Shown here in pieces: positions 1 to 64,000 of a DNA stretch of 64,000 nt. The notes beneath the pieces are model-generated. The model saw nothing but the letters and a program-made list of their open reading frames with translations. It was not told the origin of the DNA and did no database searches. The position numbers and the translations under genes are program-made. Source of the stretch: Halanaerobium saccharolyticum (GTDB lineage Bacteria > Bacillota > Halanaerobiia > Halanaerobiales > Halanaerobiaceae); the NCBI RefSeq assembly GCF_003259895.1, contig NZ_QLME01000001.1, positions 120,152 to 184,151 on the forward strand, given 5' to 3'. Numbering within the stretch: the stretch's first letter is position 1; each line of letters opens with the position of its first letter.

Positions 1-616
1 CTTCGGGAATATCTCTGCTGTCATTGATAAAAATATAAGCACCTTTATCTTCAGAATAAGCAGAAACAGCATCTAAATTAGCATTTTTTATTTCCTGAGC
101 AATTACATTAATATTATTTTCTTCAAAAAGAGTAAAGACATTGATATTTAATGCATCATCTACCCCCATATATCTTCTCTGTTTTTCTGCAATTTTATCT
201 ATCGCGGTTTTTTCTTTTTCATTTAATTTATTACCTTCGATTTTTAGTTTATATTCTTCTGGTAAATAATCTTTTACTGGGTCATCACTCAGTTCTATAA
301 TTTCATGATATAATTTAAATTTCTCTGCAATTTTATTTTTTAATTTGTCATCAAAATTATTTTCTGGATCATCGGCTCTAAACATAAATGATACTTTTTC
401 TCTTTTTGATTTTTCGCTTAAAAAGAAATCAATCTCTTTATCAAAACATCTGGCTAATTTGTATAATTTGCCGCTGTCCATTACTCTTTCTCCATCTAAA
501 TACTTTGCAAAAGTCTGTCTGGTAACCCCTATGATCTCTCCCATTTCAGTCTGGTTAAGGTTGAATTCATCCTGCAGCTCTTTTAAATTTTTAGCTATTA
601 CTTCTGCCACTTTCAT
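1..616 (-). CDS. XRE-type HTH / ImmA-like protein, 3' end outside window
   Basis: Open on the minus strand from an ATG at 616 to the window edge, about 205 codons, so the C-terminus is not visible. A GGAGGTG ribosome site lies 7 bases before the ATG. Residues ~5-60 form an XRE helix-turn-helix (LNQTEMGEIIGVTRQTFAKY). The later part (~130-205: MGVDDALNINVFTLFEENNI, then AYSEDKGAYIFIND) resembles the segment before the HExxH motif in ImmA/IrrE (DUF955) peptidases, but the HExxH itself would fall beyond the edge. Family knowledge: such fusions sense a signal and cleave repressors, or are antitoxin-like. It lies upstream of nothing visible and is separate from the second XRE/ImmA pair at 2375-3512. 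Confidence 0.8.
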   Translation of the reverse strand, partial: MKVAEVIAKNLKELQDEFNLNQTEMGEIIGVTRQTFAKYLDGERVMDSGKLYKLARCFDKEIDFFLSEKSKREKVSFMFRADDPENNFDDKLKNKIAEKFKLYHEIIELSDDPVKDYLPEEYKLKIEGNKLNEKEKTAIDKIAEKQRRYMGVDDALNINVFTLFEENNINVIAQEIKNANLDAVSAYSEDKGAYIFINDSRDIPE

Positions 617-678
617 AATGGCACCTCCCCATTAATGTTAATTTTATATAACTTCTATTGAAATATCAAAAATATATT

Positions 679-704
679 TGTTATACTATATTAACATTAT
701 AACA
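679..704. promoter_or_regulatory. Inverted repeat, candidate operator of the XRE/ImmA gene at 1-616
   Basis: Perfect 7-bp arms TGTTATA (679-685) and TATAACA (698-704) flank a 12-bp centre, about 65 bp upstream of the ATG at 616. XRE proteins usually bind such dyads and autoregulate; the assignment is inference. Confidence 0.4.
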
Positions 705-732
705 CTAAATTCTGAAAAATGAAATGATTACT

Positions 733-759
733 TAAAAAAACTCACCTATTACAGTGAGA
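733..759 (-). terminator. Intrinsic terminator, minus strand, cut off from its operon by the TnpB element
   Basis: Read on the minus strand: CTCAC-loop-GTGAG-type stem followed by a run of T (seven A's on the plus strand at 734-740). It is a short member of the terminator family seen elsewhere in the window. It is the expected terminator of the ImmA gene ending at 2375, but the TnpB element (788-2344) now lies between them. Confidence 0.55.
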
Positions 760-792
760 TTAGAAATCAGACTAAATCTATCTTTACCTAAT

Positions 793-842
793 TTAGCCGA
801 GAAAGCCTCGCTTATGTCAATGGGCGGGGATGAATCGGCTAA
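793..842 (+). repeat. Left-end imperfect hairpin of the IS608-like element
   Basis: Outer arms TTAGCCGA (793-800) and TCGGCTAA (835-842) are perfectly complementary. Inner arms CCTCGC (806-811) and GCGGGG (824-829) pair with one G-T wobble. The AAAG guide lies at the foot of the inner hairpin. In single-strand transposition this hairpin is recognised by TnpA. Confidence 0.7.
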
Positions 843-869
843 TTTATAGTTGAAAAAGCTTTATATTTG

Positions 870-898
870 TTGAACGTTTGTTCTTTTAATGGTATAAT
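870..898 (+). promoter_or_regulatory. tnpB promoter with LexA-like dyad
   Basis: -35 TTGAAC (870-875), 17-bp spacer, -10 TATAAT (893-898). The dyad GAAC-N4-GTTC (872-883) overlaps the -35 and spacer and matches the core of the Gram-positive LexA/DinR box. Damage-inducible expression is inference. Confidence 0.55.
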
Positions 899-972
899 AT
901 ACTTAGTAATAAAGTTTTTGCATTGGATTAAAATATCATTGATATTAATAATTAATGAAAAAGGTGTTTGAT

Positions 973-2056
973 ATGCAATTAACATATGTGCTGGAGTTAT
1001 TAAAACCAACTAAAAGAAAATATATTCTTAAATAACATTGCTGAAGTAGTTAAGAATCGTCAGGCTATTGCTGCCAAACTTAAAACAGGAGAAACTAAAT
1101 TGAGTTCTGCTGACTTTAGGAATATAAAACTACCTTCTGCTGTTAAAAATCAGAATATTAGGGAAGTTAAAGCTCTCTACAAACTATTCTTGAAATCTGG
1201 TTCTAATAAAGATAATATCGAATTCAAAGCTAACCAGCCTATTTGCTATAATAATCAAAATTATAAGATTGATCACCATATAATCTCAATTCCTCTTTAT
1301 ACTACTAAATGTCAGAGATTTGCCTTTCCTGTTAAGCAGACTGAAAGGTTTGAAGAGCTGCAGCAGTATATCGATAGTGGCTGTAAATTAGGTAAAGCCA
1401 GTCTCTTCTACAAGAGAGGTAAATGGTACTTTGCTGTAACAATTAAAATTGCTGTTAAAAAAACCAATAATTCTAATTTAATGGGAATTGACATAGGGCT
1501 TCGACAATTAGCAGTTGCCAGTGTTAAAAACTCTCAAGGTAAAGAGATTAGTCGTCAATTCCACAATGGTAAACAGGCAGGTTTTATCCGCAAAAAGTAT
1601 CGTATGTTAAGAAGAAAACTGGGTCAATCTAAAAAAGTTAAAGCTATTAAAAATATTTATGACAAAGAGCAGAGATGGATGACTGATTTAAACCATAAAA
1701 TTAGTCACCAACTTATTAATTTTGCTGTGCAAAAGAAAGTTGGGACTATAATTATGGAGAATCTAGAGAATATCCGAAATACTGCTAAGAGTCTTAATAG
1801 AGCAGATAGAAACATCCACAGCTGGACTTTTTATCAACTTCAACAATTTGTTGAATATAAAGCTGAATTAGCTGGGATTAAGGTAGAATATATAAACCCT
1901 AAATATACCTCCCAGAGTTGTTCTATATGCAATAAAATTAAGAAGTCTAATAGAAGAGCTAATTTATATTCTTGCGAGTGTGGTAATCATATCCACGCTG
2001 ATTTAAATGCAAGTAGAAATATTGCTAATAAATATTTAGAACAACAATCTGCTTAG
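973..2056 (+). pseudogene. tnpB: TnpB RNA-guided nuclease, frameshifted near the N-terminus
   Basis: The natural start is the ATG at 973 (AAAAAGGTG ribosome site), giving MQLTYVLELLKPTKRKYI. An extra base near 1029-1033 (CTTAAATAA) creates a stop; removing one A would join it in frame to the long downstream frame that reaches 2056. That frame, usable from a TTG at 1100, gives 318 residues holding the whole catalytic core: RuvC aspartate D131 (GIDIGLRQLAVAS), E220 (IIMENLENI), C4 zinc ribbon C274/C277/C292/C294 and D301 (HADLNASRN). TnpB cuts DNA beside a target-adjacent motif under guidance of the omega RNA. The N-terminal wedge domain is damaged, so the gene is probably inactive unless the ribosome slips at the A-rich site or this is a sequencing error. 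Confidence 0.85.
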
Positions 2057-2364
2057 ATGGTAATAGTCTAAGTGCCTGAGTGCCTAAATTAGTAAGAATA
2101 ATACTAGGATTATACTATTGAAATGTATAGTCGGCTATCTCAGGAGGGCTGATGGCACAGCCTGAAATCTGCGTCGCACTTGCCTACCAGAAATGGACTG
2201 GCATTTAATCAGTAGACAACCTCGTGACGGCCTCGATAGCCTAATATCGAAACTATCATTTCGTAATACAAAAGAGAGTTTCGGTGAAAGTTCCTTTTAG
2301 GAATCCTCGTTTGTGAGTTTACGAACGGGCGGGGAGGATGTCAATTTTCTATTCAATGCTTTTG
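2057..2364 (+). ncRNA. Probable omega (reRNA) guide RNA of TnpB
   Basis: About 285 non-coding bases follow the tnpB stop and end in the right-end hairpin (CTCGTTTGT pairing with ACGAACGGG, 2307-2329). The region is GC-richer and more structured than flanking DNA (GGAGGGCTGATGGC, CTCGTGACGGCC). In TnpB systems the 3' end of this RNA is the scaffold and the first ~16-20 bases outside the right end are the guide, here starting at 2345 (TTTTCTATTCAATGC). The 5' limit of the mature RNA cannot be told from sequence. Confidence 0.65.
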
Positions 2365-2374
2365 CAATTTTTCT

Positions 2375-3163
2375 TTAAGCAAGCTCATCTAAAATATCTT
2401 TATGCTCATTATAAACGTCATCAAAAATTATATTATGAAAATCATCTTCATCTCCAAACACCAGGTAGCCATACCCACCTTCAATTAGATACTCATTATA
2501 TCTACTCTCTGAAATTTTATTTTTTTCAAGAGCTTCTTCAGCTAATTCTGCATAATCAGATTCTACGATTATATCTGCATCATTTTTTACTTTAGAGTAT
2601 AATTCTGTTGAATATCCGTATCTTTTAGCCGCTTTAGTTATATTAATATCTTTTAAATTTTGATATTCTTTATTTTTTATATGATTATCCAGTTTCAGCC
2701 TCAAGATAAGAGCCTGGTGGCTAATTTTAAAATAATTTTCGAGATAAAGACAATCTGATACATCAATTTTATTTTTATTTTTTTTAGTAAGCCTTTTTTT
2801 GAGATGATAATTTAGAGCTTCCAGGGGCATTAATAAATAAGAGGCAAAAGTATCAGCTTCTTTTTCCAGATGTTTTTGTTTTCCATTTAAATTAATATTA
2901 TATTTTAAATGATAATATTCATGAGCTGCAGTAAAATATTGGCGGCCTGCCGAAGTATTAATATTAATTAAAATTGCCTGCACCTCACCTTTTTTGATAA
3001 AAAGTCCATATAATCCACTCTCAATTGACATTTTTATAATACTTACATTAGCATTATATTTTAAGACTTCAAAAATATTAATTGCTTCTGTATTACTCAA
3101 GCCAAATTCATTTCTGGTTTCTATAGCTCTAGTTTCAGCAAGAGGATTATTAGCTTTACTCAT
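2375..3163 (-). CDS. ImmA/IrrE-type zinc metallopeptidase
   Basis: A 262-residue protein with the zinc motif HEYYH at 81-85 followed by LKYN, and a second acidic helix (LEKEADTFASYLLMP), the typical ImmA/DUF955 core. ImmA proteins cleave the partner XRE repressor of mobile elements or act as toxin-antitoxin related proteases. The XRE gene lies directly upstream with one base between stop and start, so they form one operon. The C-terminal ~130 residues (DIIVESDYAELAEEALEKNK, then a glycine/tyrosine-rich stretch) are a family-specific tail of unknown role. A GGAGGT ribosome site lies before the ATG. The TnpB element now sits 30 bases past its stop. Confidence 0.85.
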   Translation of the reverse strand: MSKANNPLAETRAIETRNEFGLSNTEAINIFEVLKYNANVSIIKMSIESGLYGLFIKKGEVQAILININTSAGRQYFTAAHEYYHLKYNINLNGKQKHLEKEADTFASYLLMPLEALNYHLKKRLTKKNKNKIDVSDCLYLENYFKISHQALILRLKLDNHIKNKEYQNLKDINITKAAKRYGYSTELYSKVKNDADIIVESDYAELAEEALEKNKISESRYNEYLIEGGYGYLVFGDEDDFHNIIFDDVYNEHKDILDELA

Positions 3164-3164
3164 T

Positions 3165-3512
3165 TTATTTTACCTCCTGCATATTTTTTAACTCATATAA
3201 GTTATTAACGAAATTTTTTGCCCATTCAATTTTCTCAAGATCATCCTGTTTAATATCAGTTGAGCGGTGAGCTATCTCTAATTGTTCTTCTTCTGTGCTT
3301 TCTCCAATGAAGTATTCAATACTTTTACCATATAGGTTAGAGAATTTGTTTAACAAAGATAAATTGATTTTTCTGGCACCTGTTTCATAGTAGGAGATTT
3401 GACTTCTTTTTTTACCAATTAAATCAGCTACTTCCTGCTGTGAATAATTCATATCCAGCCGAGCTTCTTTTAACCTTTGTGCAATCTTTTCATAGTTTAA
3501 CATTATGCTCAC
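3165..3512 (-). CDS. XRE-family transcriptional regulator paired with ImmA
   Basis: 115 residues. The N-terminal helix-turn-helix covers ~8-62 (MNYSQQEVADLIGKKRSQIS then YYETGARKINLSLL). The C-terminal region is short and charged. This is the repressor/antitoxin half of an XRE-ImmA pair, probably autoregulating through the dyads at 3541-3586, with the ImmA peptidase translated from the same mRNA. Such pairs occur both as integrative-element regulators and as free-standing toxin-antitoxin-like modules; no integrase is visible nearby, which favours the latter. Confidence 0.85.
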   Translation of the reverse strand: MSIMLNYEKIAQRLKEARLDMNYSQQEVADLIGKKRSQISYYETGARKINLSLLNKFSNLYGKSIEYFIGESTEEEQLEIAHRSTDIKQDDLEKIEWAKNFVNNLYELKNMQEVK

Positions 3513-3540
3513 CCTTTCATTTAAGTTCTTATATATTCAT

Positions 3541-3586
3541 TGTAACATAATTGTTACAATGAAACAATATGAAATTACGAAAGTAA
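3541..3586. promoter_or_regulatory. Two dyads upstream of XRE/ImmA operon, candidate operators
   Basis: Site 1 (3541-3558) is TGTAACA-TAAT-TGTTACA with perfect 7-bp arms. Site 2 (3575-3586) is TTAC-GAAA-GTAA and is followed by GTAACATAATT, repeating the left half of site 1. They start 29 bp before the regulator's ATG, a usual place for autoregulation. Confidence 0.6.
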
Positions 3587-3596
3587 CATAATTCAA

Positions 3597-3630
3597 TTTG
3601 TTGTAGACGAAAATTACCGAAAGTTGCAAA
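3597..3630 (-). repeat. Dispersed promoter-like repeat, copy 1
   Basis: Copy of the ~33-bp sequence whose consensus on the plus strand is TTTGTTGTATACTAAAATTA then CCGGGAATTGCAAA. On the minus strand it reads as -35 TTGCAA, 16-bp spacer, and a TATACA-like -10 (here TCTACA). It lies 85 bp upstream of the XRE start. This copy is the most diverged of the four full ones. Confidence 0.6.
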
Positions 3631-3715
3631 GTAGTATTCTTGAAAGTTGCAAACTAAAATTCCCTATTATTGCATTTTAACAAATCTCCACTGCAACACA
3701 AGGACACTGTTGCAA

Positions 3716-3757
3716 TAAAAAAAACTCCCATCAGAAACTTTAAGTTCTAATGAGAGT
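3716..3757 (-). terminator. Intrinsic terminator (shared family)
   Basis: Minus strand: stem ACTCTCATTAGAAC...with its complement, then a run of eight T. It follows directly on the stop of the broken gene at 3758-4004. Preceded on the plus strand by TGTTGCAATAAAA, also seen before other members of the family. Confidence 0.75.
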
Positions 3758-4004
3758 TCAATTTAAAATATCAGATATCTCAAATTCATCTTGAGAGTCA
3801 TTATAATTGAAATAAGATATTATATTAACTAGATAATCACTTACTGCCCGCTCAGCATCTGAATTATTAAAATAATTATAAGCTGCAATTGCTCCATTGT
3901 TCATTAAATACCGGGCCTGCATTGACATGGTATATATCAGATAATTCTTTACTTAAAATTGTATTATGCCAGGCCTGTTTAAGATGTTCCTTTTCAACTG
4001 CCAT
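3758..4004 (-). pseudogene. Small broken gene (~82 codons), frameshift
   Basis: Starts with an ATG at 4004, four bases after the stop of the gene at 4009-4515 and with its own GGGTGATT ribosome site. The first ~24 codons (MAVEKEHLKQAWHNTILSKE) and the last ~58 (MSMQARYLMNNGAIAAYNYF ... EISDILN) are in different frames. The total length is one base more than a multiple of three, so a single inserted base around 3925-3935 explains it. I do not recognise the family. Its place suggests a partner of the 168-residue protein upstream. Confidence 0.6.
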
Positions 4005-4008
4005 CCAA

Positions 4009-4515
4009 TCACCCTTTAAAAATTATATAATATTTTTCAGATAAAACATCTTTGGGGCTAAGATATTTTGCAGGTAAATATTCAAAGTTAAAATTTTCAG
4101 TTCCCATTACTTCAAAAATAGTATCTTCAATATTGAATAAGCGTTCCATAAGTTCAGCATCATATTTATCATTCGTAGTAAATATTTTAATGTCATAATA
4201 GCCATTATCATATTTAGCATAAATAGATTCCACTTTATCTATTTTCGAAAACAAACTAACTACAATGCTTATTTCTTTCTCTTCTTCAGCTACGGTAGTC
4301 TGCACCTTATAAATATTAGATAAATTTTTTAATAAATTTGAAGTAGAAAAATTAAATTGATCAGTAATTTTTAAGCCTTCTGTAATACGCTGAAAAGAAT
4401 TTATATTATCTCTTATCTGAGCAGTTAAATTGCTGTAATCAAAGAACTCACTTACATAAGAAACACTATTATTAATTGAATAATTTTCAGGTGATTTGGA
4501 AGTTGTTCTTTCCAT
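4009..4515 (-). CDS. Hypothetical protein, 168 aa
   Basis: Unrecognised. Starts at the ATG at 4515 with an AAGGAGG ribosome site 8 bases upstream and follows the macrodomain gene by 14 bp, so it is co-transcribed. No membrane segment or signal peptide. The N-terminal 60 residues are polar and predicted helical (FQRITEGLKITDQ), the rest is mixed alpha/beta (EEKEISIVVSLFSKIDKVES, then YDNGYYDIKIFTTND), a pattern seen in small nucleotidyl/ferredoxin-like folds, but no motif supports a function. It and the broken downstream gene may be a two-gene unit with the macrodomain protein. Confidence 0.6.
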   Translation of the reverse strand: MERTTSKSPENYSINNSVSYVSEFFDYSNLTAQIRDNINSFQRITEGLKITDQFNFSTSNLLKNLSNIYKVQTTVAEEEKEISIVVSLFSKIDKVESIYAKYDNGYYDIKIFTTNDKYDAELMERLFNIEDTIFEVMGTENFNFEYLPAKYLSPKDVLSEKYYIIFKG

Positions 4516-4529
4516 TATATTCTACCTCC

Positions 4530-5555
4530 TTACTGATCCGGTAAATTACTAATTATTTCTTTAATTTTTTCACTGGAGATTTCTAAGTATTGAAAGATAT
4601 CACTTTTACTTAAATCTCTATCATCATCTGGAACTAGATTTCTATCTACAATAATATTCAAATAATTAGCATCAGCTTTTAAACGCAGCCACTGATTAAC
4701 TTTTTCATCTTCCCAGATATCTTCAATCAATGAATGAATTTCTTTCTGTTTTTCCTGGCTCTGCAACCTATTGCTGAAGTAATGCTTATCTAAAAATTTC
4801 AAAGCGTTATTATTAAATTCTTTTTTAGCATTAATGACTAAACCAATTCTATTAATCGACCAGTTATAATCATTAAGCGAAACATCTGTAATTTTTTTGC
4901 CTTTAGCTAATTGATAATAGTATCTAAATAACTTTTCGTAAGATTTTTTTCCTATCCCATTAAAATTATTTATCTGCCAAAACCTCTGAACAGGTTGCTT
5001 ATTCACTATTATTTTAGCCTGTTTTGCATTAATTCCAACCTCTTTAATTAAATGTTCACGGTCAGCTTTATTAACAAGATCAAGCATTTTCTTTTCTATA
5101 CCCTCAGCTTCATTTTTCTCATTTAAACATATATAAATATCAAGATCTAGATTAGATAAATATTTTTCCATTAGATCCTTAACTAATTCCCAGTCTAAGC
5201 CGCCATTATTTGTACCCAATTTTGGAAAAGCAACTGATTTCATTTCTACTTTAGAATGATTTTTACTAAAATATTTAAGGCCGGCTTCAATCCATTCTAT
5301 TTCTGACTTATTTCTCCAGTGTTTCTTTGTTGGAAAATTTAGTATCCACAAATCATCACTATGACTGTAAATATAGGGTCTGCCTATTCGAACTAAATTC
5401 TTATTGCATTTATCTTTATAGTCTTTATACATTTCAGGAAATCTAAGTTTAAATTCCAGGGCTATACCTGCACCCATTACTCCAACACAATTTACTGTAT
5501 TAACTATAGTTTTAGCAGGAGTATTAAACACTGTTCCTTCATAGTAATTTATCAT
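4530..5555 (-). CDS. Macrodomain (DarG-like) protein with C-terminal extension
   Basis: 341 residues. An N-terminal macrodomain of ~150 residues is clear: NTVNCVGVMGAGIALEFK (19-36) is the ADP-ribose-binding loop of the DarG/TARG1-like group, and FPTKKHWRNKS and AFPKLGTNNGGLDW are the other conserved loops. DarG proteins reverse DNA ADP-ribosylation made by the DarT toxin. The ~190-residue C-terminal part (FNGIGKKSYEKLFRYY, then a charged helical tail) is not one I can name. No DarT-like gene is present beside it; the upstream gene is a DUF6765 pseudogene and the downstream gene is of unknown type. A 57-bp rearranged fragment of this gene occurs at 9196-9252. Confidence 0.8.
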   Translation of the reverse strand: MINYYEGTVFNTPAKTIVNTVNCVGVMGAGIALEFKLRFPEMYKDYKDKCNKNLVRIGRPYIYSHSDDLWILNFPTKKHWRNKSEIEWIEAGLKYFSKNHSKVEMKSVAFPKLGTNNGGLDWELVKDLMEKYLSNLDLDIYICLNEKNEAEGIEKKMLDLVNKADREHLIKEVGINAKQAKIIVNKQPVQRFWQINNFNGIGKKSYEKLFRYYYQLAKGKKITDVSLNDYNWSINRIGLVINAKKEFNNNALKFLDKHYFSNRLQSQEKQKEIHSLIEDIWEDEKVNQWLRLKADANYLNIIVDRNLVPDDDRDLSKSDIFQYLEISSEKIKEIISNLPDQ

Positions 5556-5599
5556 AATCTCACCATCTTAAATAGTCTCTCCTACCAATAAAAATAGTT

Positions 5600-6757
5600 C
5601 TACTTCTCTTCTCTAATAATCTCAGTAATATCAACATAATCATTAGGAATAACAAGATCATTATCTAAAACCGATTCAAAAAACAGCTTTTTATACCATT
5701 GAGTTCCCTGGTAATATTTATACCAGTTGGAATCCAAAAAATCTTCTTCTAAATAAATTTCTTTTACAATCCTGTCATCAAAATCTTCTGGGATAAAATA
5801 CTGAAAAGCTTCCTCAAGCCAGCGATGCTCATCATAATCTAAAAACTCATCATTTTCTTCAAAAAGTTCTTCATTTATCATAAACTTTTTCCAGTTTTGA
5901 ATACGGTCATCTGTTTTTTCTTTTAATACTAAGTTACTAAAAAATTTATTTTCATTTACTTCAGCAACAGTATCATCTTTATATTCTGGATTTTTCTCTA
6001 AAAAAGTCTTTAAATGTTTTTTTATCTCTTTAAACGCCTCAGTAAATCTTTCTGTGTTGCTGATTCTCGTTGTTTTATATTCTTCAGAAAAATCGTTGGA
6101 ACTATCAAAACAATATTTCCAGTTTAAATATGGCATATCCGGATAACTAAATACCTGACCGTGACCATAAGCGGGCAAATATACATCTTTAGTTTCATAT
6201 TTAACCTGATCAAATAATTTATTTGCAAATCCCCAGAGATCAACATCTTATTCAATTTTATTCGAAGTAGCAAGTTCTTCAACATCATTTACCTTACTTA
6301 AAATACCTGAGAAACCCTGATGAGAAAAAGTATCTGCATAAGCATGAAGTGTAATTCCTAATTTTATGGGATCACCTTCTTTTAAAGCTTGTTTAAGTAT
6401 ATCCATAATAATTGGTGATTCTTTTTTGCAGCGCATCTTCTTCACAAAACTTTCTCCGTCACAACCGGGAACAAAGTGAAAAGCTGTGGTATTATTAATC
6501 ATGGCCCCATAATTGAAAGTATTAATTATAAAATAATCATGACAGGTTGCCGCATTAATAATCTTTTCAGAATCGCCAAAATCCTTTTTAAGCCCTGAAA
6601 GTATTGTGCCATTGTTATCATCAGCAATGGTTATTTTATTTATTTTAGCGTCATCAACAAACTGGGAAGCATAAGCTATTTTGTGAGCAGTTTCCTTTTC
6701 TATTCCAACAGAATGGGCCATGGCCAGCAGAGCATAGAAGTGAGCATCTTTTTTCAT
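5600..6757 (-). pseudogene. DUF6765-type protein interrupted by one in-frame TAA
   Basis: The 169-residue N-terminal part (MKKDAHFYALLAMAHSVGI ... TLHAYADTFSHQGFSG) ends at a TAA at 6248-6250. The same frame continues without further stop as DVDLWGFANKLFDQVKYET and on to MPAYGHGQVF... ending at 5600. Both parts belong to one ~385-residue protein, as the frames are identical. The N-terminal histidines and aspartates (H6, H14, HAYAD, SHQG) resemble metal ligands of the zinc-dependent phospholipase C-like DUF6765 family. One nonsense mutation has split it, unless readthrough occurs. It is preceded by its own promoter at 6876-6904. Confidence 0.7.
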
Positions 6758-6875
6758 TTCAAATCACCCTAATTATTTATTTGATAGATTTTCTATTGGA
6801 ATAACTAGAATATTTGACTGAATATAAAAAGAGTTAAATTAGATTATTAGTTGTTGTGTTAATCTATCTATTTAA

Positions 6876-6904
6876 ATTATAATACATCTGTTCGTTTAAT
6901 TCAA
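6876..6904 (-). promoter_or_regulatory. Promoter of the DUF6765-type gene with LexA-like half box
   Basis: Minus strand: -35 TTGAAT, 17-bp spacer holding CGAACAGATGTAT, -10 TATAAT, followed by TTTAAATAGATAGA. The same arrangement, including CGAACANATGTATTATAAT and TAGATAGA, is upstream of abiH (12516-12544). Confidence 0.6.
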
Positions 6905-6962
6905 GAAAATCATTATAATTAATTTTTTATATACTAAAACACCAAACAATTTCTCCGACTCC

Positions 6963-6991
6963 TTGCAAATTAATTTACCCTCTATTATAAT
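6963..6991 (+). promoter_or_regulatory. Promoter of the 108-residue gene
   Basis: -35 TTGCAA (6963-6968), 17-bp spacer, -10 TATAAT (6986-6991). It is 30 bp upstream of an ATG with an AGAGGTGG ribosome site. Confidence 0.6.
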
Positions 6992-7021
6992 AGAATTACA
7001 GTAAGTGAAAGAGGTGGTTCT

Positions 7022-7348
7022 ATGGATATAAATCTAGAAGATGTTTTTGAAATTGTCGAAGAACCAGAACACTCAAAAAATTTTTTGTTAAATTTTCAGG
7101 AGAAATATAATATTGATTCAGAAGACCTCTATCTGTTCTATCAACAGGACGGAATTAATTATGAAGAATTACCGATTACAGAAGAAAATTTTAAATCATT
7201 GCTTCACCATTTTATTATCTTTAAAGAAAATGGTGGCGATCCCTGGGAATTAAAAGAATCGGATAACTGGAAAGAAAATATTGCCTATCAGAACAAGGAG
7301 GAAAACTACTCTTCTTGTTCTTTTTTATTTTCTTATGTTATTTTATGA
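7022..7348 (+). CDS. Hypothetical acidic protein, 108 aa
   Basis: One of the few plus-strand genes. Promoter and ribosome site (AGAGGTGG, 5-6 bases before the ATG) are good, so I take it as real. The protein is very acidic (EIVEEPEHSK, QQDGINYEELPITEEN) and unrecognised. Its last ~18 codons are read through the hairpin of an intrinsic terminator (7291-7327) and end in an odd hydrophobic tail (SCSFLFSYVIL), which suggests that the original 3' end was lost at the junction with the truncated AbiEii gene. Confidence 0.5.
   Translation: MDINLEDVFEIVEEPEHSKNFLLNFQEKYNIDSEDLYLFYQQDGINYEELPITEENFKSLLHHFIIFKENGGDPWELKESDNWKENIAYQNKEENYSSCSFLFSYVIL
7291..7327 (+). terminator. Intrinsic terminator overlapping a coding 3' end
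   Basis: GAACAAG (7291-7297) pairs with CTTGTTC (7314-7320), followed by TTTTTTATTTT. It lies inside the last codons of the plus-strand gene and just past the stop of the truncated minus-strand abiEii. Confidence 0.6.
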
Positions 7349-7921
7349 ATAATTCATTCTGGTATTTGTCTTTGATCTGCTAACTATAGTTTCTAATTTT
7401 TCTGCCAGTAGAGTTTCTAAATTATAAGATAAAATTTCAATTTTTTCATCTTCAAATAATAACTGATATCTGTAATTGATTTCAGATGGAGTGAGTTTAT
7501 CTCCTGTTGTTAAATCTATTTTTAATGGTATTCTAGCTTTGCCCATTAATGCTAATATAGATAGTCTAATTCCTTTATATTCAGCCTCTTCTCTTATTTT
7601 ATCTACTTGTCTTAGTTCAAATTCAATCTCATCTTCAGTTTTTGCTAAAAATATTTCTGCAAAAACTTTTGTAATATTTTCTTTGGTTAGGCTAAAAGAT
7701 TTTATAGTAAGATCCATATCTACTGTACTTCTTGATTCAATTCCCACTAAGTCAGCAACTAACATACCACCTTTTAGGATAAAATTATTCTTATAATTTG
7801 AATTTGCAATTTTTAATAATAATCGCTGCATCATGTAATTTCTTAAAAGCACCTGACTATTAATATTTTTTTCTTTGGCCAAATTCTTAATTAAATCTTT
7901 TAATTGCATTAGGTTTTTCAT
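7343..7921 (-). pseudogene. AbiEii-type nucleotidyltransferase toxin, 3'-truncated
   Basis: 192 residues against the ~280-300 usual for AbiEii. The nucleotidyltransferase core is visible: FILKGGMLVADLVGIESRST then VDMDLT (the GG and DxD-type region), a later acidic strand (RIPLKIDLTTGD) and the helix LETLLAEKLETIVSRS. Normally the text continues NTRMKDFYD; here it breaks to NTRMNYS and a stop, so about 90-100 C-terminal residues are missing. AbiEii transfers nucleotides to RNA (tRNA) substrates and is the toxin of a type IV system. Its start overlaps the stop of the antitoxin gene by 4 bases. Activity without the C-terminal half is doubtful. Confidence 0.8.
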
Positions 7922-8511
7922 ACAAACATCTCCAAATATTTTCTTAGAACACTGCTGATTTTTAATTTATCTCCATAATCTAAAAGTAAATGTAATTTTT
8001 TATCTTTCCCTGTTAAATATTTTCTAATAGCTTCATTTACCGTTGAAATATCCATGTTATTACGATCTTTTAAAATATCACAGATTGTTCTCTCTTTATT
8101 ATATACTTTAATTTTCCTGCCGTAGATAGTCTCTTTTTCTGAAACTCCTAATAAATGAAGTTCTTTTTTTACTGTATGAACTTTGATGTTTTCATCCTTC
8201 AAATAAGGATTATGATAGCCATAAGGAACAGTTACTGTATATTCTAAGGGATCTCTATCACTTAGATCATGTAGGTAAAGGGCTGTTTCATGCGAATAAA
8301 TTAATCTAGAATTTTTTTGCTGAATGATATACATCTCATCATTAAAAGTAGCAGGAGTTGTATATACCCCTCTTTTGATCCTCTCCAACTTATCTTCTTC
8401 TAAAAAAATAGATAAATATTCTCGAGGAATATTTTCTTCTTTCAGTTCTTTAGTTAAAACAAGGCCATCATTTTTTTCGATTAAATTATTTAATTTTTGA
8501 CGATAATTCAT
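7918..8511 (-). CDS. abiEi: AbiEi-type antitoxin/transcriptional regulator
   Basis: 197 residues. The N-terminal winged helix (~1-65: LVLTKELKEENIPREYLSIF, then LERIKRGVYTTPATF) and the following domain (SHETALYLHDLSDRDPLEYT, TICDILKDRNN) are typical of AbiEi antitoxins. AbiEi represses its own operon and blocks AbiEii. It appears complete while its toxin partner is truncated, as expected for decay in which the toxin is lost first. The promoter-like repeat (8587-8620) is 75 bp upstream. Confidence 0.85.
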   Translation of the reverse strand: MNYRQKLNNLIEKNDGLVLTKELKEENIPREYLSIFLEEDKLERIKRGVYTTPATFNDEMYIIQQKNSRLIYSHETALYLHDLSDRDPLEYTVTVPYGYHNPYLKDENIKVHTVKKELHLLGVSEKETIYGRKIKVYNKERTICDILKDRNNMDISTVNEAIRKYLTGKDKKLHLLLDYGDKLKISSVLRKYLEMFV

Positions 8512-8586
8512 AGCACCACCTCTTTTACTTTTATACTAATATTATATCTTATTTTAGTTTAAAAGTAAAAAAATATTCGTTATGTA

Positions 8587-8620
8587 TTTGTTGTATACTA
8601 AAATTACCGGGAATTGCAAA
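8587..8620 (-). repeat. Dispersed promoter-like repeat, copy 2
   Basis: On the minus strand: -35 TTGCAA, 16-bp spacer, -10 TATACA, about 75 bp upstream of abiEi. The upstream gene at 8604-8900 runs into this copy: its last codons, LCNSR and stop, are read from the repeat itself, so the repeat marks the point where that gene is cut. Confidence 0.75.
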
Positions 8621-8900
8621 GCTGGATTTTCTCTACTTTTTCAATTACAAAATCAATATTAACAAAAAATTGTATATCATCCAATAAATCTTTAGAAAAT
8701 GGTCCATAATCATAAGCAAAAAAATCAGGAAGAGTAGATTCGTCAAGATGATCAAATTTATTTTTGAGTTCCTTATTAAAAATATAGATCATCTTAGTTA
8801 ATCTAGTTCTACCAATTATCGGTTCATTTTTCTTATCTGTTTTACCAGGTAAATATAGCAAAAGGAGCAAAATATCTTTACCAGTTAATTTTTTAGCCAT
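8604..8900 (-). pseudogene. N-terminal half of a two-domain regulator-like protein, cut at repeat copy 2
   Basis: 98 residues with a strong GGAGG site. LTGKDILLLLLYLPGKTD, IIGRTRLTKMIYIFNKEL and FFAYDYGPFSKDLLDDIQF are typical of the N-terminal domain of YwgA/SocA-like proteins found beside toxin-type and nuclease-type genes. The family I recall continues for a further ~80-100 residues with a domain beginning LTxKGxxFVE. Here that part is missing, and the last six codons come from the dispersed repeat. A C-terminal half of just this type is found at 40016-40270. Function unknown; the small gene upstream (8989-9147) is probably co-transcribed. Confidence 0.6.
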
Positions 8901-8988
8901 TTTTTGTTTCCTCCTTTTGGAAAAAATCTTTTATGCCCTTATAGTTAAACTTTAAATTATTTTTATTAAAAAAAGAACTGCAGCAATA

Positions 8989-9147
8989 TTACATTTCCTC
9001 TAATATCTTTTCACCCCTGGCCATTTCTTTTTCCACATCAATTTCAGGGACATTATATTTTTCGTTTTCATTGACTGGTTTTAATAGAATTTCTAATTTT
9101 TCATCTGAATCAATAACAAATTTATCAAAAATAGAAGAAATAGCCAT
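8989..9147 (-). CDS. Small protein, 52 aa, possibly antitoxin-like
   Basis: ATG at 9147 with GGAG 9 bases upstream; the protein begins MAISSIFDKFVIDSDEKLEI and ends ARGEKILEEM. A short beta-like start followed by a charged helix rich in E/K is the look of small antitoxin-like proteins found next to RelE/ImmA-type genes, but there is no firm match. It is 88 bp upstream of the 98-residue gene fragment. Confidence 0.45.
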   Translation of the reverse strand: MAISSIFDKFVIDSDEKLEILLKPVNENEKYNVPEIDVEKEMARGEKILEEM

Positions 9148-9195
9148 ATATATCATCTCCATAATTTTTCTCCATATAATAAAATTTTTATCAAG

Positions 9196-9252
9196 TGTTC
9201 ACGGTCAGCTTCATTTTTCTCATTTAAACATATATAAATATCAAGATCTAGA
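9196..9252 (-). pseudogene. Rearranged fragment of the macrodomain gene
   Basis: Two stretches of the macrodomain gene (5053-5068 and about 5105-5151) occur here almost letter for letter but fused, with the ~37 bases between two CAGCTT words removed. This looks like deletion between short direct repeats in a second, now lost copy of that gene. Confidence 0.7.
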
Positions 9253-9317
9253 AATAACTGTAAATATATTCTCCTCTACAGTTAATATAACACTTATATA
9301 ATATTAGCGAAAATGCT

Positions 9318-10402
9318 CTACAAATTATATTTATTTAAAAAATCCTCAAAAACCTTCCGCCACACACGGACATGTCTACTTTCGTCACTTAAGGGGTCAT
9401 CTTCAAATCTTTCCGAAAAATAGGTTCTTTTCATATCTGCTGATAATAACCATTCTTTAATAAAATCAACTTTACTCTTTGAATCATTTCTATCATTTAT
9501 TTTTTCCACAGCTTTATTGATTCGTTTCATTCTATTATTTTCTGCAGTAGTTGTATGATTCTGTGTCTCTCTCCATTCAAGTACATTAGCAGCAGATTGA
9601 TTTTGTTTAAGTGCTGCAAATAGTCCCTCGCTTAAAGCTGTTTTGTCATCTTCGATCATTTGAATTAAATAATTATCCCTAATTTTATTTAAATCAGTCT
9701 CTGATAAAAAATCGCCAATTAAATTATGAGAATAAAATTTTGGAAAAGATCTACCGAATGAACTTTTAAAATTAGAAAAACTCATTTTTCTTTTGCTGGT
9801 AGAATATCCTGTAGCAAATCCATCTGCACCAACACCCATACATACAAGTCCATAAACATCTTCAAAATTTATAATTACCTGCTTTTTAGCTCTAATACCA
9901 ATTAAATATGAGATTTCTAATAAACTTGAAGCTATTCTGGGACTAATTTGATAAAGTGTATCATATTTATTTCTTAAAATAACTAAATAAATTCCATCTA
10001 AAGATCTAAGTGTTGAAATATTATCTAATATAGTTTGTAAAACAATATTATCATCAAAATCACTCTGAAGTAATATACTATCATCAATTGTTAAAGAAGC
10101 TAAAAAATCTCCATTATATTCTGATTTAAGTTCCAGAGCATTTTTAATCCATTTCAACTGTTCTGTAAACCCATCTTCTGCGTTTTTAATAATTGGAACT
10201 GGTAATATATATTTACTGACTCTTCTTCCTCAATTAGTTCTGTTAAATATAACTGAGGATCAAATAGAATTGCTCTATCACCATATTTATTATCATTAAT
10301 TCTGCTCTTTAAATATTCTATATTTATACCACTTGGCAGTAACATAACTCCTGAAATATCATCAATACAACTTGTTCTGTAACCCAAATTCTTATACAGC
10401 AC
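9318..10402 (-). pseudogene. Unknown protein of nuclease operon, frameshifted
   Basis: Two pieces: a GTG start at 10402 giving MLYKNLGYRTSCIDDISGVM ... LYLTELIEEE, and the frame ending at 9318. The downstream frame is open upstream of its nominal TTG (ILPVPIIKNAEDGFTEQL then KWIKNALEL), so one base gained near 10210-10220 joins them into a single ~360-residue protein. Content: alternating strands and helices (DGIYLVILRNKYD, KKQVIINFEDVYGLVCMGVG) like an alpha/beta barrel, ending in a charged helical tail. I do not recognise it. The GTG overlaps the stop of the 60-residue gene by one base, so it belongs to the nuclease-like operon. Confidence 0.55.
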
Positions 10403-10584
10403 TATAAAAGTTCTTCCTCTTCTCTTTTTACTTTAAACACGAATCCCTGAGCTCCTGGTTCAAGACTGTCAACTACTGAATAATCTTCAAATAAATCATC
10501 AACTTCGTCCAATGTTAAATACAAAGTTGCATCTTCACTCATCAAACACCAGTCCTCTCTTATATTTAATTTAATACCTTCCAT
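10402..10584 (-). CDS. Small acidic protein, 60 aa
   Basis: Sixty residues, rich in D/E (TLYLTLDEVDDLFEDYSVVD), ending KREEEELL. Its start overlaps the end of the nuclease-like gene and its stop overlaps the next start, so it is the middle cistron of a three-gene operon. No family recognised; a small partner or antitoxin-type protein is possible. Confidence 0.5.
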   Translation of the reverse strand: MEGIKLNIREDWCLMSEDATLYLTLDEVDDLFEDYSVVDSLEPGAQGFVFKVKREEEELL

Positions 10585-11276
10585 TTTTTATTGGTATTAA
10601 AATCCTGCAGGGCTTTTAATTGTTGTAGTCTGGATTCTGTTTTGTTTTTTGAATTTACTTTTTTTGTATTTACAGCTGCAGAGAGACTACCATCTTCATC
10701 TACTAAAATTAGACCTATATTTTTTTCAGTAAAATGGGATATTATTGCATTTTTCTTTTCATTCGCAAATTCTGCATCCATTGCTACATAAGAATAATCT
10801 GCAAATCTCTTTGTATCTTCAGCCTGAGCGATGGCTTCTTTCCACCTAGATAACTTGGCTTCTACTGCATATAATTCTCCAATTGAATTAATTAATGGTT
10901 CAATAACCTTAAATCTATAACGAGATAACTGTTCAATAAGATTCAATTTCAAAAAAAGTTCAATATAATCATTTTTGATATTATAATAGTCAGAAAAAGT
11001 ATCAGAAGCAATTTTCTGAATAGAAAAATCCCCATACTCACTCATAAGAGATAAAATATATTGTTCAGAACTATTTAGTCTTTTTAACTTATTAATAATC
11101 TCTTCGTCTAATAAATCTTCATTTTCAATTGTTAAAAATACTAAATCAATAATCCTACTGCTAACTGTTAATTCCTCTGCAATAGCTATTTTTTTATTTA
11201 TACTAAAAACATTTTTGAGTCCTTCAATAATGTGAGGAACCATTTTTCTTTCTTTTTCGTAAAACATAACCTTCAC
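10566..11276 (-). CDS. HTH / PD-(D/E)XK nuclease-like protein
   Basis: 236 residues. The first ~60 carry a strand-helix start with SSRIIDLVFLTIEN, then a winged-helix-like middle (EQYILSLMSEYGDFSIQKIA), and finally VEAKLSRWKEAIAQAEDTKR followed by ADYSYVAMD. The D in IDLVFL and the E-x-K in VEAK are the PD-(D/E)XK signature, with a helix that aligns with VSIEFKLKNWKQAINQA in the protein at 39573-40013. So the two are distant paralogues, one with an inserted HTH. Role as DNA nuclease or nuclease-like sensor is inference. It is the first gene of its operon, with repeat copy 3 about 95 bp upstream. Confidence 0.65.
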   Translation of the reverse strand: MKVMFYEKERKMVPHIIEGLKNVFSINKKIAIAEELTVSSRIIDLVFLTIENEDLLDEEIINKLKRLNSSEQYILSLMSEYGDFSIQKIASDTFSDYYNIKNDYIELFLKLNLIEQLSRYRFKVIEPLINSIGELYAVEAKLSRWKEAIAQAEDTKRFADYSYVAMDAEFANEKKNAIISHFTEKNIGLILVDEDGSLSAAVNTKKVNSKNKTESRLQQLKALQDFNTNKKWKVLN

Positions 11277-11372
11277 CTCTTATAGAATTATCGAATTTTA
11301 TAACTTATATCAATATTATACTGTAAAAAAATGTAAATATCAAGTTTATTTAGATTATTTTTTACTTCTAAT

Positions 11373-11404
11373 TCCTGTATACTAAAATTACCGGGAATTG
11401 CAAA
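11373..11404 (-). repeat. Dispersed promoter-like repeat, copy 3
   Basis: Matches copy 2 from CTGTATACTAAAATTACCGG through GAATTGCAAA. On the minus strand -35 TTGCAA, 16-bp spacer and -10 TATACA sit ~95 bp upstream of the nuclease-like gene. It is followed on the plus side by a GCATTTAATTGAAGTGAAAT AAAAAAACCCC stretch like the one linking repeat and terminator elsewhere. Confidence 0.75.
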
Positions 11405-11501
11405 ATAAAATATGACCTGCTACACAGAAGGCATTTAATTGAAGTGAAATAAAAAAACCCCAATAAAAATAACTTCTTTTGCAGTTATCATTTAAAGATA
11501 C

Positions 11502-12452
11502 TTATGTCCTAAAAATCTTTACCTTAGAATTTGAAATATTCATCCCTGACACAAATTGCTTTATTCGTTTCAAGTCTCCAGAACTATACCAGCTGATATG
11601 CCAGTTCGTGTCTGCAGCATTCTGATTATGCTTAATTATTTCTTTAAAGTAGGAATAATCTACCTGTGAAAGAGAATGGCCTATAACAACTACATTTTCT
11701 ATGTACCTGAAATTCTCAAATTTATCTTTATTGTCTTTAATCACATCATCTGATTTCTTGGTGGTAGCATCATAATATTCAATCAAACCATAACCTGCCG
11801 TTTCACGTAAATCATATTCTGTTTGATTTTTTATCTTTGAAGACTTTCTACCAAATTTCCCTGTATTATCTTTTCTTTGAAATTCAGATTCAGGTGCATG
11901 TCCTAGAACTAGTTTTTTGTTTTTATCTCTTCTATCTCCATGAATATACCAGATATTATTTTTGGATATTCCGTATATTGCCTCTAAAAATTCAGTGTAA
12001 TTGAAATTTATAAATTTAGATTTATTGTTTAAAATATCTATAAGAGGTTTTGCAGAATTGGATATTTTTAAAGTAGATACCCATTCCTTAAATTGCCTCT
12101 GCAACTCCCTCATAATTGTTTGTGCAGGTTCAATAGCAGCCTCAGCCGCCGTGAAAAAATCTGCTGCAGAAAAATCATCATCAAATTGATCCTTCACATC
12201 AAAGATATCCATCATATCATTGGTTGTCCCTAGCATAGCAACATCATCTATATAAGCAAGACTTTCTTCAAAATCTGCCCACAAATCATCTCTTTTAATG
12301 TAATTCTCCAGGACATTTCTAAGCCTATTATTCCATCCCAGAAAATCTCTGAAATTATAATAACTTGATGGAACGTTATGCATCAAATCAAATCCATTAC
12401 CTATAATAAAAAGTGAAGTATTAGGGTTTATCAATTGAATAAAATCCTTCAT
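11502..12452 (-). CDS. abiH: AbiH-family abortive infection protein
   Basis: 316 residues. The N-terminus LFIIGNGFDLMHNVPSSYY (14-32) is the hallmark of the AbiH family (a nucleotide-binding-like GNGFD loop), followed by FINFNYTEFLEAIYGI and YIHGDR (a SIR2/AbiH-like second motif), and VVIGHSLSQVDYSYFKEI near the C-terminus. These proteins cause abortive infection against phage in lactococci; the activity is not settled. Length is near normal. It stands alone with a consensus-like promoter (12516-12544) that holds a LexA-like half site. Confidence 0.85.
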   Translation of the reverse strand: MKDFIQLINPNTSLFIIGNGFDLMHNVPSSYYNFRDFLGWNNRLRNVLENYIKRDDLWADFEESLAYIDDVAMLGTTNDMMDIFDVKDQFDDDFSAADFFTAAEAAIEPAQTIMRELQRQFKEWVSTLKISNSAKPLIDILNNKSKFINFNYTEFLEAIYGISKNNIWYIHGDRRDKNKKLVLGHAPESEFQRKDNTGKFGRKSSKIKNQTEYDLRETAGYGLIEYYDATTKKSDDVIKDNKDKFENFRYIENVVVIGHSLSQVDYSYFKEIIKHNQNAADTNWHISWYSSGDLKRIKQFVSGMNISNSKVKIFRT

Positions 12453-12515
12453 CTTCCACCTTCCTTTGATATATCTTTAAAATATCATCTGTTATTACTA
12501 ATTCTATCTAGTTTT

Positions 12516-12544
12516 ATTATAATACATTTGTTCGGAAGTTTCAA
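12516..12544 (-). promoter_or_regulatory. abiH promoter with LexA-like half box
   Basis: Minus strand: -35 TTGAAA, 17-bp spacer with CGAACAAATGTAT, -10 TATAAT, then AAAACTAGATAGA. Same layout as at 6876-6904. The left half CGAAC is canonical, the right half GTATT is degenerate. Confidence 0.65.
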
Positions 12545-12696
12545 TTTTAATTTTACTCCTGAAATTCTTTTTTAAATTTAGCCCTGTTGCGACCCAACCT
12601 GGATATCTTTTCAATCTAATCGACAAAATTAGCAAAAGCATTTCTGTAAATAATTCAAATCGCTTTTAGTTTAGATTTCTTCTTTTTGAAAAGTAA

Positions 12697-12738
12697 ATAA
12701 AAATACTCCTGGCAGCTAATCAAAGAACACCAGGAGTA
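12697..12738 (-). terminator. Intrinsic terminator
   Basis: TACTCCTGG (12704-12712) pairs with CCAGGAGTA (12730-12738); the T run follows on the minus strand. It ends the Rpn-type pseudogene transcript. The rest of the gap 12453-12780 holds only the abiH promoter; I see nothing else in it. Confidence 0.65.
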
Positions 12739-12780
12739 AAATTATACAAAACTGTTTTCTATTCAACTATTTTTAATGCT

Positions 12781-13638
12781 TTAATGCTTCTTCTAATTCT
12801 TTTAAATCTTTAATCTTCGAAATTCTTTCACTTAACTCTTCAATTTTACTGATTTCTGCCCGATCAATTAATTCCAGGATTTTATCATCGCAGCCTTCAA
12901 AATTACCTTTACCAATGTCTTAAATAATTTTCTTTCTCCCTTTTTCTCTCCCTGTTCCTCTGCATACTTAAATATTCTAACCATCTTGTAATCCCTCCAT
13001 ATTTCTGAAATTTCCTGATCACTTAAAAATTTATCACTCAATACAAAAGTCATTGCAACAAGATTATTTTTTTAATTACTTTCTACTTCCAGTTTTTTCT
13101 CCAGCTCAATAGTTTCTTTAACCCGTTCAACTATTTTTTGATCGCTATTCATTAAGGGAAGAAATATTAAATCAAGATAATTGATCTTTTCCTTATTTTC
13201 AATTTTTTCTTTTAATTCTTCCAGTTTCTTTTTGCCATCTTTTTTAGACATATCTACAACAGTTGATCTATAACCAAGACTGCCGCAGTTAAATCCTGCT
13301 GTTGAATCAGTATAGCCCTTAATGCATAAAATTATCGTCCGAACTCTATCTCTATACCTATTATACAACTTTAGGTCATAACTAGCAAAACGAATTAAGT
13401 CCGAAACAGAAATTTCTGCTTCTTCCTCTAAGTGAAGAATTGATCCATCTTCCAGCATAAAATTTAAATCAAGTAATGCTAAATTTGTTTCGATTTCAGC
13501 AAATTCAGTTTCCAGATAAGAGGCAATTCCAGGCAGCTCTACCTCTAAAAAATCAGAAATATCGTTCTTAAAAAGATTAAAAGAATCTTTAAAAACAAAG
13601 TCATAGTTATGAGCTGTAACATCAAACTTTTTCTGCAT
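12781..13638 (-). pseudogene. Rpn/PD-(D/E)XK nuclease family transposase-like protein, twice broken
   Basis: MQKKFDVTAHNYDFVFKDS starts at 13638, followed by LLDLNFMLEDGSILHLEEEA (13-strand nuclease core with DLNF and the E-x-E), then IRFASYDLKLYNRY and a helical tail. The frame stops at a TAA (13072-13074), continues in the same frame (NNLVAMTFVLSDKFLSDQE ... KGERKLFKTLV), then shifts frame near 12905, where the remaining GNFEGCDDKILELIDRAEIS ... LKELEEALKH runs to 12781. One nonsense and one frameshift therefore separate a normal ~285-residue Rpn-type protein (with a DUF4351-like end). Rpn proteins promote recA-independent recombination in E. coli. Confidence 0.7.
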
Positions 13639-13728
13639 TAATTTCCCTCCATTTCTAATATTTATACTATATAAAGTATATCATAGAATTATTTGGAAAT
13701 AAAGTAAAATAATTATTTTGATGATAAA

Positions 13729-13769
13729 TAAAAAAGAATAGTCCTGGCGAAACCATAAGAACTATTCTT
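13729..13769 (-). terminator. Intrinsic terminator of the lyxose/kinase operon
   Basis: AAGAATAGT (13734-13742) pairs with ACTATTCTT (13761-13769), T run on the minus strand. It directly follows the mutarotase-like gene. Confidence 0.8.
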
Positions 13770-13778
13770 AATATTTTA

Positions 13779-14807
13779 TTATAACTCTTCAATGCTCATT
13801 TCTAAAAAATATTCTTTATGTTCTCCAGGTTCAATATATTCAAGTTCTTTCTCTTCTCGCGCTTTACTTCTACCTTCGGCTTTAGAATTAGAAGGTTCTA
13901 AACCTGTCACATAATTCCCCTGATTAGTATATTTCCACTGCACAAAATTAGGTAGATTATCTTTTCTATACTTTAGTTTAAATGCCAGACCCAGTTTTGT
14001 ATTCTTTAAACTAACTTCACAAAATCCATCTTTATTTTCTCGAATATCATGATAAAAAACAACATCTGGATAATTAGGAGTTGGTCCTAAATAATTTTCG
14101 TAATTACTTAAATATCTAGCAGAAATATCATCTCTCGCTTGTACATTTAAAGAATCGGAATGTAACTTTGTCCCCTTGTCAACTAAAGGATGACCAAGAT
14201 TAATGTGGTAAAGAAACATTAAAGGTTCTTTTGTAAAACCTACATTTGTTATTGTATCATGAATACTTATTTTATTTTTACCAAGCTCTGCAGAAATAGT
14301 TCTTTCTAATAATAAATTAGTTGATAAAGTTTTGGTCTCCCTAACCCTACCTTTAAGATTAAAAAATACTGATTCTTCATCTTTTTCTTCAAAAGTTGAT
14401 ACAGATTCAGCAGGTATATTACTTATTCGTCCATGCAGCCCTAATTCTTGACCTTGATCTATGTCAGGAGCCCCAAGATAAGTCAGACCACAACCCGTTA
14501 AAAGCCCACCAGAAAAATTTCTAAACCACTGATCACCTTCAGCTTCAAATAAAAAGGGGGAAGCTTCTCCTACAGCAGATCTGAAAGAAATTGGAATCCC
14601 TTTAAATTCACAGAGTCCAATATCCAAACCCCTATCCACTAAAACTTCAAATCTCAAACCACTTCCTGTTCTAAATTCTACTACTTCAACGTTTTTTGCT
14701 TTTCCCTGACTGAAACTATATTTTCTCATCCCAGCTAACTGTTCTAAACTTCCAAAATATTTACGTATGTCTTCTGTAGAATAATCTCTATTAAATAGAT
14801 TCATCAT
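13779..14807 (-). CDS. DUF4432 family aldose 1-epimerase-like protein
   Basis: 342 residues with the galactose mutarotase-like beta-sandwich pattern: VEVVEFRTGSGLRFEVLVDR then GLDIGLCEFKG, GGLLTGCGLTYLGAPDIDQG, ELGLHGRISNIPA (H in GLHGR is the usual catalytic-type histidine), FLYHINLGHPL and GLEPSNSKAEGR. DUF4432 proteins act on sugars such as D-lyxose/mannose-type or sugar acids as mutarotases or epimerases; the exact reaction is not known to me. It is the last gene of the kinase-RpiR-isomerase operon, 35 bp after the isomerase, which suggests it interconverts anomers or epimers of that sugar. Confidence 0.8.
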   Translation of the reverse strand: MMNLFNRDYSTEDIRKYFGSLEQLAGMRKYSFSQGKAKNVEVVEFRTGSGLRFEVLVDRGLDIGLCEFKGIPISFRSAVGEASPFLFEAEGDQWFRNFSGGLLTGCGLTYLGAPDIDQGQELGLHGRISNIPAESVSTFEEKDEESVFFNLKGRVRETKTLSTNLLLERTISAELGKNKISIHDTITNVGFTKEPLMFLYHINLGHPLVDKGTKLHSDSLNVQARDDISARYLSNYENYLGPTPNYPDVVFYHDIRENKDGFCEVSLKNTKLGLAFKLKYRKDNLPNFVQWKYTNQGNYVTGLEPSNSKAEGRSKAREEKELEYIEPGEHKEYFLEMSIEEL

Positions 14808-14842
14808 AATTCCTTTCTTTAAGAATAAATATAATTTTTAAA

Positions 14843-15391
14843 TCAATCCTCATAATCAGGAATTCTTTTTATTCTGGGATCAGTAAATATATCTGATTCG
14901 TCTTCACTGTTAGAAGAAAATTCCGAAACCACAGCCCCATCTTCTCCTGCCTTAAACCAGTGCAGAGTATTAGGAGCTATCGTATATTGTTCTCCTGGAT
15001 TTAAAATAATTTCTTTTGATACAGTAAAATATTGCTCTTCTCCCTCAGGTGGATTAGTGCTTAAATTATCCGAGCTTTCACCATCAACATATAAATAAAC
15101 CTTTCCATATCGACACCTAAATGTTTCCCGCTTTCCCGGTTCACTGTCTCCTCTTGCTGGGTGTTTATGTTCAGGACAGCATTGATCTGGAAACAAAACC
15201 ATCTCTTTAGCACAATATCGATCATTATTAACATAAGTAACCAGCTGCAGGCCAGTTCTTTCTAGATCATTAAGTCCAAAATCAGCAATTTCAATATTTT
15301 TCTTTTCCTGTTCGGTTAATACAATATGAGCTTTGTCAAAATAATCAATGGTCTTCTTTCTAAGTTCAGTCAATTTTTCAGAATTCAGCAT
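14843..15391 (-). CDS. D-lyxose/D-mannose ketol-isomerase
   Basis: 182 residues, the usual size of this cupin isomerase (EC 5.3.1.15). Metal ligands in CPEHKHPARGD (two histidines), GKRETF (glutamate) and NTLHWFKAG (histidine) fit the D-lyxose isomerase pattern. The enzyme converts D-lyxose to D-xylulose and D-mannose to D-fructose in the cytoplasm. In this operon the ketose would be handed to the ADP-dependent kinase (16302-17615) and then to a class II aldolase. The gene has an AGGGAGG ribosome site and follows the RpiR gene by 20 bp. Confidence 0.88.
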   Translation of the reverse strand: MLNSEKLTELRKKTIDYFDKAHIVLTEQEKKNIEIADFGLNDLERTGLQLVTYVNNDRYCAKEMVLFPDQCCPEHKHPARGDSEPGKRETFRCRYGKVYLYVDGESSDNLSTNPPEGEEQYFTVSKEIILNPGEQYTIAPNTLHWFKAGEDGAVVSEFSSNSEDESDIFTDPRIKRIPDYED

Positions 15392-15411
15392 ATTGTTTAT
15401 CCTCCCTGACT

Positions 15412-16248
15412 TTATAATTTTGACTCTGATAATATAATTTCGGGTTTATCAGCATCAGTCTCCAAAATCTTATCTTTATTAGTAACTAAATTTAAAAGAG
15501 CATCAACCACAGACATTTCGCACAAATGAGAATAGGTTTTATAATAATCAAAAGGTTGATCTTCATCACTGGATAAAAGCAAACAGTCGGCCAGTCTGGA
15601 AACAGGTGAATATTTATGTCCTGTTACCGCGACTGTCTTAAGTCCTTTCTTTTTAGCCAGTTCCATAGCTTGAACTATATGTTTTGAAGTTCCTGATTGA
15701 GAAATTACAAAAAGCAAATCATCTTTTTGGGCTAAATTAATATGATTTAAAAAATATTCGGGCAAACTGTTATAAGTACAGCGAATACCCAGTCTTTCTA
15801 ACCTGAAACCCATATACATAACCAGAGGGCTGGTATTACCAACTGCAGCCAGATGAACCAGATTAGCAGAAGTTATGAGTTCAACAGCTTTTCTCATTTT
15901 ATCTTCAGAAATAATCTCTCCAATTTCTTTAATTTTTGAGGAGAATTGATTAAAAATACTATTGACCGAATCTGATTCTGATGAATTATCATCTATTTGT
16001 TTTCTTCCAAGATCTCTTGATAAATTAATTCTTAACTGATAATAACCTTCATATCCCAGGTGTTTACAAAATCTAATTACTGTCGCATCACTTACATCAC
16101 TAAAATTAGCCAGTTCAGAAACATTTGCATTAACTGCTTTTTCTGGATTATCTAAAATAAAACTTGCAATTTTCTGTTCTGCAGGAAAAACATCTTCAAA
16201 TTTATCTTCAATTGTAGCTAAAACTGATTTATCATTGTTATTTTCCAT
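15412..16248 (-). CDS. MurR/RpiR-family transcriptional regulator
   Basis: 278 residues. N-terminal HTH_6 domain (~8-80: PAEQKIASFILDNPEKAV, VSDATVIRFCKHLGYEGYYQ) and a C-terminal SIS sugar-phosphate-binding domain (~125-255: HLAAVGNTSPLVMYMGFRLE, LLFVISQSGTSKHIVQAMEL, VTGHKYSPVSRLAD). It probably senses the sugar phosphate made by this operon. It lies between the kinase and the isomerase genes, so it is likely autoregulated. Confidence 0.9.
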   Translation of the reverse strand: MENNNDKSVLATIEDKFEDVFPAEQKIASFILDNPEKAVNANVSELANFSDVSDATVIRFCKHLGYEGYYQLRINLSRDLGRKQIDDNSSESDSVNSIFNQFSSKIKEIGEIISEDKMRKAVELITSANLVHLAAVGNTSPLVMYMGFRLERLGIRCTYNSLPEYFLNHINLAQKDDLLFVISQSGTSKHIVQAMELAKKKGLKTVAVTGHKYSPVSRLADCLLLSSDEDQPFDYYKTYSHLCEMSVVDALLNLVTNKDKILETDADKPEIILSESKL

Positions 16249-16301
16249 AATTCACCACCTATTTATATTATATCAGCTTTAATTTATAGTTTAAATAAAA
16301 A

Positions 16302-17615
16302 CTAAAAACATAACTGAACACCTGCAACAAAAGTATCTCCCAGACCAATAGTATATTTAGGCTTATCTATATATTTTGTTGGAACAATAATTACTTCATT
16401 TGAATCCAGATTATTATCAATTTTTTCTCTGGCACTTACGCCTCTGGGACTAAGTTCAAGCTCAAACAGCTCAGAAATTTCTTCTATATTCCCATAATGT
16501 CCATACTTGGCTTTAGCAGTTGCCAGTAAATTTCCATAAATAAGTCCTGCTTCTATATTTATTTTGAGATCCTGTCCTACATACATTGAGTAGTCTTTAG
16601 TATGCACGATAACTCCCTTTTTTATACCAAATTTTTCTCTTAAATATTCTGCCCCTTTAACACAGCTGCTGATATCGTCAATTTCCACCGGGAAATCATA
16701 TACATTTAATGTATACTCCAGTTCTTCTTCATTTAGACTTAAGATATCAAGTTCTGGATAAATATTTTGCATACACAATTTTTTTATCTCCAATTTATGA
16801 TAGTGGGCATCTTCAAAAAATATTATTCCAGAATTATTTTTGGCTCTAAATTTTTTTAAATGGTTTTTTATATAATTTAATCTATCTAATAACAAATCTT
16901 TATCCTCAATTACATTAAAACTTGATAAGACATTACTACTTATTTTTTCAGCATTATCTTCAATATACTTAAAATAAGCAGTTGATAAGGGCAAATTTTT
17001 ATTAATTGTAGTTTGGGTGATTATCAGCCGATTTGAATCAGGAATTTTAATTTCTTGATCGCTTAATTTAATAATGTCATCTTTTTTAAATTGAATGATA
17101 AAATGAATTTCGTGTTCTGTCAGCGATTTAATCTGATCTGTGTTAGCTAACTCCCCATTCTCTAAAACAGTATATAAATTGGGATCTGCTAAAAGATCAC
17201 ACATTTCTCTAGATTTTTCTGTTAAATGAACAATTGAGGGACATTTTATAGTTGCCAGAGCCATAGCTGCCTGAACAGCAGTCCCTCCGATTCCATATTC
17301 CCAATCAAAATATTTTGTTAAAAGTTTTTCGTCTTCTATATCTACTTCCCCACCTATACCTTTAACACAAAAGTAAGCAACTGTTTGTATTAACTTTTCA
17401 ACAGAATCTATTTTGTCAGCAATTTTTAAGTCTTGTGTAGACAGTTCTGGTAATTCATCATTTATAAGCTGATTAAATTTTTCAACATTAAAATTACTTA
17501 TTAAATCAAGATTGCTGGTATATCCCATCGCAGGATATTGGTGAGATTTCCTTTTTTTCTCTACTGTTTTTTCTATTTTATCAAATGCTGAAATATACTT
17601 TTTATTAATCTCCAT
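16302..17615 (-). CDS. ADP-dependent phosphofructokinase/glucokinase-family sugar kinase
   Basis: 437 residues. The ribokinase-like fold with an ADP_PFK_GK pattern: glycine-rich substrate loop WEYGIGGTAVQAAMAL (~110-125), an acidic NEEE motif (SLNEEELEYTL, the NXXE magnesium-binding motif), and the catalytic GLGDTFVAG close to the C-terminus. Such kinases use ADP instead of ATP and are best known from archaea and a few bacteria. Length is normal. Substrate could be fructose, mannose-derived or xylulose; the adjacent lyxose/mannose isomerase and class II aldolase favour a ketose or ketose phosphate. First gene of its operon, divergent from a DeoR gene. Confidence 0.8.
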   Translation of the reverse strand: MEINKKYISAFDKIEKTVEKKRKSHQYPAMGYTSNLDLISNFNVEKFNQLINDELPELSTQDLKIADKIDSVEKLIQTVAYFCVKGIGGEVDIEDEKLLTKYFDWEYGIGGTAVQAAMALATIKCPSIVHLTEKSREMCDLLADPNLYTVLENGELANTDQIKSLTEHEIHFIIQFKKDDIIKLSDQEIKIPDSNRLIITQTTINKNLPLSTAYFKYIEDNAEKISSNVLSSFNVIEDKDLLLDRLNYIKNHLKKFRAKNNSGIIFFEDAHYHKLEIKKLCMQNIYPELDILSLNEEELEYTLNVYDFPVEIDDISSCVKGAEYLREKFGIKKGVIVHTKDYSMYVGQDLKINIEAGLIYGNLLATAKAKYGHYGNIEEISELFELELSPRGVSAREKIDNNLDSNEVIIVPTKYIDKPKYTIGLGDTFVAGVQLCF

Positions 17616-17702
17616 TTTTTCACCTCTTAAATTTATTTTACACAGGGTAATTTTTAATGATAAACTACTTATATAAACTAATTAAATGGGAGTGTGTGCT
17701 TT

Positions 17703-18491
17703 ATGTCTAAAATTGTTGATAGAAGAAATAAGATCTTAGAACTGCTAGCAGAAAATGGCAGTGTTAAATCTAATGAATTAGTAGATATCCTTGATACTTC
17801 ACGAGAAACAGTCAGAAGAGACCTGACAGCCCTGGAAGAAAAAAATCTCCTGACTAAAACTTATGGAGGAGCAGTAGCAGCTCAAAAAAACACCTGGGAA
17901 TTTGTACCCTTACAGGAAAGAGAAAAAAGAAATCTTGCTGAAAAAAAAGCTATTTGTAAGCATGCTGCAAAATCTGTTTCAGAGTTTGATACAATATTTT
18001 TAGATAATAGCACCACCGTAATGCATATCACAAACTATATACCGAAAAATTATAATATTACTTTTATTGTTCACTCAGTTAGATTATTAAATCAACTTAC
18101 AAATATTAATAATCCAAAATGGAATGTAATAAACCTGGGTGGAACTTTAAATTATGAAACTTTTTCTACCTACCGCTATTTAACAATTAATAACTTAAAA
18201 CATTTTAAACCAAATAAAGCTTTTATGTCCTGTCACGGTATTGATTCTGATCTTTATGCCACAGAAACAAGAGTGGATGATGTTGAAATCAAGGAATATA
18301 TAGTAAATAACTGTGAAGAAACATATTTACTAGTTGATAATTCTAAATTACCCAGACAGGGTGTAGTTAAAGTTTCTGACATTGCTGATTATGATATCAT
18401 AATCACTGATAATAAGTCTGATGGAATGTTTATTAGCCGCTTAAATTCTCACGGATGTAAAGTAAATATAGTACCCATAGAAAATGAGTAG
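17703..18491 (+). CDS. DeoR/GlpR-family transcriptional regulator
   Basis: 262 residues from the ATG at 17703, which has GGGAG 10 bases upstream; a GTG three codons earlier lies on top of that site and is less likely. N-terminal HTH (NKILELLAENGSVKSNELVD, SRETVRRDLTALEEKNLL), then a DeoR sensor domain with the usual LDNSTTVMHITNYI and LLVDNSKLP. DeoR proteins bind sugar phosphates. It reads away from the ADP-kinase operon and toward the class II aldolase operon, ending at a shared convergent terminator, so it probably controls one or both. Confidence 0.88.
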   Translation: MSKIVDRRNKILELLAENGSVKSNELVDILDTSRETVRRDLTALEEKNLLTKTYGGAVAAQKNTWEFVPLQEREKRNLAEKKAICKHAAKSVSEFDTIFLDNSTTVMHITNYIPKNYNITFIVHSVRLLNQLTNINNPKWNVINLGGTLNYETFSTYRYLTINNLKHFKPNKAFMSCHGIDSDLYATETRVDDVEIKEYIVNNCEETYLLVDNSKLPRQGVVKVSDIADYDIIITDNKSDGMFISRLNSHGCKVNIVPIENE

Positions 18492-18527
18492 ATATAGACA
18501 TCCTTTTTATCAAAGGATGTCTATATC
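18491..18527. terminator. Bidirectional terminator, 16-bp perfect stem
   Basis: Arms 18491-18506 and 18512-18527 are fully complementary with a 5-base loop, between the convergent DeoR gene and the aldolase operon. Confidence 0.85.
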
Positions 18528-18546
18528 TATTATAATTAATTTAAAT

Positions 18547-19407
18547 TTAATATAGTCTTGCTTTATCATCTGTATTAAATAATTCAATTTTATGAAAAGC
18601 AATTTCTTTCATTGCTTTAATACATGGGGGTTGAATTGTATTTGGTTCTCTTAGAGAGCCATCTTTTAGAACTTCTCGCATTTTTTTATAATAAGCCGCC
18701 TTAATATCACTTGAAATATTTATTTTGTTAATTCCCAATTCTACAGACCGGCAAATTTCTTGATCAGGATTACTGGAACCTCCATGTAATACAAGTGGTA
18801 TGTCTACTTTAGATTTTATTTCTTTTAATAATTCAAGCTGTAATTCTGGCTCCATCCCTTCAGGATAAATACCATGAGATGTACCAATAGCAACTGCCAG
18901 TGTGTCAATTCCAGTTTCTTTAACAAAACGTTTTGCAACATCTGGATCTGTATAAATAATCTCATTCTCGCCAGCCTCAGCTTCTGCATCAGTTGAACCA
19001 ATTGTTCCCAATTCTCCCTCTACAGATATATCAACTGAATGGGCTACTTTAACAATTTCCTGACAGATAGCGATATTTTCTTCTAATGGTAAACTGGAAC
19101 CATCAATCATAACTGAAGTAAAACCACTTTTTATAGCAAGCATAATTTGAGCAAGAGAGGAACCATGGTCCAGATGTATACAGACAGGCACCTTGGTTTT
19201 GTTAGCTTTTTCGGTTATTGCTTTTACTATTTCTGGCTTAGTATGGCTCAACTCATCCGGATGGATAGCAATAATTACTGGAGCCTGTTTTTCTTCAACT
19301 GCCTCAAAAATACCATTAAGCATTGCATAGTCACTGATATTGAATGCTGGTACTGCAAAATTATGTTCATTTGCCACCTTAAGTAAATCTTTCATATTCA
19401 TTAACAT
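18547..19407 (-). CDS. Class II ketose-bisphosphate aldolase
   Basis: 286 residues, a normal length for the FbaA/KbaY/GatY class. The zinc and substrate motifs are CIHLDHGSSLAQIMLAIKSG (D and H), VEGELGTIGSTDAEAEAGE (E), IGTSHGIY (H) and VLHGGSS (H), and NISSDIKAAY near the end. It would cleave fructose-, tagatose- or a related ketose-bisphosphate to DHAP and an aldehyde. It is the last gene of the first ABC transporter operon, 67 bp after the permease gene, and the kinase lies in the neighbouring operon. GGAGGT site 8 bases before the ATG. Confidence 0.88.
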   Translation of the reverse strand: MLMNMKDLLKVANEHNFAVPAFNISDYAMLNGIFEAVEEKQAPVIIAIHPDELSHTKPEIVKAITEKANKTKVPVCIHLDHGSSLAQIMLAIKSGFTSVMIDGSSLPLEENIAICQEIVKVAHSVDISVEGELGTIGSTDAEAEAGENEIIYTDPDVAKRFVKETGIDTLAVAIGTSHGIYPEGMEPELQLELLKEIKSKVDIPLVLHGGSSNPDQEICRSVELGINKINISSDIKAAYYKKMREVLKDGSLREPNTIQPPCIKAMKEIAFHKIELFNTDDKARLY

Positions 19408-19474
19408 TAATATTACCTCCTAAATTAATAACTTCATTTTTATTTATTTGATTCAATAATCTCTATTTAAATTA

Positions 19475-20311
19475 CTAGTGTTTGACAGAACCTGCTGTCA
19501 TACCAGCAATAAAATACTTCTGGAAGAAAAGAAATAAAATAAGTACAGGAAAAGATCCCATGACACTCATTGCAAGCATCTGGTTCCATTCATAAGCATG
19601 CTGCCCCATCAATAAACTGATACCAACTGGAACTGTCCGCATATCATTAGTCTTTGTTAGAGTCAGAGCAAATAAATATTCGTTCCAGGCCCTCATAAAA
19701 GTATACATACCTACTGAAACCAATCCTGGAACAGAAGTTGGCACCAGCACATACCAGAGCGCTTTTATACGTGATCCGCCGTCAATCATTACTGCCTCAT
19801 CGAGTTCCTGCGGCAGTGTATTCATATAAGCTGTCATCATCAGTATTGCATATGGAAGTGTAAATAATAAATAGGTTAAAATTAAAGCTCCATATGTATT
19901 ATATAGACGCAAAGTTACTACTAATCCTAAATATGGTATTAGCAGAGTAATTGGTGGTACAGCCTGTACACTGATAATCATTGTATTCAGGATACCTTTG
20001 CCAGGAAATTCAAATCTACTAAAAGCATAAGCAGCTAAAATGCTGATAACCAGAGTTAAAGCAACAACAAAAAAACTAATTAAATAACTATTGAAAAAAA
20101 ATCTTAGTTTTTCTGGACTCTGTAAAATTGCAAGATAAGGTCTAATACTAAAAGCTTTAGATATCCAGGTAGGTGGCCAGGCAAATATTTCTGGATTTGG
20201 CTTAAATGAATTTAAAAACATCCATAATATTGGAAAAGCAGGAAATAATGCACCTAATAAAAGAGCAATAATAATTAACATTTTTATATACCATTTTTTC
20301 TTTCCGTACAT
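19475..20311 (-). CDS. Carbohydrate ABC transporter permease (MalG-like)
   Basis: 278 residues with about six membrane segments (first LIIIALLLGALFPAFPILWM). The cytoplasmic EAA loop ELDEAVMIDGGSRIKALWYV is present. Overlaps or abuts the MalF-like gene (two bases between them). Together with it and the binding protein it forms a type I (CUT1) sugar importer; no ATPase subunit gene is in the operon, so a shared MsmK-type ATPase elsewhere is likely. Confidence 0.9.
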   Translation of the reverse strand: MYGKKKWYIKMLIIIALLLGALFPAFPILWMFLNSFKPNPEIFAWPPTWISKAFSIRPYLAILQSPEKLRFFFNSYLISFFVVALTLVISILAAYAFSRFEFPGKGILNTMIISVQAVPPITLLIPYLGLVVTLRLYNTYGALILTYLLFTLPYAILMMTAYMNTLPQELDEAVMIDGGSRIKALWYVLVPTSVPGLVSVGMYTFMRAWNEYLFALTLTKTNDMRTVPVGISLLMGQHAYEWNQMLAMSVMGSFPVLILFLFFQKYFIAGMTAGSVKH

Positions 20312-20313
20312 GA

Positions 20314-21219
20314 TTATGTCCTCGCTTTCTGTTGTCTAGCATAAAATATTGCCAGGATGGTACAGATAAATAATACTATACCTGCACTTGCTGAAGCCTG
20401 AGAATATTGATACCTGCTAAATGCCTGTTTATAAATATACGTACTAAATGTTTCTGTAGCATTAATTGGCCCACCACCTGTTGTCAGCCAGATTAATGCA
20501 AACTGCTGAATAGTCCAGACAAAATCAAGTGTTAATAAACTTATTAAAATGGGTTTTAATTGAGGCAAAGTAATATAGAAAAATTGCTTTACTGGTGTAG
20601 CACCATCAATTGCTGCTGCCTCATATAAATCCCCAGAAATACCCTGCAAGCCAGCTAAAATACTAATCATATAAAATGGATATCCTGCCCAAATATTAAT
20701 AAGTGTAACAGCCATTAAAGCAAAACTTCTGGAACTTAACCAGGCAATATTTGTAGAAGCTAAATTTCCAACCTGCAATAAATAATTAATAATTCCATGA
20801 GGGTTGAGCATCATCTTCCACAAGATTGCTATAACTGAAGCTGTAAACATCCACGGCAAAGCATAAATAACTCTAAAAATTCCCTTTGTTTTTTCACCAA
20901 GATAGTCTGTGTTAAGCAGCATAGCAAAAAACAGACCAATAACTAGATGGGCTATAACACTAACTGAAACAAAAAATAATGTATTCTTTGCTGCAACAAT
21001 AAAATCAGGATCTGTTAAAACATTTATATAGTTTTGAAATCCAACAAATACAGGATTTTTATTGATAATAACATTATCGAAAAAAGAATATCGGAGAATC
21101 ATAAAAATTGGTATTATAAGCAGTACAGCCATTAAAATCAAAGTAGGAGAAAGATAAAGATAGGGAGTTTTTTCTATTTTATGACCATTTTTATTAAAAG
21201 AATTAAATATTTTCTTCAA
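20314..21219 (-). CDS. Sugar ABC transporter permease (MalF-like)
   Basis: About 301 residues from the TTG at 21219. An AAAGGAG site lies 8 bases before this TTG; the ATG at 21237 that contains the site has no ribosome site of its own, so the TTG is preferred. Six membrane segments (TLILMAVLLIIPIFMILRYS first), EAA loop DLYEAAAIDGATPVKQFFYI. Partner of the MalG-like gene downstream. Confidence 0.88.
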   Translation of the reverse strand: MKKIFNSFNKNGHKIEKTPYLYLSPTLILMAVLLIIPIFMILRYSFFDNVIINKNPVFVGFQNYINVLTDPDFIVAAKNTLFFVSVSVIAHLVIGLFFAMLLNTDYLGEKTKGIFRVIYALPWMFTASVIAILWKMMLNPHGIINYLLQVGNLASTNIAWLSSRSFALMAVTLINIWAGYPFYMISILAGLQGISGDLYEAAAIDGATPVKQFFYITLPQLKPILISLLTLDFVWTIQQFALIWLTTGGGPINATETFSTYIYKQAFSRYQYSQASASAGIVLFICTILAIFYARQQKART

Positions 21220-21248
21220 TCCTAACTCTCCTTTCATAGCTTACTAAA

Positions 21249-21292
21249 TTATTGAGCTATATGAGTTTGAATTCTCATATAGCCCAATTATT
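21249..21292 (-). promoter_or_regulatory. Stable hairpin between binding-protein and permease genes
   Basis: An imperfect stem of ~18 pairs with GAGCTATATGAG and CTCATATAGC arms, without a T run. In CUT1 operons such hairpins stabilise or partly attenuate the mRNA so that the binding protein is made in excess; role inferred. Confidence 0.6.
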
Positions 21293-21320
21293 AACTTTTA
21301 ATTATCCCATCACATTCTAA

Positions 21321-22574
21321 TTATTCAAATGCTTTTTCCCATTCATCCTCAATAACAGCTAACATTTCATCTGCAGAATCATAATCTCCTTCAAGATATA
21401 ACTGAAGGTTTTCAGCAAAATCTCTCATCAACTGTTCAGATGTTGGAAGCCCGGTAAATTCATTAATAGCATAACTATCTTTGTAAATTTCAAAGGCATC
21501 TAAAAATAACGGATCAGCTCCTTTATATTCAGGTTCTGCATTAACGTTTCCTGGAAAAGCATTAGCAGCTACTGCAATTCTAGAATTAACCTCTGGACTC
21601 ATTAAATATTCAATAAAGTCCATTGATTCAGCTTTATGTTCTGTATTAGAAGCAACACCGATACCCCAGTTTGCAACACCTATACCACTCTCTCCATTAT
21701 AGCCATCCATTGTTGGTACTTTCATCATTGCCATATTCAGATCTGTTTCTCCTCTTCTTAATGTTGTTAAGTGTGCTAAAGAGTCAATCATAAAAGCTAC
21801 TCGACCATTAGCAAATTCTTCAACCATATCGGATTCTGTCATAGCATAAACACCTGGAGAAACGAGGTTTTTATCAAATAATTCTTTCTGGAATTCTACA
21901 GTTTCAATTAATTTATCATTACCAACAAGATTTGGTCTTCCATTTTCTAACATACTTCCACCAGAAGCCCATAACCATCCCATAAAGTTATTTTGAATTC
22001 CACTTGGAGTAGAAGTTGATAAAGGGATGATCCAGCCATAGGCACCAGTTTTTTCTGTTACTGCTTCTGCAGCCGCAATAAATTCGGATCTAGTTTCAGG
22101 CAATTCTGTAATTCCTGCTTCTTCTAAAAGGTCCAGATTAACAAACATTGGATAGGCAAAGTTTGCGACTGGAATCATATAAGTGTCTCCATTAACTCTA
22201 ATTTGGTCTGAAAGTTGACTGTCATCATACCCATCTGCTTCCATAAGTTCGCTTAAGTCTGCAATTGAGCCCTGTACCGCAAAGTCATAAACCCAGGAAC
22301 CATCAAGACCAACTACATCTGCCATTGTTCCTGTTGCCGCACCTGCAGATATCTGATCTCTAGTATCTGCATAAGGATTACTTAATAGCTCAATTTCAAT
22401 ACCTGTCTCTTCAGTATATCCATCAGCTATATCTCTAAGTTCTCCTTCAGGTAATTCTACTCCCCACCACTGCTGAAATTCTAAAGATACATTTTGAGCA
22501 AAGCCTGTTCCCGACATACTAAACAAAACAGCCAGAACAACTAAAACAACCATCCCTTTTCTAATACTTAACAT
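21321..22574 (-). CDS. Sugar ABC transporter substrate-binding protein
   Basis: About 417 residues from the ATG at 22574, chosen because a GGAGGTTG site lies just before it and a signal peptide follows directly (MLSIRKGMVVLVVLAVLFSM, cleavage likely after GTGFA). Mature part is family 1 solute-binding (GVELPEGELRDIADGYTEET, MADVVGLDGSWVYDFAVQGS, WGIGVASNTEHK). There is no lipobox cysteine visible, which is unusual for a Gram-positive binding protein but seen in Gram-negative-walled Halanaerobiales. First gene of the first ABC operon. Confidence 0.9.
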   Translation of the reverse strand: MLSIRKGMVVLVVLAVLFSMSGTGFAQNVSLEFQQWWGVELPEGELRDIADGYTEETGIEIELLSNPYADTRDQISAGAATGTMADVVGLDGSWVYDFAVQGSIADLSELMEADGYDDSQLSDQIRVNGDTYMIPVANFAYPMFVNLDLLEEAGITELPETRSEFIAAAEAVTEKTGAYGWIIPLSTSTPSGIQNNFMGWLWASGGSMLENGRPNLVGNDKLIETVEFQKELFDKNLVSPGVYAMTESDMVEEFANGRVAFMIDSLAHLTTLRRGETDLNMAMMKVPTMDGYNGESGIGVANWGIGVASNTEHKAESMDFIEYLMSPEVNSRIAVAANAFPGNVNAEPEYKGADPLFLDAFEIYKDSYAINEFTGLPTSEQLMRDFAENLQLYLEGDYDSADEMLAVIEDEWEKAFE

Positions 22575-22720
22575 AACTTCAACCTCCAAATGATTATAAT
22601 TGTATTTAGCAGACAAAATCATACTTAAGTTAATATTTCCCCTTTTTTTAATAATCAGAATATTGCCTGCCATACATGTATTATATAATATTATTTTTTA
22701 TTGTCAAGTATTTTTTGTAT

Positions 22721-22763
22721 TATTATGAAAAAAACATATTATTATAAGTTTTTTTATGTAATA
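22721..22763. promoter_or_regulatory. Candidate IclR/regulator binding region before the first ABC operon
   Basis: TATTATGAAAAAAAC (22721-22735) and AGTTTTTTTATGTAATAAT (22747-22765) form an imperfect dyad that resembles the one before the second ABC operon (30100-30122). Otherwise the gap 22575-22948 holds only a terminator; I see no gene in it. Confidence 0.4.
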
Positions 22764-22871
22764 ATGTGTATTTATGTTGATATATAAAATTATCTTTTTT
22801 ATTTAATCAGTAATCTTTCTAAATAAGGGCTGATAAATTATGTAAAAAATTACATTTTTAAACTATAATAT

Positions 22872-22910
22872 AAAAAACTCCCACCAGAATTATAGAACCC
22901 CGGTGAGAGT
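22872..22910 (-). terminator. Intrinsic terminator (shared family) after IclR gene
   Basis: Minus strand: CTCTCACCGGGG stem with CCCGGTGGGAG-type partner and a T run. Family member; ends the second ABC/sugar-acid operon. Confidence 0.85.
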
Positions 22911-22948
22911 AGTATTAGTTACTTAAACAAATTTTAAGTTTAACTCAG

Positions 22949-23719
22949 TTAAATAAAAAGACTTCTAGAAATTTTTTGAGAAAATTCAATAGCTAATTCT
23001 GCATACTCCTTAACTTTCTCTAAAGTTATTCTCTGCACAGGTCCAGAAATACTAATAGCTGCTATAACATTTTTCTTATGATCGAAAATTGGGGTAGCCA
23101 CACAGCGAATATTATCTTCATGTTCCATATTATCTACTGCATAACCCTGTTTTTGTATTTTCTTTAAATGATCTCTCAGCTCAGACTTTTCGGTTATAGT
23201 ATTTGGAGTAAATCTTTTAAGCTCATTATTTTTTATAAAGTCTTCAATATATTTATCACTAGAAAAGGCTAATAATGCTTTACCTACCCCTGTACAGTAA
23301 AGTGGGTTTCCTTTTCCTATACTCGAATGCATCCGGATAGTATGAGAACTTTCAACTTTATCTATATAAACAATTTCATAATCTTCTATTATCCCTAAAT
23401 GAACTGTTTCTTTAGTTATATTCCCCAATTCCATCAGGTACGGTTTGGCCTCATTTCTTAAGTCAATATCATTGAGAGCTTTATTGCCCAGTTCAATAAT
23501 CTTCTTTCCTGTTTTATAATTTTTATACTTATCTTTTTTTACATAATTTTTATACTGAAGAGTATTTAACAAACGATATACTGTACTTTTATGTAAGTTA
23601 AGAGCTTCAGAAATTTGAGTTACATTTAAACCTTCTTTGCTTTGAGAAACTAAGTTTAATATATCTATAGCTCTTAATAAAGATTGTACCAGATTATCTG
23701 TTTGTTTTTTCTTTACCAT
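22949..23719 (-). CDS. IclR-family transcriptional regulator (KdgR-like)
   Basis: 256 residues. N-terminal winged helix (~8-70: LLRAIDILNLVSQSKEGLNV, LHKSTVYRLLNTLQYKNYVK) and an effector domain (~80-250: ETVHLGIIEDYEIVYIDKVE, SSIGKGNPLYCTGVGKALLA, CVATPIFDHKKNVIAAISIS). IclR proteins of the KdgR type respond to 2-keto-3-deoxy acids. It is the last gene of the operon that makes and uses such compounds, 38 bp after the kinase, and probably regulates through the dyad at 30100-30122 upstream of the operon. Confidence 0.9.
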   Translation of the reverse strand: MVKKKQTDNLVQSLLRAIDILNLVSQSKEGLNVTQISEALNLHKSTVYRLLNTLQYKNYVKKDKYKNYKTGKKIIELGNKALNDIDLRNEAKPYLMELGNITKETVHLGIIEDYEIVYIDKVESSHTIRMHSSIGKGNPLYCTGVGKALLAFSSDKYIEDFIKNNELKRFTPNTITEKSELRDHLKKIQKQGYAVDNMEHEDNIRCVATPIFDHKKNVIAAISISGPVQRITLEKVKEYAELAIEFSQKISRSLFI

Positions 23720-23757
23720 AATTATTACAACTCCCCAAACATTATTTTACTAACCAT

Positions 23758-24711
23758 TTATCTTTGAAATTCTTCTCGCCTACCTTGACTAATTTCTATT
23801 TGTTCCCAGGTAGGCAGTCCCTCAATATCACCTTTTACAGTAACACAAAAGGCACCAACAAGATTAGCTAATTTAACAGCTTCCTTAATTGTCATGTTTT
23901 TTATTAATCCACTTATTAATCCAGCAGCAAAAGCATCACCAGCACCAACTGGATCAATAACATTTTCAACTTTATATGCAGGAATATGCACTATTTCATC
24001 TCCCTGATAATATAATGCACCTTCCTTTCCTAACTTTAAAACAACAAGCCCTTTCATGATTTTGTAAAATTCCTTTATAATTTCCTCTGGAGGAGAAATA
24101 TTAAGTAAACTTTTTCCCTCTTCAATACCTGGTAAAATTATATCGGATTTTTCAATGATTTCTAATGTCTCTTTTTTCATCTTTGCTTTATCTGACCAGA
24201 GCTTATATCTAAGATTGGGGTCAAAAGAAACTTTTATTGTATTCTCTTTTGCAATTGATATCATTTTTAAAAGAGCTTTTCTACTGTTTTCACTTAAAGC
24301 TAGTGTAATCCCACTTAAATGAATAAATTTAGCCTGTTTAACATACTCCTCATTGATATCTTCTGGAGAAAGTTTACTGGCAGCCGAATTTTTACGATAG
24401 TAGTAAACATTGGCAGTTTGTGAATTAATAATATCCTTAATCATTAACCCAGTATTACTTTTTTTATCTCTTTTTACCTGGCTTACATCTACTCCCTCAC
24501 CTCTAATAAAAAATTCTAAATAATCCCCCATGGGATCTTTTCCCAGTTTACTTATCCAGCCTGATTTTAAGCCTAATCTTTGAACTCCAATAGCAAAATT
24601 AGATTCTGCACCGGCGATATGTTTAGTAAACTGACTTGCATACTTAAATGAATGCATACTGTCAGAAGTTATTGCAACCATAGTTTCTCCCATTGTAATT
24701 ACATCAAGCAT
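23758..24711 (-). CDS. kdgK: PfkB-family 2-keto-3-deoxygluconate/galactonate kinase
   Basis: About 317 residues from the ATG at 24711 (AGGAG 8 bases before); upstream in-frame codons would overlap the aldolase gene and lack a ribosome site. Motifs: ITMGETMVAIT at the start, GAESNFAIGVQRLGLKSGW substrate loop, VSFDPNLRYKLWS, and the catalytic DPVGAGDAFAAGLISGL. It would phosphorylate the keto-deoxy acid made by the dehydratase (25727-26878) for the DapA-type aldolase (24764-25666). Confidence 0.88.
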   Translation of the reverse strand: MLDVITMGETMVAITSDSMHSFKYASQFTKHIAGAESNFAIGVQRLGLKSGWISKLGKDPMGDYLEFFIRGEGVDVSQVKRDKKSNTGLMIKDIINSQTANVYYYRKNSAASKLSPEDINEEYVKQAKFIHLSGITLALSENSRKALLKMISIAKENTIKVSFDPNLRYKLWSDKAKMKKETLEIIEKSDIILPGIEEGKSLLNISPPEEIIKEFYKIMKGLVVLKLGKEGALYYQGDEIVHIPAYKVENVIDPVGAGDAFAAGLISGLIKNMTIKEAVKLANLVGAFCVTVKGDIEGLPTWEQIEISQGRREEFQR

Positions 24712-24763
24712 ATGAGCAACTCCTAACTTAACCGATCTAAATAAATAATATGTTTGTTTAAAA

Positions 24764-25666
24764 TTAAATAAAATCAGATATCTCCGCTCTTGCAATTGTT
24801 TTTTCAATCTCATTCTTTTCACTTCTGGTACAATCACTCATTGGAAATTTACATGAAGCTAAAATATCATTATTATTAATTGCTACAGCTTCTTTAATAG
24901 CTTTAATAAACGGATTAGTAACATCGTAAATTTCCATCAAAATACTTATTTTTTTATTATATATTTCTAGTTTATCCCATTCTTGATTTTTATAGGCAGC
25001 TAAAGTGCTGACAAATAATTTTGGTACTATATTTGATAAACCACCAATAATACCATTACCTCCAACTAATAAGTTTGGTATTAAATGTTCATCAAAGCCA
25101 GAAAATATATCAAATTCTGGCTCCAATGCTTTAATTTTATTAATTAATTTTCTGGTATGATCTAGTGTTGTAACAGAATCTTTTAAACCAACAAATTTTT
25201 TATTGCTTTTTATTAATTTAGCAATAGTATCAATTTCCAAATTAACCCCAGTTCTTGCTGGAAAATTATAAATATAGATAGGTAAATCAATATTTTCAGC
25301 AACCGAAGTATAATAATTATATATGCTTTTTTGATCTAAATCAAAAAAATAAGGCATCAATAAAACAATAGCATCAGCTTTTTGGGAAGCAGAAAATTGA
25401 CTGAGATCTATTACTTCTTCTATTATATTTCCACCAGTTCCAACTAAAATAGGCACTCTATTGTCAACTAGATCAATTATATAAGATAAATACTTCTTTT
25501 TTTCCTTTAAACTGATGCTAAAAAATTCACCAATACTGCCAAAGATTAAAATACCGTCTACTTTTGAATCAATTAGATAGTTAACAAGATATTTATTGGC
25601 TTCATAATCAATTTTATTATTTTCATTAAAAAGAGTTACCATGGGTGTTATTACTCCGTTTAACAT
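24764..25666 (-). CDS. DapA-family keto-deoxy acid aldolase
   Basis: 300 residues of the dihydrodipicolinate synthase/N-acetylneuraminate lyase superfamily. Motifs: GVITPMVTLFNENNKIDYEA at the start, FGSIGEFFSIS, IYNFPARTGVNLE with the tyrosine, and the Schiff-base lysine in FVGLKDSVTTLDHTR. In context it most likely cleaves 2-keto-3-deoxy-(phospho)galactonate or gluconate to pyruvate and (phospho)glyceraldehyde. GGGAGAG site at the start; 52 bp upstream of the kinase start. Confidence 0.85.
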   Translation of the reverse strand: MLNGVITPMVTLFNENNKIDYEANKYLVNYLIDSKVDGILIFGSIGEFFSISLKEKKKYLSYIIDLVDNRVPILVGTGGNIIEEVIDLSQFSASQKADAIVLLMPYFFDLDQKSIYNYYTSVAENIDLPIYIYNFPARTGVNLEIDTIAKLIKSNKKFVGLKDSVTTLDHTRKLINKIKALEPEFDIFSGFDEHLIPNLLVGGNGIIGGLSNIVPKLFVSTLAAYKNQEWDKLEIYNKKISILMEIYDVTNPFIKAIKEAVAINNNDILASCKFPMSDCTRSEKNEIEKTIARAEISDFI

Positions 25667-25726
25667 AAGCTCTCCCTTCTTTTATTCCTGGATTTAATTT
25701 CATCAATATTATTAGATATATATATT

Positions 25727-26878
25727 TTACCAGTCAGCAACTGATCCATCATCATGATACCATCTCTGAATTGAAGCTGCATTTTTAAGCTTATGTTTTT
25801 CTAATAATTCTTCTTTAATTTCTATTCCCAACCCCGGTTTTTTAGGTAATTCTATATAGCCATCAACAACCTTAAATGGTTCTTTCAAAAAACCTTCACC
25901 AAGAGACACATGTTCCTGAATTAAGAAATTGGGAATACAGGCATCTAACTGCAGTCCCGCAGCCAGTGCAACTGGTCCCAGAGGACAATGAGGAGCTATA
26001 GAGGTATAATTAGCTTCAGCCATAGCAGCTATTTTTTTACATTCTAAAATACCGCCTGCATGAGATAAATCTGGCTGTAATACATCTGCTGCCTGACTAT
26101 TTATAACTTCTCTAAAACCCCACTTAGTGTAAAGTCTTTCTCCAGTAGCAATTGTTTCACTGGTAAGATTATTAATTCGAATCATGGAGTCCACATTTTC
26201 TGGTAATACAGGTTCTTCTATAAACATTGGATCATATTCTTTTATCTTTTCAATTATTTTTAAAGCCATAGCCGGTCCTACTCTTCCATGAAAATCAATA
26301 GCTATGTTTACACCGTCACCAACAGTTTCTCTAACCTTTTTAAATCTATGAGCAACACTTTTTAGATAAACTGGATTATCTACTCCAAGCACCGGTCCCT
26401 GCAAAGGCATTTTTATGGAATCAAAACCCTCTTCAAGTCTGGATTTAGCACTTGCTATATATTCTTCTGTATTATTACCATGAATATGGGCATAAATCTT
26501 AATTTTATTTCTACAGGCTCCTCCCAGAAGTTCATAAACAGGGACCTCAAGACTTTTACCCTTAATATCCCACATCGCCTGTTCTAGACCACTGATAGCA
26601 CTTACAAGAACAGGTCCTCCTCGGTAAAAACTACCTCTATACATCGCCTGCCAGTGATGTTCAATCTGATGTGGATCTTTACCAATAAGATAGCCTTTGA
26701 GTTTGTTTACAGCTGCAATAACAGACTCAATATTTCCCTCTAAAGTGGCTTCACCAAAACCACTAATTCCTTGATCAGTGATAATTTTAACAAATAACCA
26801 GCCCGTATGAGGAAACTGCAGTAGCCAATCGGGTTTAAATGGTTTTACAGGAAAAACCTTAACATCTACAATTTTCAT
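25727..26878 (-). CDS. dgoD: Enolase-superfamily sugar acid dehydratase, galactonate dehydratase-like
   Basis: About 383 residues from the ATG at 26878, which has GGAGG 8 bases before it; an earlier ATG at 26893 lies within that site. MR/MLE (mandelate racemase) fold: N-terminal capping domain (VFPVKPFKPDWLLQFPHTGW), then DFHGRVGPAMALKIIEKI with the metal-ligand D and the H as acid/base, FIEEPVLPEN, TGERLYTKWGFREV, and the base in IAPHCPLGPV. These match D-galactonate dehydratase (DgoD). It produces the keto-deoxy acid for the downstream aldolase and kinase. Close alternative: another 2-sugar acid such as L- or D-gluconate analogues. Confidence 0.85.
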   Translation of the reverse strand: MKIVDVKVFPVKPFKPDWLLQFPHTGWLFVKIITDQGISGFGEATLEGNIESVIAAVNKLKGYLIGKDPHQIEHHWQAMYRGSFYRGGPVLVSAISGLEQAMWDIKGKSLEVPVYELLGGACRNKIKIYAHIHGNNTEEYIASAKSRLEEGFDSIKMPLQGPVLGVDNPVYLKSVAHRFKKVRETVGDGVNIAIDFHGRVGPAMALKIIEKIKEYDPMFIEEPVLPENVDSMIRINNLTSETIATGERLYTKWGFREVINSQAADVLQPDLSHAGGILECKKIAAMAEANYTSIAPHCPLGPVALAAGLQLDACIPNFLIQEHVSLGEGFLKEPFKVVDGYIELPKKPGLGIEIKEELLEKHKLKNAASIQRWYHDDGSVADW

Positions 26879-26904
26879 AATATATACCTCCATTAGATTT
26901 TGAA

Positions 26905-27738
26905 TTATTGTTTTACTGCTCCACCAGTTAAGCCACCAATTAATTTTTTGGAAAGAAAAAAGAAAGCAATTAACATTGGAATACTGGCAACTAAGGATAC
27001 AGCCATTAAGTCATTCCAGGCTGTTCTGTACTGTCCAACCAAACTACCAATTCCTACTGGTACTGTTTTCATTGAATCATCTGTTGTTAAGACAAGTGCA
27101 AATAAATATTCATTCCAGGACATTATAAAAGCATAAATTCCAGTTGCCGCCAGCCCCGGAAGACTTAAAGGTAAAACAATCTGCCAGTAGGTTCTAAACT
27201 TACTACAACCATCAATGCTCGCCGCATCATCTAATTCTTTTGGTATACTCTCAAAATAACCATACATCATCCAGGAACATAAAGGAGTTGTAAAAGCCAT
27301 ATAAACTATAATTAAACCTAAATGTGTATTTATTAGCCCCAGAATATTTAAAACTCTATAAAATGGAATCAATAACATTACTGAGGGAAACATTTGAGTT
27401 ACCAGTAAGAAAACTAAAAAGCTGCTTTTACCTTTAAAATTAAATCTAGAAGCTCCATAACCAGCTAAAGATGAGAAAAACAGAGAAACAATAGTTGTAG
27501 TACTAACAATTAAAATACTGTTATAAAAAAATCTTACAAATGGATAATCAGTCCAGATTCTTGCAAAAGCTCTAAATGTAATTTCTTGAGGAATCCACCT
27601 CGGTGGAGTCACAAACATTTCCTGCATAGTCTTTAAAGAAGTAGATAACATCCAGGCAACAGGAAATAAGACCATAAAGGAAGCAAATATTAAGATTATG
27701 AGACTAAGTATATTATTAATTTTCATTTTTTTTAACAT
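26905..27738 (-). CDS. Carbohydrate ABC transporter permease (MalG-like)
   Basis: 277 residues, six membrane segments (NILSLIILIFASFMVLFPVA first), EAA loop ELDDAASIDGCSKFRTYWQI and ending GLTGGAVKQ. Four bases after the MalF-like gene. Part of the second CUT1 importer, which likely takes up the oligo- or monosaccharide acid used by the downstream enzymes. Confidence 0.9.
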   Translation of the reverse strand: MLKKMKINNILSLIILIFASFMVLFPVAWMLSTSLKTMQEMFVTPPRWIPQEITFRAFARIWTDYPFVRFFYNSILIVSTTTIVSLFFSSLAGYGASRFNFKGKSSFLVFLLVTQMFPSVMLLIPFYRVLNILGLINTHLGLIIVYMAFTTPLCSWMMYGYFESIPKELDDAASIDGCSKFRTYWQIVLPLSLPGLAATGIYAFIMSWNEYLFALVLTTDDSMKTVPVGIGSLVGQYRTAWNDLMAVSLVASIPMLIAFFFLSKKLIGGLTGGAVKQ

Positions 27739-27742
27739 AGTA

Positions 27743-28633
27743 TTACATTTCCTCCTCTGTGATCATTGACTTATAAATCATTGCAATACCTAAACAAATA
27801 AAAAATACAATAACTGCACTGGCAGAAGCTTTTCCAAAATTGAAACTCTGAAAAGCTGTCTGATAAATATCTATACTAACTACATTAGTTGCGTTTACTG
27901 GTCCCCCTCTAGTCATTAACCAGACAATAGGGAAATTTTTAAACCACCAGACAGTATCTAGAATTAATGAAACTAATAGAACTGATCTTAGATTTGGCAG
28001 GGTAATATAAAAGAAAGTTTGAAAAGAATTAGCTCCATCAATTTTTGCCACCTCATATAATTCTTCAGGTATCGATTGAAGACCAGCTAAAATCATAACT
28101 AAAATAAGAGGATAACCTTTCCAAACAGCAGTAAAAACAACAACAAAAAAGGCTCCTCTCATGCTGCTTAACCAGGTTATTTTATCTTCTATTATATTTA
28201 AATTCATTAATAAGTAATTAAATACACCATACATAGAATTAAAAATCCATCTCCATAGTAAAGCAACAACAACTTCGGGGAAAAACCAGGGTATCATTAA
28301 AATACTTCTAAAAAGCTCTTTGAAAGGAAGATTTTTTTTATTTAAAATCACTGCCAACAATAATCCCAGAACTAAATGAGATAGAACAACTACTGAGGTG
28401 AATTTTATAGATACAAATATTGAATTTACAAATTCACTATTTCCAGAAAATATATTTATGTAGTTTTCTAGCTCAACAAAATTCCATCTGTTTATTAAAT
28501 TAGTTTGAAAAAAACTAATATAAAATCCATAAAGCAGAGGATAAATTATTAAAATTCCCAGTACCGCTGCAACTGGCAAAATGAAAATATAACCATATTT
28601 ATGTTCTGTTTTAAGAGAAAATAGAGACTTCAC
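27743..28633 (-). CDS. Sugar ABC transporter permease (MalF-like)
   Basis: 296 residues, GTG start with GGAGG 8-10 bases before it. Six membrane segments (YIFILPVAAVLGILIIYPLL first), EAA loop ELYEVAKIDGANSFQTFFYI. Translated directly before the MalG-like gene. Confidence 0.9.
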   Translation of the reverse strand: MKSLFSLKTEHKYGYIFILPVAAVLGILIIYPLLYGFYISFFQTNLINRWNFVELENYINIFSGNSEFVNSIFVSIKFTSVVVLSHLVLGLLLAVILNKKNLPFKELFRSILMIPWFFPEVVVALLWRWIFNSMYGVFNYLLMNLNIIEDKITWLSSMRGAFFVVVFTAVWKGYPLILVMILAGLQSIPEELYEVAKIDGANSFQTFFYITLPNLRSVLLVSLILDTVWWFKNFPIVWLMTRGGPVNATNVVSIDIYQTAFQSFNFGKASASAVIVFFICLGIAMIYKSMITEEEM

Positions 28634-28652
28634 TTTTATGATCCTCCTTTTA

Positions 28653-28687
28653 TAATATTAGAGAGGGAATTTCCCTCTCTAATATTA
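28653..28687 (-). promoter_or_regulatory. Perfect 17-bp hairpin between binding-protein and permease genes
   Basis: Arms 28653-28669 and 28671-28687 are exactly complementary around one base (TAATATTAGAGAGGGAA on the left). No T run, so more a mRNA-stabilising stem or weak attenuator than a full terminator. Confidence 0.75.
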
Positions 28688-28698
28688 ATTTAACTTAA

Positions 28699-29985
28699 CT
28701 AATTTTCTTCTATTAATGATATTATTCTCTCTTCTGCTCTCTCCGCTGCTTCTTCAACTGTTGCCTGACCGACTATTATAGACTGATAGGCACTTGGTAA
28801 AATATCAGTCATAATTGTGCTGTAATAACTAACTGTAGGAAGTGGTTCTGCATAATCCATTGCTTCAACAAATCCAGCTAAATCAGGACGGTCCTGCACT
28901 TCAGGAGATTGCAGCAGTCCTGTTCTGGTTGGCATTCTTCCAGTCATTTCATTCCAGAGTAATGCACTTTCATCATTAACCAGGAATTTTAAGAACTTTG
29001 CTGCTTCTTCTTTCTTATCTGAATCAGGATTAATTGCATGACCATAAGTATTCAATACAGAAATGTGCTTACCACCATCTTGAGCCATTGGAAGTGGAAA
29101 AGCGCCTATTTTTCCATCAAGTTCAGGATTTCTTTCTATAATTCCACCAATAGAATGAGGTCCTGTAACCATCATAGCAGTTTTGTTAGTTACCATCAGG
29201 TTAAGTGCTTCACCATAACTAACCTCCATTGGTCCTGGAGGTACAACTTCATGTTCTGTATTTAGTTCGGTGAAAAACTCAAATGCATTTCTTCCTTGAG
29301 GAGTATTTACATCAGTAACATATTCTCCTTCATCATTTAGACGCAGCTCATAACCACCAAAAGTTCTAAAGATTTGAATAAATCTTGAACCTCCAGATCC
29401 ATCTCTAGAAGCCAACATCGCAAATCCCCAGCGGTCAACACTACCATCACCATTTGTATCTTCTGTTAATTCATTTGCAATATCCAAAAATTCTTCCCAG
29501 GTTTCGGGAGGAGTCAGACCTTTTTCTTCAAACCAATCAATTCGATATAAAACACCCATGGGAATTACAAAAAACGGATGGGCTAACACTTTGCCATCTA
29601 CTGTCAGTTCAGAAAGAGAATTTTGATTAAAGCCATCAAGATATTCCTGACTAAATACGTCTCTTAAGTCAGTAGCAATACCCATATCTTCAAAGGTTCC
29701 GATAAAATCTAAAGTCGCCAGATAAACGTCAGGTAGAGCACCGGAGGTTGCTAGAGTTGGAATTTGAGCATAAGCATCATTCATTGGTACTCCCTGATAA
29801 TCTATAGTAATATCAGGATTTTCTTCTTCAAAGTTTTCAATAATTTGAAGAAGAGCTTCTCTTTCAGGAGACTCAACAATTACAGAATCCATTACTTCTA
29901 AAGTTACCGCCTGTACAGACATAATTGAGAAAAGAACAAATACCAGTGTAAACAACACAATCTTAACATTACTTCTCAATTTCAT
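28699..29985 (-). CDS. Sugar ABC transporter substrate-binding protein
   Basis: 428 residues with a signal peptide (KIVLFTLVFVLFSIMSVQAV, cleavage near VQA-V) and no lipobox cysteine. Family 1 solute-binding: ENFEEENPDITIDYQGVPMN, GALPDVYLATLDF, TEDTNGDGSVDRWGFAML (a calcium-like DxNxDGxxD loop), and AINPDSDKKEEAAKFLKFL. First gene of the second ABC/sugar-acid operon. Confidence 0.9.
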   Translation of the reverse strand: MKLRSNVKIVLFTLVFVLFSIMSVQAVTLEVMDSVIVESPEREALLQIIENFEEENPDITIDYQGVPMNDAYAQIPTLATSGALPDVYLATLDFIGTFEDMGIATDLRDVFSQEYLDGFNQNSLSELTVDGKVLAHPFFVIPMGVLYRIDWFEEKGLTPPETWEEFLDIANELTEDTNGDGSVDRWGFAMLASRDGSGGSRFIQIFRTFGGYELRLNDEGEYVTDVNTPQGRNAFEFFTELNTEHEVVPPGPMEVSYGEALNLMVTNKTAMMVTGPHSIGGIIERNPELDGKIGAFPLPMAQDGGKHISVLNTYGHAINPDSDKKEEAAKFLKFLVNDESALLWNEMTGRMPTRTGLLQSPEVQDRPDLAGFVEAMDYAEPLPTVSYYSTIMTDILPSAYQSIIVGQATVEEAAERAEERIISLIEEN

Positions 29986-30099
29986 TTTTTTACCCCCATT
30001 TTATAGTTGATAAGTCTAAACCTCCAGATTTATTAATTCACCCCCTATTTAAAATAATTTGAAAACAAATAAAACTAAATAGAACAAATCATATTTCGT

Positions 30100-30122
30100 A
30101 TTATGAAAACAGTTTTTATAAT
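30100..30122. promoter_or_regulatory. Candidate IclR/KdgR operator before the second ABC operon
   Basis: ATTATGAAAAC (30100-30110) and GTTTTTATAAT (30112-30122) are complementary save one pair around a single base. The size and TGAAAAC core fit KdgR-type sites. It lies ~115 bp before the binding-protein start; the rest of the gap 29986-30343 shows only the terminator at 30262-30302. Confidence 0.55.
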
Positions 30123-30261
30123 GATGTGTATGTATTACATTGTTTCTCTGTCATTTTAATTATTCCTGCATAATTATTAAAAAATTAATTTTTTTCTGAA
30201 AATTACTCATTATATTCTCTTCAAAGTGAAAATTAAGATATATAAAAATTAACTCTATCTC

Positions 30262-30302
30262 AAAAAAAAACTCCCACCAGAATCCTAAAAACCCGGTGAG
30301 AG
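30262..30302 (-). terminator. Intrinsic terminator (shared family) after pdxA2
   Basis: Minus strand: CTCTCACCGGG pairs with the CTGGTGGGAG-type partner, then nine T. Ends the tetronate operon. Confidence 0.85.
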
Positions 30303-30343
30303 CTTCACTCATCTTTACTTCTTATCTCATTTAAGCAGTTCCC

Positions 30344-31345
30344 CTAGCCATTAGTAAAAGAAGTCGCATATTCAACTGCCAGGCGAATGGCCTCTTCCAT
30401 ACTCAATGAATCCGCAATATTTTCTCCTGCGATATCAAAAGCTGTACCGTGATCAACAGAAGTTCTTAAAAACGGCATATTATTTGTTAAAGAAATGGTA
30501 CGTTCAAAATCCACCATCTTGGTGGCAATATGTCCCTGATCATGAAACAGGGATAAAATTGCATCATAATTACCTTTTAAGCCTTTATGAAAGACTGAAT
30601 CGGCAGGTACAGGTCCTACAACATCATATCCTTCCTCTCTGGCTCTATTGATTGCCGGAGTAATTTCTTGATCCTCTTCAGTTCCAAACAATCCATGTTC
30701 TCCTCCATGCGGATTTAAGGCTGCAATTGCTAACCTGCCATCTTCAACTCCCAGTCTGGCTAAAGCTTTGATACACCTTTTTATATAAGCATAAACTCTG
30801 GCTTCAGTTACCATCTCACATGCTTTCTTTAAAGAAACATGTCTTGATAAAAAGAAAACTCTCAAGTCAAAAACCTGGAACATAGTCATCGGATCCTCAG
30901 TTTCGGTTAAATCAGCAAACATTTCGGTATGGCCAATATAATCAACCCCAGCAGCTTTTAAAGATTTTTTGTTGATGGGAGCGGTAGCTACTGCATCCAA
31001 TTTACCAGCCAGAGCCAGCTGAATCGACTTTTTGATGTATTCATAGGCTGCCTGGCCTGCCACTGCCTGAACCTCTCCGTATTGAAGTTGGTCAAGCTCA
31101 ACATTATTCAGGTCGATTAAATTAATTTCATTTTCTCGATACTGATCCTGATCGATATCTTCAATCAGGTTAATATTTAAATCCACACCGGTCAGCTTTT
31201 CTGCTTCCCTGATTACCTCTCTATCACCCAGAACATACAGCTTACCCATTTCCCTTATTTTCTCTTTTGCCAGAGATTTCACAACAATTTCGGGTCCAAT
31301 TCCAGCTGGATCACCAATTGTAATCCCAATCTTCATTTTAGACAT
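30344..31345 (-). CDS. pdxA2: PdxA2-like 4-phospho-tetronate dehydrogenase
   Basis: 333 residues of the PdxA family. Metal ligands: [34 protein letters not shown]. True PdxA works in vitamin B6 synthesis, but the neighbouring four-carbon acid sugar kinase and GntP transporter indicate the PdxA2 role: NAD-dependent oxidation of 4-phospho-D-threonate or D-erythronate, with decarboxylation to DHAP. It follows the kinase gene by 16 bp and is the last gene of the operon. Confidence 0.85.
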
Positions 31346-31361
31346 CTTTAAACAGCTCCTT

Positions 31362-32663
31362 TTAATTAATTTTTTTGAATAAATGATTTATACAGTTTGT
31401 TATTGCATCAGAATCACCGATCAAACCACCTTTAGTGACTACCGGGAGACCGTCATAAGCTCCACCCAGTATTTTGCCGTAAACCGCCAGCGGCAGCACT
31501 TCTTCCTGAACTTCAATTCCCACAGTTTTGATTGCCTTAGAGACAGCAATCGTAATATCTCCCCCGGTTATAAAGAGCCCTCCAATTTTATCTGCAGCTG
31601 CATCCAGGACCTGTTTAGATATTACTGCCAGTCCATCAGAAATTTTTTGAGCAATTTGATCTCTGCTGAGGTATAACTTTTTTGACAGTTCATTTAAATC
31701 GAAAACATCTTCTTCTGTTTTAGAAGATACCAGGCCAACTATTTGATAATTATCAATATTATCTAAGATTTTAGTACTTACTCTCTTAATTTCTGCTTCT
31801 TTTTCTGCTCCAATTAATTTTATGGAATCTACCAGAACTAAAAGGGAATTAGTGTTTTCTTCTAAATTTGCAACCTGAGTTCTGGTTAAATTAGTAGCAC
31901 TCCCAATTGTTGCTAAAATGGAGCTGTCCTGATTACCATTGCTGCTTAAGGATTTAACTCCCAGAGCAAGAGTAAAGGGCCCGGGATCAACAGAAATAAC
32001 CGGGGTTTTAAGTTTACTGACTACAGCGGCGATTTTATTAATATCCTGCTGGTTAACTGCATCAAAGACAATGATCTTTTTCCCTTCCTTTTGGAGGCTG
32101 TTTATTTCTTCAATAATTTCTTTCTCATCATTTTTTAAAGAGCTTAACTCAATACTGCCAATCTTATATTTACTCTGTCTGGCGATAATTTTACTGACAC
32201 AGGAAGTTTCAACCGGAGTTTTAGGATCTTTAGCAACATCAGTTCTTTCCAGAGGAATGGAGTTTACCAGCAGATGACCCCCAATTGTGATTCTGTTTGA
32301 AGCCGGAAAAGCCGGGACAACGATCGCCAGATAATTATCTGCCAGAGAATCAAGAACTGCATCTATTTCCGAACCTACATTACCTCTGACTGTACTATCA
32401 ATTCTTTTGGATAATAATTTAATGTCTTCATTTTTAAAAGAATTGGTGACAGTAGCAACCCGGTTATAGGCTTCTTCTTTTGCAATTGATCTGCTGTCAG
32501 TATTAATTGAAATCACATCATAATCTTTATAGGCTCCTTTTTCTTCTTTAAAATAAGTCAATAAATCCAGGAAAGTAGCTATTTTACAGTTTTTATTTTC
32601 AAATAAAACTCCTGTAGCATTGGCACCTGTTAAATCATCGGCTATTACTACAATATCGGCCAT
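31362..32663 (-). CDS. dtnK: Four-carbon acid sugar kinase (DUF1537/OtnK type)
   Basis: About 433 residues from the ATG at 32663 (GGAGG 9 bases before; an earlier ATG is only 3 bases from the site). [14 protein letters not shown] at the N-terminus is the substrate-binding loop of the four-carbon acid sugar kinases, [11 protein letters not shown] follows, and [11 protein letters not shown] and [20 protein letters not shown] belong to the ATP site. It phosphorylates D-threonate or D-erythronate at C4. Partner of the PdxA2 gene downstream. Confidence 0.87.
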
Positions 32664-32683
32664 AGACATTTACCTCCCTCAGC

Positions 32684-32989
32684 TTATTTAAGTTCCATTA
32701 GTCCTATATTATTGTTTTTCGCATATTTAACTATCTGATCACTTATATTTTTAGCTGCCAGCCAGAATCCATGGTATCTTATATTTTCAGCATCCAGCTG
32801 TTCTTTTCTGGCCTTTAATTCTGGCAGTGAAATATTCTGCTGAATAAAATATAGATAATATCTATTGAAAAAGAGAAAGAATCTTTTATTGGCATAGATC
32901 AAATCTTCACCCTTTATCTTTTGAATGTGCCATCCCTGTTCCAATAGGTTATTTTCTATTTCATCTTTTTTATTAGCTTCCCAGCTCAT
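32684..32989 (-). CDS. Hypothetical protein, 101 aa
   Basis: Unrecognised, with a GAAGGTG ribosome site. Amphipathic, aromatic-rich (FFLFFNRYYLYFIQQN) and followed by helical GFWLAAKNISDQIVKYAKNN. It lies between the GntP permease and the kinase, so a role linked to tetronate uptake or use is possible; no motif shows one. No signal peptide or clear membrane segment. Confidence 0.6.
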   Translation of the reverse strand: MSWEANKKDEIENNLLEQGWHIQKIKGEDLIYANKRFFLFFNRYYLYFIQQNISLPELKARKEQLDAENIRYHGFWLAAKNISDQIVKYAKNNNIGLMELK

Positions 32990-33050
32990 AGCTTCACCTT
33001 CAAATTAATTTTAGAGGGGGCAGAAAAACTACCCCCATAGCTTATATTTA

Positions 33051-34376
33051 TTAAATGAATATGTTCATTATAACCAGACCAACTAAACCTGATAACCAGG
33101 CAACTGTGGTTGTCATGGACCAGGCTCTAATTCCCTGTTTTACATCCAAGCCCAAGAATTTAGTCACAACCCAGAAAAAACTATCATTGAAATAGGAAAA
33201 AATCATGGCTCCAACTGTGGTAGCCTGGGCTGCAATCACGGGATTCAGATTTGAATTGGCAACGATCGGTGCTGTGATAGAGGCAGCAGTTATCATGGCC
33301 ACAGTCCCTGATCCCTGAACTAGTCTAACTAAAGTAGCTATTACAAATGGAATTAATAACATGGGTATCGAAAATTCGGCAACCTGTTCTGCTACAAAAT
33401 CACCGATACCGGAAGCTCTGAGTACAGATCCTAAAGCTCCACCAGCACCGGTAACAAAGATAATGACCGCTGCTGATGCTAGAGATTTTTCTAACTGGTC
33501 TGTTATTTCTGCTGTTTCAAGCTTAGAAACTAGTCCATAAATGGCGATTAATAAACCAATCATTACTGCAATTGCAGGATCTCCCAGGAAGGTCACTACA
33601 GAAGCCAGTGAGTTCTCTATTGCAAAGGCAGAAAATAAAGTGTTAAGTAAGATCAAAAATATGGGAACTGCAATTGGAGAAAAAGATAAGCCTGGAGCTG
33701 GTAATTCACTTTCATCAAATTTTTGGTCTGCCTGTTCAATTAAATCATCAACATCAATTTTGATCTTTTTAGCCAGAGTTTTAGCATAGAGGATTGTTCC
33801 AACTAAGATAAAACAGGCTAAAATTAAGCCCACTAATATCATCTGGCCAATATCAGCACCATAAATCCCGGCTACCGCTAAGGGTCCTGGAGTAGGCGGA
33901 ACTGTATGGTGAGTTGCTACCAGTCCTGCAGCCAGAGAAATACCTAAAACTACTATTGATCTGCCGGTCTTTTTGGATAATGATTTTGCCAGCCCGATTA
34001 AGATCACAAAACCACTGTCACAAAAAACAGGTATCGAAACAGCAGCTCCGGTTAATCCTAAAGCCCATTCTTCTCTGCCTTTACCTACTGTTTTCAAAAA
34101 AGTAGCCGCCATTTGTTCTGCTCCACCAGAAATTTCTAATAATTTACCCATCATAACTCCTAAACCAATTACGATTCCGATGCTGCCTAAAGTACCACCA
34201 AAACCAGACGAAATAGCTTCTATTGTCTGGGCTGGTCCAAGCCCACCGATAAGACCAATCGCTGAGGCTGAGATAATTAAAGCCGGAAAAGCATGGATTT
34301 TAGTTTTTAAAATCAGATAGATTAATAGTCCTACCCCGATCAGCAGAGCAAGTATCATTTGTACACCACTTGTCAT
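33051..34376 (-). CDS. GntP-family permease
   Basis: 441 residues with a dozen hydrophobic segments; IGGLGPAQTIEAISSGFGGT, SIPVFCDSGFVILIGLA and ATHHTVPPTPGPLAVAGIYG are the marks of the gluconate/tetronate GntP family. It imports a sugar acid with protons or sodium. First gene of the tetronate operon, behind a ~430-nt leader with its own terminator. GAAGGGGG ribosome site. Confidence 0.9.
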   Translation of the reverse strand: MTSGVQMILALLIGVGLLIYLILKTKIHAFPALIISASAIGLIGGLGPAQTIEAISSGFGGTLGSIGIVIGLGVMMGKLLEISGGAEQMAATFLKTVGKGREEWALGLTGAAVSIPVFCDSGFVILIGLAKSLSKKTGRSIVVLGISLAAGLVATHHTVPPTPGPLAVAGIYGADIGQMILVGLILACFILVGTILYAKTLAKKIKIDVDDLIEQADQKFDESELPAPGLSFSPIAVPIFLILLNTLFSAFAIENSLASVVTFLGDPAIAVMIGLLIAIYGLVSKLETAEITDQLEKSLASAAVIIFVTGAGGALGSVLRASGIGDFVAEQVAEFSIPMLLIPFVIATLVRLVQGSGTVAMITAASITAPIVANSNLNPVIAAQATTVGAMIFSYFNDSFFWVVTKFLGLDVKQGIRAWSMTTTVAWLSGLVGLVIMNIFI

Positions 34377-34465
34377 TGTTTTCCCCCTTCATTTGACATT
34401 CCTAAATACAGAATAAGTATTATTTTAACTAAAATTAATGCTTATTTTATTCTTTCAAGATAAAA

Positions 34466-34500
34466 AAATAGGGCCGGGAAAACTAAAGTTCCCGGCCCAA
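34466..34500 (-). terminator. Intrinsic terminator inside the GntP leader
   Basis: GGGCCGGGAA (34471-34480) pairs with TTCCCGGCCC (34489-34498), followed on the minus strand by TATTTTTTTATC. It lies upstream of the GntP start (34376), so it ends leader transcription unless prevented. Confidence 0.85.
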
Positions 34501-34803
34501 GGCCCCAGGTGAAGCTTATGATATTTTTTGAATTTTAATTCACAAGATATCCCTCCTGAAACCCCAGGGTCTAAATCAACTGTTAATAATATTCTGTCTT
34601 TTAAAGCTGAAAGTCAATTCCACAAATTTACATGATACTCCCATTGTGGTATAATTATTAAGTAATTATTTTAACAGATCAGTGCCCACTGAAGTCTGTT
34701 ACCCTAATTTAATTAAGCTAATCCCTCCTTTTCTTTTTAGAAGAACCCAGGGATAGTTCTGTCTATTTTTATTCTAAAACGTTGTTTCTTTATACCACAT
34801 TTC
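34471..34803 (-). ncRNA. Structured 5' leader of the tetronate operon, candidate riboswitch or sRNA
   Basis: From the predicted start near 34803 the minus-strand transcript has several clear stems before the terminator: ATCCCT/AGGGAT around 34717-34754; AACAGA...CAGTG/CACTG...TCTGTT around 34672-34700; CCACAA/TTTGTGG around 34620-34650; and a GC-rich stretch (CCCTGGGGTTTCAGGAGGGA) whose right part, CCTGGGGCCTTGGGCC, could pair with or displace the terminator stem. The motif CCCTGGG...AGGAGGGAT occurs twice (near 34720-34750 and 34545-34572). I recognise no known riboswitch class in it. Confidence 0.5.
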
Positions 34804-34809
34804 TATTTC

Positions 34810-34838
34810 ATTATAGTGGTGCATCAGGACTTTGTCAA
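34810..34838 (-). promoter_or_regulatory. Consensus promoter of GntP/tetronate operon
   Basis: Minus strand: TTGACA, 17-bp spacer, TATAAT, the full sigma-A/sigma-70 consensus. On the plus strand the same bases give TTGTCA just upstream of the XRE gene at 34898, so divergent control elements overlap. Confidence 0.85.
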
Positions 34839-34897
34839 GTGTTTTTTATGATTTTTTATTAATTATGTTTATTAGACAAAAATGGAGGTATTTCTCT

Positions 34898-35245
34898 ATG
34901 ACTTTTGGTAAAAATTTAAAAAAAGCTCGAAAAAATAAAGGCTTCACGCAAAAAGAATTGGCGGAAATCGTTGAAGTTAAACGTTCAACTATTGCTGGTT
35001 ATGAAAGTAAGAATCAGGAACCCTCATATAAAATATTAAAAAAGATATCTAATGCTCTAGATTGCAGTATTGACTCTTTACTTGCTAATGATTATGATAA
35101 TTACATAGTTAGCGAAAATAAAATTTCTAAAGAAATTTTAAATAATCAAGAACTTAAATCTCTTTTTAATGAAATAAAAGAAATGGATTCAAATAATATT
35201 AATTTTTATAGAAGATTAATTAAATTTATTGAAGCAGAAAAATAA
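34898..35245 (+). CDS. XRE-family transcriptional regulator
   Basis: 115 residues from the ATG at 34898, with GGAGG 10 bases before it; upstream in-frame codons lack a ribosome site. HTH at ~5-60 (NLKKARKNKGFTQKELAEIV, KRSTIAGYESKNQEPS). The C-terminal helix is short. It is divergent from the GntP operon, and its start region overlaps the GntP promoter, so it may repress that operon and itself. Alternatively it belongs to the accessory XRE genes seen elsewhere in the window. Confidence 0.8.
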   Translation: MTFGKNLKKARKNKGFTQKELAEIVEVKRSTIAGYESKNQEPSYKILKKISNALDCSIDSLLANDYDNYIVSENKISKEILNNQELKSLFNEIKEMDSNNINFYRRLIKFIEAEK

Positions 35246-35361
35246 TGGGAAAAACAAACTTGCCCTTCTGATGGCTAAAAAGGCTATCAGGAGATGGTAC
35301 ATTTTTCAATTAGCAGCTGGTGCTTTTTCGCTGATAAAAGCACCACTAAATTTACTACACA

Positions 35362-35432
35362 TAAAAAAACTCTTTCTGAACTAATAATTGATCTGATAGG
35401 ATCACTTTAGTTCAAAAAGAGGAAGTGTTTTT
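35362..35432. terminator. Long bipartite terminator hairpin
   Basis: CTCTTT (35370-35375), GAACTAA, TGATC pair in order with GATCA, TTAGTTC and AAAGAG (to 35421). T runs follow on both strands (ATAAAAAAAC before, GTGTTTTTTG after). It ends the XRE gene on the plus strand and the minus-strand polysaccharide operon. Two smaller hairpins occupy 35262-35346 in the same gap. Confidence 0.75.
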
Positions 35433-35538
35433 TGTAAGTATTTTATTTTGAAAAGGTGTTAAGTAAACTGTTAAAGTTATCTAAACCCCTAATATGATAT
35501 AAACAATTTCAAAGAAATTAGTTATTTAAAGATAATAA

Positions 35539-35838
35539 CTATAAATCTTGATAACATTCCTTACACAGCTGTCCGATTCCTTTTACATAGTAATCTCGAG
35601 TCTCAACTTCCTGACTGGATTTAACCTCAGTTTTTTTACCACAGAGAACACAGTTTTCATATTCATCAGAAGTTGATTTTTTCTTCTCTTTCGGTTTAAT
35701 ATCATAAATTTTTATTCCCAGATCAGATAATATTTTCTTTACTAAATCATAACTAATACCGTTATTTTTAGCATACTCTTTTAACTGATCTCTGGTTAAA
35801 TATCCCTGCTGCTGAAATTTTTCTTTTAAATAACTCAT
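35539..35838 (-). CDS. Small zinc-ribbon-like protein, 99 aa
   Basis: Unrecognised family. Helical N-terminal half (LTRDQLKEYAKNNGISYDLV, similar to a small winged helix) and a C-terminal CVLCGKKTEV...QLCKECYQ pair of CxxC motifs (four cysteines), suggesting a zinc ribbon. It follows the epimerase gene by 13 bp, so it is the last gene of the polysaccharide operon. A regulatory or nucleic-acid binding role is inference. Confidence 0.6.
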   Translation of the reverse strand: MSYLKEKFQQQGYLTRDQLKEYAKNNGISYDLVKKILSDLGIKIYDIKPKEKKKSTSDEYENCVLCGKKTEVKSSQEVETRDYYVKGIGQLCKECYQDL

Positions 35839-35851
35839 GATTATCCATCCC

Positions 35852-36763
35852 TTATTTTGAATAATACCCTACTGTCTGCTCCAGCCCATCTTTAAAATCA
35901 TAATCAGGAGTCCAGCCTAACAGTTCTTTTGCCTTTCCATTTGCCAGAGAAGAATGAAGTATATCTCCTTTACGGGCTTCCTGATAAATAGCTTTTAAAT
36001 CATATGGTAAAATCTGATTTAAATAATCTACCAGATCATTGACACTATCTCTGCTCTGGGTACTGATATTAACCAGAATATTATCACCCTTATCTAAAGC
36101 AAGCAGATTGGCTTTTACTATATCATAGACATGAACAAAGTCTCTTGTCTGCTGACCATCACCAAAGATTACCGGTCTCTCTTCAGCCACCATCTTATCC
36201 ACAAAAATAGAAACAACTCCACCTTCTCCTTTCGGATCCTGGCGTGGTCCATAGACATTGGCATAGCGAAAAATAGTATATTTAAGATCATAAAGATCAC
36301 TGTACATTTTTATGTAATGTTCCGGAGTATGTTTGCTGATTCCATAGGGTGACATTGCTTTAATTGGATGTTCTTCATCTACAGGTAAATAATCTGGTTC
36401 ACCATAGACAGCTGCAGAAGAGGCATAAATTATTTTCTTTACATTATATGCTCTACAGCACTCTAAAAGATTAATGGTGCCTAAAATATTATTTTGAGCA
36501 TCTGAGAGAGGATCTTTAATTGAATGCTGAACATCTATCTGAGCTGCATGATGAATAACATGGCTAATTTCATTTTTTTTAAAAACTTTCTTTAATTCTT
36601 GATCTCTAAGATCTAAGTTATAAAACTCAGCCTGCTCATTTAAATTTTCTTTTTTTCCTGTACTTAAATTATCGACTACTATGACCTGATGTCCTGCTTC
36701 AATTAAGCCATCTACTATATTGGAGCCGATAAAACCTGCTCCCCCGGTGACTAATACTTCCAT
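35852..36763 (-). CDS. NAD-dependent epimerase (UDP-glucose 4-epimerase family)
   Basis: 303 residues of the extended short-chain dehydrogenase family. GGAGFIGSNIVDGLIEAGHQ (7-26) binds NAD; HHAAQIDVQHSI and YGISKHTPEHYIKMYSDLYD (YxxxK catalytic) follow, with FRYANVYGPRQDPKGEGGVV typical of UDP-glucose/UDP-GlcNAc 4-epimerase-like enzymes. It supplies UDP-galactose-type sugars for polysaccharide made by the glycosyl transferase encoded upstream. Confidence 0.87.
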   Translation of the reverse strand: MEVLVTGGAGFIGSNIVDGLIEAGHQVIVVDNLSTGKKENLNEQAEFYNLDLRDQELKKVFKKNEISHVIHHAAQIDVQHSIKDPLSDAQNNILGTINLLECCRAYNVKKIIYASSAAVYGEPDYLPVDEEHPIKAMSPYGISKHTPEHYIKMYSDLYDLKYTIFRYANVYGPRQDPKGEGGVVSIFVDKMVAEERPVIFGDGQQTRDFVHVYDIVKANLLALDKGDNILVNISTQSRDSVNDLVDYLNQILPYDLKAIYQEARKGDILHSSLANGKAKELLGWTPDYDFKDGLEQTVGYYSK

Positions 36764-36852
36764 TTATATTCAACTCCCTTTATCTGAGTAGTAAAATACC
36801 CGCTGCTGCAGAATATTAGCACCGGGTAATTAATATCCAAACTCCTTATATT

Positions 36853-38220
36853 TTAATTTGCCTTATGTCCCATAAAAATTACTTTTAAAGTTTCCAATAA
36901 GATCTTTAAATCAAAGATAAATGACCGCTTATTGGCGTATAAGAGATCCATCCGCAGCTTATCTTCGGCATCTGTGTCATAATAACCATAAACCTGGGCT
37001 AAACCTGTAATCCCTGTTTTTATAAAATGACGATATTTATAATGTGGTATTTCTTTTTCAAATTGACCCACAAAGTGTGGCCTTTCTGGCCGGGGTCCGA
37101 CTACACTCATATCACCTTTTAAAACATTAATTAGCTGTGGTATCTCATCGATTCTGGTCTTTCTTAAAAACTTACCAACTTTTGTTACTCTGCAGTCATT
37201 TTTTTGCGCCAGGACAGGGCCAGTATCTTCTTCTGCATTATTAACCATTGTCCTGAACTTATAGACTTCAAATTTTTCTCCCCGTCGGCTGACCCGCTCC
37301 TGAGTAAAAAAGAGAGGTCCTCTGCTTTCCAGTTTTACACAAATAGCAGCAGGCAGAGTTAATGGTAAACTCAAAATCAGACCAATTGAAGCAAGTGAAA
37401 TATCTGTTAAACGCTTAAAGAAAAAGCCTATAGAATTGTGAGGTGGAACAATCTCAAAAACTGGCATTTCGCCAATCTGTTCCAATCTGGAACCAGAAAG
37501 CATAATCTCATAAAATTCAGGCACCAGAGAAACCTCCCACCCTTTCTCTAAAGCTGCATAAAAGGCATCTTTCTTTTCCACTTCATTTAAGTTGGAAGCT
37601 ACAAATATTATATCTGCCTCCATCTCCATCAACTTTTCTTCTAAATTAGTAAAATCTGTGAATAACTCAAAATCTACATAATCTAAATCTTTAAGATAAT
37701 CTGGGTCATCTATAATTACATCTTTGATATTATAACTTTTATGCATCGAATGAACTATGTTCTTTATTAATTTAGCCGTATTTTCTCCCCGACCAACAAT
37801 GATAATCTCTTCTTTTTTAGAAATCAGGCGCTCTAAAGCAATTGTTAAATAACGCCAGCCAACCATGATTAGAAAAAGGGCAGGAAAAGATATTAAATAA
37901 ACCGAGCGCGGGAAAGCTAAAGAATGAGTTAAATAAGTCACTGCACCTGTAAATAAAACGATGATAAAGGTTGCTGGAATAAAGGTATAAAACACCTCAT
38001 CTAATCTTCTTTTTAATTGATTGCTGTAAAGATTGTACATCTGAAATAAAAGCACAGAAAATATTGAAACATATGGTATGATATTTAGATAATCATTATA
38101 GTTTTGAGTTGGTATTCCCCCTGGGAAACGCAGCTTAAAAGCCAGTAAAAAAGCTAAATTAACGAAAATAACATCCCCGATAATGCGGATGGTGTTCATA
38201 ATTAATTCCTTGGTTTTCAT
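36853..38220 (-). CDS. Polyprenyl glycosylphosphotransferase for exopolysaccharide
   Basis: About 455 residues from the ATG at 38220 (GGGGGAT just before). N-terminal half has four to five membrane segments and a CoA-binding-like domain (EEIIIVGRGENTAKLIKNIV); C-terminal half is the bacterial sugar transferase (KRLTDISLASIGLILSLPLT, RVSRRGEKFEVYKFRTMV, KTRIDEIPQLINVLKGDMSV then VGPRPERPHF). It loads the first sugar-1-phosphate onto undecaprenyl phosphate. It should begin the exopolysaccharide operon with the epimerase downstream. Confidence 0.9.
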   Translation of the reverse strand: MKTKELIMNTIRIIGDVIFVNLAFLLAFKLRFPGGIPTQNYNDYLNIIPYVSIFSVLLFQMYNLYSNQLKRRLDEVFYTFIPATFIIVLFTGAVTYLTHSLAFPRSVYLISFPALFLIMVGWRYLTIALERLISKKEEIIIVGRGENTAKLIKNIVHSMHKSYNIKDVIIDDPDYLKDLDYVDFELFTDFTNLEEKLMEMEADIIFVASNLNEVEKKDAFYAALEKGWEVSLVPEFYEIMLSGSRLEQIGEMPVFEIVPPHNSIGFFFKRLTDISLASIGLILSLPLTLPAAICVKLESRGPLFFTQERVSRRGEKFEVYKFRTMVNNAEEDTGPVLAQKNDCRVTKVGKFLRKTRIDEIPQLINVLKGDMSVVGPRPERPHFVGQFEKEIPHYKYRHFIKTGITGLAQVYGYYDTDAEDKLRMDLLYANKRSFIFDLKILLETLKVIFMGHKAN

Positions 38221-38351
38221 AATATCCCCCTGTTTGTAAAGCGGTAGCGAATAAAAAATTACATCTGTATTCATCTTTTATTATACTTTAAATAACAGGG
38301 TAATTCAATGAATTCGACAAAAATAGCGGTTATGAAATTAAAAACAAAAAT

Positions 38352-39353
38352 TTAATCTTCTTGATAATGGTCACAGCATCCTCTAACGAAAATCTTTATA
38401 TTATTATAGAGTTTATCCCCCATTTTTCTTTTAATCTCTCTTTTTTGCTGACGAGATAATTTAAATAATTTGCTATTAACAACCTGATATCCTACATTTA
38501 TTAATAGGTTCAATATATTTTCTTCAATTTTCATATTTCTGCTGCAATAGATCTCTATAGCTTTTCTACTAATCTTATTTACCTTCTTTATATAATCAGC
38601 AATTTTAACTGCATGATCATTAAGCGGTAATAGTTCATTGTAACCATTTTTATGGAATAAAAGATTAAATTTTAAGCTGTTCTTATATTTTTGCTCAAAT
38701 ATCACCTTATCAGATTTATTAGAAAAGTCTTCAGATTGATTTAATTTATACCCAAAAGCAAACTGATTGGTTGGTCTTCTAAATGGCTGCAATCCAATCC
38801 ATCTAAATTGTTTGTCTTCTAAATTATTTCTATCTGGTTTATAAACTCTAAGACAGCCAACTTTATTTTTGGTAGGTTTATACCTTTTTTCTTCTTTATT
38901 GTAGGTATTAGTAGCAAAAAAAGCTGCCACTCCAAGATCAGAACTCAAATCCAGAAGATCAGTTTTTAATTCATAATGTTGAGCCAGAGCTTCATAATTA
39001 ATATATAAATTTTTACTTTTTGCATCTACTATTCTCGGATGATCAGAAATACTTAATTCAAAATCAATCATTTTTAATTTACTTACTAAAATATTTATTG
39101 ATGATGGATTATTTCTGTATATACCTGGGACACACTTATATTTCAAATCATAATTATCATCTTCCCCTCGGTAAAATTTAAGCGAAACAGAATTTTTAGG
39201 GAGTATCAGTGTTTTATCATCATCACCACTGACAGCCTCAAAAATATAATTTCTTTTTATTTGATAAATTGAACTAGTCTGTAAGTCTAATAATTCGCTA
39301 TTTCTTTCTAAATATTTAATTGCCTCGAATATATCCCCAAATTTTTTTGTCAT
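38352..39353 (-). CDS. FRG-domain protein
   Basis: 333 residues. KFYRGEDDNYDLKYKCVPGI (about 54-73) and EALAQHYELKTDLLDLSSDL followed by GVAAFFATNTYN are the defining FRG motifs (F/Y-RG, LAQHYG-like, LLD). FRG proteins are common solitary genes in defence islands and phage/plasmid borders; a toxic enzymatic role is proposed but not proven. C-terminal ~120 residues are basic and helical (KLSRQQKREIKRKMGDKLYN). It marks the left edge of the second island, directly next to the glycosylphosphotransferase gene. Confidence 0.8.
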   Translation of the reverse strand: MTKKFGDIFEAIKYLERNSELLDLQTSSIYQIKRNYIFEAVSGDDDKTLILPKNSVSLKFYRGEDDNYDLKYKCVPGIYRNNPSSINILVSKLKMIDFELSISDHPRIVDAKSKNLYINYEALAQHYELKTDLLDLSSDLGVAAFFATNTYNKEEKRYKPTKNKVGCLRVYKPDRNNLEDKQFRWIGLQPFRRPTNQFAFGYKLNQSEDFSNKSDKVIFEQKYKNSLKFNLLFHKNGYNELLPLNDHAVKIADYIKKVNKISRKAIEIYCSRNMKIEENILNLLINVGYQVVNSKLFKLSRQQKREIKRKMGDKLYNNIKIFVRGCCDHYQED

Positions 39354-39434
39354 TTCATCAACTCCGGTTCCTATGAATTCTCTACCTAAACATCCCTAAT
39401 TAAAATGATTGAGAACAGTCAATCTTTATACAAA

Positions 39435-39475
39435 CAAAAAATCTCCCACCAAAATTTTAGTAATTCCAGTGAGAG
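39435..39475 (-). terminator. Intrinsic terminator (shared family)
   Basis: Minus strand: CTCTCACTGGAATTAC with its partner and a T run. It lies ~100 bp after the nuclease-like gene ending at 39573. Confidence 0.8.
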
Positions 39476-39572
39476 CAATAATATAACGTAAGCAGTATTT
39501 ACTTATTCAAGACTGGAAGAAGTTAGCTCAACCAATATTAACTATGCTTACTCCAGAAAATAAATCAGTCGT

Positions 39573-40013
39573 TTAAATTGCAAATATTTTTTTATTTGAA
39601 ATTCTATTAACAATATCTTTTAAACTATTAATATTAGGAAACCAGCGATTATCATTTTTTTCTGCTTCAATAATAAAATTAATCGCATCATCATCAGGAT
39701 TAAACTCCATTAAACCAATTCCTGTTTCCTTTAATTTTTTTATGAATAATTCATTAAATCCCATTGGTGGCTCCGGCATACAGATATATGCTCTATCAGC
39801 TCCATTCTTGTGATCAAGTGCCTGATTAATTGCCTGTTTCCAGTTTTTAAGTTTAAATTCGATAGAAACAATCTCATTTTTTTGAGTTACCAAAATCATA
39901 TCAATTGATCTGGACAAAAAGGGAACCTCTCTGATAATGTTTTTATAATTGTTACTAACTTTAAATTTATCATAACACATTTTAACCATTTCTGCTTCAG
40001 TCATTTTAACCAT
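39573..40013 (-). CDS. PD-(D/E)XK nuclease-like protein, 146 aa
   Basis: 146 residues. The core LSRSIDMILVTQKNEIVSIE followed by FKLKNWKQAINQALDHKNGA shows the D (IDM) and E-x-K (EFK) of the PD-(D/E)XK fold, close to the protein at 10566-11276. The start lies two bases after the stop of the C-terminal half gene at 40016-40270, so they were one operon, a regulator-like plus nuclease-like pair. C-terminal part (WFPNINSLKDIVNRIS) is a helical tail. DNA cleavage is inference. Confidence 0.65.
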   Translation of the reverse strand: MVKMTEAEMVKMCYDKFKVSNNYKNIIREVPFLSRSIDMILVTQKNEIVSIEFKLKNWKQAINQALDHKNGADRAYICMPEPPMGFNELFIKKLKETGIGLMEFNPDDDAINFIIEAEKNDNRWFPNINSLKDIVNRISNKKIFAI

Positions 40014-40015
40014 CC

Positions 40016-40270
40016 TTACAAAAAATTATCCTTGATTTTTGATTTTGTAGCATACTTAGGATATTTTTTATATACATATTCTAAAATTGCATCCAGACTT
40101 AAAACATTAATCTTCTTTTTAAATTGGCTTAAAAATTCCTGCTGTTCATCTTCTAATAAAGTTACTAATTCATTCTCTACATATTCCGTACCCTTGTCAG
40201 TCAAAGAAAAAGAAACAGCGCTCGGAGGCTCAACATTAAAAACATCAACATTTTCTTCAAAACTATTTGT
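40016..40270 (-). pseudogene. C-terminal half of a two-domain regulator-like protein
   Basis: The open frame from 40270 reads EENVDVFNVEPPSAVSFS then LTDKGTEYVEN, EEFLSQFKKKINVLSLDAIL and YVYKKYPKYATKSKIKDNFL. This is the C-terminal domain of the family whose N-terminal domain is at 8604-8900. Here the N-terminal part is missing; the frame enters from a partial copy of the dispersed repeat (TTTGTTGTATACTA at 40266-40279), which also ends the SIR2-like relic. A possible internal ATG at 40204 gives 62 residues. Confidence 0.55.
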
Positions 40271-41100
40271 TGTATACTATAGAAGTCAGGATCATCACTC
40301 TCATGCAGTACAACTTTTATTTCTGCATTTTTTTGTAAAGATTTTTTTAATAAATAACGCAGCTCAAAATCAGCTTCCTGAAAGGAATATCCAACAAAAA
40401 TAATTTTTTTTGCCTCAGATAATTCTAAATGAGCATTATGCCAGATTGTTTTATAATGAATACTTTCAAAATCCTTTAGGAAAGTTGGAGTTACTAAAAA
40501 ACTAAGCAGCCTATAATTTCTTTCTATGCTTTCACAATAATCACATTTTATCTCACTGTTTTCCTGATTTAATGTCGAAATTGATATATCACTACTATAA
40601 TTGGTATATAAGCGTCCACAATTATTACAAATTAACCAATTAGTTGATCCATGAATTTTATAAGTTTAATATTCTTAAATCCACTAGATCGTAGCTGAAT
40701 TGACGGAACCTCACCATTTAAATCATAATTATATAAACAATAATCCAGTTTGAGATCTTCATCTACCTCAGAATTTATATGAGCACTATCATTAAGATAT
40801 TTATCCAGTAAAGTATCCTAGTTTAATGATATTAAAGAAAAGTCTTCATTCTGCACCCTTTTTTGGCTAAAATAATTAGCTATTCTTTTGTAAAGTTGAT
40901 CATCAGTATATTTATCCATACCTACTGTGATAAGCCTTCATCTAACCTTAATAACAATATTTTCTTAATTCATAAACAGGATCAAACTCCTTAATTGCAT
41001 CTTTTAAATCATTTCTATTTTTAATTAATTCTTTAAAAGAATTATCTTTGAACTAATATATAAATCTGCACAATGCTCAATAGAATTAAAATAAATGGAC
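40262..41100 (-). pseudogene. SIR2-like domain protein relic
   Basis: Broken in at least three places. Readable parts in order: YFNSIEHCADLYISSK and KDAIKEFDPVYELRKYCY; then MDKYTDDQLYKRIANYFSQK and EDFSLISLN-stop-DTLLDKYL (the TAG at 40818-40820 replaces the tryptophan of the usual LNWDTLLD); after a frameshift near 40660, HGSTNWLICNNCGRLYTN, KCDYCES (four cysteines of the zinc site), LVTPTFLKDFESIHYKTIWH and KIIFVGYSFQEADFELRYLL. These are typical of SIR2-like NADase effectors of defence systems. The catalytic NAD-binding start is missing. Confidence 0.7.
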
Positions 41101-41103
41101 TTA

Positions 41104-41517
41104 TTATTCATCTTTCTGAAAAAAAGGAGGAGTGATTATAGTTAAATCATCATCAATGTTTGTAATATTACCGATCAAAAGAGATACTTTTTCTAATACC
41201 GGAGCAAGAATTTCTCTATCTTCTTCAACTTCTTTTTCTAGATTATCCATATTTAAATCATCTGCAAAGTCCTCATTAAGCTCAAAGATTACATTTAGCT
41301 CTACTAAGATATTATAAAATATTTCAGGCGTAAAAAACACTTTTCTAATAAAGGTCAAATATACAAAATTCTCATCATAATCTTTTACAATAACTTCATC
41401 TGCTATTTTAAGATCTATATTTTTTTGACCTATTTCTTCGTCTTCCAGACCTAAATAATTGAAGTCAATGTTAATCAAATTTATCTTAGGATATCTAGCT
41501 ACATTAATAAAACTCAT
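41104..41517 (-). CDS. SecB-like chaperone of a toxin-antitoxin-chaperone system
   Basis: About 137 residues from the ATG at 41517 (GAGGGGTG just before; an in-frame GTG at 41526 is inside that site). RKVFFTPEIFYNILVELNVI and the ending ILAPVLEKVSLLIGNITN match the SecB-like chaperones that control antitoxins, such as Rv1957 and MqsC. Such chaperones bind the unfolded C-terminal tail of the antitoxin and stabilise it. It is the third gene after the toxin and antitoxin genes, 45 bp after the latter. Confidence 0.75.
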   Translation of the reverse strand: MSFINVARYPKINLINIDFNYLGLEDEEIGQKNIDLKIADEVIVKDYDENFVYLTFIRKVFFTPEIFYNILVELNVIFELNEDFADDLNMDNLEKEVEEDREILAPVLEKVSLLIGNITNIDDDLTIITPPFFQKDE

Positions 41518-41561
41518 GGTGTTCACCCCTCAGCTAAAAATTACACAGATTTAATTTCACT

Positions 41562-42314
41562 TTATTTATTTTTAATTTTATATTTAACTTTTTCTTCAGA
41601 TATAGATTTCTGATTCCAAACTGCTGCTGGTGATGTTTTATATCTTAAAATTGACGTTTGAATATCTTTTTTCAATTTATTTATTTCTTTTTCAGCTTTA
41701 TCAGCAGCATTTTCCTTAGTTATTAAAAAGAGAAGATATTCAGATATATTCATTTTATCTTTTTCAGCCTTCATCTTAATTTGTTTATATAATTCTTCCG
41801 GTAAAGTAACTTCTACTTTATTTTTATTAGCTATCATTTCTTCAAGTCTTTTACTCAGCTTTTTAATAGTTTTACTGCTGAGATTATCTGAATTGTTTTC
41901 CAGTAAAATTTTAACATTAGATGGCTCTTTAATTAATCTTAGTTGATTATTATGGGTTTGATCGGGTAAAGAACCATTTTCATATCTATGATAAGTTATT
42001 TCTCCCCAGCCTAATAGTCTGCTTATTTCTTTCTGAGTTAATTTATATTTTTTTCTAATATCTCTTATTTCTTTAACAGATAGAATGTTTTTCTTTTCTC
42101 TAAACTTATCAAATGCTCTTTTTTGGTTTTCCTTATCTAATTTTTCATGAAATAGTTTTTCTTTACAATTTTTACACACAGCTACTTTAGCATTTATTTC
42201 AATTTCTTCCTGGTTTAATATATTGCGACTCTCTTTTATTGATTCAATATTATATTCTACAAAGTCATCACATTTATCACAAAATAATTTATCAATATCT
42301 TTTGATTCTTGCAT
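41562..42314 (-). CDS. MqsA-like antitoxin with zinc finger, HTH and C-terminal extension
   Basis: 250 residues. N-terminal YgiT/MqsA-type zinc finger (CDKCDDF at ~12, CKNCKEK at ~48), then an HTH (KKYKLTQKEISRLLGWGEIT, HRYENG) as in MqsA/HigA. The long C-terminal extension ends LRYKTSPAAVWNQKSISEEK. In chaperone-addicted systems such a tail with a tryptophan-containing hydrophobic patch (ChAD) is bound by the SecB-like chaperone. The protein represses its operon and neutralises the toxin. GGAGG site at the start, 28 bp after the toxin stop. Confidence 0.8.
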   Translation of the reverse strand: MQESKDIDKLFCDKCDDFVEYNIESIKESRNILNQEEIEINAKVAVCKNCKEKLFHEKLDKENQKRAFDKFREKKNILSVKEIRDIRKKYKLTQKEISRLLGWGEITYHRYENGSLPDQTHNNQLRLIKEPSNVKILLENNSDNLSSKTIKKLSKRLEEMIANKNKVEVTLPEELYKQIKMKAEKDKMNISEYLLFLITKENAADKAEKEINKLKKDIQTSILRYKTSPAAVWNQKSISEEKVKYKIKNK

Positions 42315-42341
42315 TTAAAACCCTCCTCGCTTTATAGTCAA

Positions 42342-42713
42342 TTACTTGTAGGGAAAATCAATAGGATAATCTGCTTCATGAAAAGATAAGCAGATAACCT
42401 GTTCTCTACCTCTAGTTTCAATCCTTAATTTTATGTAAAACAATGTATTTCCAAGAGCAGTATTAATTTCCCTGGCAAAAAACCACCAGTCATAATTATT
42501 AAATTCTTTATCATCAGGTTCAGGACCCTTCCAATAATCTTTAACTTCCAAAGTTTCTATATAAAATTTTGCTATATCTATTTTTAAACCGTGTTTATAT
42601 AATGAATTTAAATTCTTTTCTCTATCTACAAAATGAAAACCATTAATCTTTCCTATAACTTCTCGCATCCGGGATAAAAAATTATTAATTTCTAATTTAT
42701 TTGCTGATGCCAT
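42342..42713 (-). CDS. mqsR: MqsR-like ribonuclease toxin
   Basis: 123 residues. FHFVDREKNLNSLYKHGLKI, LEVKDYWKGPEPDD and ICLSFHEADYPIDFPYK are the motifs of the MqsR/GCU-specific toxin family (the DY..GP loop and the SFH-AEYP-PF end). MqsR cleaves mRNA at GCU-like sites. It is the first gene of a three-gene operon with the antitoxin and a SecB-like chaperone. Repeat copy 4 with promoter features is ~110 bp upstream. It looks full-length. Confidence 0.8.
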   Translation of the reverse strand: MASANKLEINNFLSRMREVIGKINGFHFVDREKNLNSLYKHGLKIDIAKFYIETLEVKDYWKGPEPDDKEFNNYDWWFFAREINTALGNTLFYIKLRIETRGREQVICLSFHEADYPIDFPYK

Positions 42714-42825
42714 AATCTAATTCCCTGCTTTCTGAGTTAATATTATCACTCCATAATTATTATACAACTTTTAACAAGATTTATCAATATAAATTATCAT
42801 ATGATACTATAAACCAGGCTTTATA

Positions 42826-42859
42826 TTTGTTATATACTAAAATTAACGGGAATTGCAGA
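42826..42859 (-). repeat. Dispersed promoter-like repeat, copy 4
   Basis: Minus strand: -35 TTGCAA with one change (TCTGCAA), 16-bp spacer, -10 TATATA. It is ~113 bp upstream of the MqsR-like gene and is followed on the plus side by a linker (GGCATTGCAACTAAGTGAG ... TTGAAACAAAAAAACTCCC) leading into the shared terminator. Confidence 0.7.
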
Positions 42860-42907
42860 ATAAAAACAGGCATTGCAACTAAGTGAGTTACTTTGTTAAA
42901 TTGAAAC

Positions 42908-42947
42908 AAAAAAACTCCCACCAGAATTTAATAACTCCAGTGAGAGT
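42908..42947 (-). terminator. Intrinsic terminator (shared family) after subtilase gene
   Basis: Minus strand: ACTCTCACTGGAG pairs with CTGGTGGGAGT, then seven T. It sits directly behind the subtilase stop (42966) and ~50 bp before repeat copy 4. Confidence 0.85.
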
Positions 42948-42965
42948 AGCAGTCTAAACTAATAT

Positions 42966-45443
42966 TTAATTCGAAACTTTAATCTCAATTTCTTCAGCAA
43001 TATCAATTAAGTTAATAATTTCTGTATATAACTCAACGTCTTCTTGTTCAGTAGTTAAAGAAACTACTAACGAATATCTCATTTTTTCTTCTGCTTTTCC
43101 CAAATAACTTCTGGTCTTCCACCACCCATTTGCCGGATAAACTGCTATTTCATTCATCTGAGAAAGATCAGCTGCTATTCCTTCCCACATATCAGAATGG
43201 ATTGAGCCTTTATCTCTGGCATTCATACCTAATGTCCAGTTATCAGTAGTAGTATTATTATAATTATCATTTTTATCTTTTTCTTTTTTATTAATTCTTG
43301 ATAAAAAAGTCTGTTCATCTTCATCAGGTCTTTTTAAATCAAATCTCAATAGAGCAGAAGGATACCTATATCTATCTTTCCAGCCTATCTCTCCTGGACC
43401 TGGTTCAATGAAATATGATAATGTTATTTGCATTTGTACTTCTATTTCGCCTAATGATAGCAAAATATCTTCTGGCCATGGTATTTTATATAAATTCATT
43501 TCTTTTGAACGATAATTACTTGTTGCTTTTTCAAAAGGTTGAATTTCATCTTCAATTACTAAGTTAACAGCATTCTCATAACTCCATCTTGCTCTTTCTA
43601 GATTTGGAACTCCATAACCACAAGTTCTTAATAACTTTAAATAATCAGATTTAAGTTCTCCATCTAGAAACTGTTCTTTCATTTTATCTGTCCATTCTGC
43701 TGAATGAATAATTAGAGCTCTTATTGTTTCCGGCCAGACTTCTGGATACTCAGCCATTAATTGTGAGGCAAACCAGGAAGCTTTAGCAGTTGCTGCACTT
43801 GTCATATTTATTGAAGCAAAATGATTTTCAGTATATTTATAATTTGTAGTTAGTTCCGAAAGATCTTCACAACTAGAAAAAAATGGTTCTTTAGCTGATA
43901 TATTATCTACAGCCAAATTTCCACCTTCCATTAATATTTCAGGTTTAATTGCCCAATCATTATCCCAACTACGAGAAGTCTTACTGAATGGAGAAAGTCC
44001 ACCAACCGGAGCTAATGCTTGATAATCACTATAATCAGGATCAATAATCTCATTTTTATTAGTAAATGCTCCTACTGTAATTGCATTCCAGGCCTGACCC
44101 GGTTCCTCAACAACTGAAGTAAGATTACTTTGAGGGTAATTTAAATAATTTCTTTTTTTAACTACGTTACCTGCAGAAACAAATAATAATCTTTTAGTGT
44201 TGTCATAATAACCAGAAGTAACTGCATCTACTGCTGCAGACCAGGATGAAGGTGCTCCAGTATTTAAAATATAATTATCTGCTGTTACTGCCATGCAGAA
44301 AACTCGATTTAATTCAGGGTTTTCTATTTCTGCTTTATAAATAGCTTCTTCTAATATATAGCCGTATAACCCTTCATCATTTTCTCCAGTTGAAGGAAGA
44401 ATTTTGACTGATTCAATAAAATGATCAATATCTAATTTTTTACCCGTGTTTATTGCTTGTTGTAAGTCATTATAAATTGCTAATCCAGCCATCATTGTAC
44501 CATGACCAGAATGATCATAGCTCCCCCACTCTAAATTATAACTCTGACAGTTATTATTACAAACTGGATCTATAAGTGGATGTCCTGAATTCAAACCGGT
44601 ATCAAGTACACAAACACTAGTTTTGCAATTCTCATTCATATTTAATCGTGATAATAAATCATCTACCCACTCAATCTGTTCCCTGTTTTCTAAACCTGTA
44701 AAAAAATCAGTAGTTAATGATTTCCTTCTTATTTCAGCAATTACTGGTCCCTCTTCTATTAAATCTAAAATTTGTTTGTTATTTAGATAAACAGAAAATA
44801 CTTTTCTTTCAGGAAAATTAATAACACCTTTACTAACATGAACATCTAAAGACTCAGCTAGCTTTATAAATTCATCTTCGATATCCTCACCATTATCATA
44901 AATCCAAATTTCACACCACAATTTATCTTCATCAGGAATCCACTCTATCTCACCCTGCCAGAACGATTCTAAAATTGCCAACTTAATATCCTCAATACAA
45001 TCAATTAAATCTTGATTGCTTCTTCTACCTTTACTAGTTACCTGATCAGGATCTAAATATTTTTTTATTTTACCTAGAAAATGTCCCTCTTTACCGTCGG
45101 GAATAAAAACTAAAACTTTCATCTTATTAGCTTCTTTTAAATACTTAATATTAAGTATTCTAATTTTCTTTCTTCTATCTTCTAAACTTTTGACTTTATA
45201 TTTAAGCGAATCATCAATTATGAATTCTAAATATGTTCCCTGTTGAGACCTGAAATATTTATTTTCCTTTTTAGTTTTCTTCTTTTCAGCCTCTTTCCAG
45301 ATGTTTTTTAATTTGTCAACTAGTTTATTACCATGCTTTGAAACTTGCTTTGTAGGAAATTCATTATTTACTGGTGTGCTTTTTGGTGTAAAATCAATTA
45401 TATCTGGAGACAAATTAATAAATATATTTCTTTTATTCTCCAT
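42966..45443 (-). CDS. Subtilisin-like (S8) serine protease of a protease-ATPase pair
   Basis: 825 residues without signal peptide, so cytoplasmic. Catalytic triad: D281 (CVLDTGLN), H314 (HSGHGTMMAG), S549 (INMTSAATA); oxyanion N425 (SAGN). The first ~230 residues are a basic, helical N-terminal region (KKKTKKENKYFRSQQGTYLE) found in ATPase-linked subtilases, and the C-terminal ~250 residues are a beta-rich region (MQITLSYFIEPGPG). The AAA ATPase gene lies 14 bp upstream. Such pairs occur in defence islands, where infection signals presumably activate the protease through the ATPase; that part is inference. Confidence 0.85.
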   Translation of the reverse strand: MENKRNIFINLSPDIIDFTPKSTPVNNEFPTKQVSKHGNKLVDKLKNIWKEAEKKKTKKENKYFRSQQGTYLEFIIDDSLKYKVKSLEDRRKKIRILNIKYLKEANKMKVLVFIPDGKEGHFLGKIKKYLDPDQVTSKGRRSNQDLIDCIEDIKLAILESFWQGEIEWIPDEDKLWCEIWIYDNGEDIEDEFIKLAESLDVHVSKGVINFPERKVFSVYLNNKQILDLIEEGPVIAEIRRKSLTTDFFTGLENREQIEWVDDLLSRLNMNENCKTSVCVLDTGLNSGHPLIDPVCNNNCQSYNLEWGSYDHSGHGTMMAGLAIYNDLQQAINTGKKLDIDHFIESVKILPSTGENDEGLYGYILEEAIYKAEIENPELNRVFCMAVTADNYILNTGAPSSWSAAVDAVTSGYYDNTKRLLFVSAGNVVKKRNYLNYPQSNLTSVVEEPGQAWNAITVGAFTNKNEIIDPDYSDYQALAPVGGLSPFSKTSRSWDNDWAIKPEILMEGGNLAVDNISAKEPFFSSCEDLSELTTNYKYTENHFASINMTSAATAKASWFASQLMAEYPEVWPETIRALIIHSAEWTDKMKEQFLDGELKSDYLKLLRTCGYGVPNLERARWSYENAVNLVIEDEIQPFEKATSNYRSKEMNLYKIPWPEDILLSLGEIEVQMQITLSYFIEPGPGEIGWKDRYRYPSALLRFDLKRPDEDEQTFLSRINKKEKDKNDNYNNTTTDNWTLGMNARDKGSIHSDMWEGIAADLSQMNEIAVYPANGWWKTRSYLGKAEEKMRYSLVVSLTTEQEDVELYTEIINLIDIAEEIEIKVSN

Positions 45444-45457
45444 TTTTATTTAGCACC

Positions 45458-46414
45458 TCAATTTTCGTATGAAATTTTTTTCTCTTCTATCATTCGTTCT
45501 AATAATCCTTTATTAACCATATCCTCATCATTTAATATAGTTTCTTTAATAGCATCATCACAAGCTTTTGTTATCTCTGAATGACTTAAACCCTTAGCTG
45601 TTTTTACTATATCATCTATTAAAAAATCATTTTTAGAAAAGGAAGCTATTCTATTTTTAATTAAACGATAGATTTCCTTTTCAGTTGGCAATTTATAAGA
45701 AATTATATCATCAAATCTTCTAAAAAGTGCTTCGTCTAATAATTTAGGATGATTAGTTGCAGCTAAAACAATACTTTTAGAGTTGTCATTTTCTAAAAAT
45801 TGCAAAAAAGAGTTAATAACACGCCTCATTTCTCCCACATCATTATCTAAAGATCTTTTGTAACCTATTGCATCAAATTCATCAAATAAAAATACTGCTT
45901 CAATATCTTTAATCATCTCAAAAATAACCCTAAGTTTTGCACTAGTTTCTCCCATATATTTTGTAACTAACTTATCCAATTGAACAGTAAATAATGATAA
46001 ATTTAATTCCTTTGCAATAACACTTGAAGTATATGTTTTCCCGGTTCCAGGAGGACCTTTTAATAATATTTTTCTTCTATTTTCCAAACCATGTCTTAAT
46101 AACTTATCTCTTTTTTTATATTCTTTTACAATTCTCTTAATTTTATTATTAATATCATCATTAACTATTAACTCTGATAAATAATGTTTTTCATTAACTT
46201 CTTCAACAAGGCCTTTATATTCTCTCTTTAATCTTACTACCTTTTGAGGTCGATTTTTATATTCATCAACTAAAGAACGAATATCTCTAGCAATTATCTG
46301 ATGCCCATTTTTAGCTTCATGAGCAGCTATTCGTAAAGCAACCGTAGAAAACTGTTCTTTGTCCCCATTAAAATGTGTTTTTATTATGCTTTTGAGTTGT
46401 TCTCCTGTTGCCAT
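45458..46414 (-). CDS. AAA+ ATPase partner of the subtilase
   Basis: 318 residues. Walker A LLKGPPGTGKTYTSS (G120-T127), Walker B AVFLFDEFDAIG (D178, E179), sensor 1 IVLAATNHP and arginine finger ALFRRFDD: a classical FtsH/CDC48-like AAA module with a short N-terminal helical domain (~1-70). It is the first gene of the pair. It probably unfolds a target or acts as a nucleotide-controlled switch for the protease. GGTGAT ribosome site. Confidence 0.87.
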   Translation of the reverse strand: MATGEQLKSIIKTHFNGDKEQFSTVALRIAAHEAKNGHQIIARDIRSLVDEYKNRPQKVVRLKREYKGLVEEVNEKHYLSELIVNDDINNKIKRIVKEYKKRDKLLRHGLENRRKILLKGPPGTGKTYTSSVIAKELNLSLFTVQLDKLVTKYMGETSAKLRVIFEMIKDIEAVFLFDEFDAIGYKRSLDNDVGEMRRVINSFLQFLENDNSKSIVLAATNHPKLLDEALFRRFDDIISYKLPTEKEIYRLIKNRIASFSKNDFLIDDIVKTAKGLSHSEITKACDDAIKETILNDEDMVNKGLLERMIEEKKISYEN

Positions 46415-46570
46415 AATTTATCACCAACTTCCTTTATTCCGCAATACAAATGTATCTATATAATTATTATATTCTATAACATTAATCATATCAATAAAAT
46501 AATTCAATTTAACTAAAATTTCCTATTTACTCAAAAACTCAATTCAACACAGGGAGCATTTAGTTGCAAT

Positions 46571-46610
46571 AAAAAAACTCCCACCAGAATTTTAATATTC
46601 CAGTGAGAGT
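46571..46610 (-). terminator. Intrinsic terminator (shared family) before the ATPase gene
   Basis: Minus strand: CTCTCACTGGAATATT stem with ATTCTGGTGGGAG and seven T. It ends the 92/161-residue operon. The plus-side linker (CAACACAGGGAGCATTTAG TTGCAATAAAAAAACTCCC) is a diverged copy of that at 3695-3730. Confidence 0.85.
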
Positions 46611-46629
46611 AACGGTCTAAATTATTATT

Positions 46630-47115
46630 TTATTTATTCTTTTTATATGTGCCGGCTCCCCAACCACCCAGAAAACCTAAACCAATTTTTAAAACATCTA
46701 AAAATATATCCTGACTATCTTTTGCTAAGAATATTGTTAAAAACACAAATAATGCTATTCCTAAAACAACATATATTAGTCTATGATTTTCCTGTTTATT
46801 TTTTAATTCAAATTCACGATCTTCAGCTTTATCAGATATATCAAGCAATTTATCAATATGCTTTTCATTAATACTATTCGCCAACTGGGGAGGAAAAGGT
46901 GATGAAGTCATACTGCTACTGGATATCATAAGTTTTCTTAGAACTTTTTTTTCATCACCAGGCAATTCTTCTAAAATTTCTTCCATTTTTTCAGGATCTA
47001 CCTCTTCTGAATCCAGCAGTTCATCAGATAATTCATCTTCTTTTTTGGTATCTTCAGTGGAACCTTCTTTTTTTAATTCATTATCTTTATTTTCATTTTC
47101 TTTAGAATTACTCAA
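46630..47115 (-). CDS. Membrane-anchored protein, 161 aa (DUF2335-like)
   Basis: TTG start with GGAGGG 8 bases before. Acidic N-terminal ~80 residues (DELSDELLDSEEVDPEKMEE), then SSPFPPQLANSINEKHIDKL and a KAEDREFELKNKQENHRL helix, then two membrane segments (LIYVVLGIALFVFLTIFLA and VLKIGLGFLGGWGAG). The PPP/Q..L then charged-helix then two-TM order resembles DUF2335 proteins, which occur next to defence genes. Function unknown; co-transcribed with the 92-residue gene. Confidence 0.6.
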   Translation of the reverse strand: MSNSKENENKDNELKKEGSTEDTKKEDELSDELLDSEEVDPEKMEEILEELPGDEKKVLRKLMISSSSMTSSPFPPQLANSINEKHIDKLLDISDKAEDREFELKNKQENHRLIYVVLGIALFVFLTIFLAKDSQDIFLDVLKIGLGFLGGWGAGTYKKNK

Positions 47116-47118
47116 AAT

Positions 47119-47397
47119 TTAATCCCTCCTAAAGACATTATATAATGATTTAATAAAATACTTATCCAGCTTTTCTTCAAATTCATTATAAATATATTTT
47201 GAAACCACTGCTTTTGATAATATTTTATACTCTTTCTCATCTATTTTATCATTTTTTAATAATTTAGTTAGTGTTTTAGCTGCAAGATTAATATCGGTAG
47301 TAGACATTTTAATCTCATTATGATTACTCTTCTGTAATTCAAAAATATACTTAAGATCAGTACTTTTTGAATTGTTTTTATTAACTATCATATCCAT
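47119..47397 (-). CDS. Hypothetical protein, 92 aa
   Basis: Unrecognised, helical and basic (MSTTDINLAAKTLTKLLKND, KYFIKSLYNVFRRD), with an AAGGAGGAG ribosome site. Three bases separate its stop from the TTG of the membrane protein gene, so the two form a unit. No motif indicates a function. Confidence 0.55.
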   Translation of the reverse strand: MDMIVNKNNSKSTDLKYIFELQKSNHNEIKMSTTDINLAAKTLTKLLKNDKIDEKEYKILSKAVVSKYIYNEFEEKLDKYFIKSLYNVFRRD

Positions 47398-47603
47398 AAT
47401 TATCTCCTCCTTGAAACTAAAAACTGCTTAAATCAAATAATCAGTATAAAATACCAATCACAATTTTCTTATCTTTTCAATTAACACATTTCAAGTCTAT
47501 AGTAAAGAAACTATAAAAGTCAAACAATTAATCAAAATAATTTTAAAACCTTTTCTAATCTCATTATACTGTAAAAAATTGTAATTTGCAAGAGTTAAAT
47601 AAT

Positions 47604-47705
47604 TTATTTGAATAAAAAAATATTAAATAATTTTATCACATTAAATTTTTTATCATTAGCAACAATTTCATTGTTCTTATCTTTATATATAAATACTGCT
47701 GACAT
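47604..47705 (-). CDS. Possible tiny protein, 33 aa
   Basis: ATG at 47705 with GGGTGA 6 bases before it; MSAVFIYKDKNNEIVANDKK and a hydrophobic end. It starts 22 bp after the stop of the MORN-type gene remnant. Could be a truncated remnant. The rest of 47398-47727 holds nothing I can support. Confidence 0.3.
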   Translation of the reverse strand: MSAVFIYKDKNNEIVANDKKFNVIKLFNIFLFK

Positions 47706-47727
47706 ATATTATCACCCAGTTAACTTT

Positions 47728-48689
47728 CTAATTATCAAACAAGTCCTGTTCCCTTTTAAAATTTTCAATAGCTAACTCTGCAGGTTTAATCCTATTATAA
47801 AGATATTCCACACCCTGACCATTTCTTTGATGATTTTTAAACTCCCCATTATAAATTAAAGTTCCTTCAAAATCAAAGATTTTAGCTTCCCCCGCAACAA
47901 TTCCGTGATCATCAAACTCAGCCTCACAGAGCTGCTGACCATCTCCATCATAAACCCTAAACAGTCAGCATCTATTTCCAGAATTATATCCCCATTCCTA
48001 TTTAGAATTTTATCTTTACTATAAATTTTAGCTTTATCAGCAGGCGCCAAAATATTATAGAGTTCAATAGTATCTTTATTTAAAAGATCACAAACATATT
48101 TTGACTGCTTTAAATGATACTGAAAGGTAGAATAAACAGATATAGTAATCAATTCCATCAGCTCATCAACAGCTGGTCGGACAACTGAATAGTTATCATC
48201 CCTTTCCAGCTCATAAATTTTTCTAAGCTTATCAATTATTTTATTTAGCAGCATAAATTGCTCTTTACTCATCAGAGATTTTATTGAATTAATTCTGCTA
48301 AAAATATTATCACTTATATCCACAAACTCAAAACTATCCCAGAATGTTTCCTGCTGACTATTAAAAACCTGAGTAATTGCTCTTTCAAAAAAGAAAAATA
48401 CCATCTCTTTATTTTGCTTCTGCTGCTGTTCTTTTTCTCTTCTCTCCTGCTCCTTTTCAAATCGAAAAAGTGAAATTGCAATGATTGCTGAAACCATAAT
48501 GCTTATAATTGAAAGATATAAGCTGAGGTAACTATTAAGTTGTATTTCTGCAAAAAATTTTCTTTCAAGATTAAAAGAAAGAAATGAAAATATATCCGGT
48601 AAGTAATTCATCACAGAAAAAAGAAGCGGAATTACCAGAACAGGAAAAACAATTATAAAAATTCCTATTACAATAATTTTCAAAAACAA
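47728..48689 (-). pseudogene. Membrane protein with MORN-like C-terminus, frameshifted
   Basis: A TTG start at 48689 gives two membrane segments (KIIVIGIFIIVFPVLVIPLL; YLSLYLSIISIMVSAIIAIS), a basic coiled linker (FEKEQERREKEQQQKQNKE) and a helical domain of ~120 residues. After NGDIILEID the frame breaks near 47960-47970; the continuing frame reads LFRVYDGDGQQLCEAEFDDH, GTLIYNGEFKNHQRNGQGVE and ends at 47728. The last part is MORN-like. One base lost would explain it. If the frame break is real the translated product has a different 45-residue tail. Function unknown; the membrane topology and coiled linker resemble phage-defence membrane proteins. Confidence 0.65.
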
Positions 48690-48824
48690 AAAATCACCCT
48701 TTAATTCCCAATTCTAATACAATCCCATAATTTTACTTGGGTTTTTATAGTAATGTATAATAAGATTTATAAATAAAATTTGATAATTTTTAAAACAAAA
48801 ACACCTTGAAATTCATTTAATTTT

Positions 48825-50488
48825 TTAAGTCTGGTTAATATATTCTTTTATATCATCCCATTTACTGGTAGAGGCATAATCATCTCCATCTTTAACTAAA
48901 ATACCAGCTGAAACTAATTTTTTATTTGATTCCTCTTCAACTGGTTCAATACCATTTTCTTTTAATTTATTTAAATCTGGCAAACAATCATTGTTTAAAT
49001 CTTTCATTTTATAAATAGCAATTATTTTATCCCGTAATTCCTCAAGTGTTTGATGATCGATCCTATGAGCAGTTTCAGTCCAAAAATGTGCTTCTTGATT
49101 TAACATACTATAATTATAGTTTTCTTTTATATCAGATAATAATTCTTTTACAGGATAAATTATTTTTTTAGATTTAATCACAGACTTCAATAGCTGAGAT
49201 AACCCATATTTTCTCATTTCATCTTTAAATGGTACATTTATCTTTTGCTCTTCAGCCATATGATAAACAGCATTTTCTAATGCAATCCGCATATATAACA
49301 AAGCATTTCTGCAATCATTTTTAGCTGTTGAGCGTTTTATGATATCTGCAAAATTATTATTAGCTTCTTTTAATAATAATTCATCACTAAAATAATAACT
49401 AACAGCAGTATTAGCTTCAGCCAAATTAATTAATTTTTCTTGAAACAATTTATCATAGGTAGTTATAATAATCTGTCTGTCTTTTTTTGACTCTGATATA
49501 ATTAAATCAATCATATTTTTCCGGTGATCAATATCTACTGCATTAATTATATCATCTAAAACTAACAATGAAAGACCTGATTTTTCATGAAGAGCTAACA
49601 AAATAGCGAGCCCAAAACATTTCAATTGTCCTTCGCTTAATATTTTTCTGGGATCATTATTTTCTCCCTTATATCCCTTAAAATTAATATCAAGTACAAT
49701 ATCTTTTTTATTTTTAAAATGTATTTCCTCAATTTTATTATCAATAACTATATCATTATAATATTCTTTTATTAATCCTGATAATTGGGATAAAAGATTT
49801 TTTATAAAATCATTCCTGTGATTATTCATAATATCTTCAAATTCTTTAATTTGCTGAAGAATTTCATCTATTTTTTTATTGCTTTCTATTTCTTTTTCAA
49901 AAGCCTTTTCAGCTTTTTCTATATCCTCATTATATTTAGATATCTCTTCTTTTTTCTTTTTGTAATTTCTTAATTTTTCCTCAATTTTATCAATAGTTTC
50001 TAATTCTTGATCATAATTATCACTTTCATTATATAATAATTTTTCTTTTTGCTTGTGTATATATTTTTCATTTAAATTTTCCTTAACATAATCTAAATTT
50101 AATTCTTTAAATAATTCTTTTAATTTCACTTTTTCATCTCTTTTTGCTGTATCCGCTTTTTTAATCTTTTCCCTTACCTCGGTTAATTTTTTGGCTGCTT
50201 TTAGATAATCGCTTACCTCACTTTTAATTTCATCAATAGCTTTATTACTATCACCGCATAACGGACAATCGTCCAGCTTTTTTTCTTCAAAAATCTCCTC
50301 AGCTTTTCGGTATAAATCTAAAATATTCTCATCAATATTTTCTTTTAGAGCAATTTCTAATAATTCTTTCTTTAATTCCTTAATTTCTTTTTTAAATTTA
50401 CTCCATTTTCTTATTAATTCTAGTCCTTTATTTAAATTTAAAAGAATACTTTTTTCATTTGTTAATTTTGATATTCTTTCGTTTTTAA
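48825..50488 (-). pseudogene. Zinc-hook ATPase, C-terminal half (fused to transposase frame)
   Basis: The reading frame is continuous with the transposase upstream, giving a fusion of about 840 codons, but from 50488 on the text is that of a RecN/SbcC-like ATPase: coiled coils, a zinc hook CPLCGDSNKA, LSEGQLKCFGLAILLALHE (signature), SLLVLDDIINAVD (Walker B) and ITTYDKLF (switch). The C-terminal ~200 residues (YMRIALENAVYHMAEEQK, AHFWTETAHRID) form a further helical, HEPN-like domain. Its N-terminal half is at 51753-52781. Together they would be ~880 residues, the ATPase of the deaminase-metallopeptidase operon. Confidence 0.8.
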
Positions 50489-51644
50489 TTAAATGAGTTT
50501 TGACTTTTTTGGCTCCCATTACAGTTAAGTTCTCTAAATTTAGATGCTCTTTTAGTCTGGAAAAAGTTCTCTCAACACTGGTTCTCTTGTTGTAGATCCT
50601 TCTCCAGGTTCTAGAGTCTCTATGTGGTGTTGATATATATCTGGGGTTCTCTTTTGGTCTAGTTTTAGTTACCTGACCGTAGTTGCTGTCAGAACACCAT
50701 TTAGTTCCATGAATACAATCAACTTTACCACATACATGTGGGCATCTAAATTTGTTGACTCCTTTGTAATGACCCCAGTAATACATTTTGTGGCCTCCAC
50801 TGCAGACTGGTGTTCCTTTAAAATCATAGAATCCAGCTGGTGGCTGTTTAGCATTACGCTTGTTAATTGGAATAATAGCCTGAGACTCCTGCTCAAAGAG
50901 AATATGTTCATAGATATCAGTGTAATCATAGCCTGAATCCATAGTCCAGTATTTGGGTTTAGTTAAATCTCTTTCAGCTAAAAAGTCATTAACCTTTTCA
51001 ACTAGGGGTATTGCCTGAGTTTTATCTGCATGATTGGCTGGAGTTAAAGTTAAAGCAATCGGTAATTCTGAGTTAGTTTCAACTGCAGCATGTATCTTCC
51101 AGCCAAACCAGGTTATCTGATTTTTATGAGAGTCAAATTTAGTACCCCAATCAGGGGTAGAATTATTTTCTTTATCTATCTTTGACCTTGGTTTAGCTCG
51201 TTCATAAGCTTCCAGTTTTGAAGCATCAACAGCCATTGTCTCAGTGTCCAATAAGTTAAAAACAATACATTGATCCAAAAGATTATTCATCAGTATTTCC
51301 AGTTCATCAGTCTCAGATAATTTGCTGTAATATCGGCTGAAAGTTGCTTCACTGGGCACCCTGCCAGTGGTAGAAAAACCACAGACATATCTGAGATATG
51401 GACTTCTATCAATTTTGCTTACTAAGTCTGCTCTGGTAGGAATCTTTTCAATCTGCTGGACCAGAAAAGCTCTTAAAATAGCTTCTGGATTATATCCAGT
51501 TGGTCCTTTATTAGACTTAGGCTTTATCTTTTCAACAACAGGTTTAAGATCAATAGGATCTAAAATACAAATTAATTTGTCAGTTTCCGATAAATTAAGT
51601 AATTCTTCAAAGGGAAAGAGACACTCTTGTCGAATATTATTAAT
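50488..51644 (-). pseudogene. IS5/IS1182-type DDE transposase, C-terminally truncated
   Basis: The frame is open from the ATT at 51644, which lies 6-7 bases after AAGGTGA and is the likely start (no ATG/GTG/TTG upstream in frame; the GTG at 51359 is too far in). N-terminal DUF772 region (PTGYNPEAILRAFLVQQIEK, VCGFSTTGRVPSEATFSRYY). DDE triad: AVDASKLEAY (D), WTMDSGYDYTD (D), TSVERTFSRLKEHL (E); a cysteine cluster (CPHVCGKVDCIHGTKWC) lies before the E. All catalytic residues are present but the last ~25 residues and the right IS end are gone, so mobility is doubtful. Confidence 0.8.
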
Positions 51645-51711
51645 AGGGCTTCACCTTCTTTCGAGTTTTTTGGGTGTTACTATTAAATTCGACAAGAATG
51701 GGGTGAAGCCC
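51626..51711 (-). other. Interlocked inverted repeats around the transposase start
   Basis: GGTGAAGCCC (51702-51711) and GGGCTTCACC (51646-51655) pair; ATTCGACAAG (51687-51696) and CTTGTCGAAT (51626-51635) pair. The arms alternate (1-2-1'-2'), so in RNA they form a pseudoknot or two exclusive hairpins. Arm 1' covers the AAGGTGA ribosome site; 2' lies just after the ATT start. This is a likely translational lock against read-through. Confidence 0.75.
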
Positions 51712-51752
51712 TTTTTATATCATTAAAATCTTTGTTATATCAAGGCTTATTT

Positions 51753-52781
51753 TTATGAAATTCGCTTAATTTTTTTAAAATGATCAATATCAAGTTTATT
51801 AATAAAAGAATTATTATCATCTAATGATTCTTCAGGAAAAATTTCATTGATAATTTCACTTTCAATTTCAGTAAATTTTATTTCTGGCTCAATTACTTCT
51901 TTATTTTCTAACTCTTGCAGCTTTTCTTTTGCTATATTTTCTTTTGCATATAATTCTTTTCCTTTTTCTGTAGAATAATTGCGCCAATATTTTTTAATAA
52001 ATCTATTTATTTTAGAAAATCCAAGCAGCTCTCCATATAGTTCAATTTGTTCCTTGCCTTTTGATAGGACAAAAGAATCAATTCTATTTTTTTCTATAAA
52101 CACTTTATTCATTTCTTTATTTATTTCATTTATGATAATTTCGTTTTCTGCCTCAAAATCATTTTTAGTTAATTCAATTGTACCCTCAGTATCTCTACTA
52201 AGATTTATTTTATTATTAGTAGCGTAATCAATTAATTTAACATCGACTTTTCCCTTTTCAGAATTAATGTTTTTTATGTAATTAAAGATGTTTCTTTTAT
52301 TATATTGCCTTCTATCTGCTTCTCTTACATGCCCAGTTAAGGAAAATTCTAAAGCTTCGGTAAAACTACTTTTTCCTTGACCATTAAAACCAAATAATGA
52401 AATGATTTTAGTTTGTTTTTCGATGTTTAAATATGGTTTATTCCCATATTCGCAGCCTTTATTACTGTCTTTACAAAAAGGTATATCTGCTATACCCCTA
52501 ATGCCAGAAATATAAATACATTTAATTTTTATTTTTTTAATGAAGTCAACATTTTCTGCAGCTTCTCTTTTACTTAACATCCCAATGTCTTGAAGATGCT
52601 TTTCGTCATCCAAATATTCTTCTATTTCAGTCTGCATTATCTCACTAACTTTGTTATTTTCTTCAACTATTAACAAATCTGAAAATCGTTTAATAAATAT
52701 TTTCTTTATAAGATTATTTTCAAGTTCAGGTTTTTGCAATAGCTCTCTTAAGAATAATGATAAAATAATTATTACCCCCAA
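51753..52781 (-). pseudogene. Zinc-hook ATPase, N-terminal half
   Basis: About 342 residues. IYISGIRGIADIPFC then LFGFNGQGKSSFTEALEFSL (Walker A, 131-138 from the TTG at 52781) and ENRIDSFVLSKGKEQIELYG, LEFSLTGHVREADRRQ: the N-terminal ATPase half of an SbcC/RecN/Septu-type protein. It breaks off at the IS with HFKKIKRIS and stop. The TTG lacks a clear ribosome site; the same frame is open up to the stop of the deaminase gene (52836), suggesting re-initiation at an odd codon. Last gene of the operon. Confidence 0.75.
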
Positions 52782-52835
52782 TCGGAGTATCTTTTTAATT
52801 GCTTTTAAGAAGTCAGTATTATTTAATTTGAAATA

Positions 52836-53450
52836 TTAAGAATTAATCGGAAATTTATTTTTTAACATTTGAAGATCTTCATCCTCAGAAATACTGGATA
52901 ATTTAGGATCAGAATTAGCAACATATTTAGAAATAGAATCACTAAAATAAGCTTCTCTTTCTTCACCATCTACAGAAAATAGAATCAATTGCACAATTCT
53001 CAAGCCTGGATATAAAGCTATTGGATTTGAAGAATTATTTACCAACTCTAAATTAATTACTCCCGCATAACCGGATTGTAAAACAGAAGAAATATTTAAG
53101 CCTAGCCTGTTCCAGGAAGAACGGGTAAAGATAATTCCAAATAAATTATCAGGTAGTTTGACATATTCAAAAGTAGAAGCAAGTACCAACTGTTGAGGAT
53201 ATAATATGAATTTTTCTCCAAAATTACGATAAGTATCCTGAAAAAAAGTCTCAATTGGACGTCTATCACTTAAAGGATCAAAAAATGGCTTTCGTGTCCG
53301 CATATCAACTTCAAATTTAGTTCCTAGCCTTAAATCAATTGTGCTTTCACCAATTTGTTTTTCATTGTCAAGAATAGGAGTAATAGTTAAGCTATTTTCA
53401 GCTTTTGAAGTCAACAAATTATTAATCTTTTCCTTTGAGATAATTGACAT
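52836..53450 (-). CDS. dcd: dCTP deaminase/dUTPase-superfamily protein
   Basis: 204 residues from the ATG at 53450, which has GGAGGTG 9 bases before it; TAATG overlaps the stop of the metallopeptidase gene by one base, and a GTG at 53462 is inside the ribosome site. Motifs: RSSWNRLGL (~110-118) and SGYAGVINLELVN (~126-138), the dCTP deaminase pattern with catalytic glutamate at ~135 and glycine-rich loop. It should convert dCTP to dUTP (or act on dUTP). In defence context such enzymes deplete dCTP after phage infection. Coupling to the metallopeptidase gene suggests one system. Confidence 0.85.
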   Translation of the reverse strand: MSIISKEKINNLLTSKAENSLTITPILDNEKQIGESTIDLRLGTKFEVDMRTRKPFFDPLSDRRPIETFFQDTYRNFGEKFILYPQQLVLASTFEYVKLPDNLFGIIFTRSSWNRLGLNISSVLQSGYAGVINLELVNNSSNPIALYPGLRIVQLILFSVDGEEREAYFSDSISKYVANSDPKLSSISEDEDLQMLKNKFPINS

Positions 53451-54862
53451 TAACCCTGCCACCTCCGCTGGATTCTACTGGTTCTAAGTGAATACTTCAT
53501 CAAATCATTTATTAGAAGGTTTAAATCATAATCTCCATTTTTCCCATCTATTTTCCCAACTCTTTTTTTCAACGAATTTTTATAGAGAAATTTAGCGTAC
53601 CAACCAGAATTTATAATTGCAATTGGATCAGCAGCAATATTATTTAATTCATTTGGTGGAATAACTTCTTTGATTCTTTGTTCAGCAAGTTTTTCAGCCT
53701 GGCTTAGTTTGTTTTTATTGATAATATTTTTCTCTCCCAATAACTGTTTTGATTCAGCTAACATATCAGGAGTTAAATCATTTATTATATCTTCTAATTT
53801 TTGAAACATAAATTTGCTTTCCTGAACCGTATAATTAATATTATTAATTATAATATTCCCTGATCTGTTTTGCTGCTGATTATTACTATTAGCATAAGCA
53901 TCTTGATAGGATTCAATTTTTTCTTTTAATAATTCGGGAAGCTCATTGTATATTTTAAGTTCTTTTAGCGCTTTTAACATCAGATTAAACCTAAAGCTTA
54001 AACGAGGATGTGATACAGAACATGTATTGCTTAAATTATCATTATAAAAATTATTTATATTAGTGCTATTTATCACAAAATCAAACATAGAAAAAACAAA
54101 TCCCGGTCCGACTGTATAAACAGCTAATATATCAGATAATAATTCTCTTATCCAGTTTATTAAATAACATCTTCTGAATATATTAACTAATTCTACCTGC
54201 CCAAGCTGATTACCTTTATTAGCATAAATACATTTTCTTAAGCTTAAAAAGTCATCACTATTAAAATCTATTTTTTGAAATATCTTATCAGCAAAATTAT
54301 TCTCTTCAACCAAATAATGACCTATTTCGTGAAAAAATATTCCAGATAGTAGTAAATTGTTTTTATGATTTTTAGGAAAAGTTAACTTGATAAATTTTTT
54401 ATTTACTGTAAAACCAGTCATATTTAGCTCTTTTTCTAAAAACATTTTTAATTTAAACCAGATTTCACTAAAAGAAAAGTTCATTTCCTCTCTAGGAATT
54501 GTTAAGATTTCAAAATCATTTTTTTCGATATCTTTAATCAAATCTCTAAAAACATTCATTATTTCTAAAGGATGTGATTTAAAATCTGTATTGGCTACTG
54601 CTTTTGCTATTCTTTGTAAATGACCTTGATCCCAGATGTTATTAGCCAGGATAGTTTTGTCACTAAAAAAATCATCATTATTTTTAAGATCATTATGGGC
54701 TATTTTCTTAAATTCAGTAATTATCATCTTAAGATCATTTTCAATAAATTTTTTTACTATATCTGATGGATAAGCCTTATTGCTCAAAATATTTAACTTT
54801 TCTTCATATTTACAAAAAGAATCTAATAAATTATTTAGATATTCCTCTTTTGAAATAATCAT
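53450..54862 (-). CDS. Zinc metallopeptidase-like protein (HEIGH), 470 aa
   Basis: HEIGH at 178-182 (GIFFHEIGHYLVEENNFADK), with a downstream acidic helix INWIRELLSDILAVY (E240 or D244 as third ligand) and TVGPGFVFSMFDF, and SVSHPRLSFRFNLM. The E-x3-D then GP-x-F order is like metallopeptidase-type proteins found in defence islands. N-terminal ~170 residues are helical, the last ~150 have a long glutamine/asparagine stretch and coiled segments. No signal peptide. The start overlaps the 144-residue gene by almost nothing (two bases) and the stop overlaps dcd, so translation is coupled. Confidence 0.75.
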   Translation of the reverse strand: MIISKEEYLNNLLDSFCKYEEKLNILSNKAYPSDIVKKFIENDLKMIITEFKKIAHNDLKNNDDFFSDKTILANNIWDQGHLQRIAKAVANTDFKSHPLEIMNVFRDLIKDIEKNDFEILTIPREEMNFSFSEIWFKLKMFLEKELNMTGFTVNKKFIKLTFPKNHKNNLLLSGIFFHEIGHYLVEENNFADKIFQKIDFNSDDFLSLRKCIYANKGNQLGQVELVNIFRRCYLINWIRELLSDILAVYTVGPGFVFSMFDFVINSTNINNFYNDNLSNTCSVSHPRLSFRFNLMLKALKELKIYNELPELLKEKIESYQDAYANSNNQQQNRSGNIIINNINYTVQESKFMFQKLEDIINDLTPDMLAESKQLLGEKNIINKNKLSQAEKLAEQRIKEVIPPNELNNIAADPIAIINSGWYAKFLYKNSLKKRVGKIDGKNGDYDLNLLINDLMKYSLRTSRIQRRWQG

Positions 54863-54863
54863 A

Positions 54864-55298
54864 TTAATAACCCCAACTGTTCATTTGATTGCTTTCCAAT
54901 TTAAGCTTTAACTGATTATTTATTTCTTCTAATAATTTGATTAGTTCATCCATTTCTCCAGGTTCAAGTGATTTTTCTCTTTTAAATGAGATTAAATAAT
55001 TATGGTACTTTTCAGCTTCTTCTAAAACATCATCAATAGTTTCAACTTTTATGTCCATATTATTTAGTGCAGAAGTAAATATAGAAAATGCATCAGCACC
55101 TGAAAACTCATTATTTAATTCACTAAACTGCTTATTACAGAAGTCAAGAATAACTTCAAAAAACTTAATAGTAAGTTCATAATTTTTATCTTTACTATCT
55201 TTTTCTTTAGTTAAACTTTTAATAATTTTATTAAAAGTCAGTGATAAAGATAAATCAAATAAAGAATTCTCCTGTTTTTGACTGTAATCCATTAACAT
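54864..55298 (-). CDS. Helical hypothetical protein, first gene of operon, 144 aa
   Basis: Unrecognised. Fully helical and charged (SLTFNKIIKSLTKEKDSKDK, ELTIKFFEVILDFCNKQF, LEEINNQLKLKLES). GGGGTG 8 bases before the ATG. First cistron of the four-gene unit with the metallopeptidase, dcd and split ATPase. It may be an adaptor, a sensor or an antitoxin-like inhibitor; nothing in the sequence decides. Confidence 0.6.
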   Translation of the reverse strand: MLMDYSQKQENSLFDLSLSLTFNKIIKSLTKEKDSKDKNYELTIKFFEVILDFCNKQFSELNNEFSGADAFSIFTSALNNMDIKVETIDDVLEEAEKYHNYLISFKREKSLEPGEMDELIKLLEEINNQLKLKLESNQMNSWGY

Positions 55299-55379
55299 AA
55301 TTAATTCACCCCTTCGTTTTACTTATACTTAATAATTCTATAAGGACTTAATAATTCCTTTATATTTGCTGAAATTAAA

Positions 55380-55414
55380 CAAAAAACTCCCACCTAAAAA
55401 AATCTGATGAGAGT
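55380..55414 (-). terminator. Intrinsic terminator (shared family) after the truncated mannose gene
   Basis: Minus strand: ACTCTCATCAGATT with AGGTGGGAGTTTTTTG partner. Shorter loop than other family members. It is ~85 bp past the stop at 55501. Confidence 0.7.
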
Positions 55415-55500
55415 AGTAGTGTAATGATTACTGCATTTAATATTTTATTCGATAAATTTCTGCATATATCGGGTGGTACACGGCACGGTCACGTTTTACT

Positions 55501-56340
55501 TTATAAACAATCCTCAAGACCTTCTGCTTCCAGAATGTTTCTGATCTCTTTAACTTCCTGGGCCCGCTTTTTATCACAGATTAGAATAGCATCTTCAGTA
55601 TCAACTATCACTACATCATCAAGTCCAATAGTAGTTACTACTTTATTTGGACTGTGAATAATAGAATTAGTAGTATCTATACCGTAATGTTTACCAATTA
55701 CTACATTACCATCAGCATCTACCTTTTTAACTCTCTCTAAAGCCGGCCAGCTGCCGAGATCATCCCAGCCAAAAGAACCAGGAATAACAAAAATATCATC
55801 TGCTTTTTCCATAATTCCATAGTCAATGGAAACACTCTGCATTTTTTCGAATTCATCTCTGATTACTTTTTGAGCTAAATCTGTACCTAAAGCATTTTTT
55901 ATTCTCTCTAAAGACTCATACATCTCAGGTAAATGTGTCTCTATATTAGCTAGAATACTGCTTAACTGCCAGATAAACATCCCACTGTTCCAGAGATATG
56001 TTCCTTCCTTTAAAAACTCTTTAGCAGTGCTTAAATCAGGTTTTTCGGTAAAGTTTTTAACTTTAAATACCTGATCACCATCTATGGTATGTAATTGATC
56101 ACCAAAGTGAATATAGCCATAACCAGTTTCTGGATGAGTTGGTTCAATACCAATAGTAACTAAGTTTTTACCGGTTGCTGCAGTCATAATTGATTTTCTT
56201 AAAATATCTACAAATCTTTTTTTATCTTTAATTAAATGATCAGCCGGTAAAACAATCATTGTTGAACCAGGATATTTATTGTTATCTATCAAATACTTAA
56301 ACATCGCGGTGGCGAAAACAAGCCCAAAATATATTAAATA
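55501..56340 (-). pseudogene. Mannose-1-phosphate guanylyltransferase, 5'-truncated
   Basis: At least 267 residues (nominal ATG at 56304) of a ~350-residue enzyme. Present: STMIVLPADHLIKDKKRF, IGIEPTHPETGYGYIHFG, FTEKPDLSTAKEFLKEGTYL, WNSGMFIWQ, SVSIDYGIMEKADDIFVIPG and FGWDDLGSW. The GDP-mannose loop at the start (GGxGTRxxPxS) is missing; the frame continues to about 56340 (GLVFATAMFKYL) and then fails. So the N-terminal ~80-90 residues were lost at the border with the STAND gene. It made GDP-mannose for polysaccharide. Confidence 0.85.
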
Positions 56341-56386
56341 GAGAACTCAATTAACAATAACAATGGATATTTCTTTCTCTATGTGT

Positions 56387-59300
56387 TTATAAGATATTTT
56401 CTCTAAGCATATATCCCACAGAAGATCCTTTATCAATTAGAAAATTTAATATTATCATAAGCCCATCTCTCACTTCTCTTTTTCGCTTTATTTTTTCTTG
56501 ATTTTTAAAAACATAATTTCTTGTAAAATTCTCCAAATGGTAAATAGTATTTGTCTCTAGTTTTTTATTAATATAGCCTTTATTACTACCGATAATATTT
56601 GAAATCCACTTTAAACCATCATCTATATAATAACTACCGATATCATTTAATAACTTAGAAATTGCATATAAAGTAGAAGGACAATGGCCAATCTTGTCTG
56701 AAATTTCTGTAAAAAACCTTTTATTATTATCTTTGAAGGAATGCCATACTTTAACATCTTCCTTCCAGGGAACTTGGGCAAAAAGATAGCTCTTAATTAG
56801 CTTGTTAATATTCCAACTATTTTTAACCTCTTTACAAACACTAATAACTTTTGGTTTGAATATATTCCATACTAACCAAAAATTATCGTATGTATTTAAT
56901 TTGTCCTCAGCTTTAACGAACTCTTTAAATAAATCAGCAATCGATTCATAAGTACCGAACTTATCAATAAATGGCTTCAGTAAATTTGGAATATCCTCTT
57001 TCTGTGAAGTTAATACAAAATGAGAATATTTTTTAAGAAACTCATGTTTTACCATATAATTAACTTTTTTATCAAAACTATCTATTAATATTTCATCTGC
57101 AAAAGCAGAAACTATTATTTGTACAATTTCCTTATGTACCTCATTATCAGTTTTCTGAGGAATCATTTGAAAAGCAGTTTTTAATATACTTAAATTATTT
57201 TTTGAAATATCTTCTTTAGTATTAAACATTAATGAATTATCTATAATACTTTTAATAGTCTCTTCATTTTCTTTAAAAAACCTTTCCATTAGTTGTTCTT
57301 TATCTAATTCATGTATACCCTTTCTGAAATTTTCTTCTCGAATTTTTTTCTGTAACTTGTCATATTTGGGTCTCAAAAATAAATAGCCCAATAATAAGTA
57401 TTGTGCGTCATTGAAATTATTTTCCCATAACTTATGGATAGCATTAATAGAAAAGATACTAAAACTAGCATTTGAAACTAATCCACCAACTGAATCATCC
57501 TTGAACAGAGTAAATAATAGAATTGTTTTTATTATTTCCTTTTCTTTAGGAAATACTTCTAACAGTATTGGTAGTGAAGAAATGGCTGGCTGCACTCCAT
57601 CAGATATTTGATATCTATAATTTGGGTTAAGAGAATTACCTGCATATTCGATAAGTATATCTTTACAAAATTCTTTGTCTTTTTCTGAAAGCTTATTCAT
57701 ATTATTCTCTATCAAAAGAGAACATACATATGCAGGAATTGATCGATTTATACGTAAATAGCTTTGCTGGTTATCATAATCTACATTATCCAAATCATCT
57801 GATCCAATTTGTTCAGCTTCTTCAATTATATCCTTGACTTCTTGAAGAGCCAATAAAGGATCATTTTCATATTTATCGTATTTCTTATAATCTTCATCAT
57901 CATTAAATTTGAGTTCAGCCCAATGTTTTAAAGATAAGTGTTTTGTGAGTTGAGAACTTTTTTCCAAAGCTTTTTCACTATACTTCTGTAAATCAGGCTC
58001 AATTTTTGGATTAAATTGAATTTCAATACCGTTTTCAACAAATTCCGTAGTTATATTTATTTTTCTTCTATCCATTCTGGAAAGAAATAGTCTCCAGGTT
58101 TTATCGGTTTCATTCTCTTTTAACTCATCTGTTAATTCTTGATAGTAGTCATCTAAAATATTCCATAATACTTCTTGCCTGTCTTCTGCTACCTCTTCAC
58201 TTGTTTCTTCACTTCTAAAACATTGGTAATTTAAAAATAAGCGCTCTAATGATAATTTTCGATGTTTATCTTCACAGGTTTTAATCCTTTCATTTTCGTA
58301 AAACTCATTACCTCTACTCCCCATATTTCGGCCCAAAGAGTATAAAGATTTAGTACTTTTTTCCGAAACTAACCTAGTAGTGTCCTGAAGAATAAACTCC
58401 TTTGTTTTAAATAGTATCTTCGCTATATTAAATGTTTTTTCAGGATAGGCTAGAACAATGCTTGCTACAATTGAAGTAATTGATGCAGATTCAGAATTTT
58501 TAATAAGATATAAAAGCATATTTTCTAAACTTTCTGAGTTAATCTTCTCTCCTACTTCTAAAAGATATTTTTCTAAAGCCATATGGATAGACTGAAGCAA
58601 ATAAGGACTTCTAGGTGAACTGGTACCTCTATACATATTCCAAAGACAATGGCTAACATATTGTTTTATACTATTTTCCTCATTTATATAAACTTTAACT
58701 TCTTTTACAGAATTATCAAATCCTGATTGGGCATACTTACTTATCGATTTGTTTGTAAAACGTAATATAAAGTCTACTGTACTATTATAAGAAAATTGTA
58801 ACAACCAATAAATTGGTGTTTGAAAGGCACTTGAAGGAAAATAATCAAGATGATATTCTTCCAAACCAAAATAGGATTTTATATCTAAAGAGGAATGACC
58901 AAAAGGATATTCTGATTTTGGTGTAATAGTCCAAAAAAGATCAGCCAATTTTATTACGCAATTTGGTAGGTATTTACAAACTAAAATTCCTTCAAGTTTT
59001 GTTAAAATAAATTTTGAAAAATCATAATAAGGGTCTCTATGACGCTTCCATTTATTTTGAATAATTTTCTTGAAAATGTTTTTTAACTCAGTTTTTATTT
59101 CAGCCGCACCATAAATAATAGTTTTTAAAAGCTGTTCTTTGATATTACCGTCAGATAAATAAATGTCTTCACTAATAACCCATTCATAATATTGTAATGC
59201 AACTAAAGAAGAATATCTTGTTGTTTTACCTTCTTTAATATTACTATTCCAGTCATAAATAATAGGCAAAATAAAATCTATATTATCTATACCTATTCGT

Positions 59301-61129
59301 TCTATATTTTCGTATGCAAATTCTATTAAACACTCCCATCCTTGTCCTTTTGGTTTTGTTAGGACATAATCTAATTTAAATATATCTAAATTTTTCAAAC
59401 CCAGCTCTTTAAAAAAATCTTCATTAATTTCCTTACAAGATATTCTCAATAAAAAAGTAAGTCTTTTTAATAATTCCTGTTTATTTGCTAATAATTCCTT
59501 TTCAAAAATATCAAAAAAAACTTTTGAATAATTTGAAAGTAAAACAGATACAAATATTTCGTCTTTCCAAAAAGATTCAATTTTGTCACTGTCAAAAACT
59601 TCTTCAATAAATATCTTAATGTCATTGTCTTCTAATAATAGTTTTTCTGATATCCAATTTCTAAAACATCTCCGTATTGGTAGAGAGTGACCTATTTTTT
59701 TAAAAAAGTCTTCGTTCGTAGCTTTTTTAATGTATTCACTTTCTATGATTTTCTCCAAAGCCCATTCCTCATAAATATCATGTGTAATAAAATACCCTGC
59801 TAACTCATACCCTAAAATCCCCTCTTTTGTTAATTCGTTTAGAATATTTGAATCACAATCACAACTAGAATTAATAAAAAAATGACCACTATTTGCACGT
59901 TCAAATGCAATCGTTAAAAAACAACGTTCTCTTTCAGGTTTAAACTTTCTTATAATTTTATTCCACAATTTATTCTTAAACTCAATATAATCCAATTCTT
60001 CAGCTGGATTATAGTATTTTAAATATTCATTAAGATAAAATGGATTTCTTATTAATTCCAAAAGTTTATTATCTTTTGGTAATGAAAATTCATATTTATC
60101 GGAAATTGAATTTAGTTCTTTCAATTCTATATTTTTTACATTTATATTTAACGGAGCAATATTATAGACTTCAAAAAATTGATAATTTAATTGCTCTAAA
60201 TAATTATTTCTTGTTGTAAAAATAATTTTCCATTTATCTTTAATAAGTTCAGCAAGAAATTCTTTGAAAGGATCTTTATTCCTAAGATCTAACAGCTTTT
60301 CTGCAGAATCTATTATAATAATTTTAGTTTTCTTTTCTTTATACGCTTTAACAAAATTATAAAAACTATAGTCGTTAAATAAATTATTAATATTTCTTAA
60401 CTCAAACTCTGTTGCTTTAAATATAAAAAAGGGTGTATTGTCTTTTAAATCTTCATATAATTTTTTAATTAGTACTGTTTTTCCAACCCCACCAACACCA
60501 CTTACAATGGTTATCTGTTGTGATTGATCCCTTAATTTTTCAAGCTTTTTATCCCGGTTAATTTCAAAACTTGTATTATTAAAATTTATACTAGTTTTTA
60601 TACCAGATAATATGTTTTCATTATGATTCTGTTGTTCTTCTAATAAATCAAATATACTTGTATCAAAAGTAAAAAAATGTTTAGTAATAATTGCATTTTT
60701 ATTGGATACAAAATCAGACTCAAAAAAACTAGCAGTCCTCCATTCTAAAATAATATTTAATCTTTCTGCCTTTTCTTCTATATCCATTAATCCTTCTGGT
60801 TTTTTCCCTTTATATTGTCCCCACTCTTGGTTCGTATAAAAAATCAATTTCGTTATATTTGAATAATATTTTTTTGATTTTTCAATTGTAGTTAATAAAT
60901 CTTTTTTATGATTAGAAAGTGTAGAGTTATAAAACTTTGCTTGCCATCCTATTATATTACCATCTATTTCAATAGGATTAGTTTCAATTGCAGCCTGGTT
61001 TTTAAATCGGAAAATACCATATTGTTTTTTATACTCCCTACAAAAAAGCAAATAACAAAACCATTCAAAATAACTTTGAGGATTTTCATTGAATTTTGCT
61101 TCAAAAATTTTCCAGTTAGGTTTAATCAT
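56387..61129 (-). CDS. Avs-like STAND NTPase with N-terminal nuclease-like domain, 1580 aa
   Basis: N-terminal ~150 residues have FEWFCYLLFCREYK, IETNPIEIDG and GWQAKFYNS: the E...QxK pattern of an Mrr/PD-(D/E)XK-like domain (E49, Q63, K65). Then a STAND NTPase: Walker A SGVGGVGKTVLIKKL (211-218), Walker B KIIIIDSAEKLLD, and FTTRNNYLEQL. The remaining ~1100 residues are helical repeats, the target-sensing part. This is the layout of Avs antiviral STAND proteins, which recognise phage terminase or portal and then cut DNA; whether it is Avs4-like or another type cannot be told by eye. GGGGTG ribosome site. The gene stands alone and its downstream side abuts the cut mannose gene. Confidence 0.82.
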   Translation of the reverse strand: MIKPNWKIFEAKFNENPQSYFEWFCYLLFCREYKKQYGIFRFKNQAAIETNPIEIDGNIIGWQAKFYNSTLSNHKKDLLTTIEKSKKYYSNITKLIFYTNQEWGQYKGKKPEGLMDIEEKAERLNIILEWRTASFFESDFVSNKNAIITKHFFTFDTSIFDLLEEQQNHNENILSGIKTSINFNNTSFEINRDKKLEKLRDQSQQITIVSGVGGVGKTVLIKKLYEDLKDNTPFFIFKATEFELRNINNLFNDYSFYNFVKAYKEKKTKIIIIDSAEKLLDLRNKDPFKEFLAELIKDKWKIIFTTRNNYLEQLNYQFFEVYNIAPLNINVKNIELKELNSISDKYEFSLPKDNKLLELIRNPFYLNEYLKYYNPAEELDYIEFKNKLWNKIIRKFKPERERCFLTIAFERANSGHFFINSSCDCDSNILNELTKEGILGYELAGYFITHDIYEEWALEKIIESEYIKKATNEDFFKKIGHSLPIRRCFRNWISEKLLLEDNDIKIFIEEVFDSDKIESFWKDEIFVSVLLSNYSKVFFDIFEKELLANKQELLKRLTFLLRISCKEINEDFFKELGLKNLDIFKLDYVLTKPKGQGWECLIEFAYENIERIGIDNIDFILPIIYDWNSNIKEGKTTRYSSLVALQYYEWVISEDIYLSDGNIKEQLLKTIIYGAAEIKTELKNIFKKIIQNKWKRHRDPYYDFSKFILTKLEGILVCKYLPNCVIKLADLFWTITPKSEYPFGHSSLDIKSYFGLEEYHLDYFPSSAFQTPIYWLLQFSYNSTVDFILRFTNKSISKYAQSGFDNSVKEVKVYINEENSIKQYVSHCLWNMYRGTSSPRSPYLLQSIHMALEKYLLEVGEKINSESLENMLLYLIKNSESASITSIVASIVLAYPEKTFNIAKILFKTKEFILQDTTRLVSEKSTKSLYSLGRNMGSRGNEFYENERIKTCEDKHRKLSLERLFLNYQCFRSEETSEEVAEDRQEVLWNILDDYYQELTDELKENETDKTWRLFLSRMDRRKINITTEFVENGIEIQFNPKIEPDLQKYSEKALEKSSQLTKHLSLKHWAELKFNDDEDYKKYDKYENDPLLALQEVKDIIEEAEQIGSDDLDNVDYDNQQSYLRINRSIPAYVCSLLIENNMNKLSEKDKEFCKDILIEYAGNSLNPNYRYQISDGVQPAISSLPILLEVFPKEKEIIKTILLFTLFKDDSVGGLVSNASFSIFSINAIHKLWENNFNDAQYLLLGYLFLRPKYDKLQKKIREENFRKGIHELDKEQLMERFFKENEETIKSIIDNSLMFNTKEDISKNNLSILKTAFQMIPQKTDNEVHKEIVQIIVSAFADEILIDSFDKKVNYMVKHEFLKKYSHFVLTSQKEDIPNLLKPFIDKFGTYESIADLFKEFVKAEDKLNTYDNFWLVWNIFKPKVISVCKEVKNSWNINKLIKSYLFAQVPWKEDVKVWHSFKDNNKRFFTEISDKIGHCPSTLYAISKLLNDIGSYYIDDGLKWISNIIGSNKGYINKKLETNTIYHLENFTRNYVFKNQEKIKRKREVRDGLMIILNFLIDKGSSVGYMLRENIL

Positions 61130-61304
61130 ATCTTTGGCACCCCTTTTTTAAAGATGAACTATAATCAAAAATTATTAGCTTCTTATTTATTCCATTTTCA
61201 AATGATTATAATACCTTTGTTTGCTAAAAGCAAATGGAATATATAAGTAGTTTTCCCATTTTTTAAAATAGATTATCCACAGATCTGTCAGTTGTTCTAA
61301 TTTA

Positions 61305-64000
61305 TTAATTAATTGGTTTTAAATAATTTTTTAGTAATCCACTCGCAGAACTTTTAGAATCAGATAAACAATTAATCTCTCCAAAAACAAAAAAGTAATC
61401 TTTAGAACGGGAAACAGCTACATTCATCAAGTTTTTATTAGAATCTATAAAACTACTTTTTTCCTGACTACCATATACTGTAGAGAAAATAATTATTTTT
61501 CTTTCTGCCCCTTGAAAAGTATGGACTGTTCCAGTTTCAATTTGAGTTAAATTCATTTTTTTAAGTTGTTTTTCTATTAAATTAGTCTGGGCTCTAAAAG
61601 GAGAAATAATGCCAATTAAATCTTCTTCATTTTCTTGGGGATAAAGCTTTTTGATTAAATCATAATTATTATTTATCCAATTGACTATTGCCCCGGCTTC
61701 TTTCTTATTGGCTCTACTAGTTCCCAACTTAGCGGAAGTTTGAGATTCAATCTGTTTATGTCCCATATGTGGCCAATCAACTAAGACTAAATCTTTGTTC
61801 TGTTTGCCACTCCCTCGCATTGGTTCCAAATTACCATTATAAACTAATTCATTGCAATAAGAAATAATTTCATCAAAACAGCGGCGGTGTTCAGTTAAAA
61901 ACAAACCATCCATTCCGTATTTTTTATAGATACAGGATCTGCTGGCTGCTAACATCACACTGGAGGAAGAAGTGTTTAATCCGAATTTTACTAATTTATC
62001 ATAATCATTCTCATTTTCAATAGCTTTTGAAGTTAGCGCAAATGTTTTATCTAAAACTCTATTAATACTCCAAACCGGCTGCAGCTGATGAACATCACCG
62101 ACTACTAATGCTTTCTTAGCCAGAGCAAAAGAAGGAGCTGCAATCTCAGGAGAAACCTGTCCCGCCTCATCCACTATCAATAAATCAATTTTATTAAACA
62201 TATGACGATAATGCGGATCAATATAAGCTTTAAACTGAGAAGGAAATTTATAAAAAGTCATAACTAAACATGGAGAAATAAAGGCAAGTCTATTATAAAA
62301 CTTATCTAAAACATTTTCATAGGTACAGCCTTTTTGATTTTCAGATAGCTCATCTTCTCCTCTTAGCCAGCGGGCTTCATAATAATGAACTGCAAGCCAA
62401 AATTCCATATATCTAGTTGTTTGATCAATTAAAGCATTAATGTTATCTAAATCTAAATCATATATTCCTTCTTTATCAGTTAGATCAACATTATGTTCAA
62501 GCAATTTTTCTAATATTTCATCATATTCTTTTTTATAAGTCATTAATTTATCCTTTTTTTCTTTAAAATTGCTGATTTGCTTGAGAATTTTCTGGTAAAA
62601 CAAATTATATTTTTCTAAAATTTGATCCAAAGTCATTTCAGTATTTAAAAAATTAATTTCTTTTTCTTTTATAAAGAATCCAAATTTAGTTTTAATTTTT
62701 CTTTTGAAATAAGGAATAAACTTTAATAACTTATATAATAATGGTAGATTTTCATAAAATATTTCCCATTCCTGGCTTCGATTTAAAATATGGTCAGAAT
62801 TTTTTCTTTCTTTAGCTATTTTTCTATTTAAGTTTTCTAAGGCATCATTTATATTACTTTCTTTAACACATTTCACTTCAGAAAGATAATTTCTTATTGC
62901 AGCCACAAGACTAAGCAATTTATTTTTATTTCTATTTAAAGTTCTTAATTCTTTATGTAATCTATTCTGACAAGATTGGAGATTATTTTTATTACAATCA
63001 AAAAAATTATTAAAATTATCTAAAAATTTATCTTTTGATTTTTTAATATTTTTACTGTTATCAACAGATTCTACAAAATACTCGCCTTTGATATTTGTAT
63101 ACTGATAATTTTTCTTTTCCGCCATTTCTATTTTTGTATTAGAAGGAAAATATGTAGCAAAGCTATCTACCCCACAAACCCATCTTTGTTCGAAACTAGT
63201 GTCACTAGTTGTTTCAAGACTCTTAAACGATGAAATAATATTAGTAACAGCCTGGTTATTAGTAGAAGTTGCAACTATTAAAGGTGCTTTTTCTTTTTTC
63301 AAAGCCCTTTTCACAAATAAATCAGCAACTATAGACTGTAATAATGTTGTCTTTCCCGTCCCCGGTGGACCATTAACAGCTAAAATTTCTCCTTTTTTCA
63401 TTGAATTAACATGATTGACCGCTTCGCGCTGAGATTTTGATAGTGGAAATTCTCCTCCCATCTGTCCACAATGATCTTTCATTTGAGATAATTCATTTTC
63501 AACTAATTTGCCAGTCTTAGCAGTTTCCTGAGAAAGAAAGTTTTCATAAAGTAAAAGTGATTCATCCCTTTTAATTATATCATTATAAAGTTCTTTAATA
63601 CTATAAGTTGCATTAATCGTATTATCAACAAATAAATATACTTCATCTTCTAATTCATAAACTTCTTCAGCGGCTAAAATTTTATTTCCCTTAAATTCAC
63701 TTCCATTTACATATTCAAAATATTTCTTAAAAAAGCTTGAATAATCTGACCAGGTTTGTATCCGGTCAATTTTATTTACATTTTGACTTAAAAATTCATC
63801 AGCAGATTCCGATTTACCAATTGCCAGGTCTGCTTCAATTATAGGCTGCAAAAATTCTCTTGGAATCCATGGTATTTTCTTATTTTCTTGATCAAATTTC
63901 AATTGACCATCTTTATTTAAAATAGCAGGTATAAAATAAAGGCCTGTAAGTTCATCTCTATTATTAGTTTTAGCTTGATTATCAAATTTAGTCTTAAGAA
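61305..64000 (-). CDS. SF1 helicase (DNA2/NAM7-like), 5' end outside window
   Basis: The frame is open to the window edge, so at least 898 residues are visible and the start is beyond it; a TTG at 63902 is only internal. Motifs in order: Walker A NGPPGTGKTTLLQSIVADLF, a long coiled-coil insertion (IRNYLSEVKCVKESN to LEKYNLFYQKILKQ), DEAGQVSPEIAAPSFALA, GDVHQLQPVW, GTVHTFQGAERKIIIFS, and MNVAVSRSKDYFFVFGE. These are helicase motifs I, II, III, V and VI of SF1B DNA2/NAM7-type proteins. The neighbour is an Avs-like STAND gene, so a defence role is plausible but unproven. Confidence 0.85.
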   Translation of the reverse strand, partial: LKTKFDNQAKTNNRDELTGLYFIPAILNKDGQLKFDQENKKIPWIPREFLQPIIEADLAIGKSESADEFLSQNVNKIDRIQTWSDYSSFFKKYFEYVNGSEFKGNKILAAEEVYELEDEVYLFVDNTINATYSIKELYNDIIKRDESLLLYENFLSQETAKTGKLVENELSQMKDHCGQMGGEFPLSKSQREAVNHVNSMKKGEILAVNGPPGTGKTTLLQSIVADLFVKRALKKEKAPLIVATSTNNQAVTNIISSFKSLETTSDTSFEQRWVCGVDSFATYFPSNTKIEMAEKKNYQYTNIKGEYFVESVDNSKNIKKSKDKFLDNFNNFFDCNKNNLQSCQNRLHKELRTLNRNKNKLLSLVAAIRNYLSEVKCVKESNINDALENLNRKIAKERKNSDHILNRSQEWEIFYENLPLLYKLLKFIPYFKRKIKTKFGFFIKEKEINFLNTEMTLDQILEKYNLFYQKILKQISNFKEKKDKLMTYKKEYDEILEKLLEHNVDLTDKEGIYDLDLDNINALIDQTTRYMEFWLAVHYYEARWLRGEDELSENQKGCTYENVLDKFYNRLAFISPCLVMTFYKFPSQFKAYIDPHYRHMFNKIDLLIVDEAGQVSPEIAAPSFALAKKALVVGDVHQLQPVWSINRVLDKTFALTSKAIENENDYDKLVKFGLNTSSSSVMLAASRSCIYKKYGMDGLFLTEHRRCFDEIISYCNELVYNGNLEPMRGSGKQNKDLVLVDWPHMGHKQIESQTSAKLGTSRANKKEAGAIVNWINNNYDLIKKLYPQENEEDLIGIISPFRAQTNLIEKQLKKMNLTQIETGTVHTFQGAERKIIIFSTVYGSQEKSSFIDSNKNLMNVAVSRSKDYFFVFGEINCLSDSKSSASGLLKNYLKPIN

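Follow-up and report, generated by a model that had tools for sequence, protein, structure and literature searches.

What does a subtilase that stays in the cytoplasm do for a bacterium, and what does the AAA+ ATPase encoded just ahead of it contribute? This question is raised by two adjoining genes of Halanaerobium saccharolyticum, which we studied within a window of 64,000 nucleotides (the whole stretch of DNA analysed; contig NZ_QLME01000001.1, positions 120,152 to 184,151). The first-pass annotation had described a protease and ATPase pair in a defence island, overlooking that this is a known and named type of system, IetAS or SgiAT, with toxin-antitoxin tests in relatives.

Identity and lineage of the gene pair

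Direct reading of the sequence places ietA first and ietS second, both on the minus strand and 14 bp apart (Table 1), in agreement with the coordinates, strand, order and gap given earlier. An S8 gene immediately preceded by a AAA+ gene on the same strand is the layout of IetAS, and both products are recognised by PADLOC (1.2e-43 for IetS and 4.2e-77 for IetA). The pair that gave the system its name is that of the Agrobacterium plasmid pTiC58, described by Yamamoto in 2009 according to PMC5006074 and PMC8562856. It has the same gene order, AAA+ then S8, and aligns with the window proteins over almost their full length, with 46% identity for IetA and 36% identity over 839 columns for IetS. In a tree of 35 rows, the window and pTiC58 proteins fall in one clade of 27 rows (support 100/100), apart from the database-type IteS; branches between the main clades are long and the mutual order of these clades is unsure. 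With full-length homology of both proteins and a shared clade, the window pair is, on sequence grounds, an intact pTiC58-lineage IetAS module, located in a Halanaerobium defence island whereas its namesake sits on the Ti plasmid. H. kushneri carries a pair 90% identical to it.

The database-type IetAS/IteAS (PADLOC PDLC02197; NCBIfam NF042956 for IteS and NF042959 for IteA) follows the same two-gene logic, but forms a separate clade and matches the window pair at 24% over about 418 aa for IetS and 32% over 230 aa for IetA. An anti-phage role of IetAS is recorded in both PADLOC and NCBIfam. That annotation rests on an anti-phage test by Gao in 2020, which reportedly concerned the database-type lineage. 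Against the two NCBIfam models the window pair obtains 49.6 bits (IteS) and 207.2 bits (IteA), under the curated cut-offs of 900 and 510 bits for these equivalogs; the pTiC58 pair is also under them, with 39.9 and 198.8 bits. The founding lineage thus lies below the current NCBIfam cut-offs, so that annotation will under-report it. A second pair, of the database type, is encoded in the same genome about 60 kb away (contig C1, about 99.5-103 kb; L046, 7554-10983). It scores 894 and 467 bits against the PADLOC models and 646.5 and 454.5 bits against those of NCBIfam, the latter again below the cut-offs.

Table 1. Features of the ietAS locus, in positions of the window.
Feature	Position	Strand	Description
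Intrinsic terminator of the ietAS operon	42914-42947	-	Hairpin and T run
ietS	42966-45443	-	825 aa; cytoplasmic S8 subtilase, presumed toxin
IetS residues 623-820, C-terminal beta-rich domain	42984-43577	-	KP-43/SubHal alignment
IetS catalytic Ser549	43797-43799	-	Invariant
IetS catalytic His314	44502-44504	-	Invariant
IetS catalytic Asp281	44601-44603	-	Invariant
IetS residues 170-245, second beta-alpha-beta-beta-alpha-beta module	44709-44936	-	AlphaFold2 model
IetS residues 65-160, first N-terminal alpha/beta module	44964-45251	-	AlphaFold2 secondary structure
ietS Shine-Dalgarno GAGGTG	45454-45459	-	Overlaps the ietA TGA stop; read from sequence
ietA	45458-46414	-	318 aa; classic-clade AAA+ ATPase, presumed antitoxin/regulator
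IetA arginine fingers R232-R233	45716-45721	-	Invariant
IetA pore loop 1 KYMGET	45944-45961	-	Sequence motif
IetA Walker A GPPGTGKT (residue 120)	46034-46057	-	Sequence motif
Promoter-like TTGATA-17-TATAAT upstream of ietA	46466-46494	-	11/12 consensus positions
Terminator of upstream neighbour gene 46630-47115	46577-46610	-	Same family as the ietAS terminator

Architecture of the two proteins

IetS belongs to the S8 family (Pfam Peptidase_S8, PF00082; 197 bits for a gathering cut-off of 21.8). The full S8 triad reported earlier is present, and D281, H314 and S549 are, together with the oxyanion residue N426, invariant in 35 relatives. No signal peptide was found, as had also been reported, hydropathy over 19 residues peaking at 0.49 in the N-terminal region. 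The large basic N-terminal domain of the first-pass annotation stands for residues 1-160 (net charge +13), but residues 161-245 are acidic (net -10). In the AlphaFold2 model (pLDDT 84.8), this part of the protein holds two alpha/beta modules at about residues 69-155 and 175-240. The second has the strand and helix order of a subtilase prodomain and its best Foldseek matches are pro-enzymes, at high rmsd, from which we infer that it may be prodomain-like; the Pfam I9 prodomain had no match among 35 IetS members, and VIA-align of the model gave no prodomain-only match, the catalytic core occupying that list. Residues 273-796 of the model align with KP-43 and SubHal (Z about 26), which have a known C-terminal beta domain, in keeping with the beta-rich C-terminus described before. 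Solved structures are related to IetS by sequence in the subtilase core, and none beyond it.

In IetA, the Walker B (DE178-179), the sensor (N221) and the other AAA+ motifs are invariant among the relatives aligned, and the model (score 84.9) combines a three-helix N-terminal domain with a classic AAA core. The S8 triad and the AAA+ motifs are thus both intact in the window pair, as expected of an IetAS module.

Transcription unit and terminator family

The overlap between the ietS ribosome-binding site and the ietA stop codon suggests that translation of ietS may be coupled to that of ietA. Promoter-like sites are no more frequent in this region than in shuffled sequence. The pair had been said to be bracketed by two terminators, and both hairpins are indeed real members of one family, with stems of 14-15 bp followed by a T run and folding energies of -18.8 and -18.0 kcal/mol (z of -4.3 and -4.5); the family counts 6-7 members in the window versus 0 expected by chance. 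However, the upstream hairpin serves as terminator of the neighbouring gene, and the downstream hairpin alone terminates the ietAS pair.

Copies of this family lie at positions 3718, 22871, 30264, 39436, 42908 and 46571 of the window, and all 7 whole-genome BLAST matches fall on the same strand of a 96-kb stretch (contig C1, 70335-166780). In H. congolense, a GNAT-gene cassette of about 900 bp stands between two terminator copies (L011, 5711-5889 and 6797-6963), and the window carries one hybrid copy (46564-46742) exactly at that place. The pattern looks as if cassettes were gained or lost through recombination at the terminator repeats.

Distribution, pairing and natural loss

Relatives were found by tblastn in 491 plasmid records (374 of them with at least 80% query coverage), and a search with an alignment query detected IetS relatives in 47 viral contigs; a pattern scan of the viral contigs for IetS alone gave 0 matches, the patterns being too specific. 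The lineage is patchy across the phylum; of 12 Halanaerobium genomes only 3 carry it, and in one of these it is broken. Far from being mainly outside accessory regions, the pairs are thus carried by plasmids, viral contigs and islands.

The pairing is obligate. IetA is directly upstream of IetS in 44 of the 47 viral contigs, the other three beginning at or near IetS, and an intact IetA accompanied an intact IetS in 40 cases out of 40. The reverse does not hold, as IetS is broken (3) or missing (4) at 7 of 39 judgeable pTi-lineage IetA loci on viral contigs. This asymmetry of 7 versus 0 reaches p = 0.016 in a sign test computed by hand, which was chosen because the two locus sets overlap and Fisher's test is not strictly valid for them, with the caveats that one locus (L100) shows a single in-frame stop, possibly a sequencing error, and that another (L116) is near a contig end. 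Such one-way loss is the pattern predicted for a toxin-antitoxin pair. In H. congolense, the reading frame of IetA is open, at 99% identity, and IetS is damaged in three ways: a stop codon ahead of the catalytic His, loss of the catalytic Ser region through an in-frame deletion between short repeats, and a lost C-terminal end. In a more distant relative from the same taxonomic order (L049), a stop codon interrupts IetA at 66, and all that is left of IetS is residues 1-109, fused to the part from 783 on. Purifying selection on both genes is indicated by dN/dS values of 0.14 for IetS and 0.08 for IetA in the comparison of the window with H. kushneri.

Defence neighbourhood

The earlier reading of the locus as a defence island is supported by its surroundings. 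The window encodes Avs4 (56387-61129; 2327 bits) and a helicase resembling MkoC, and also contains a Lmu/Ptu-like gene that is broken. Neighbourhoods of 7 relatives (60 ORFs, 118 kb), with genes for type I restriction, BREX, Gabija and DRT, matched 120 PADLOC families at 1e-30, against 3 for 8 control regions (110 ORFs, 136 kb) taken mostly from the same genomes.

Several further genes of the region deserve mention. At 48825-52781, an SMC/LmuB- or PtuA-like defence gene is apparently split by an IS1182-type transposase, and the transposase ORF is fused to the C-terminal part of the split gene. At 52836-55298, a gene resembling dCTP deaminase and a 470-aa gene of no assigned family overlap, with a 144-aa gene, likewise unassigned, alongside; they form a candidate unnamed defence operon. 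The FRG-domain protein encoded at 38352-39353 matches the PADLOC candidate system PDC-S15. In H. kushneri, reading of the translation shows a reverse-transcriptase-like gene (L010, 1279-2301) and a neighbour (57-1016) upstream of IetAS, perhaps a retron- or DRT-like system. Finally, an MqsA-family antitoxin-like protein with an extra C-terminal stretch is encoded at 41104-42713 of the window, between 123-aa and 140-aa genes without family; the region also occurs downstream of IetAS in H. kushneri, where part of the 123-aa gene has been deleted. This neighbour was rejected as a third component of IetAS, being shared with H. kushneri alone.

Mechanism and rival explanations

The mechanism of IetAS awaits description (PMC9958689), and our literature search for a paper on it found none. 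Two described pairs, compared here through their published descriptions, help to frame it. SgiAT of Salmonella Genomic Island 1 also has a AAA+ antitoxin gene upstream of a subtilase toxin gene, but on a mobilisable island; in E. coli, its protease is the toxin and its AAA+ ATPase the antitoxin (PMC5006074). Similarly, the mycoplasma AAA/S8 pair 0132/0133 has the same gene order, but on a minimal-cell chromosome; there, cells that lose only the ATPase gene die, and cells that lose the protease gene are unharmed (PMC6755753, PMC8562856).

We regard the window pair as probably a toxin-antitoxin, suicide-type defence module. Toxicity of IetS and its neutralisation by IetA have been shown for relatives and would apply here by analogy. 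Free IetS, a cytosolic subtilase, would be toxic to its own cell, and IetA, a AAA+ ATPase expected to form a ring and encoded ahead of IetS on the same message, would bind the protease and keep it inactive, possibly by way of the prodomain-like N-terminal module. Loss or disturbance of IetA, presumably through phage infection or through loss of the element, would free IetS, which may then cut proteins of the cell, and perhaps of the phage, so that growth would stop before the phage spreads.

It is conceivable, if doubtful, that the pair acts directly on the invader: IetA would recognise and unfold a phage protein and feed it to IetS, in the manner of ClpX and ClpP, and the toxicity of lone IetS would be a side effect of the lost gatekeeper. 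IetA does keep the pore loop and arginine fingers of threading AAA+ unfoldases, and its modelled fold resembles the proteasomal Rpt, p97, Vps4 and FtsH ATPases. However, a subtilase has an open active site and not a closed chamber like that of ClpP, and in relatives the protease by itself poisons the cell and is neutralised by the ATPase, which indicates inhibition and not dependence (PMC6755753, PMC5006074). We also think it unlikely that the pair is purely an addiction module stabilising its own mobile element, with defence genes as bystanders clustered around it. The 491 plasmid records would suit this explanation, as would the stabilisation of their own elements by pTiC58 IetAS and SGI1 SgiAT (PMC5006074 and the works cited there), but the window pair lies on a 362-kb contig with no plasmid sign noted, and the surroundings of relatives are far richer than control regions in restriction-modification, BREX and Gabija genes. 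A housekeeping quality-control protease is most improbable. The conservation of the two genes under purifying selection would suit it, but in Halanaerobium they occur in few genomes and are broken in one, and they are patchy in the phylum and present on plasmids and viral contigs.

Orphan phage IetA

Four viral contigs encode a full-length, motif-complete pTi-lineage IetA with no IetS anywhere on the contig; the contigs could be incomplete and the genes could be remnants. One lies between phage baseplate genes (L102), others adjoin head-tail connector genes (L105) or the major head gene (L130), and the last is near phage replication-type genes (L126). Full-length orphan IetA inside phage structural-gene clusters is possibly a new observation. 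The AAA genes of Paenibacillus phages were rejected as orphans, since in Yyerffej and phiT5282H an S8 gene follows closely, which makes full pairs. Tentatively, a lone phage IetA might serve as a counter-defence antitoxin keeping the host IetS shut during infection; the orphan genes could also have other uses.

Under the toxin-antitoxin reading, the window pair joins an addiction module known from pTiC58, SGI1 and mycoplasma to phage defence islands within one named family, and the orphan phage IetA would allow the use of an antitoxin by phages against their host to be tested directly.
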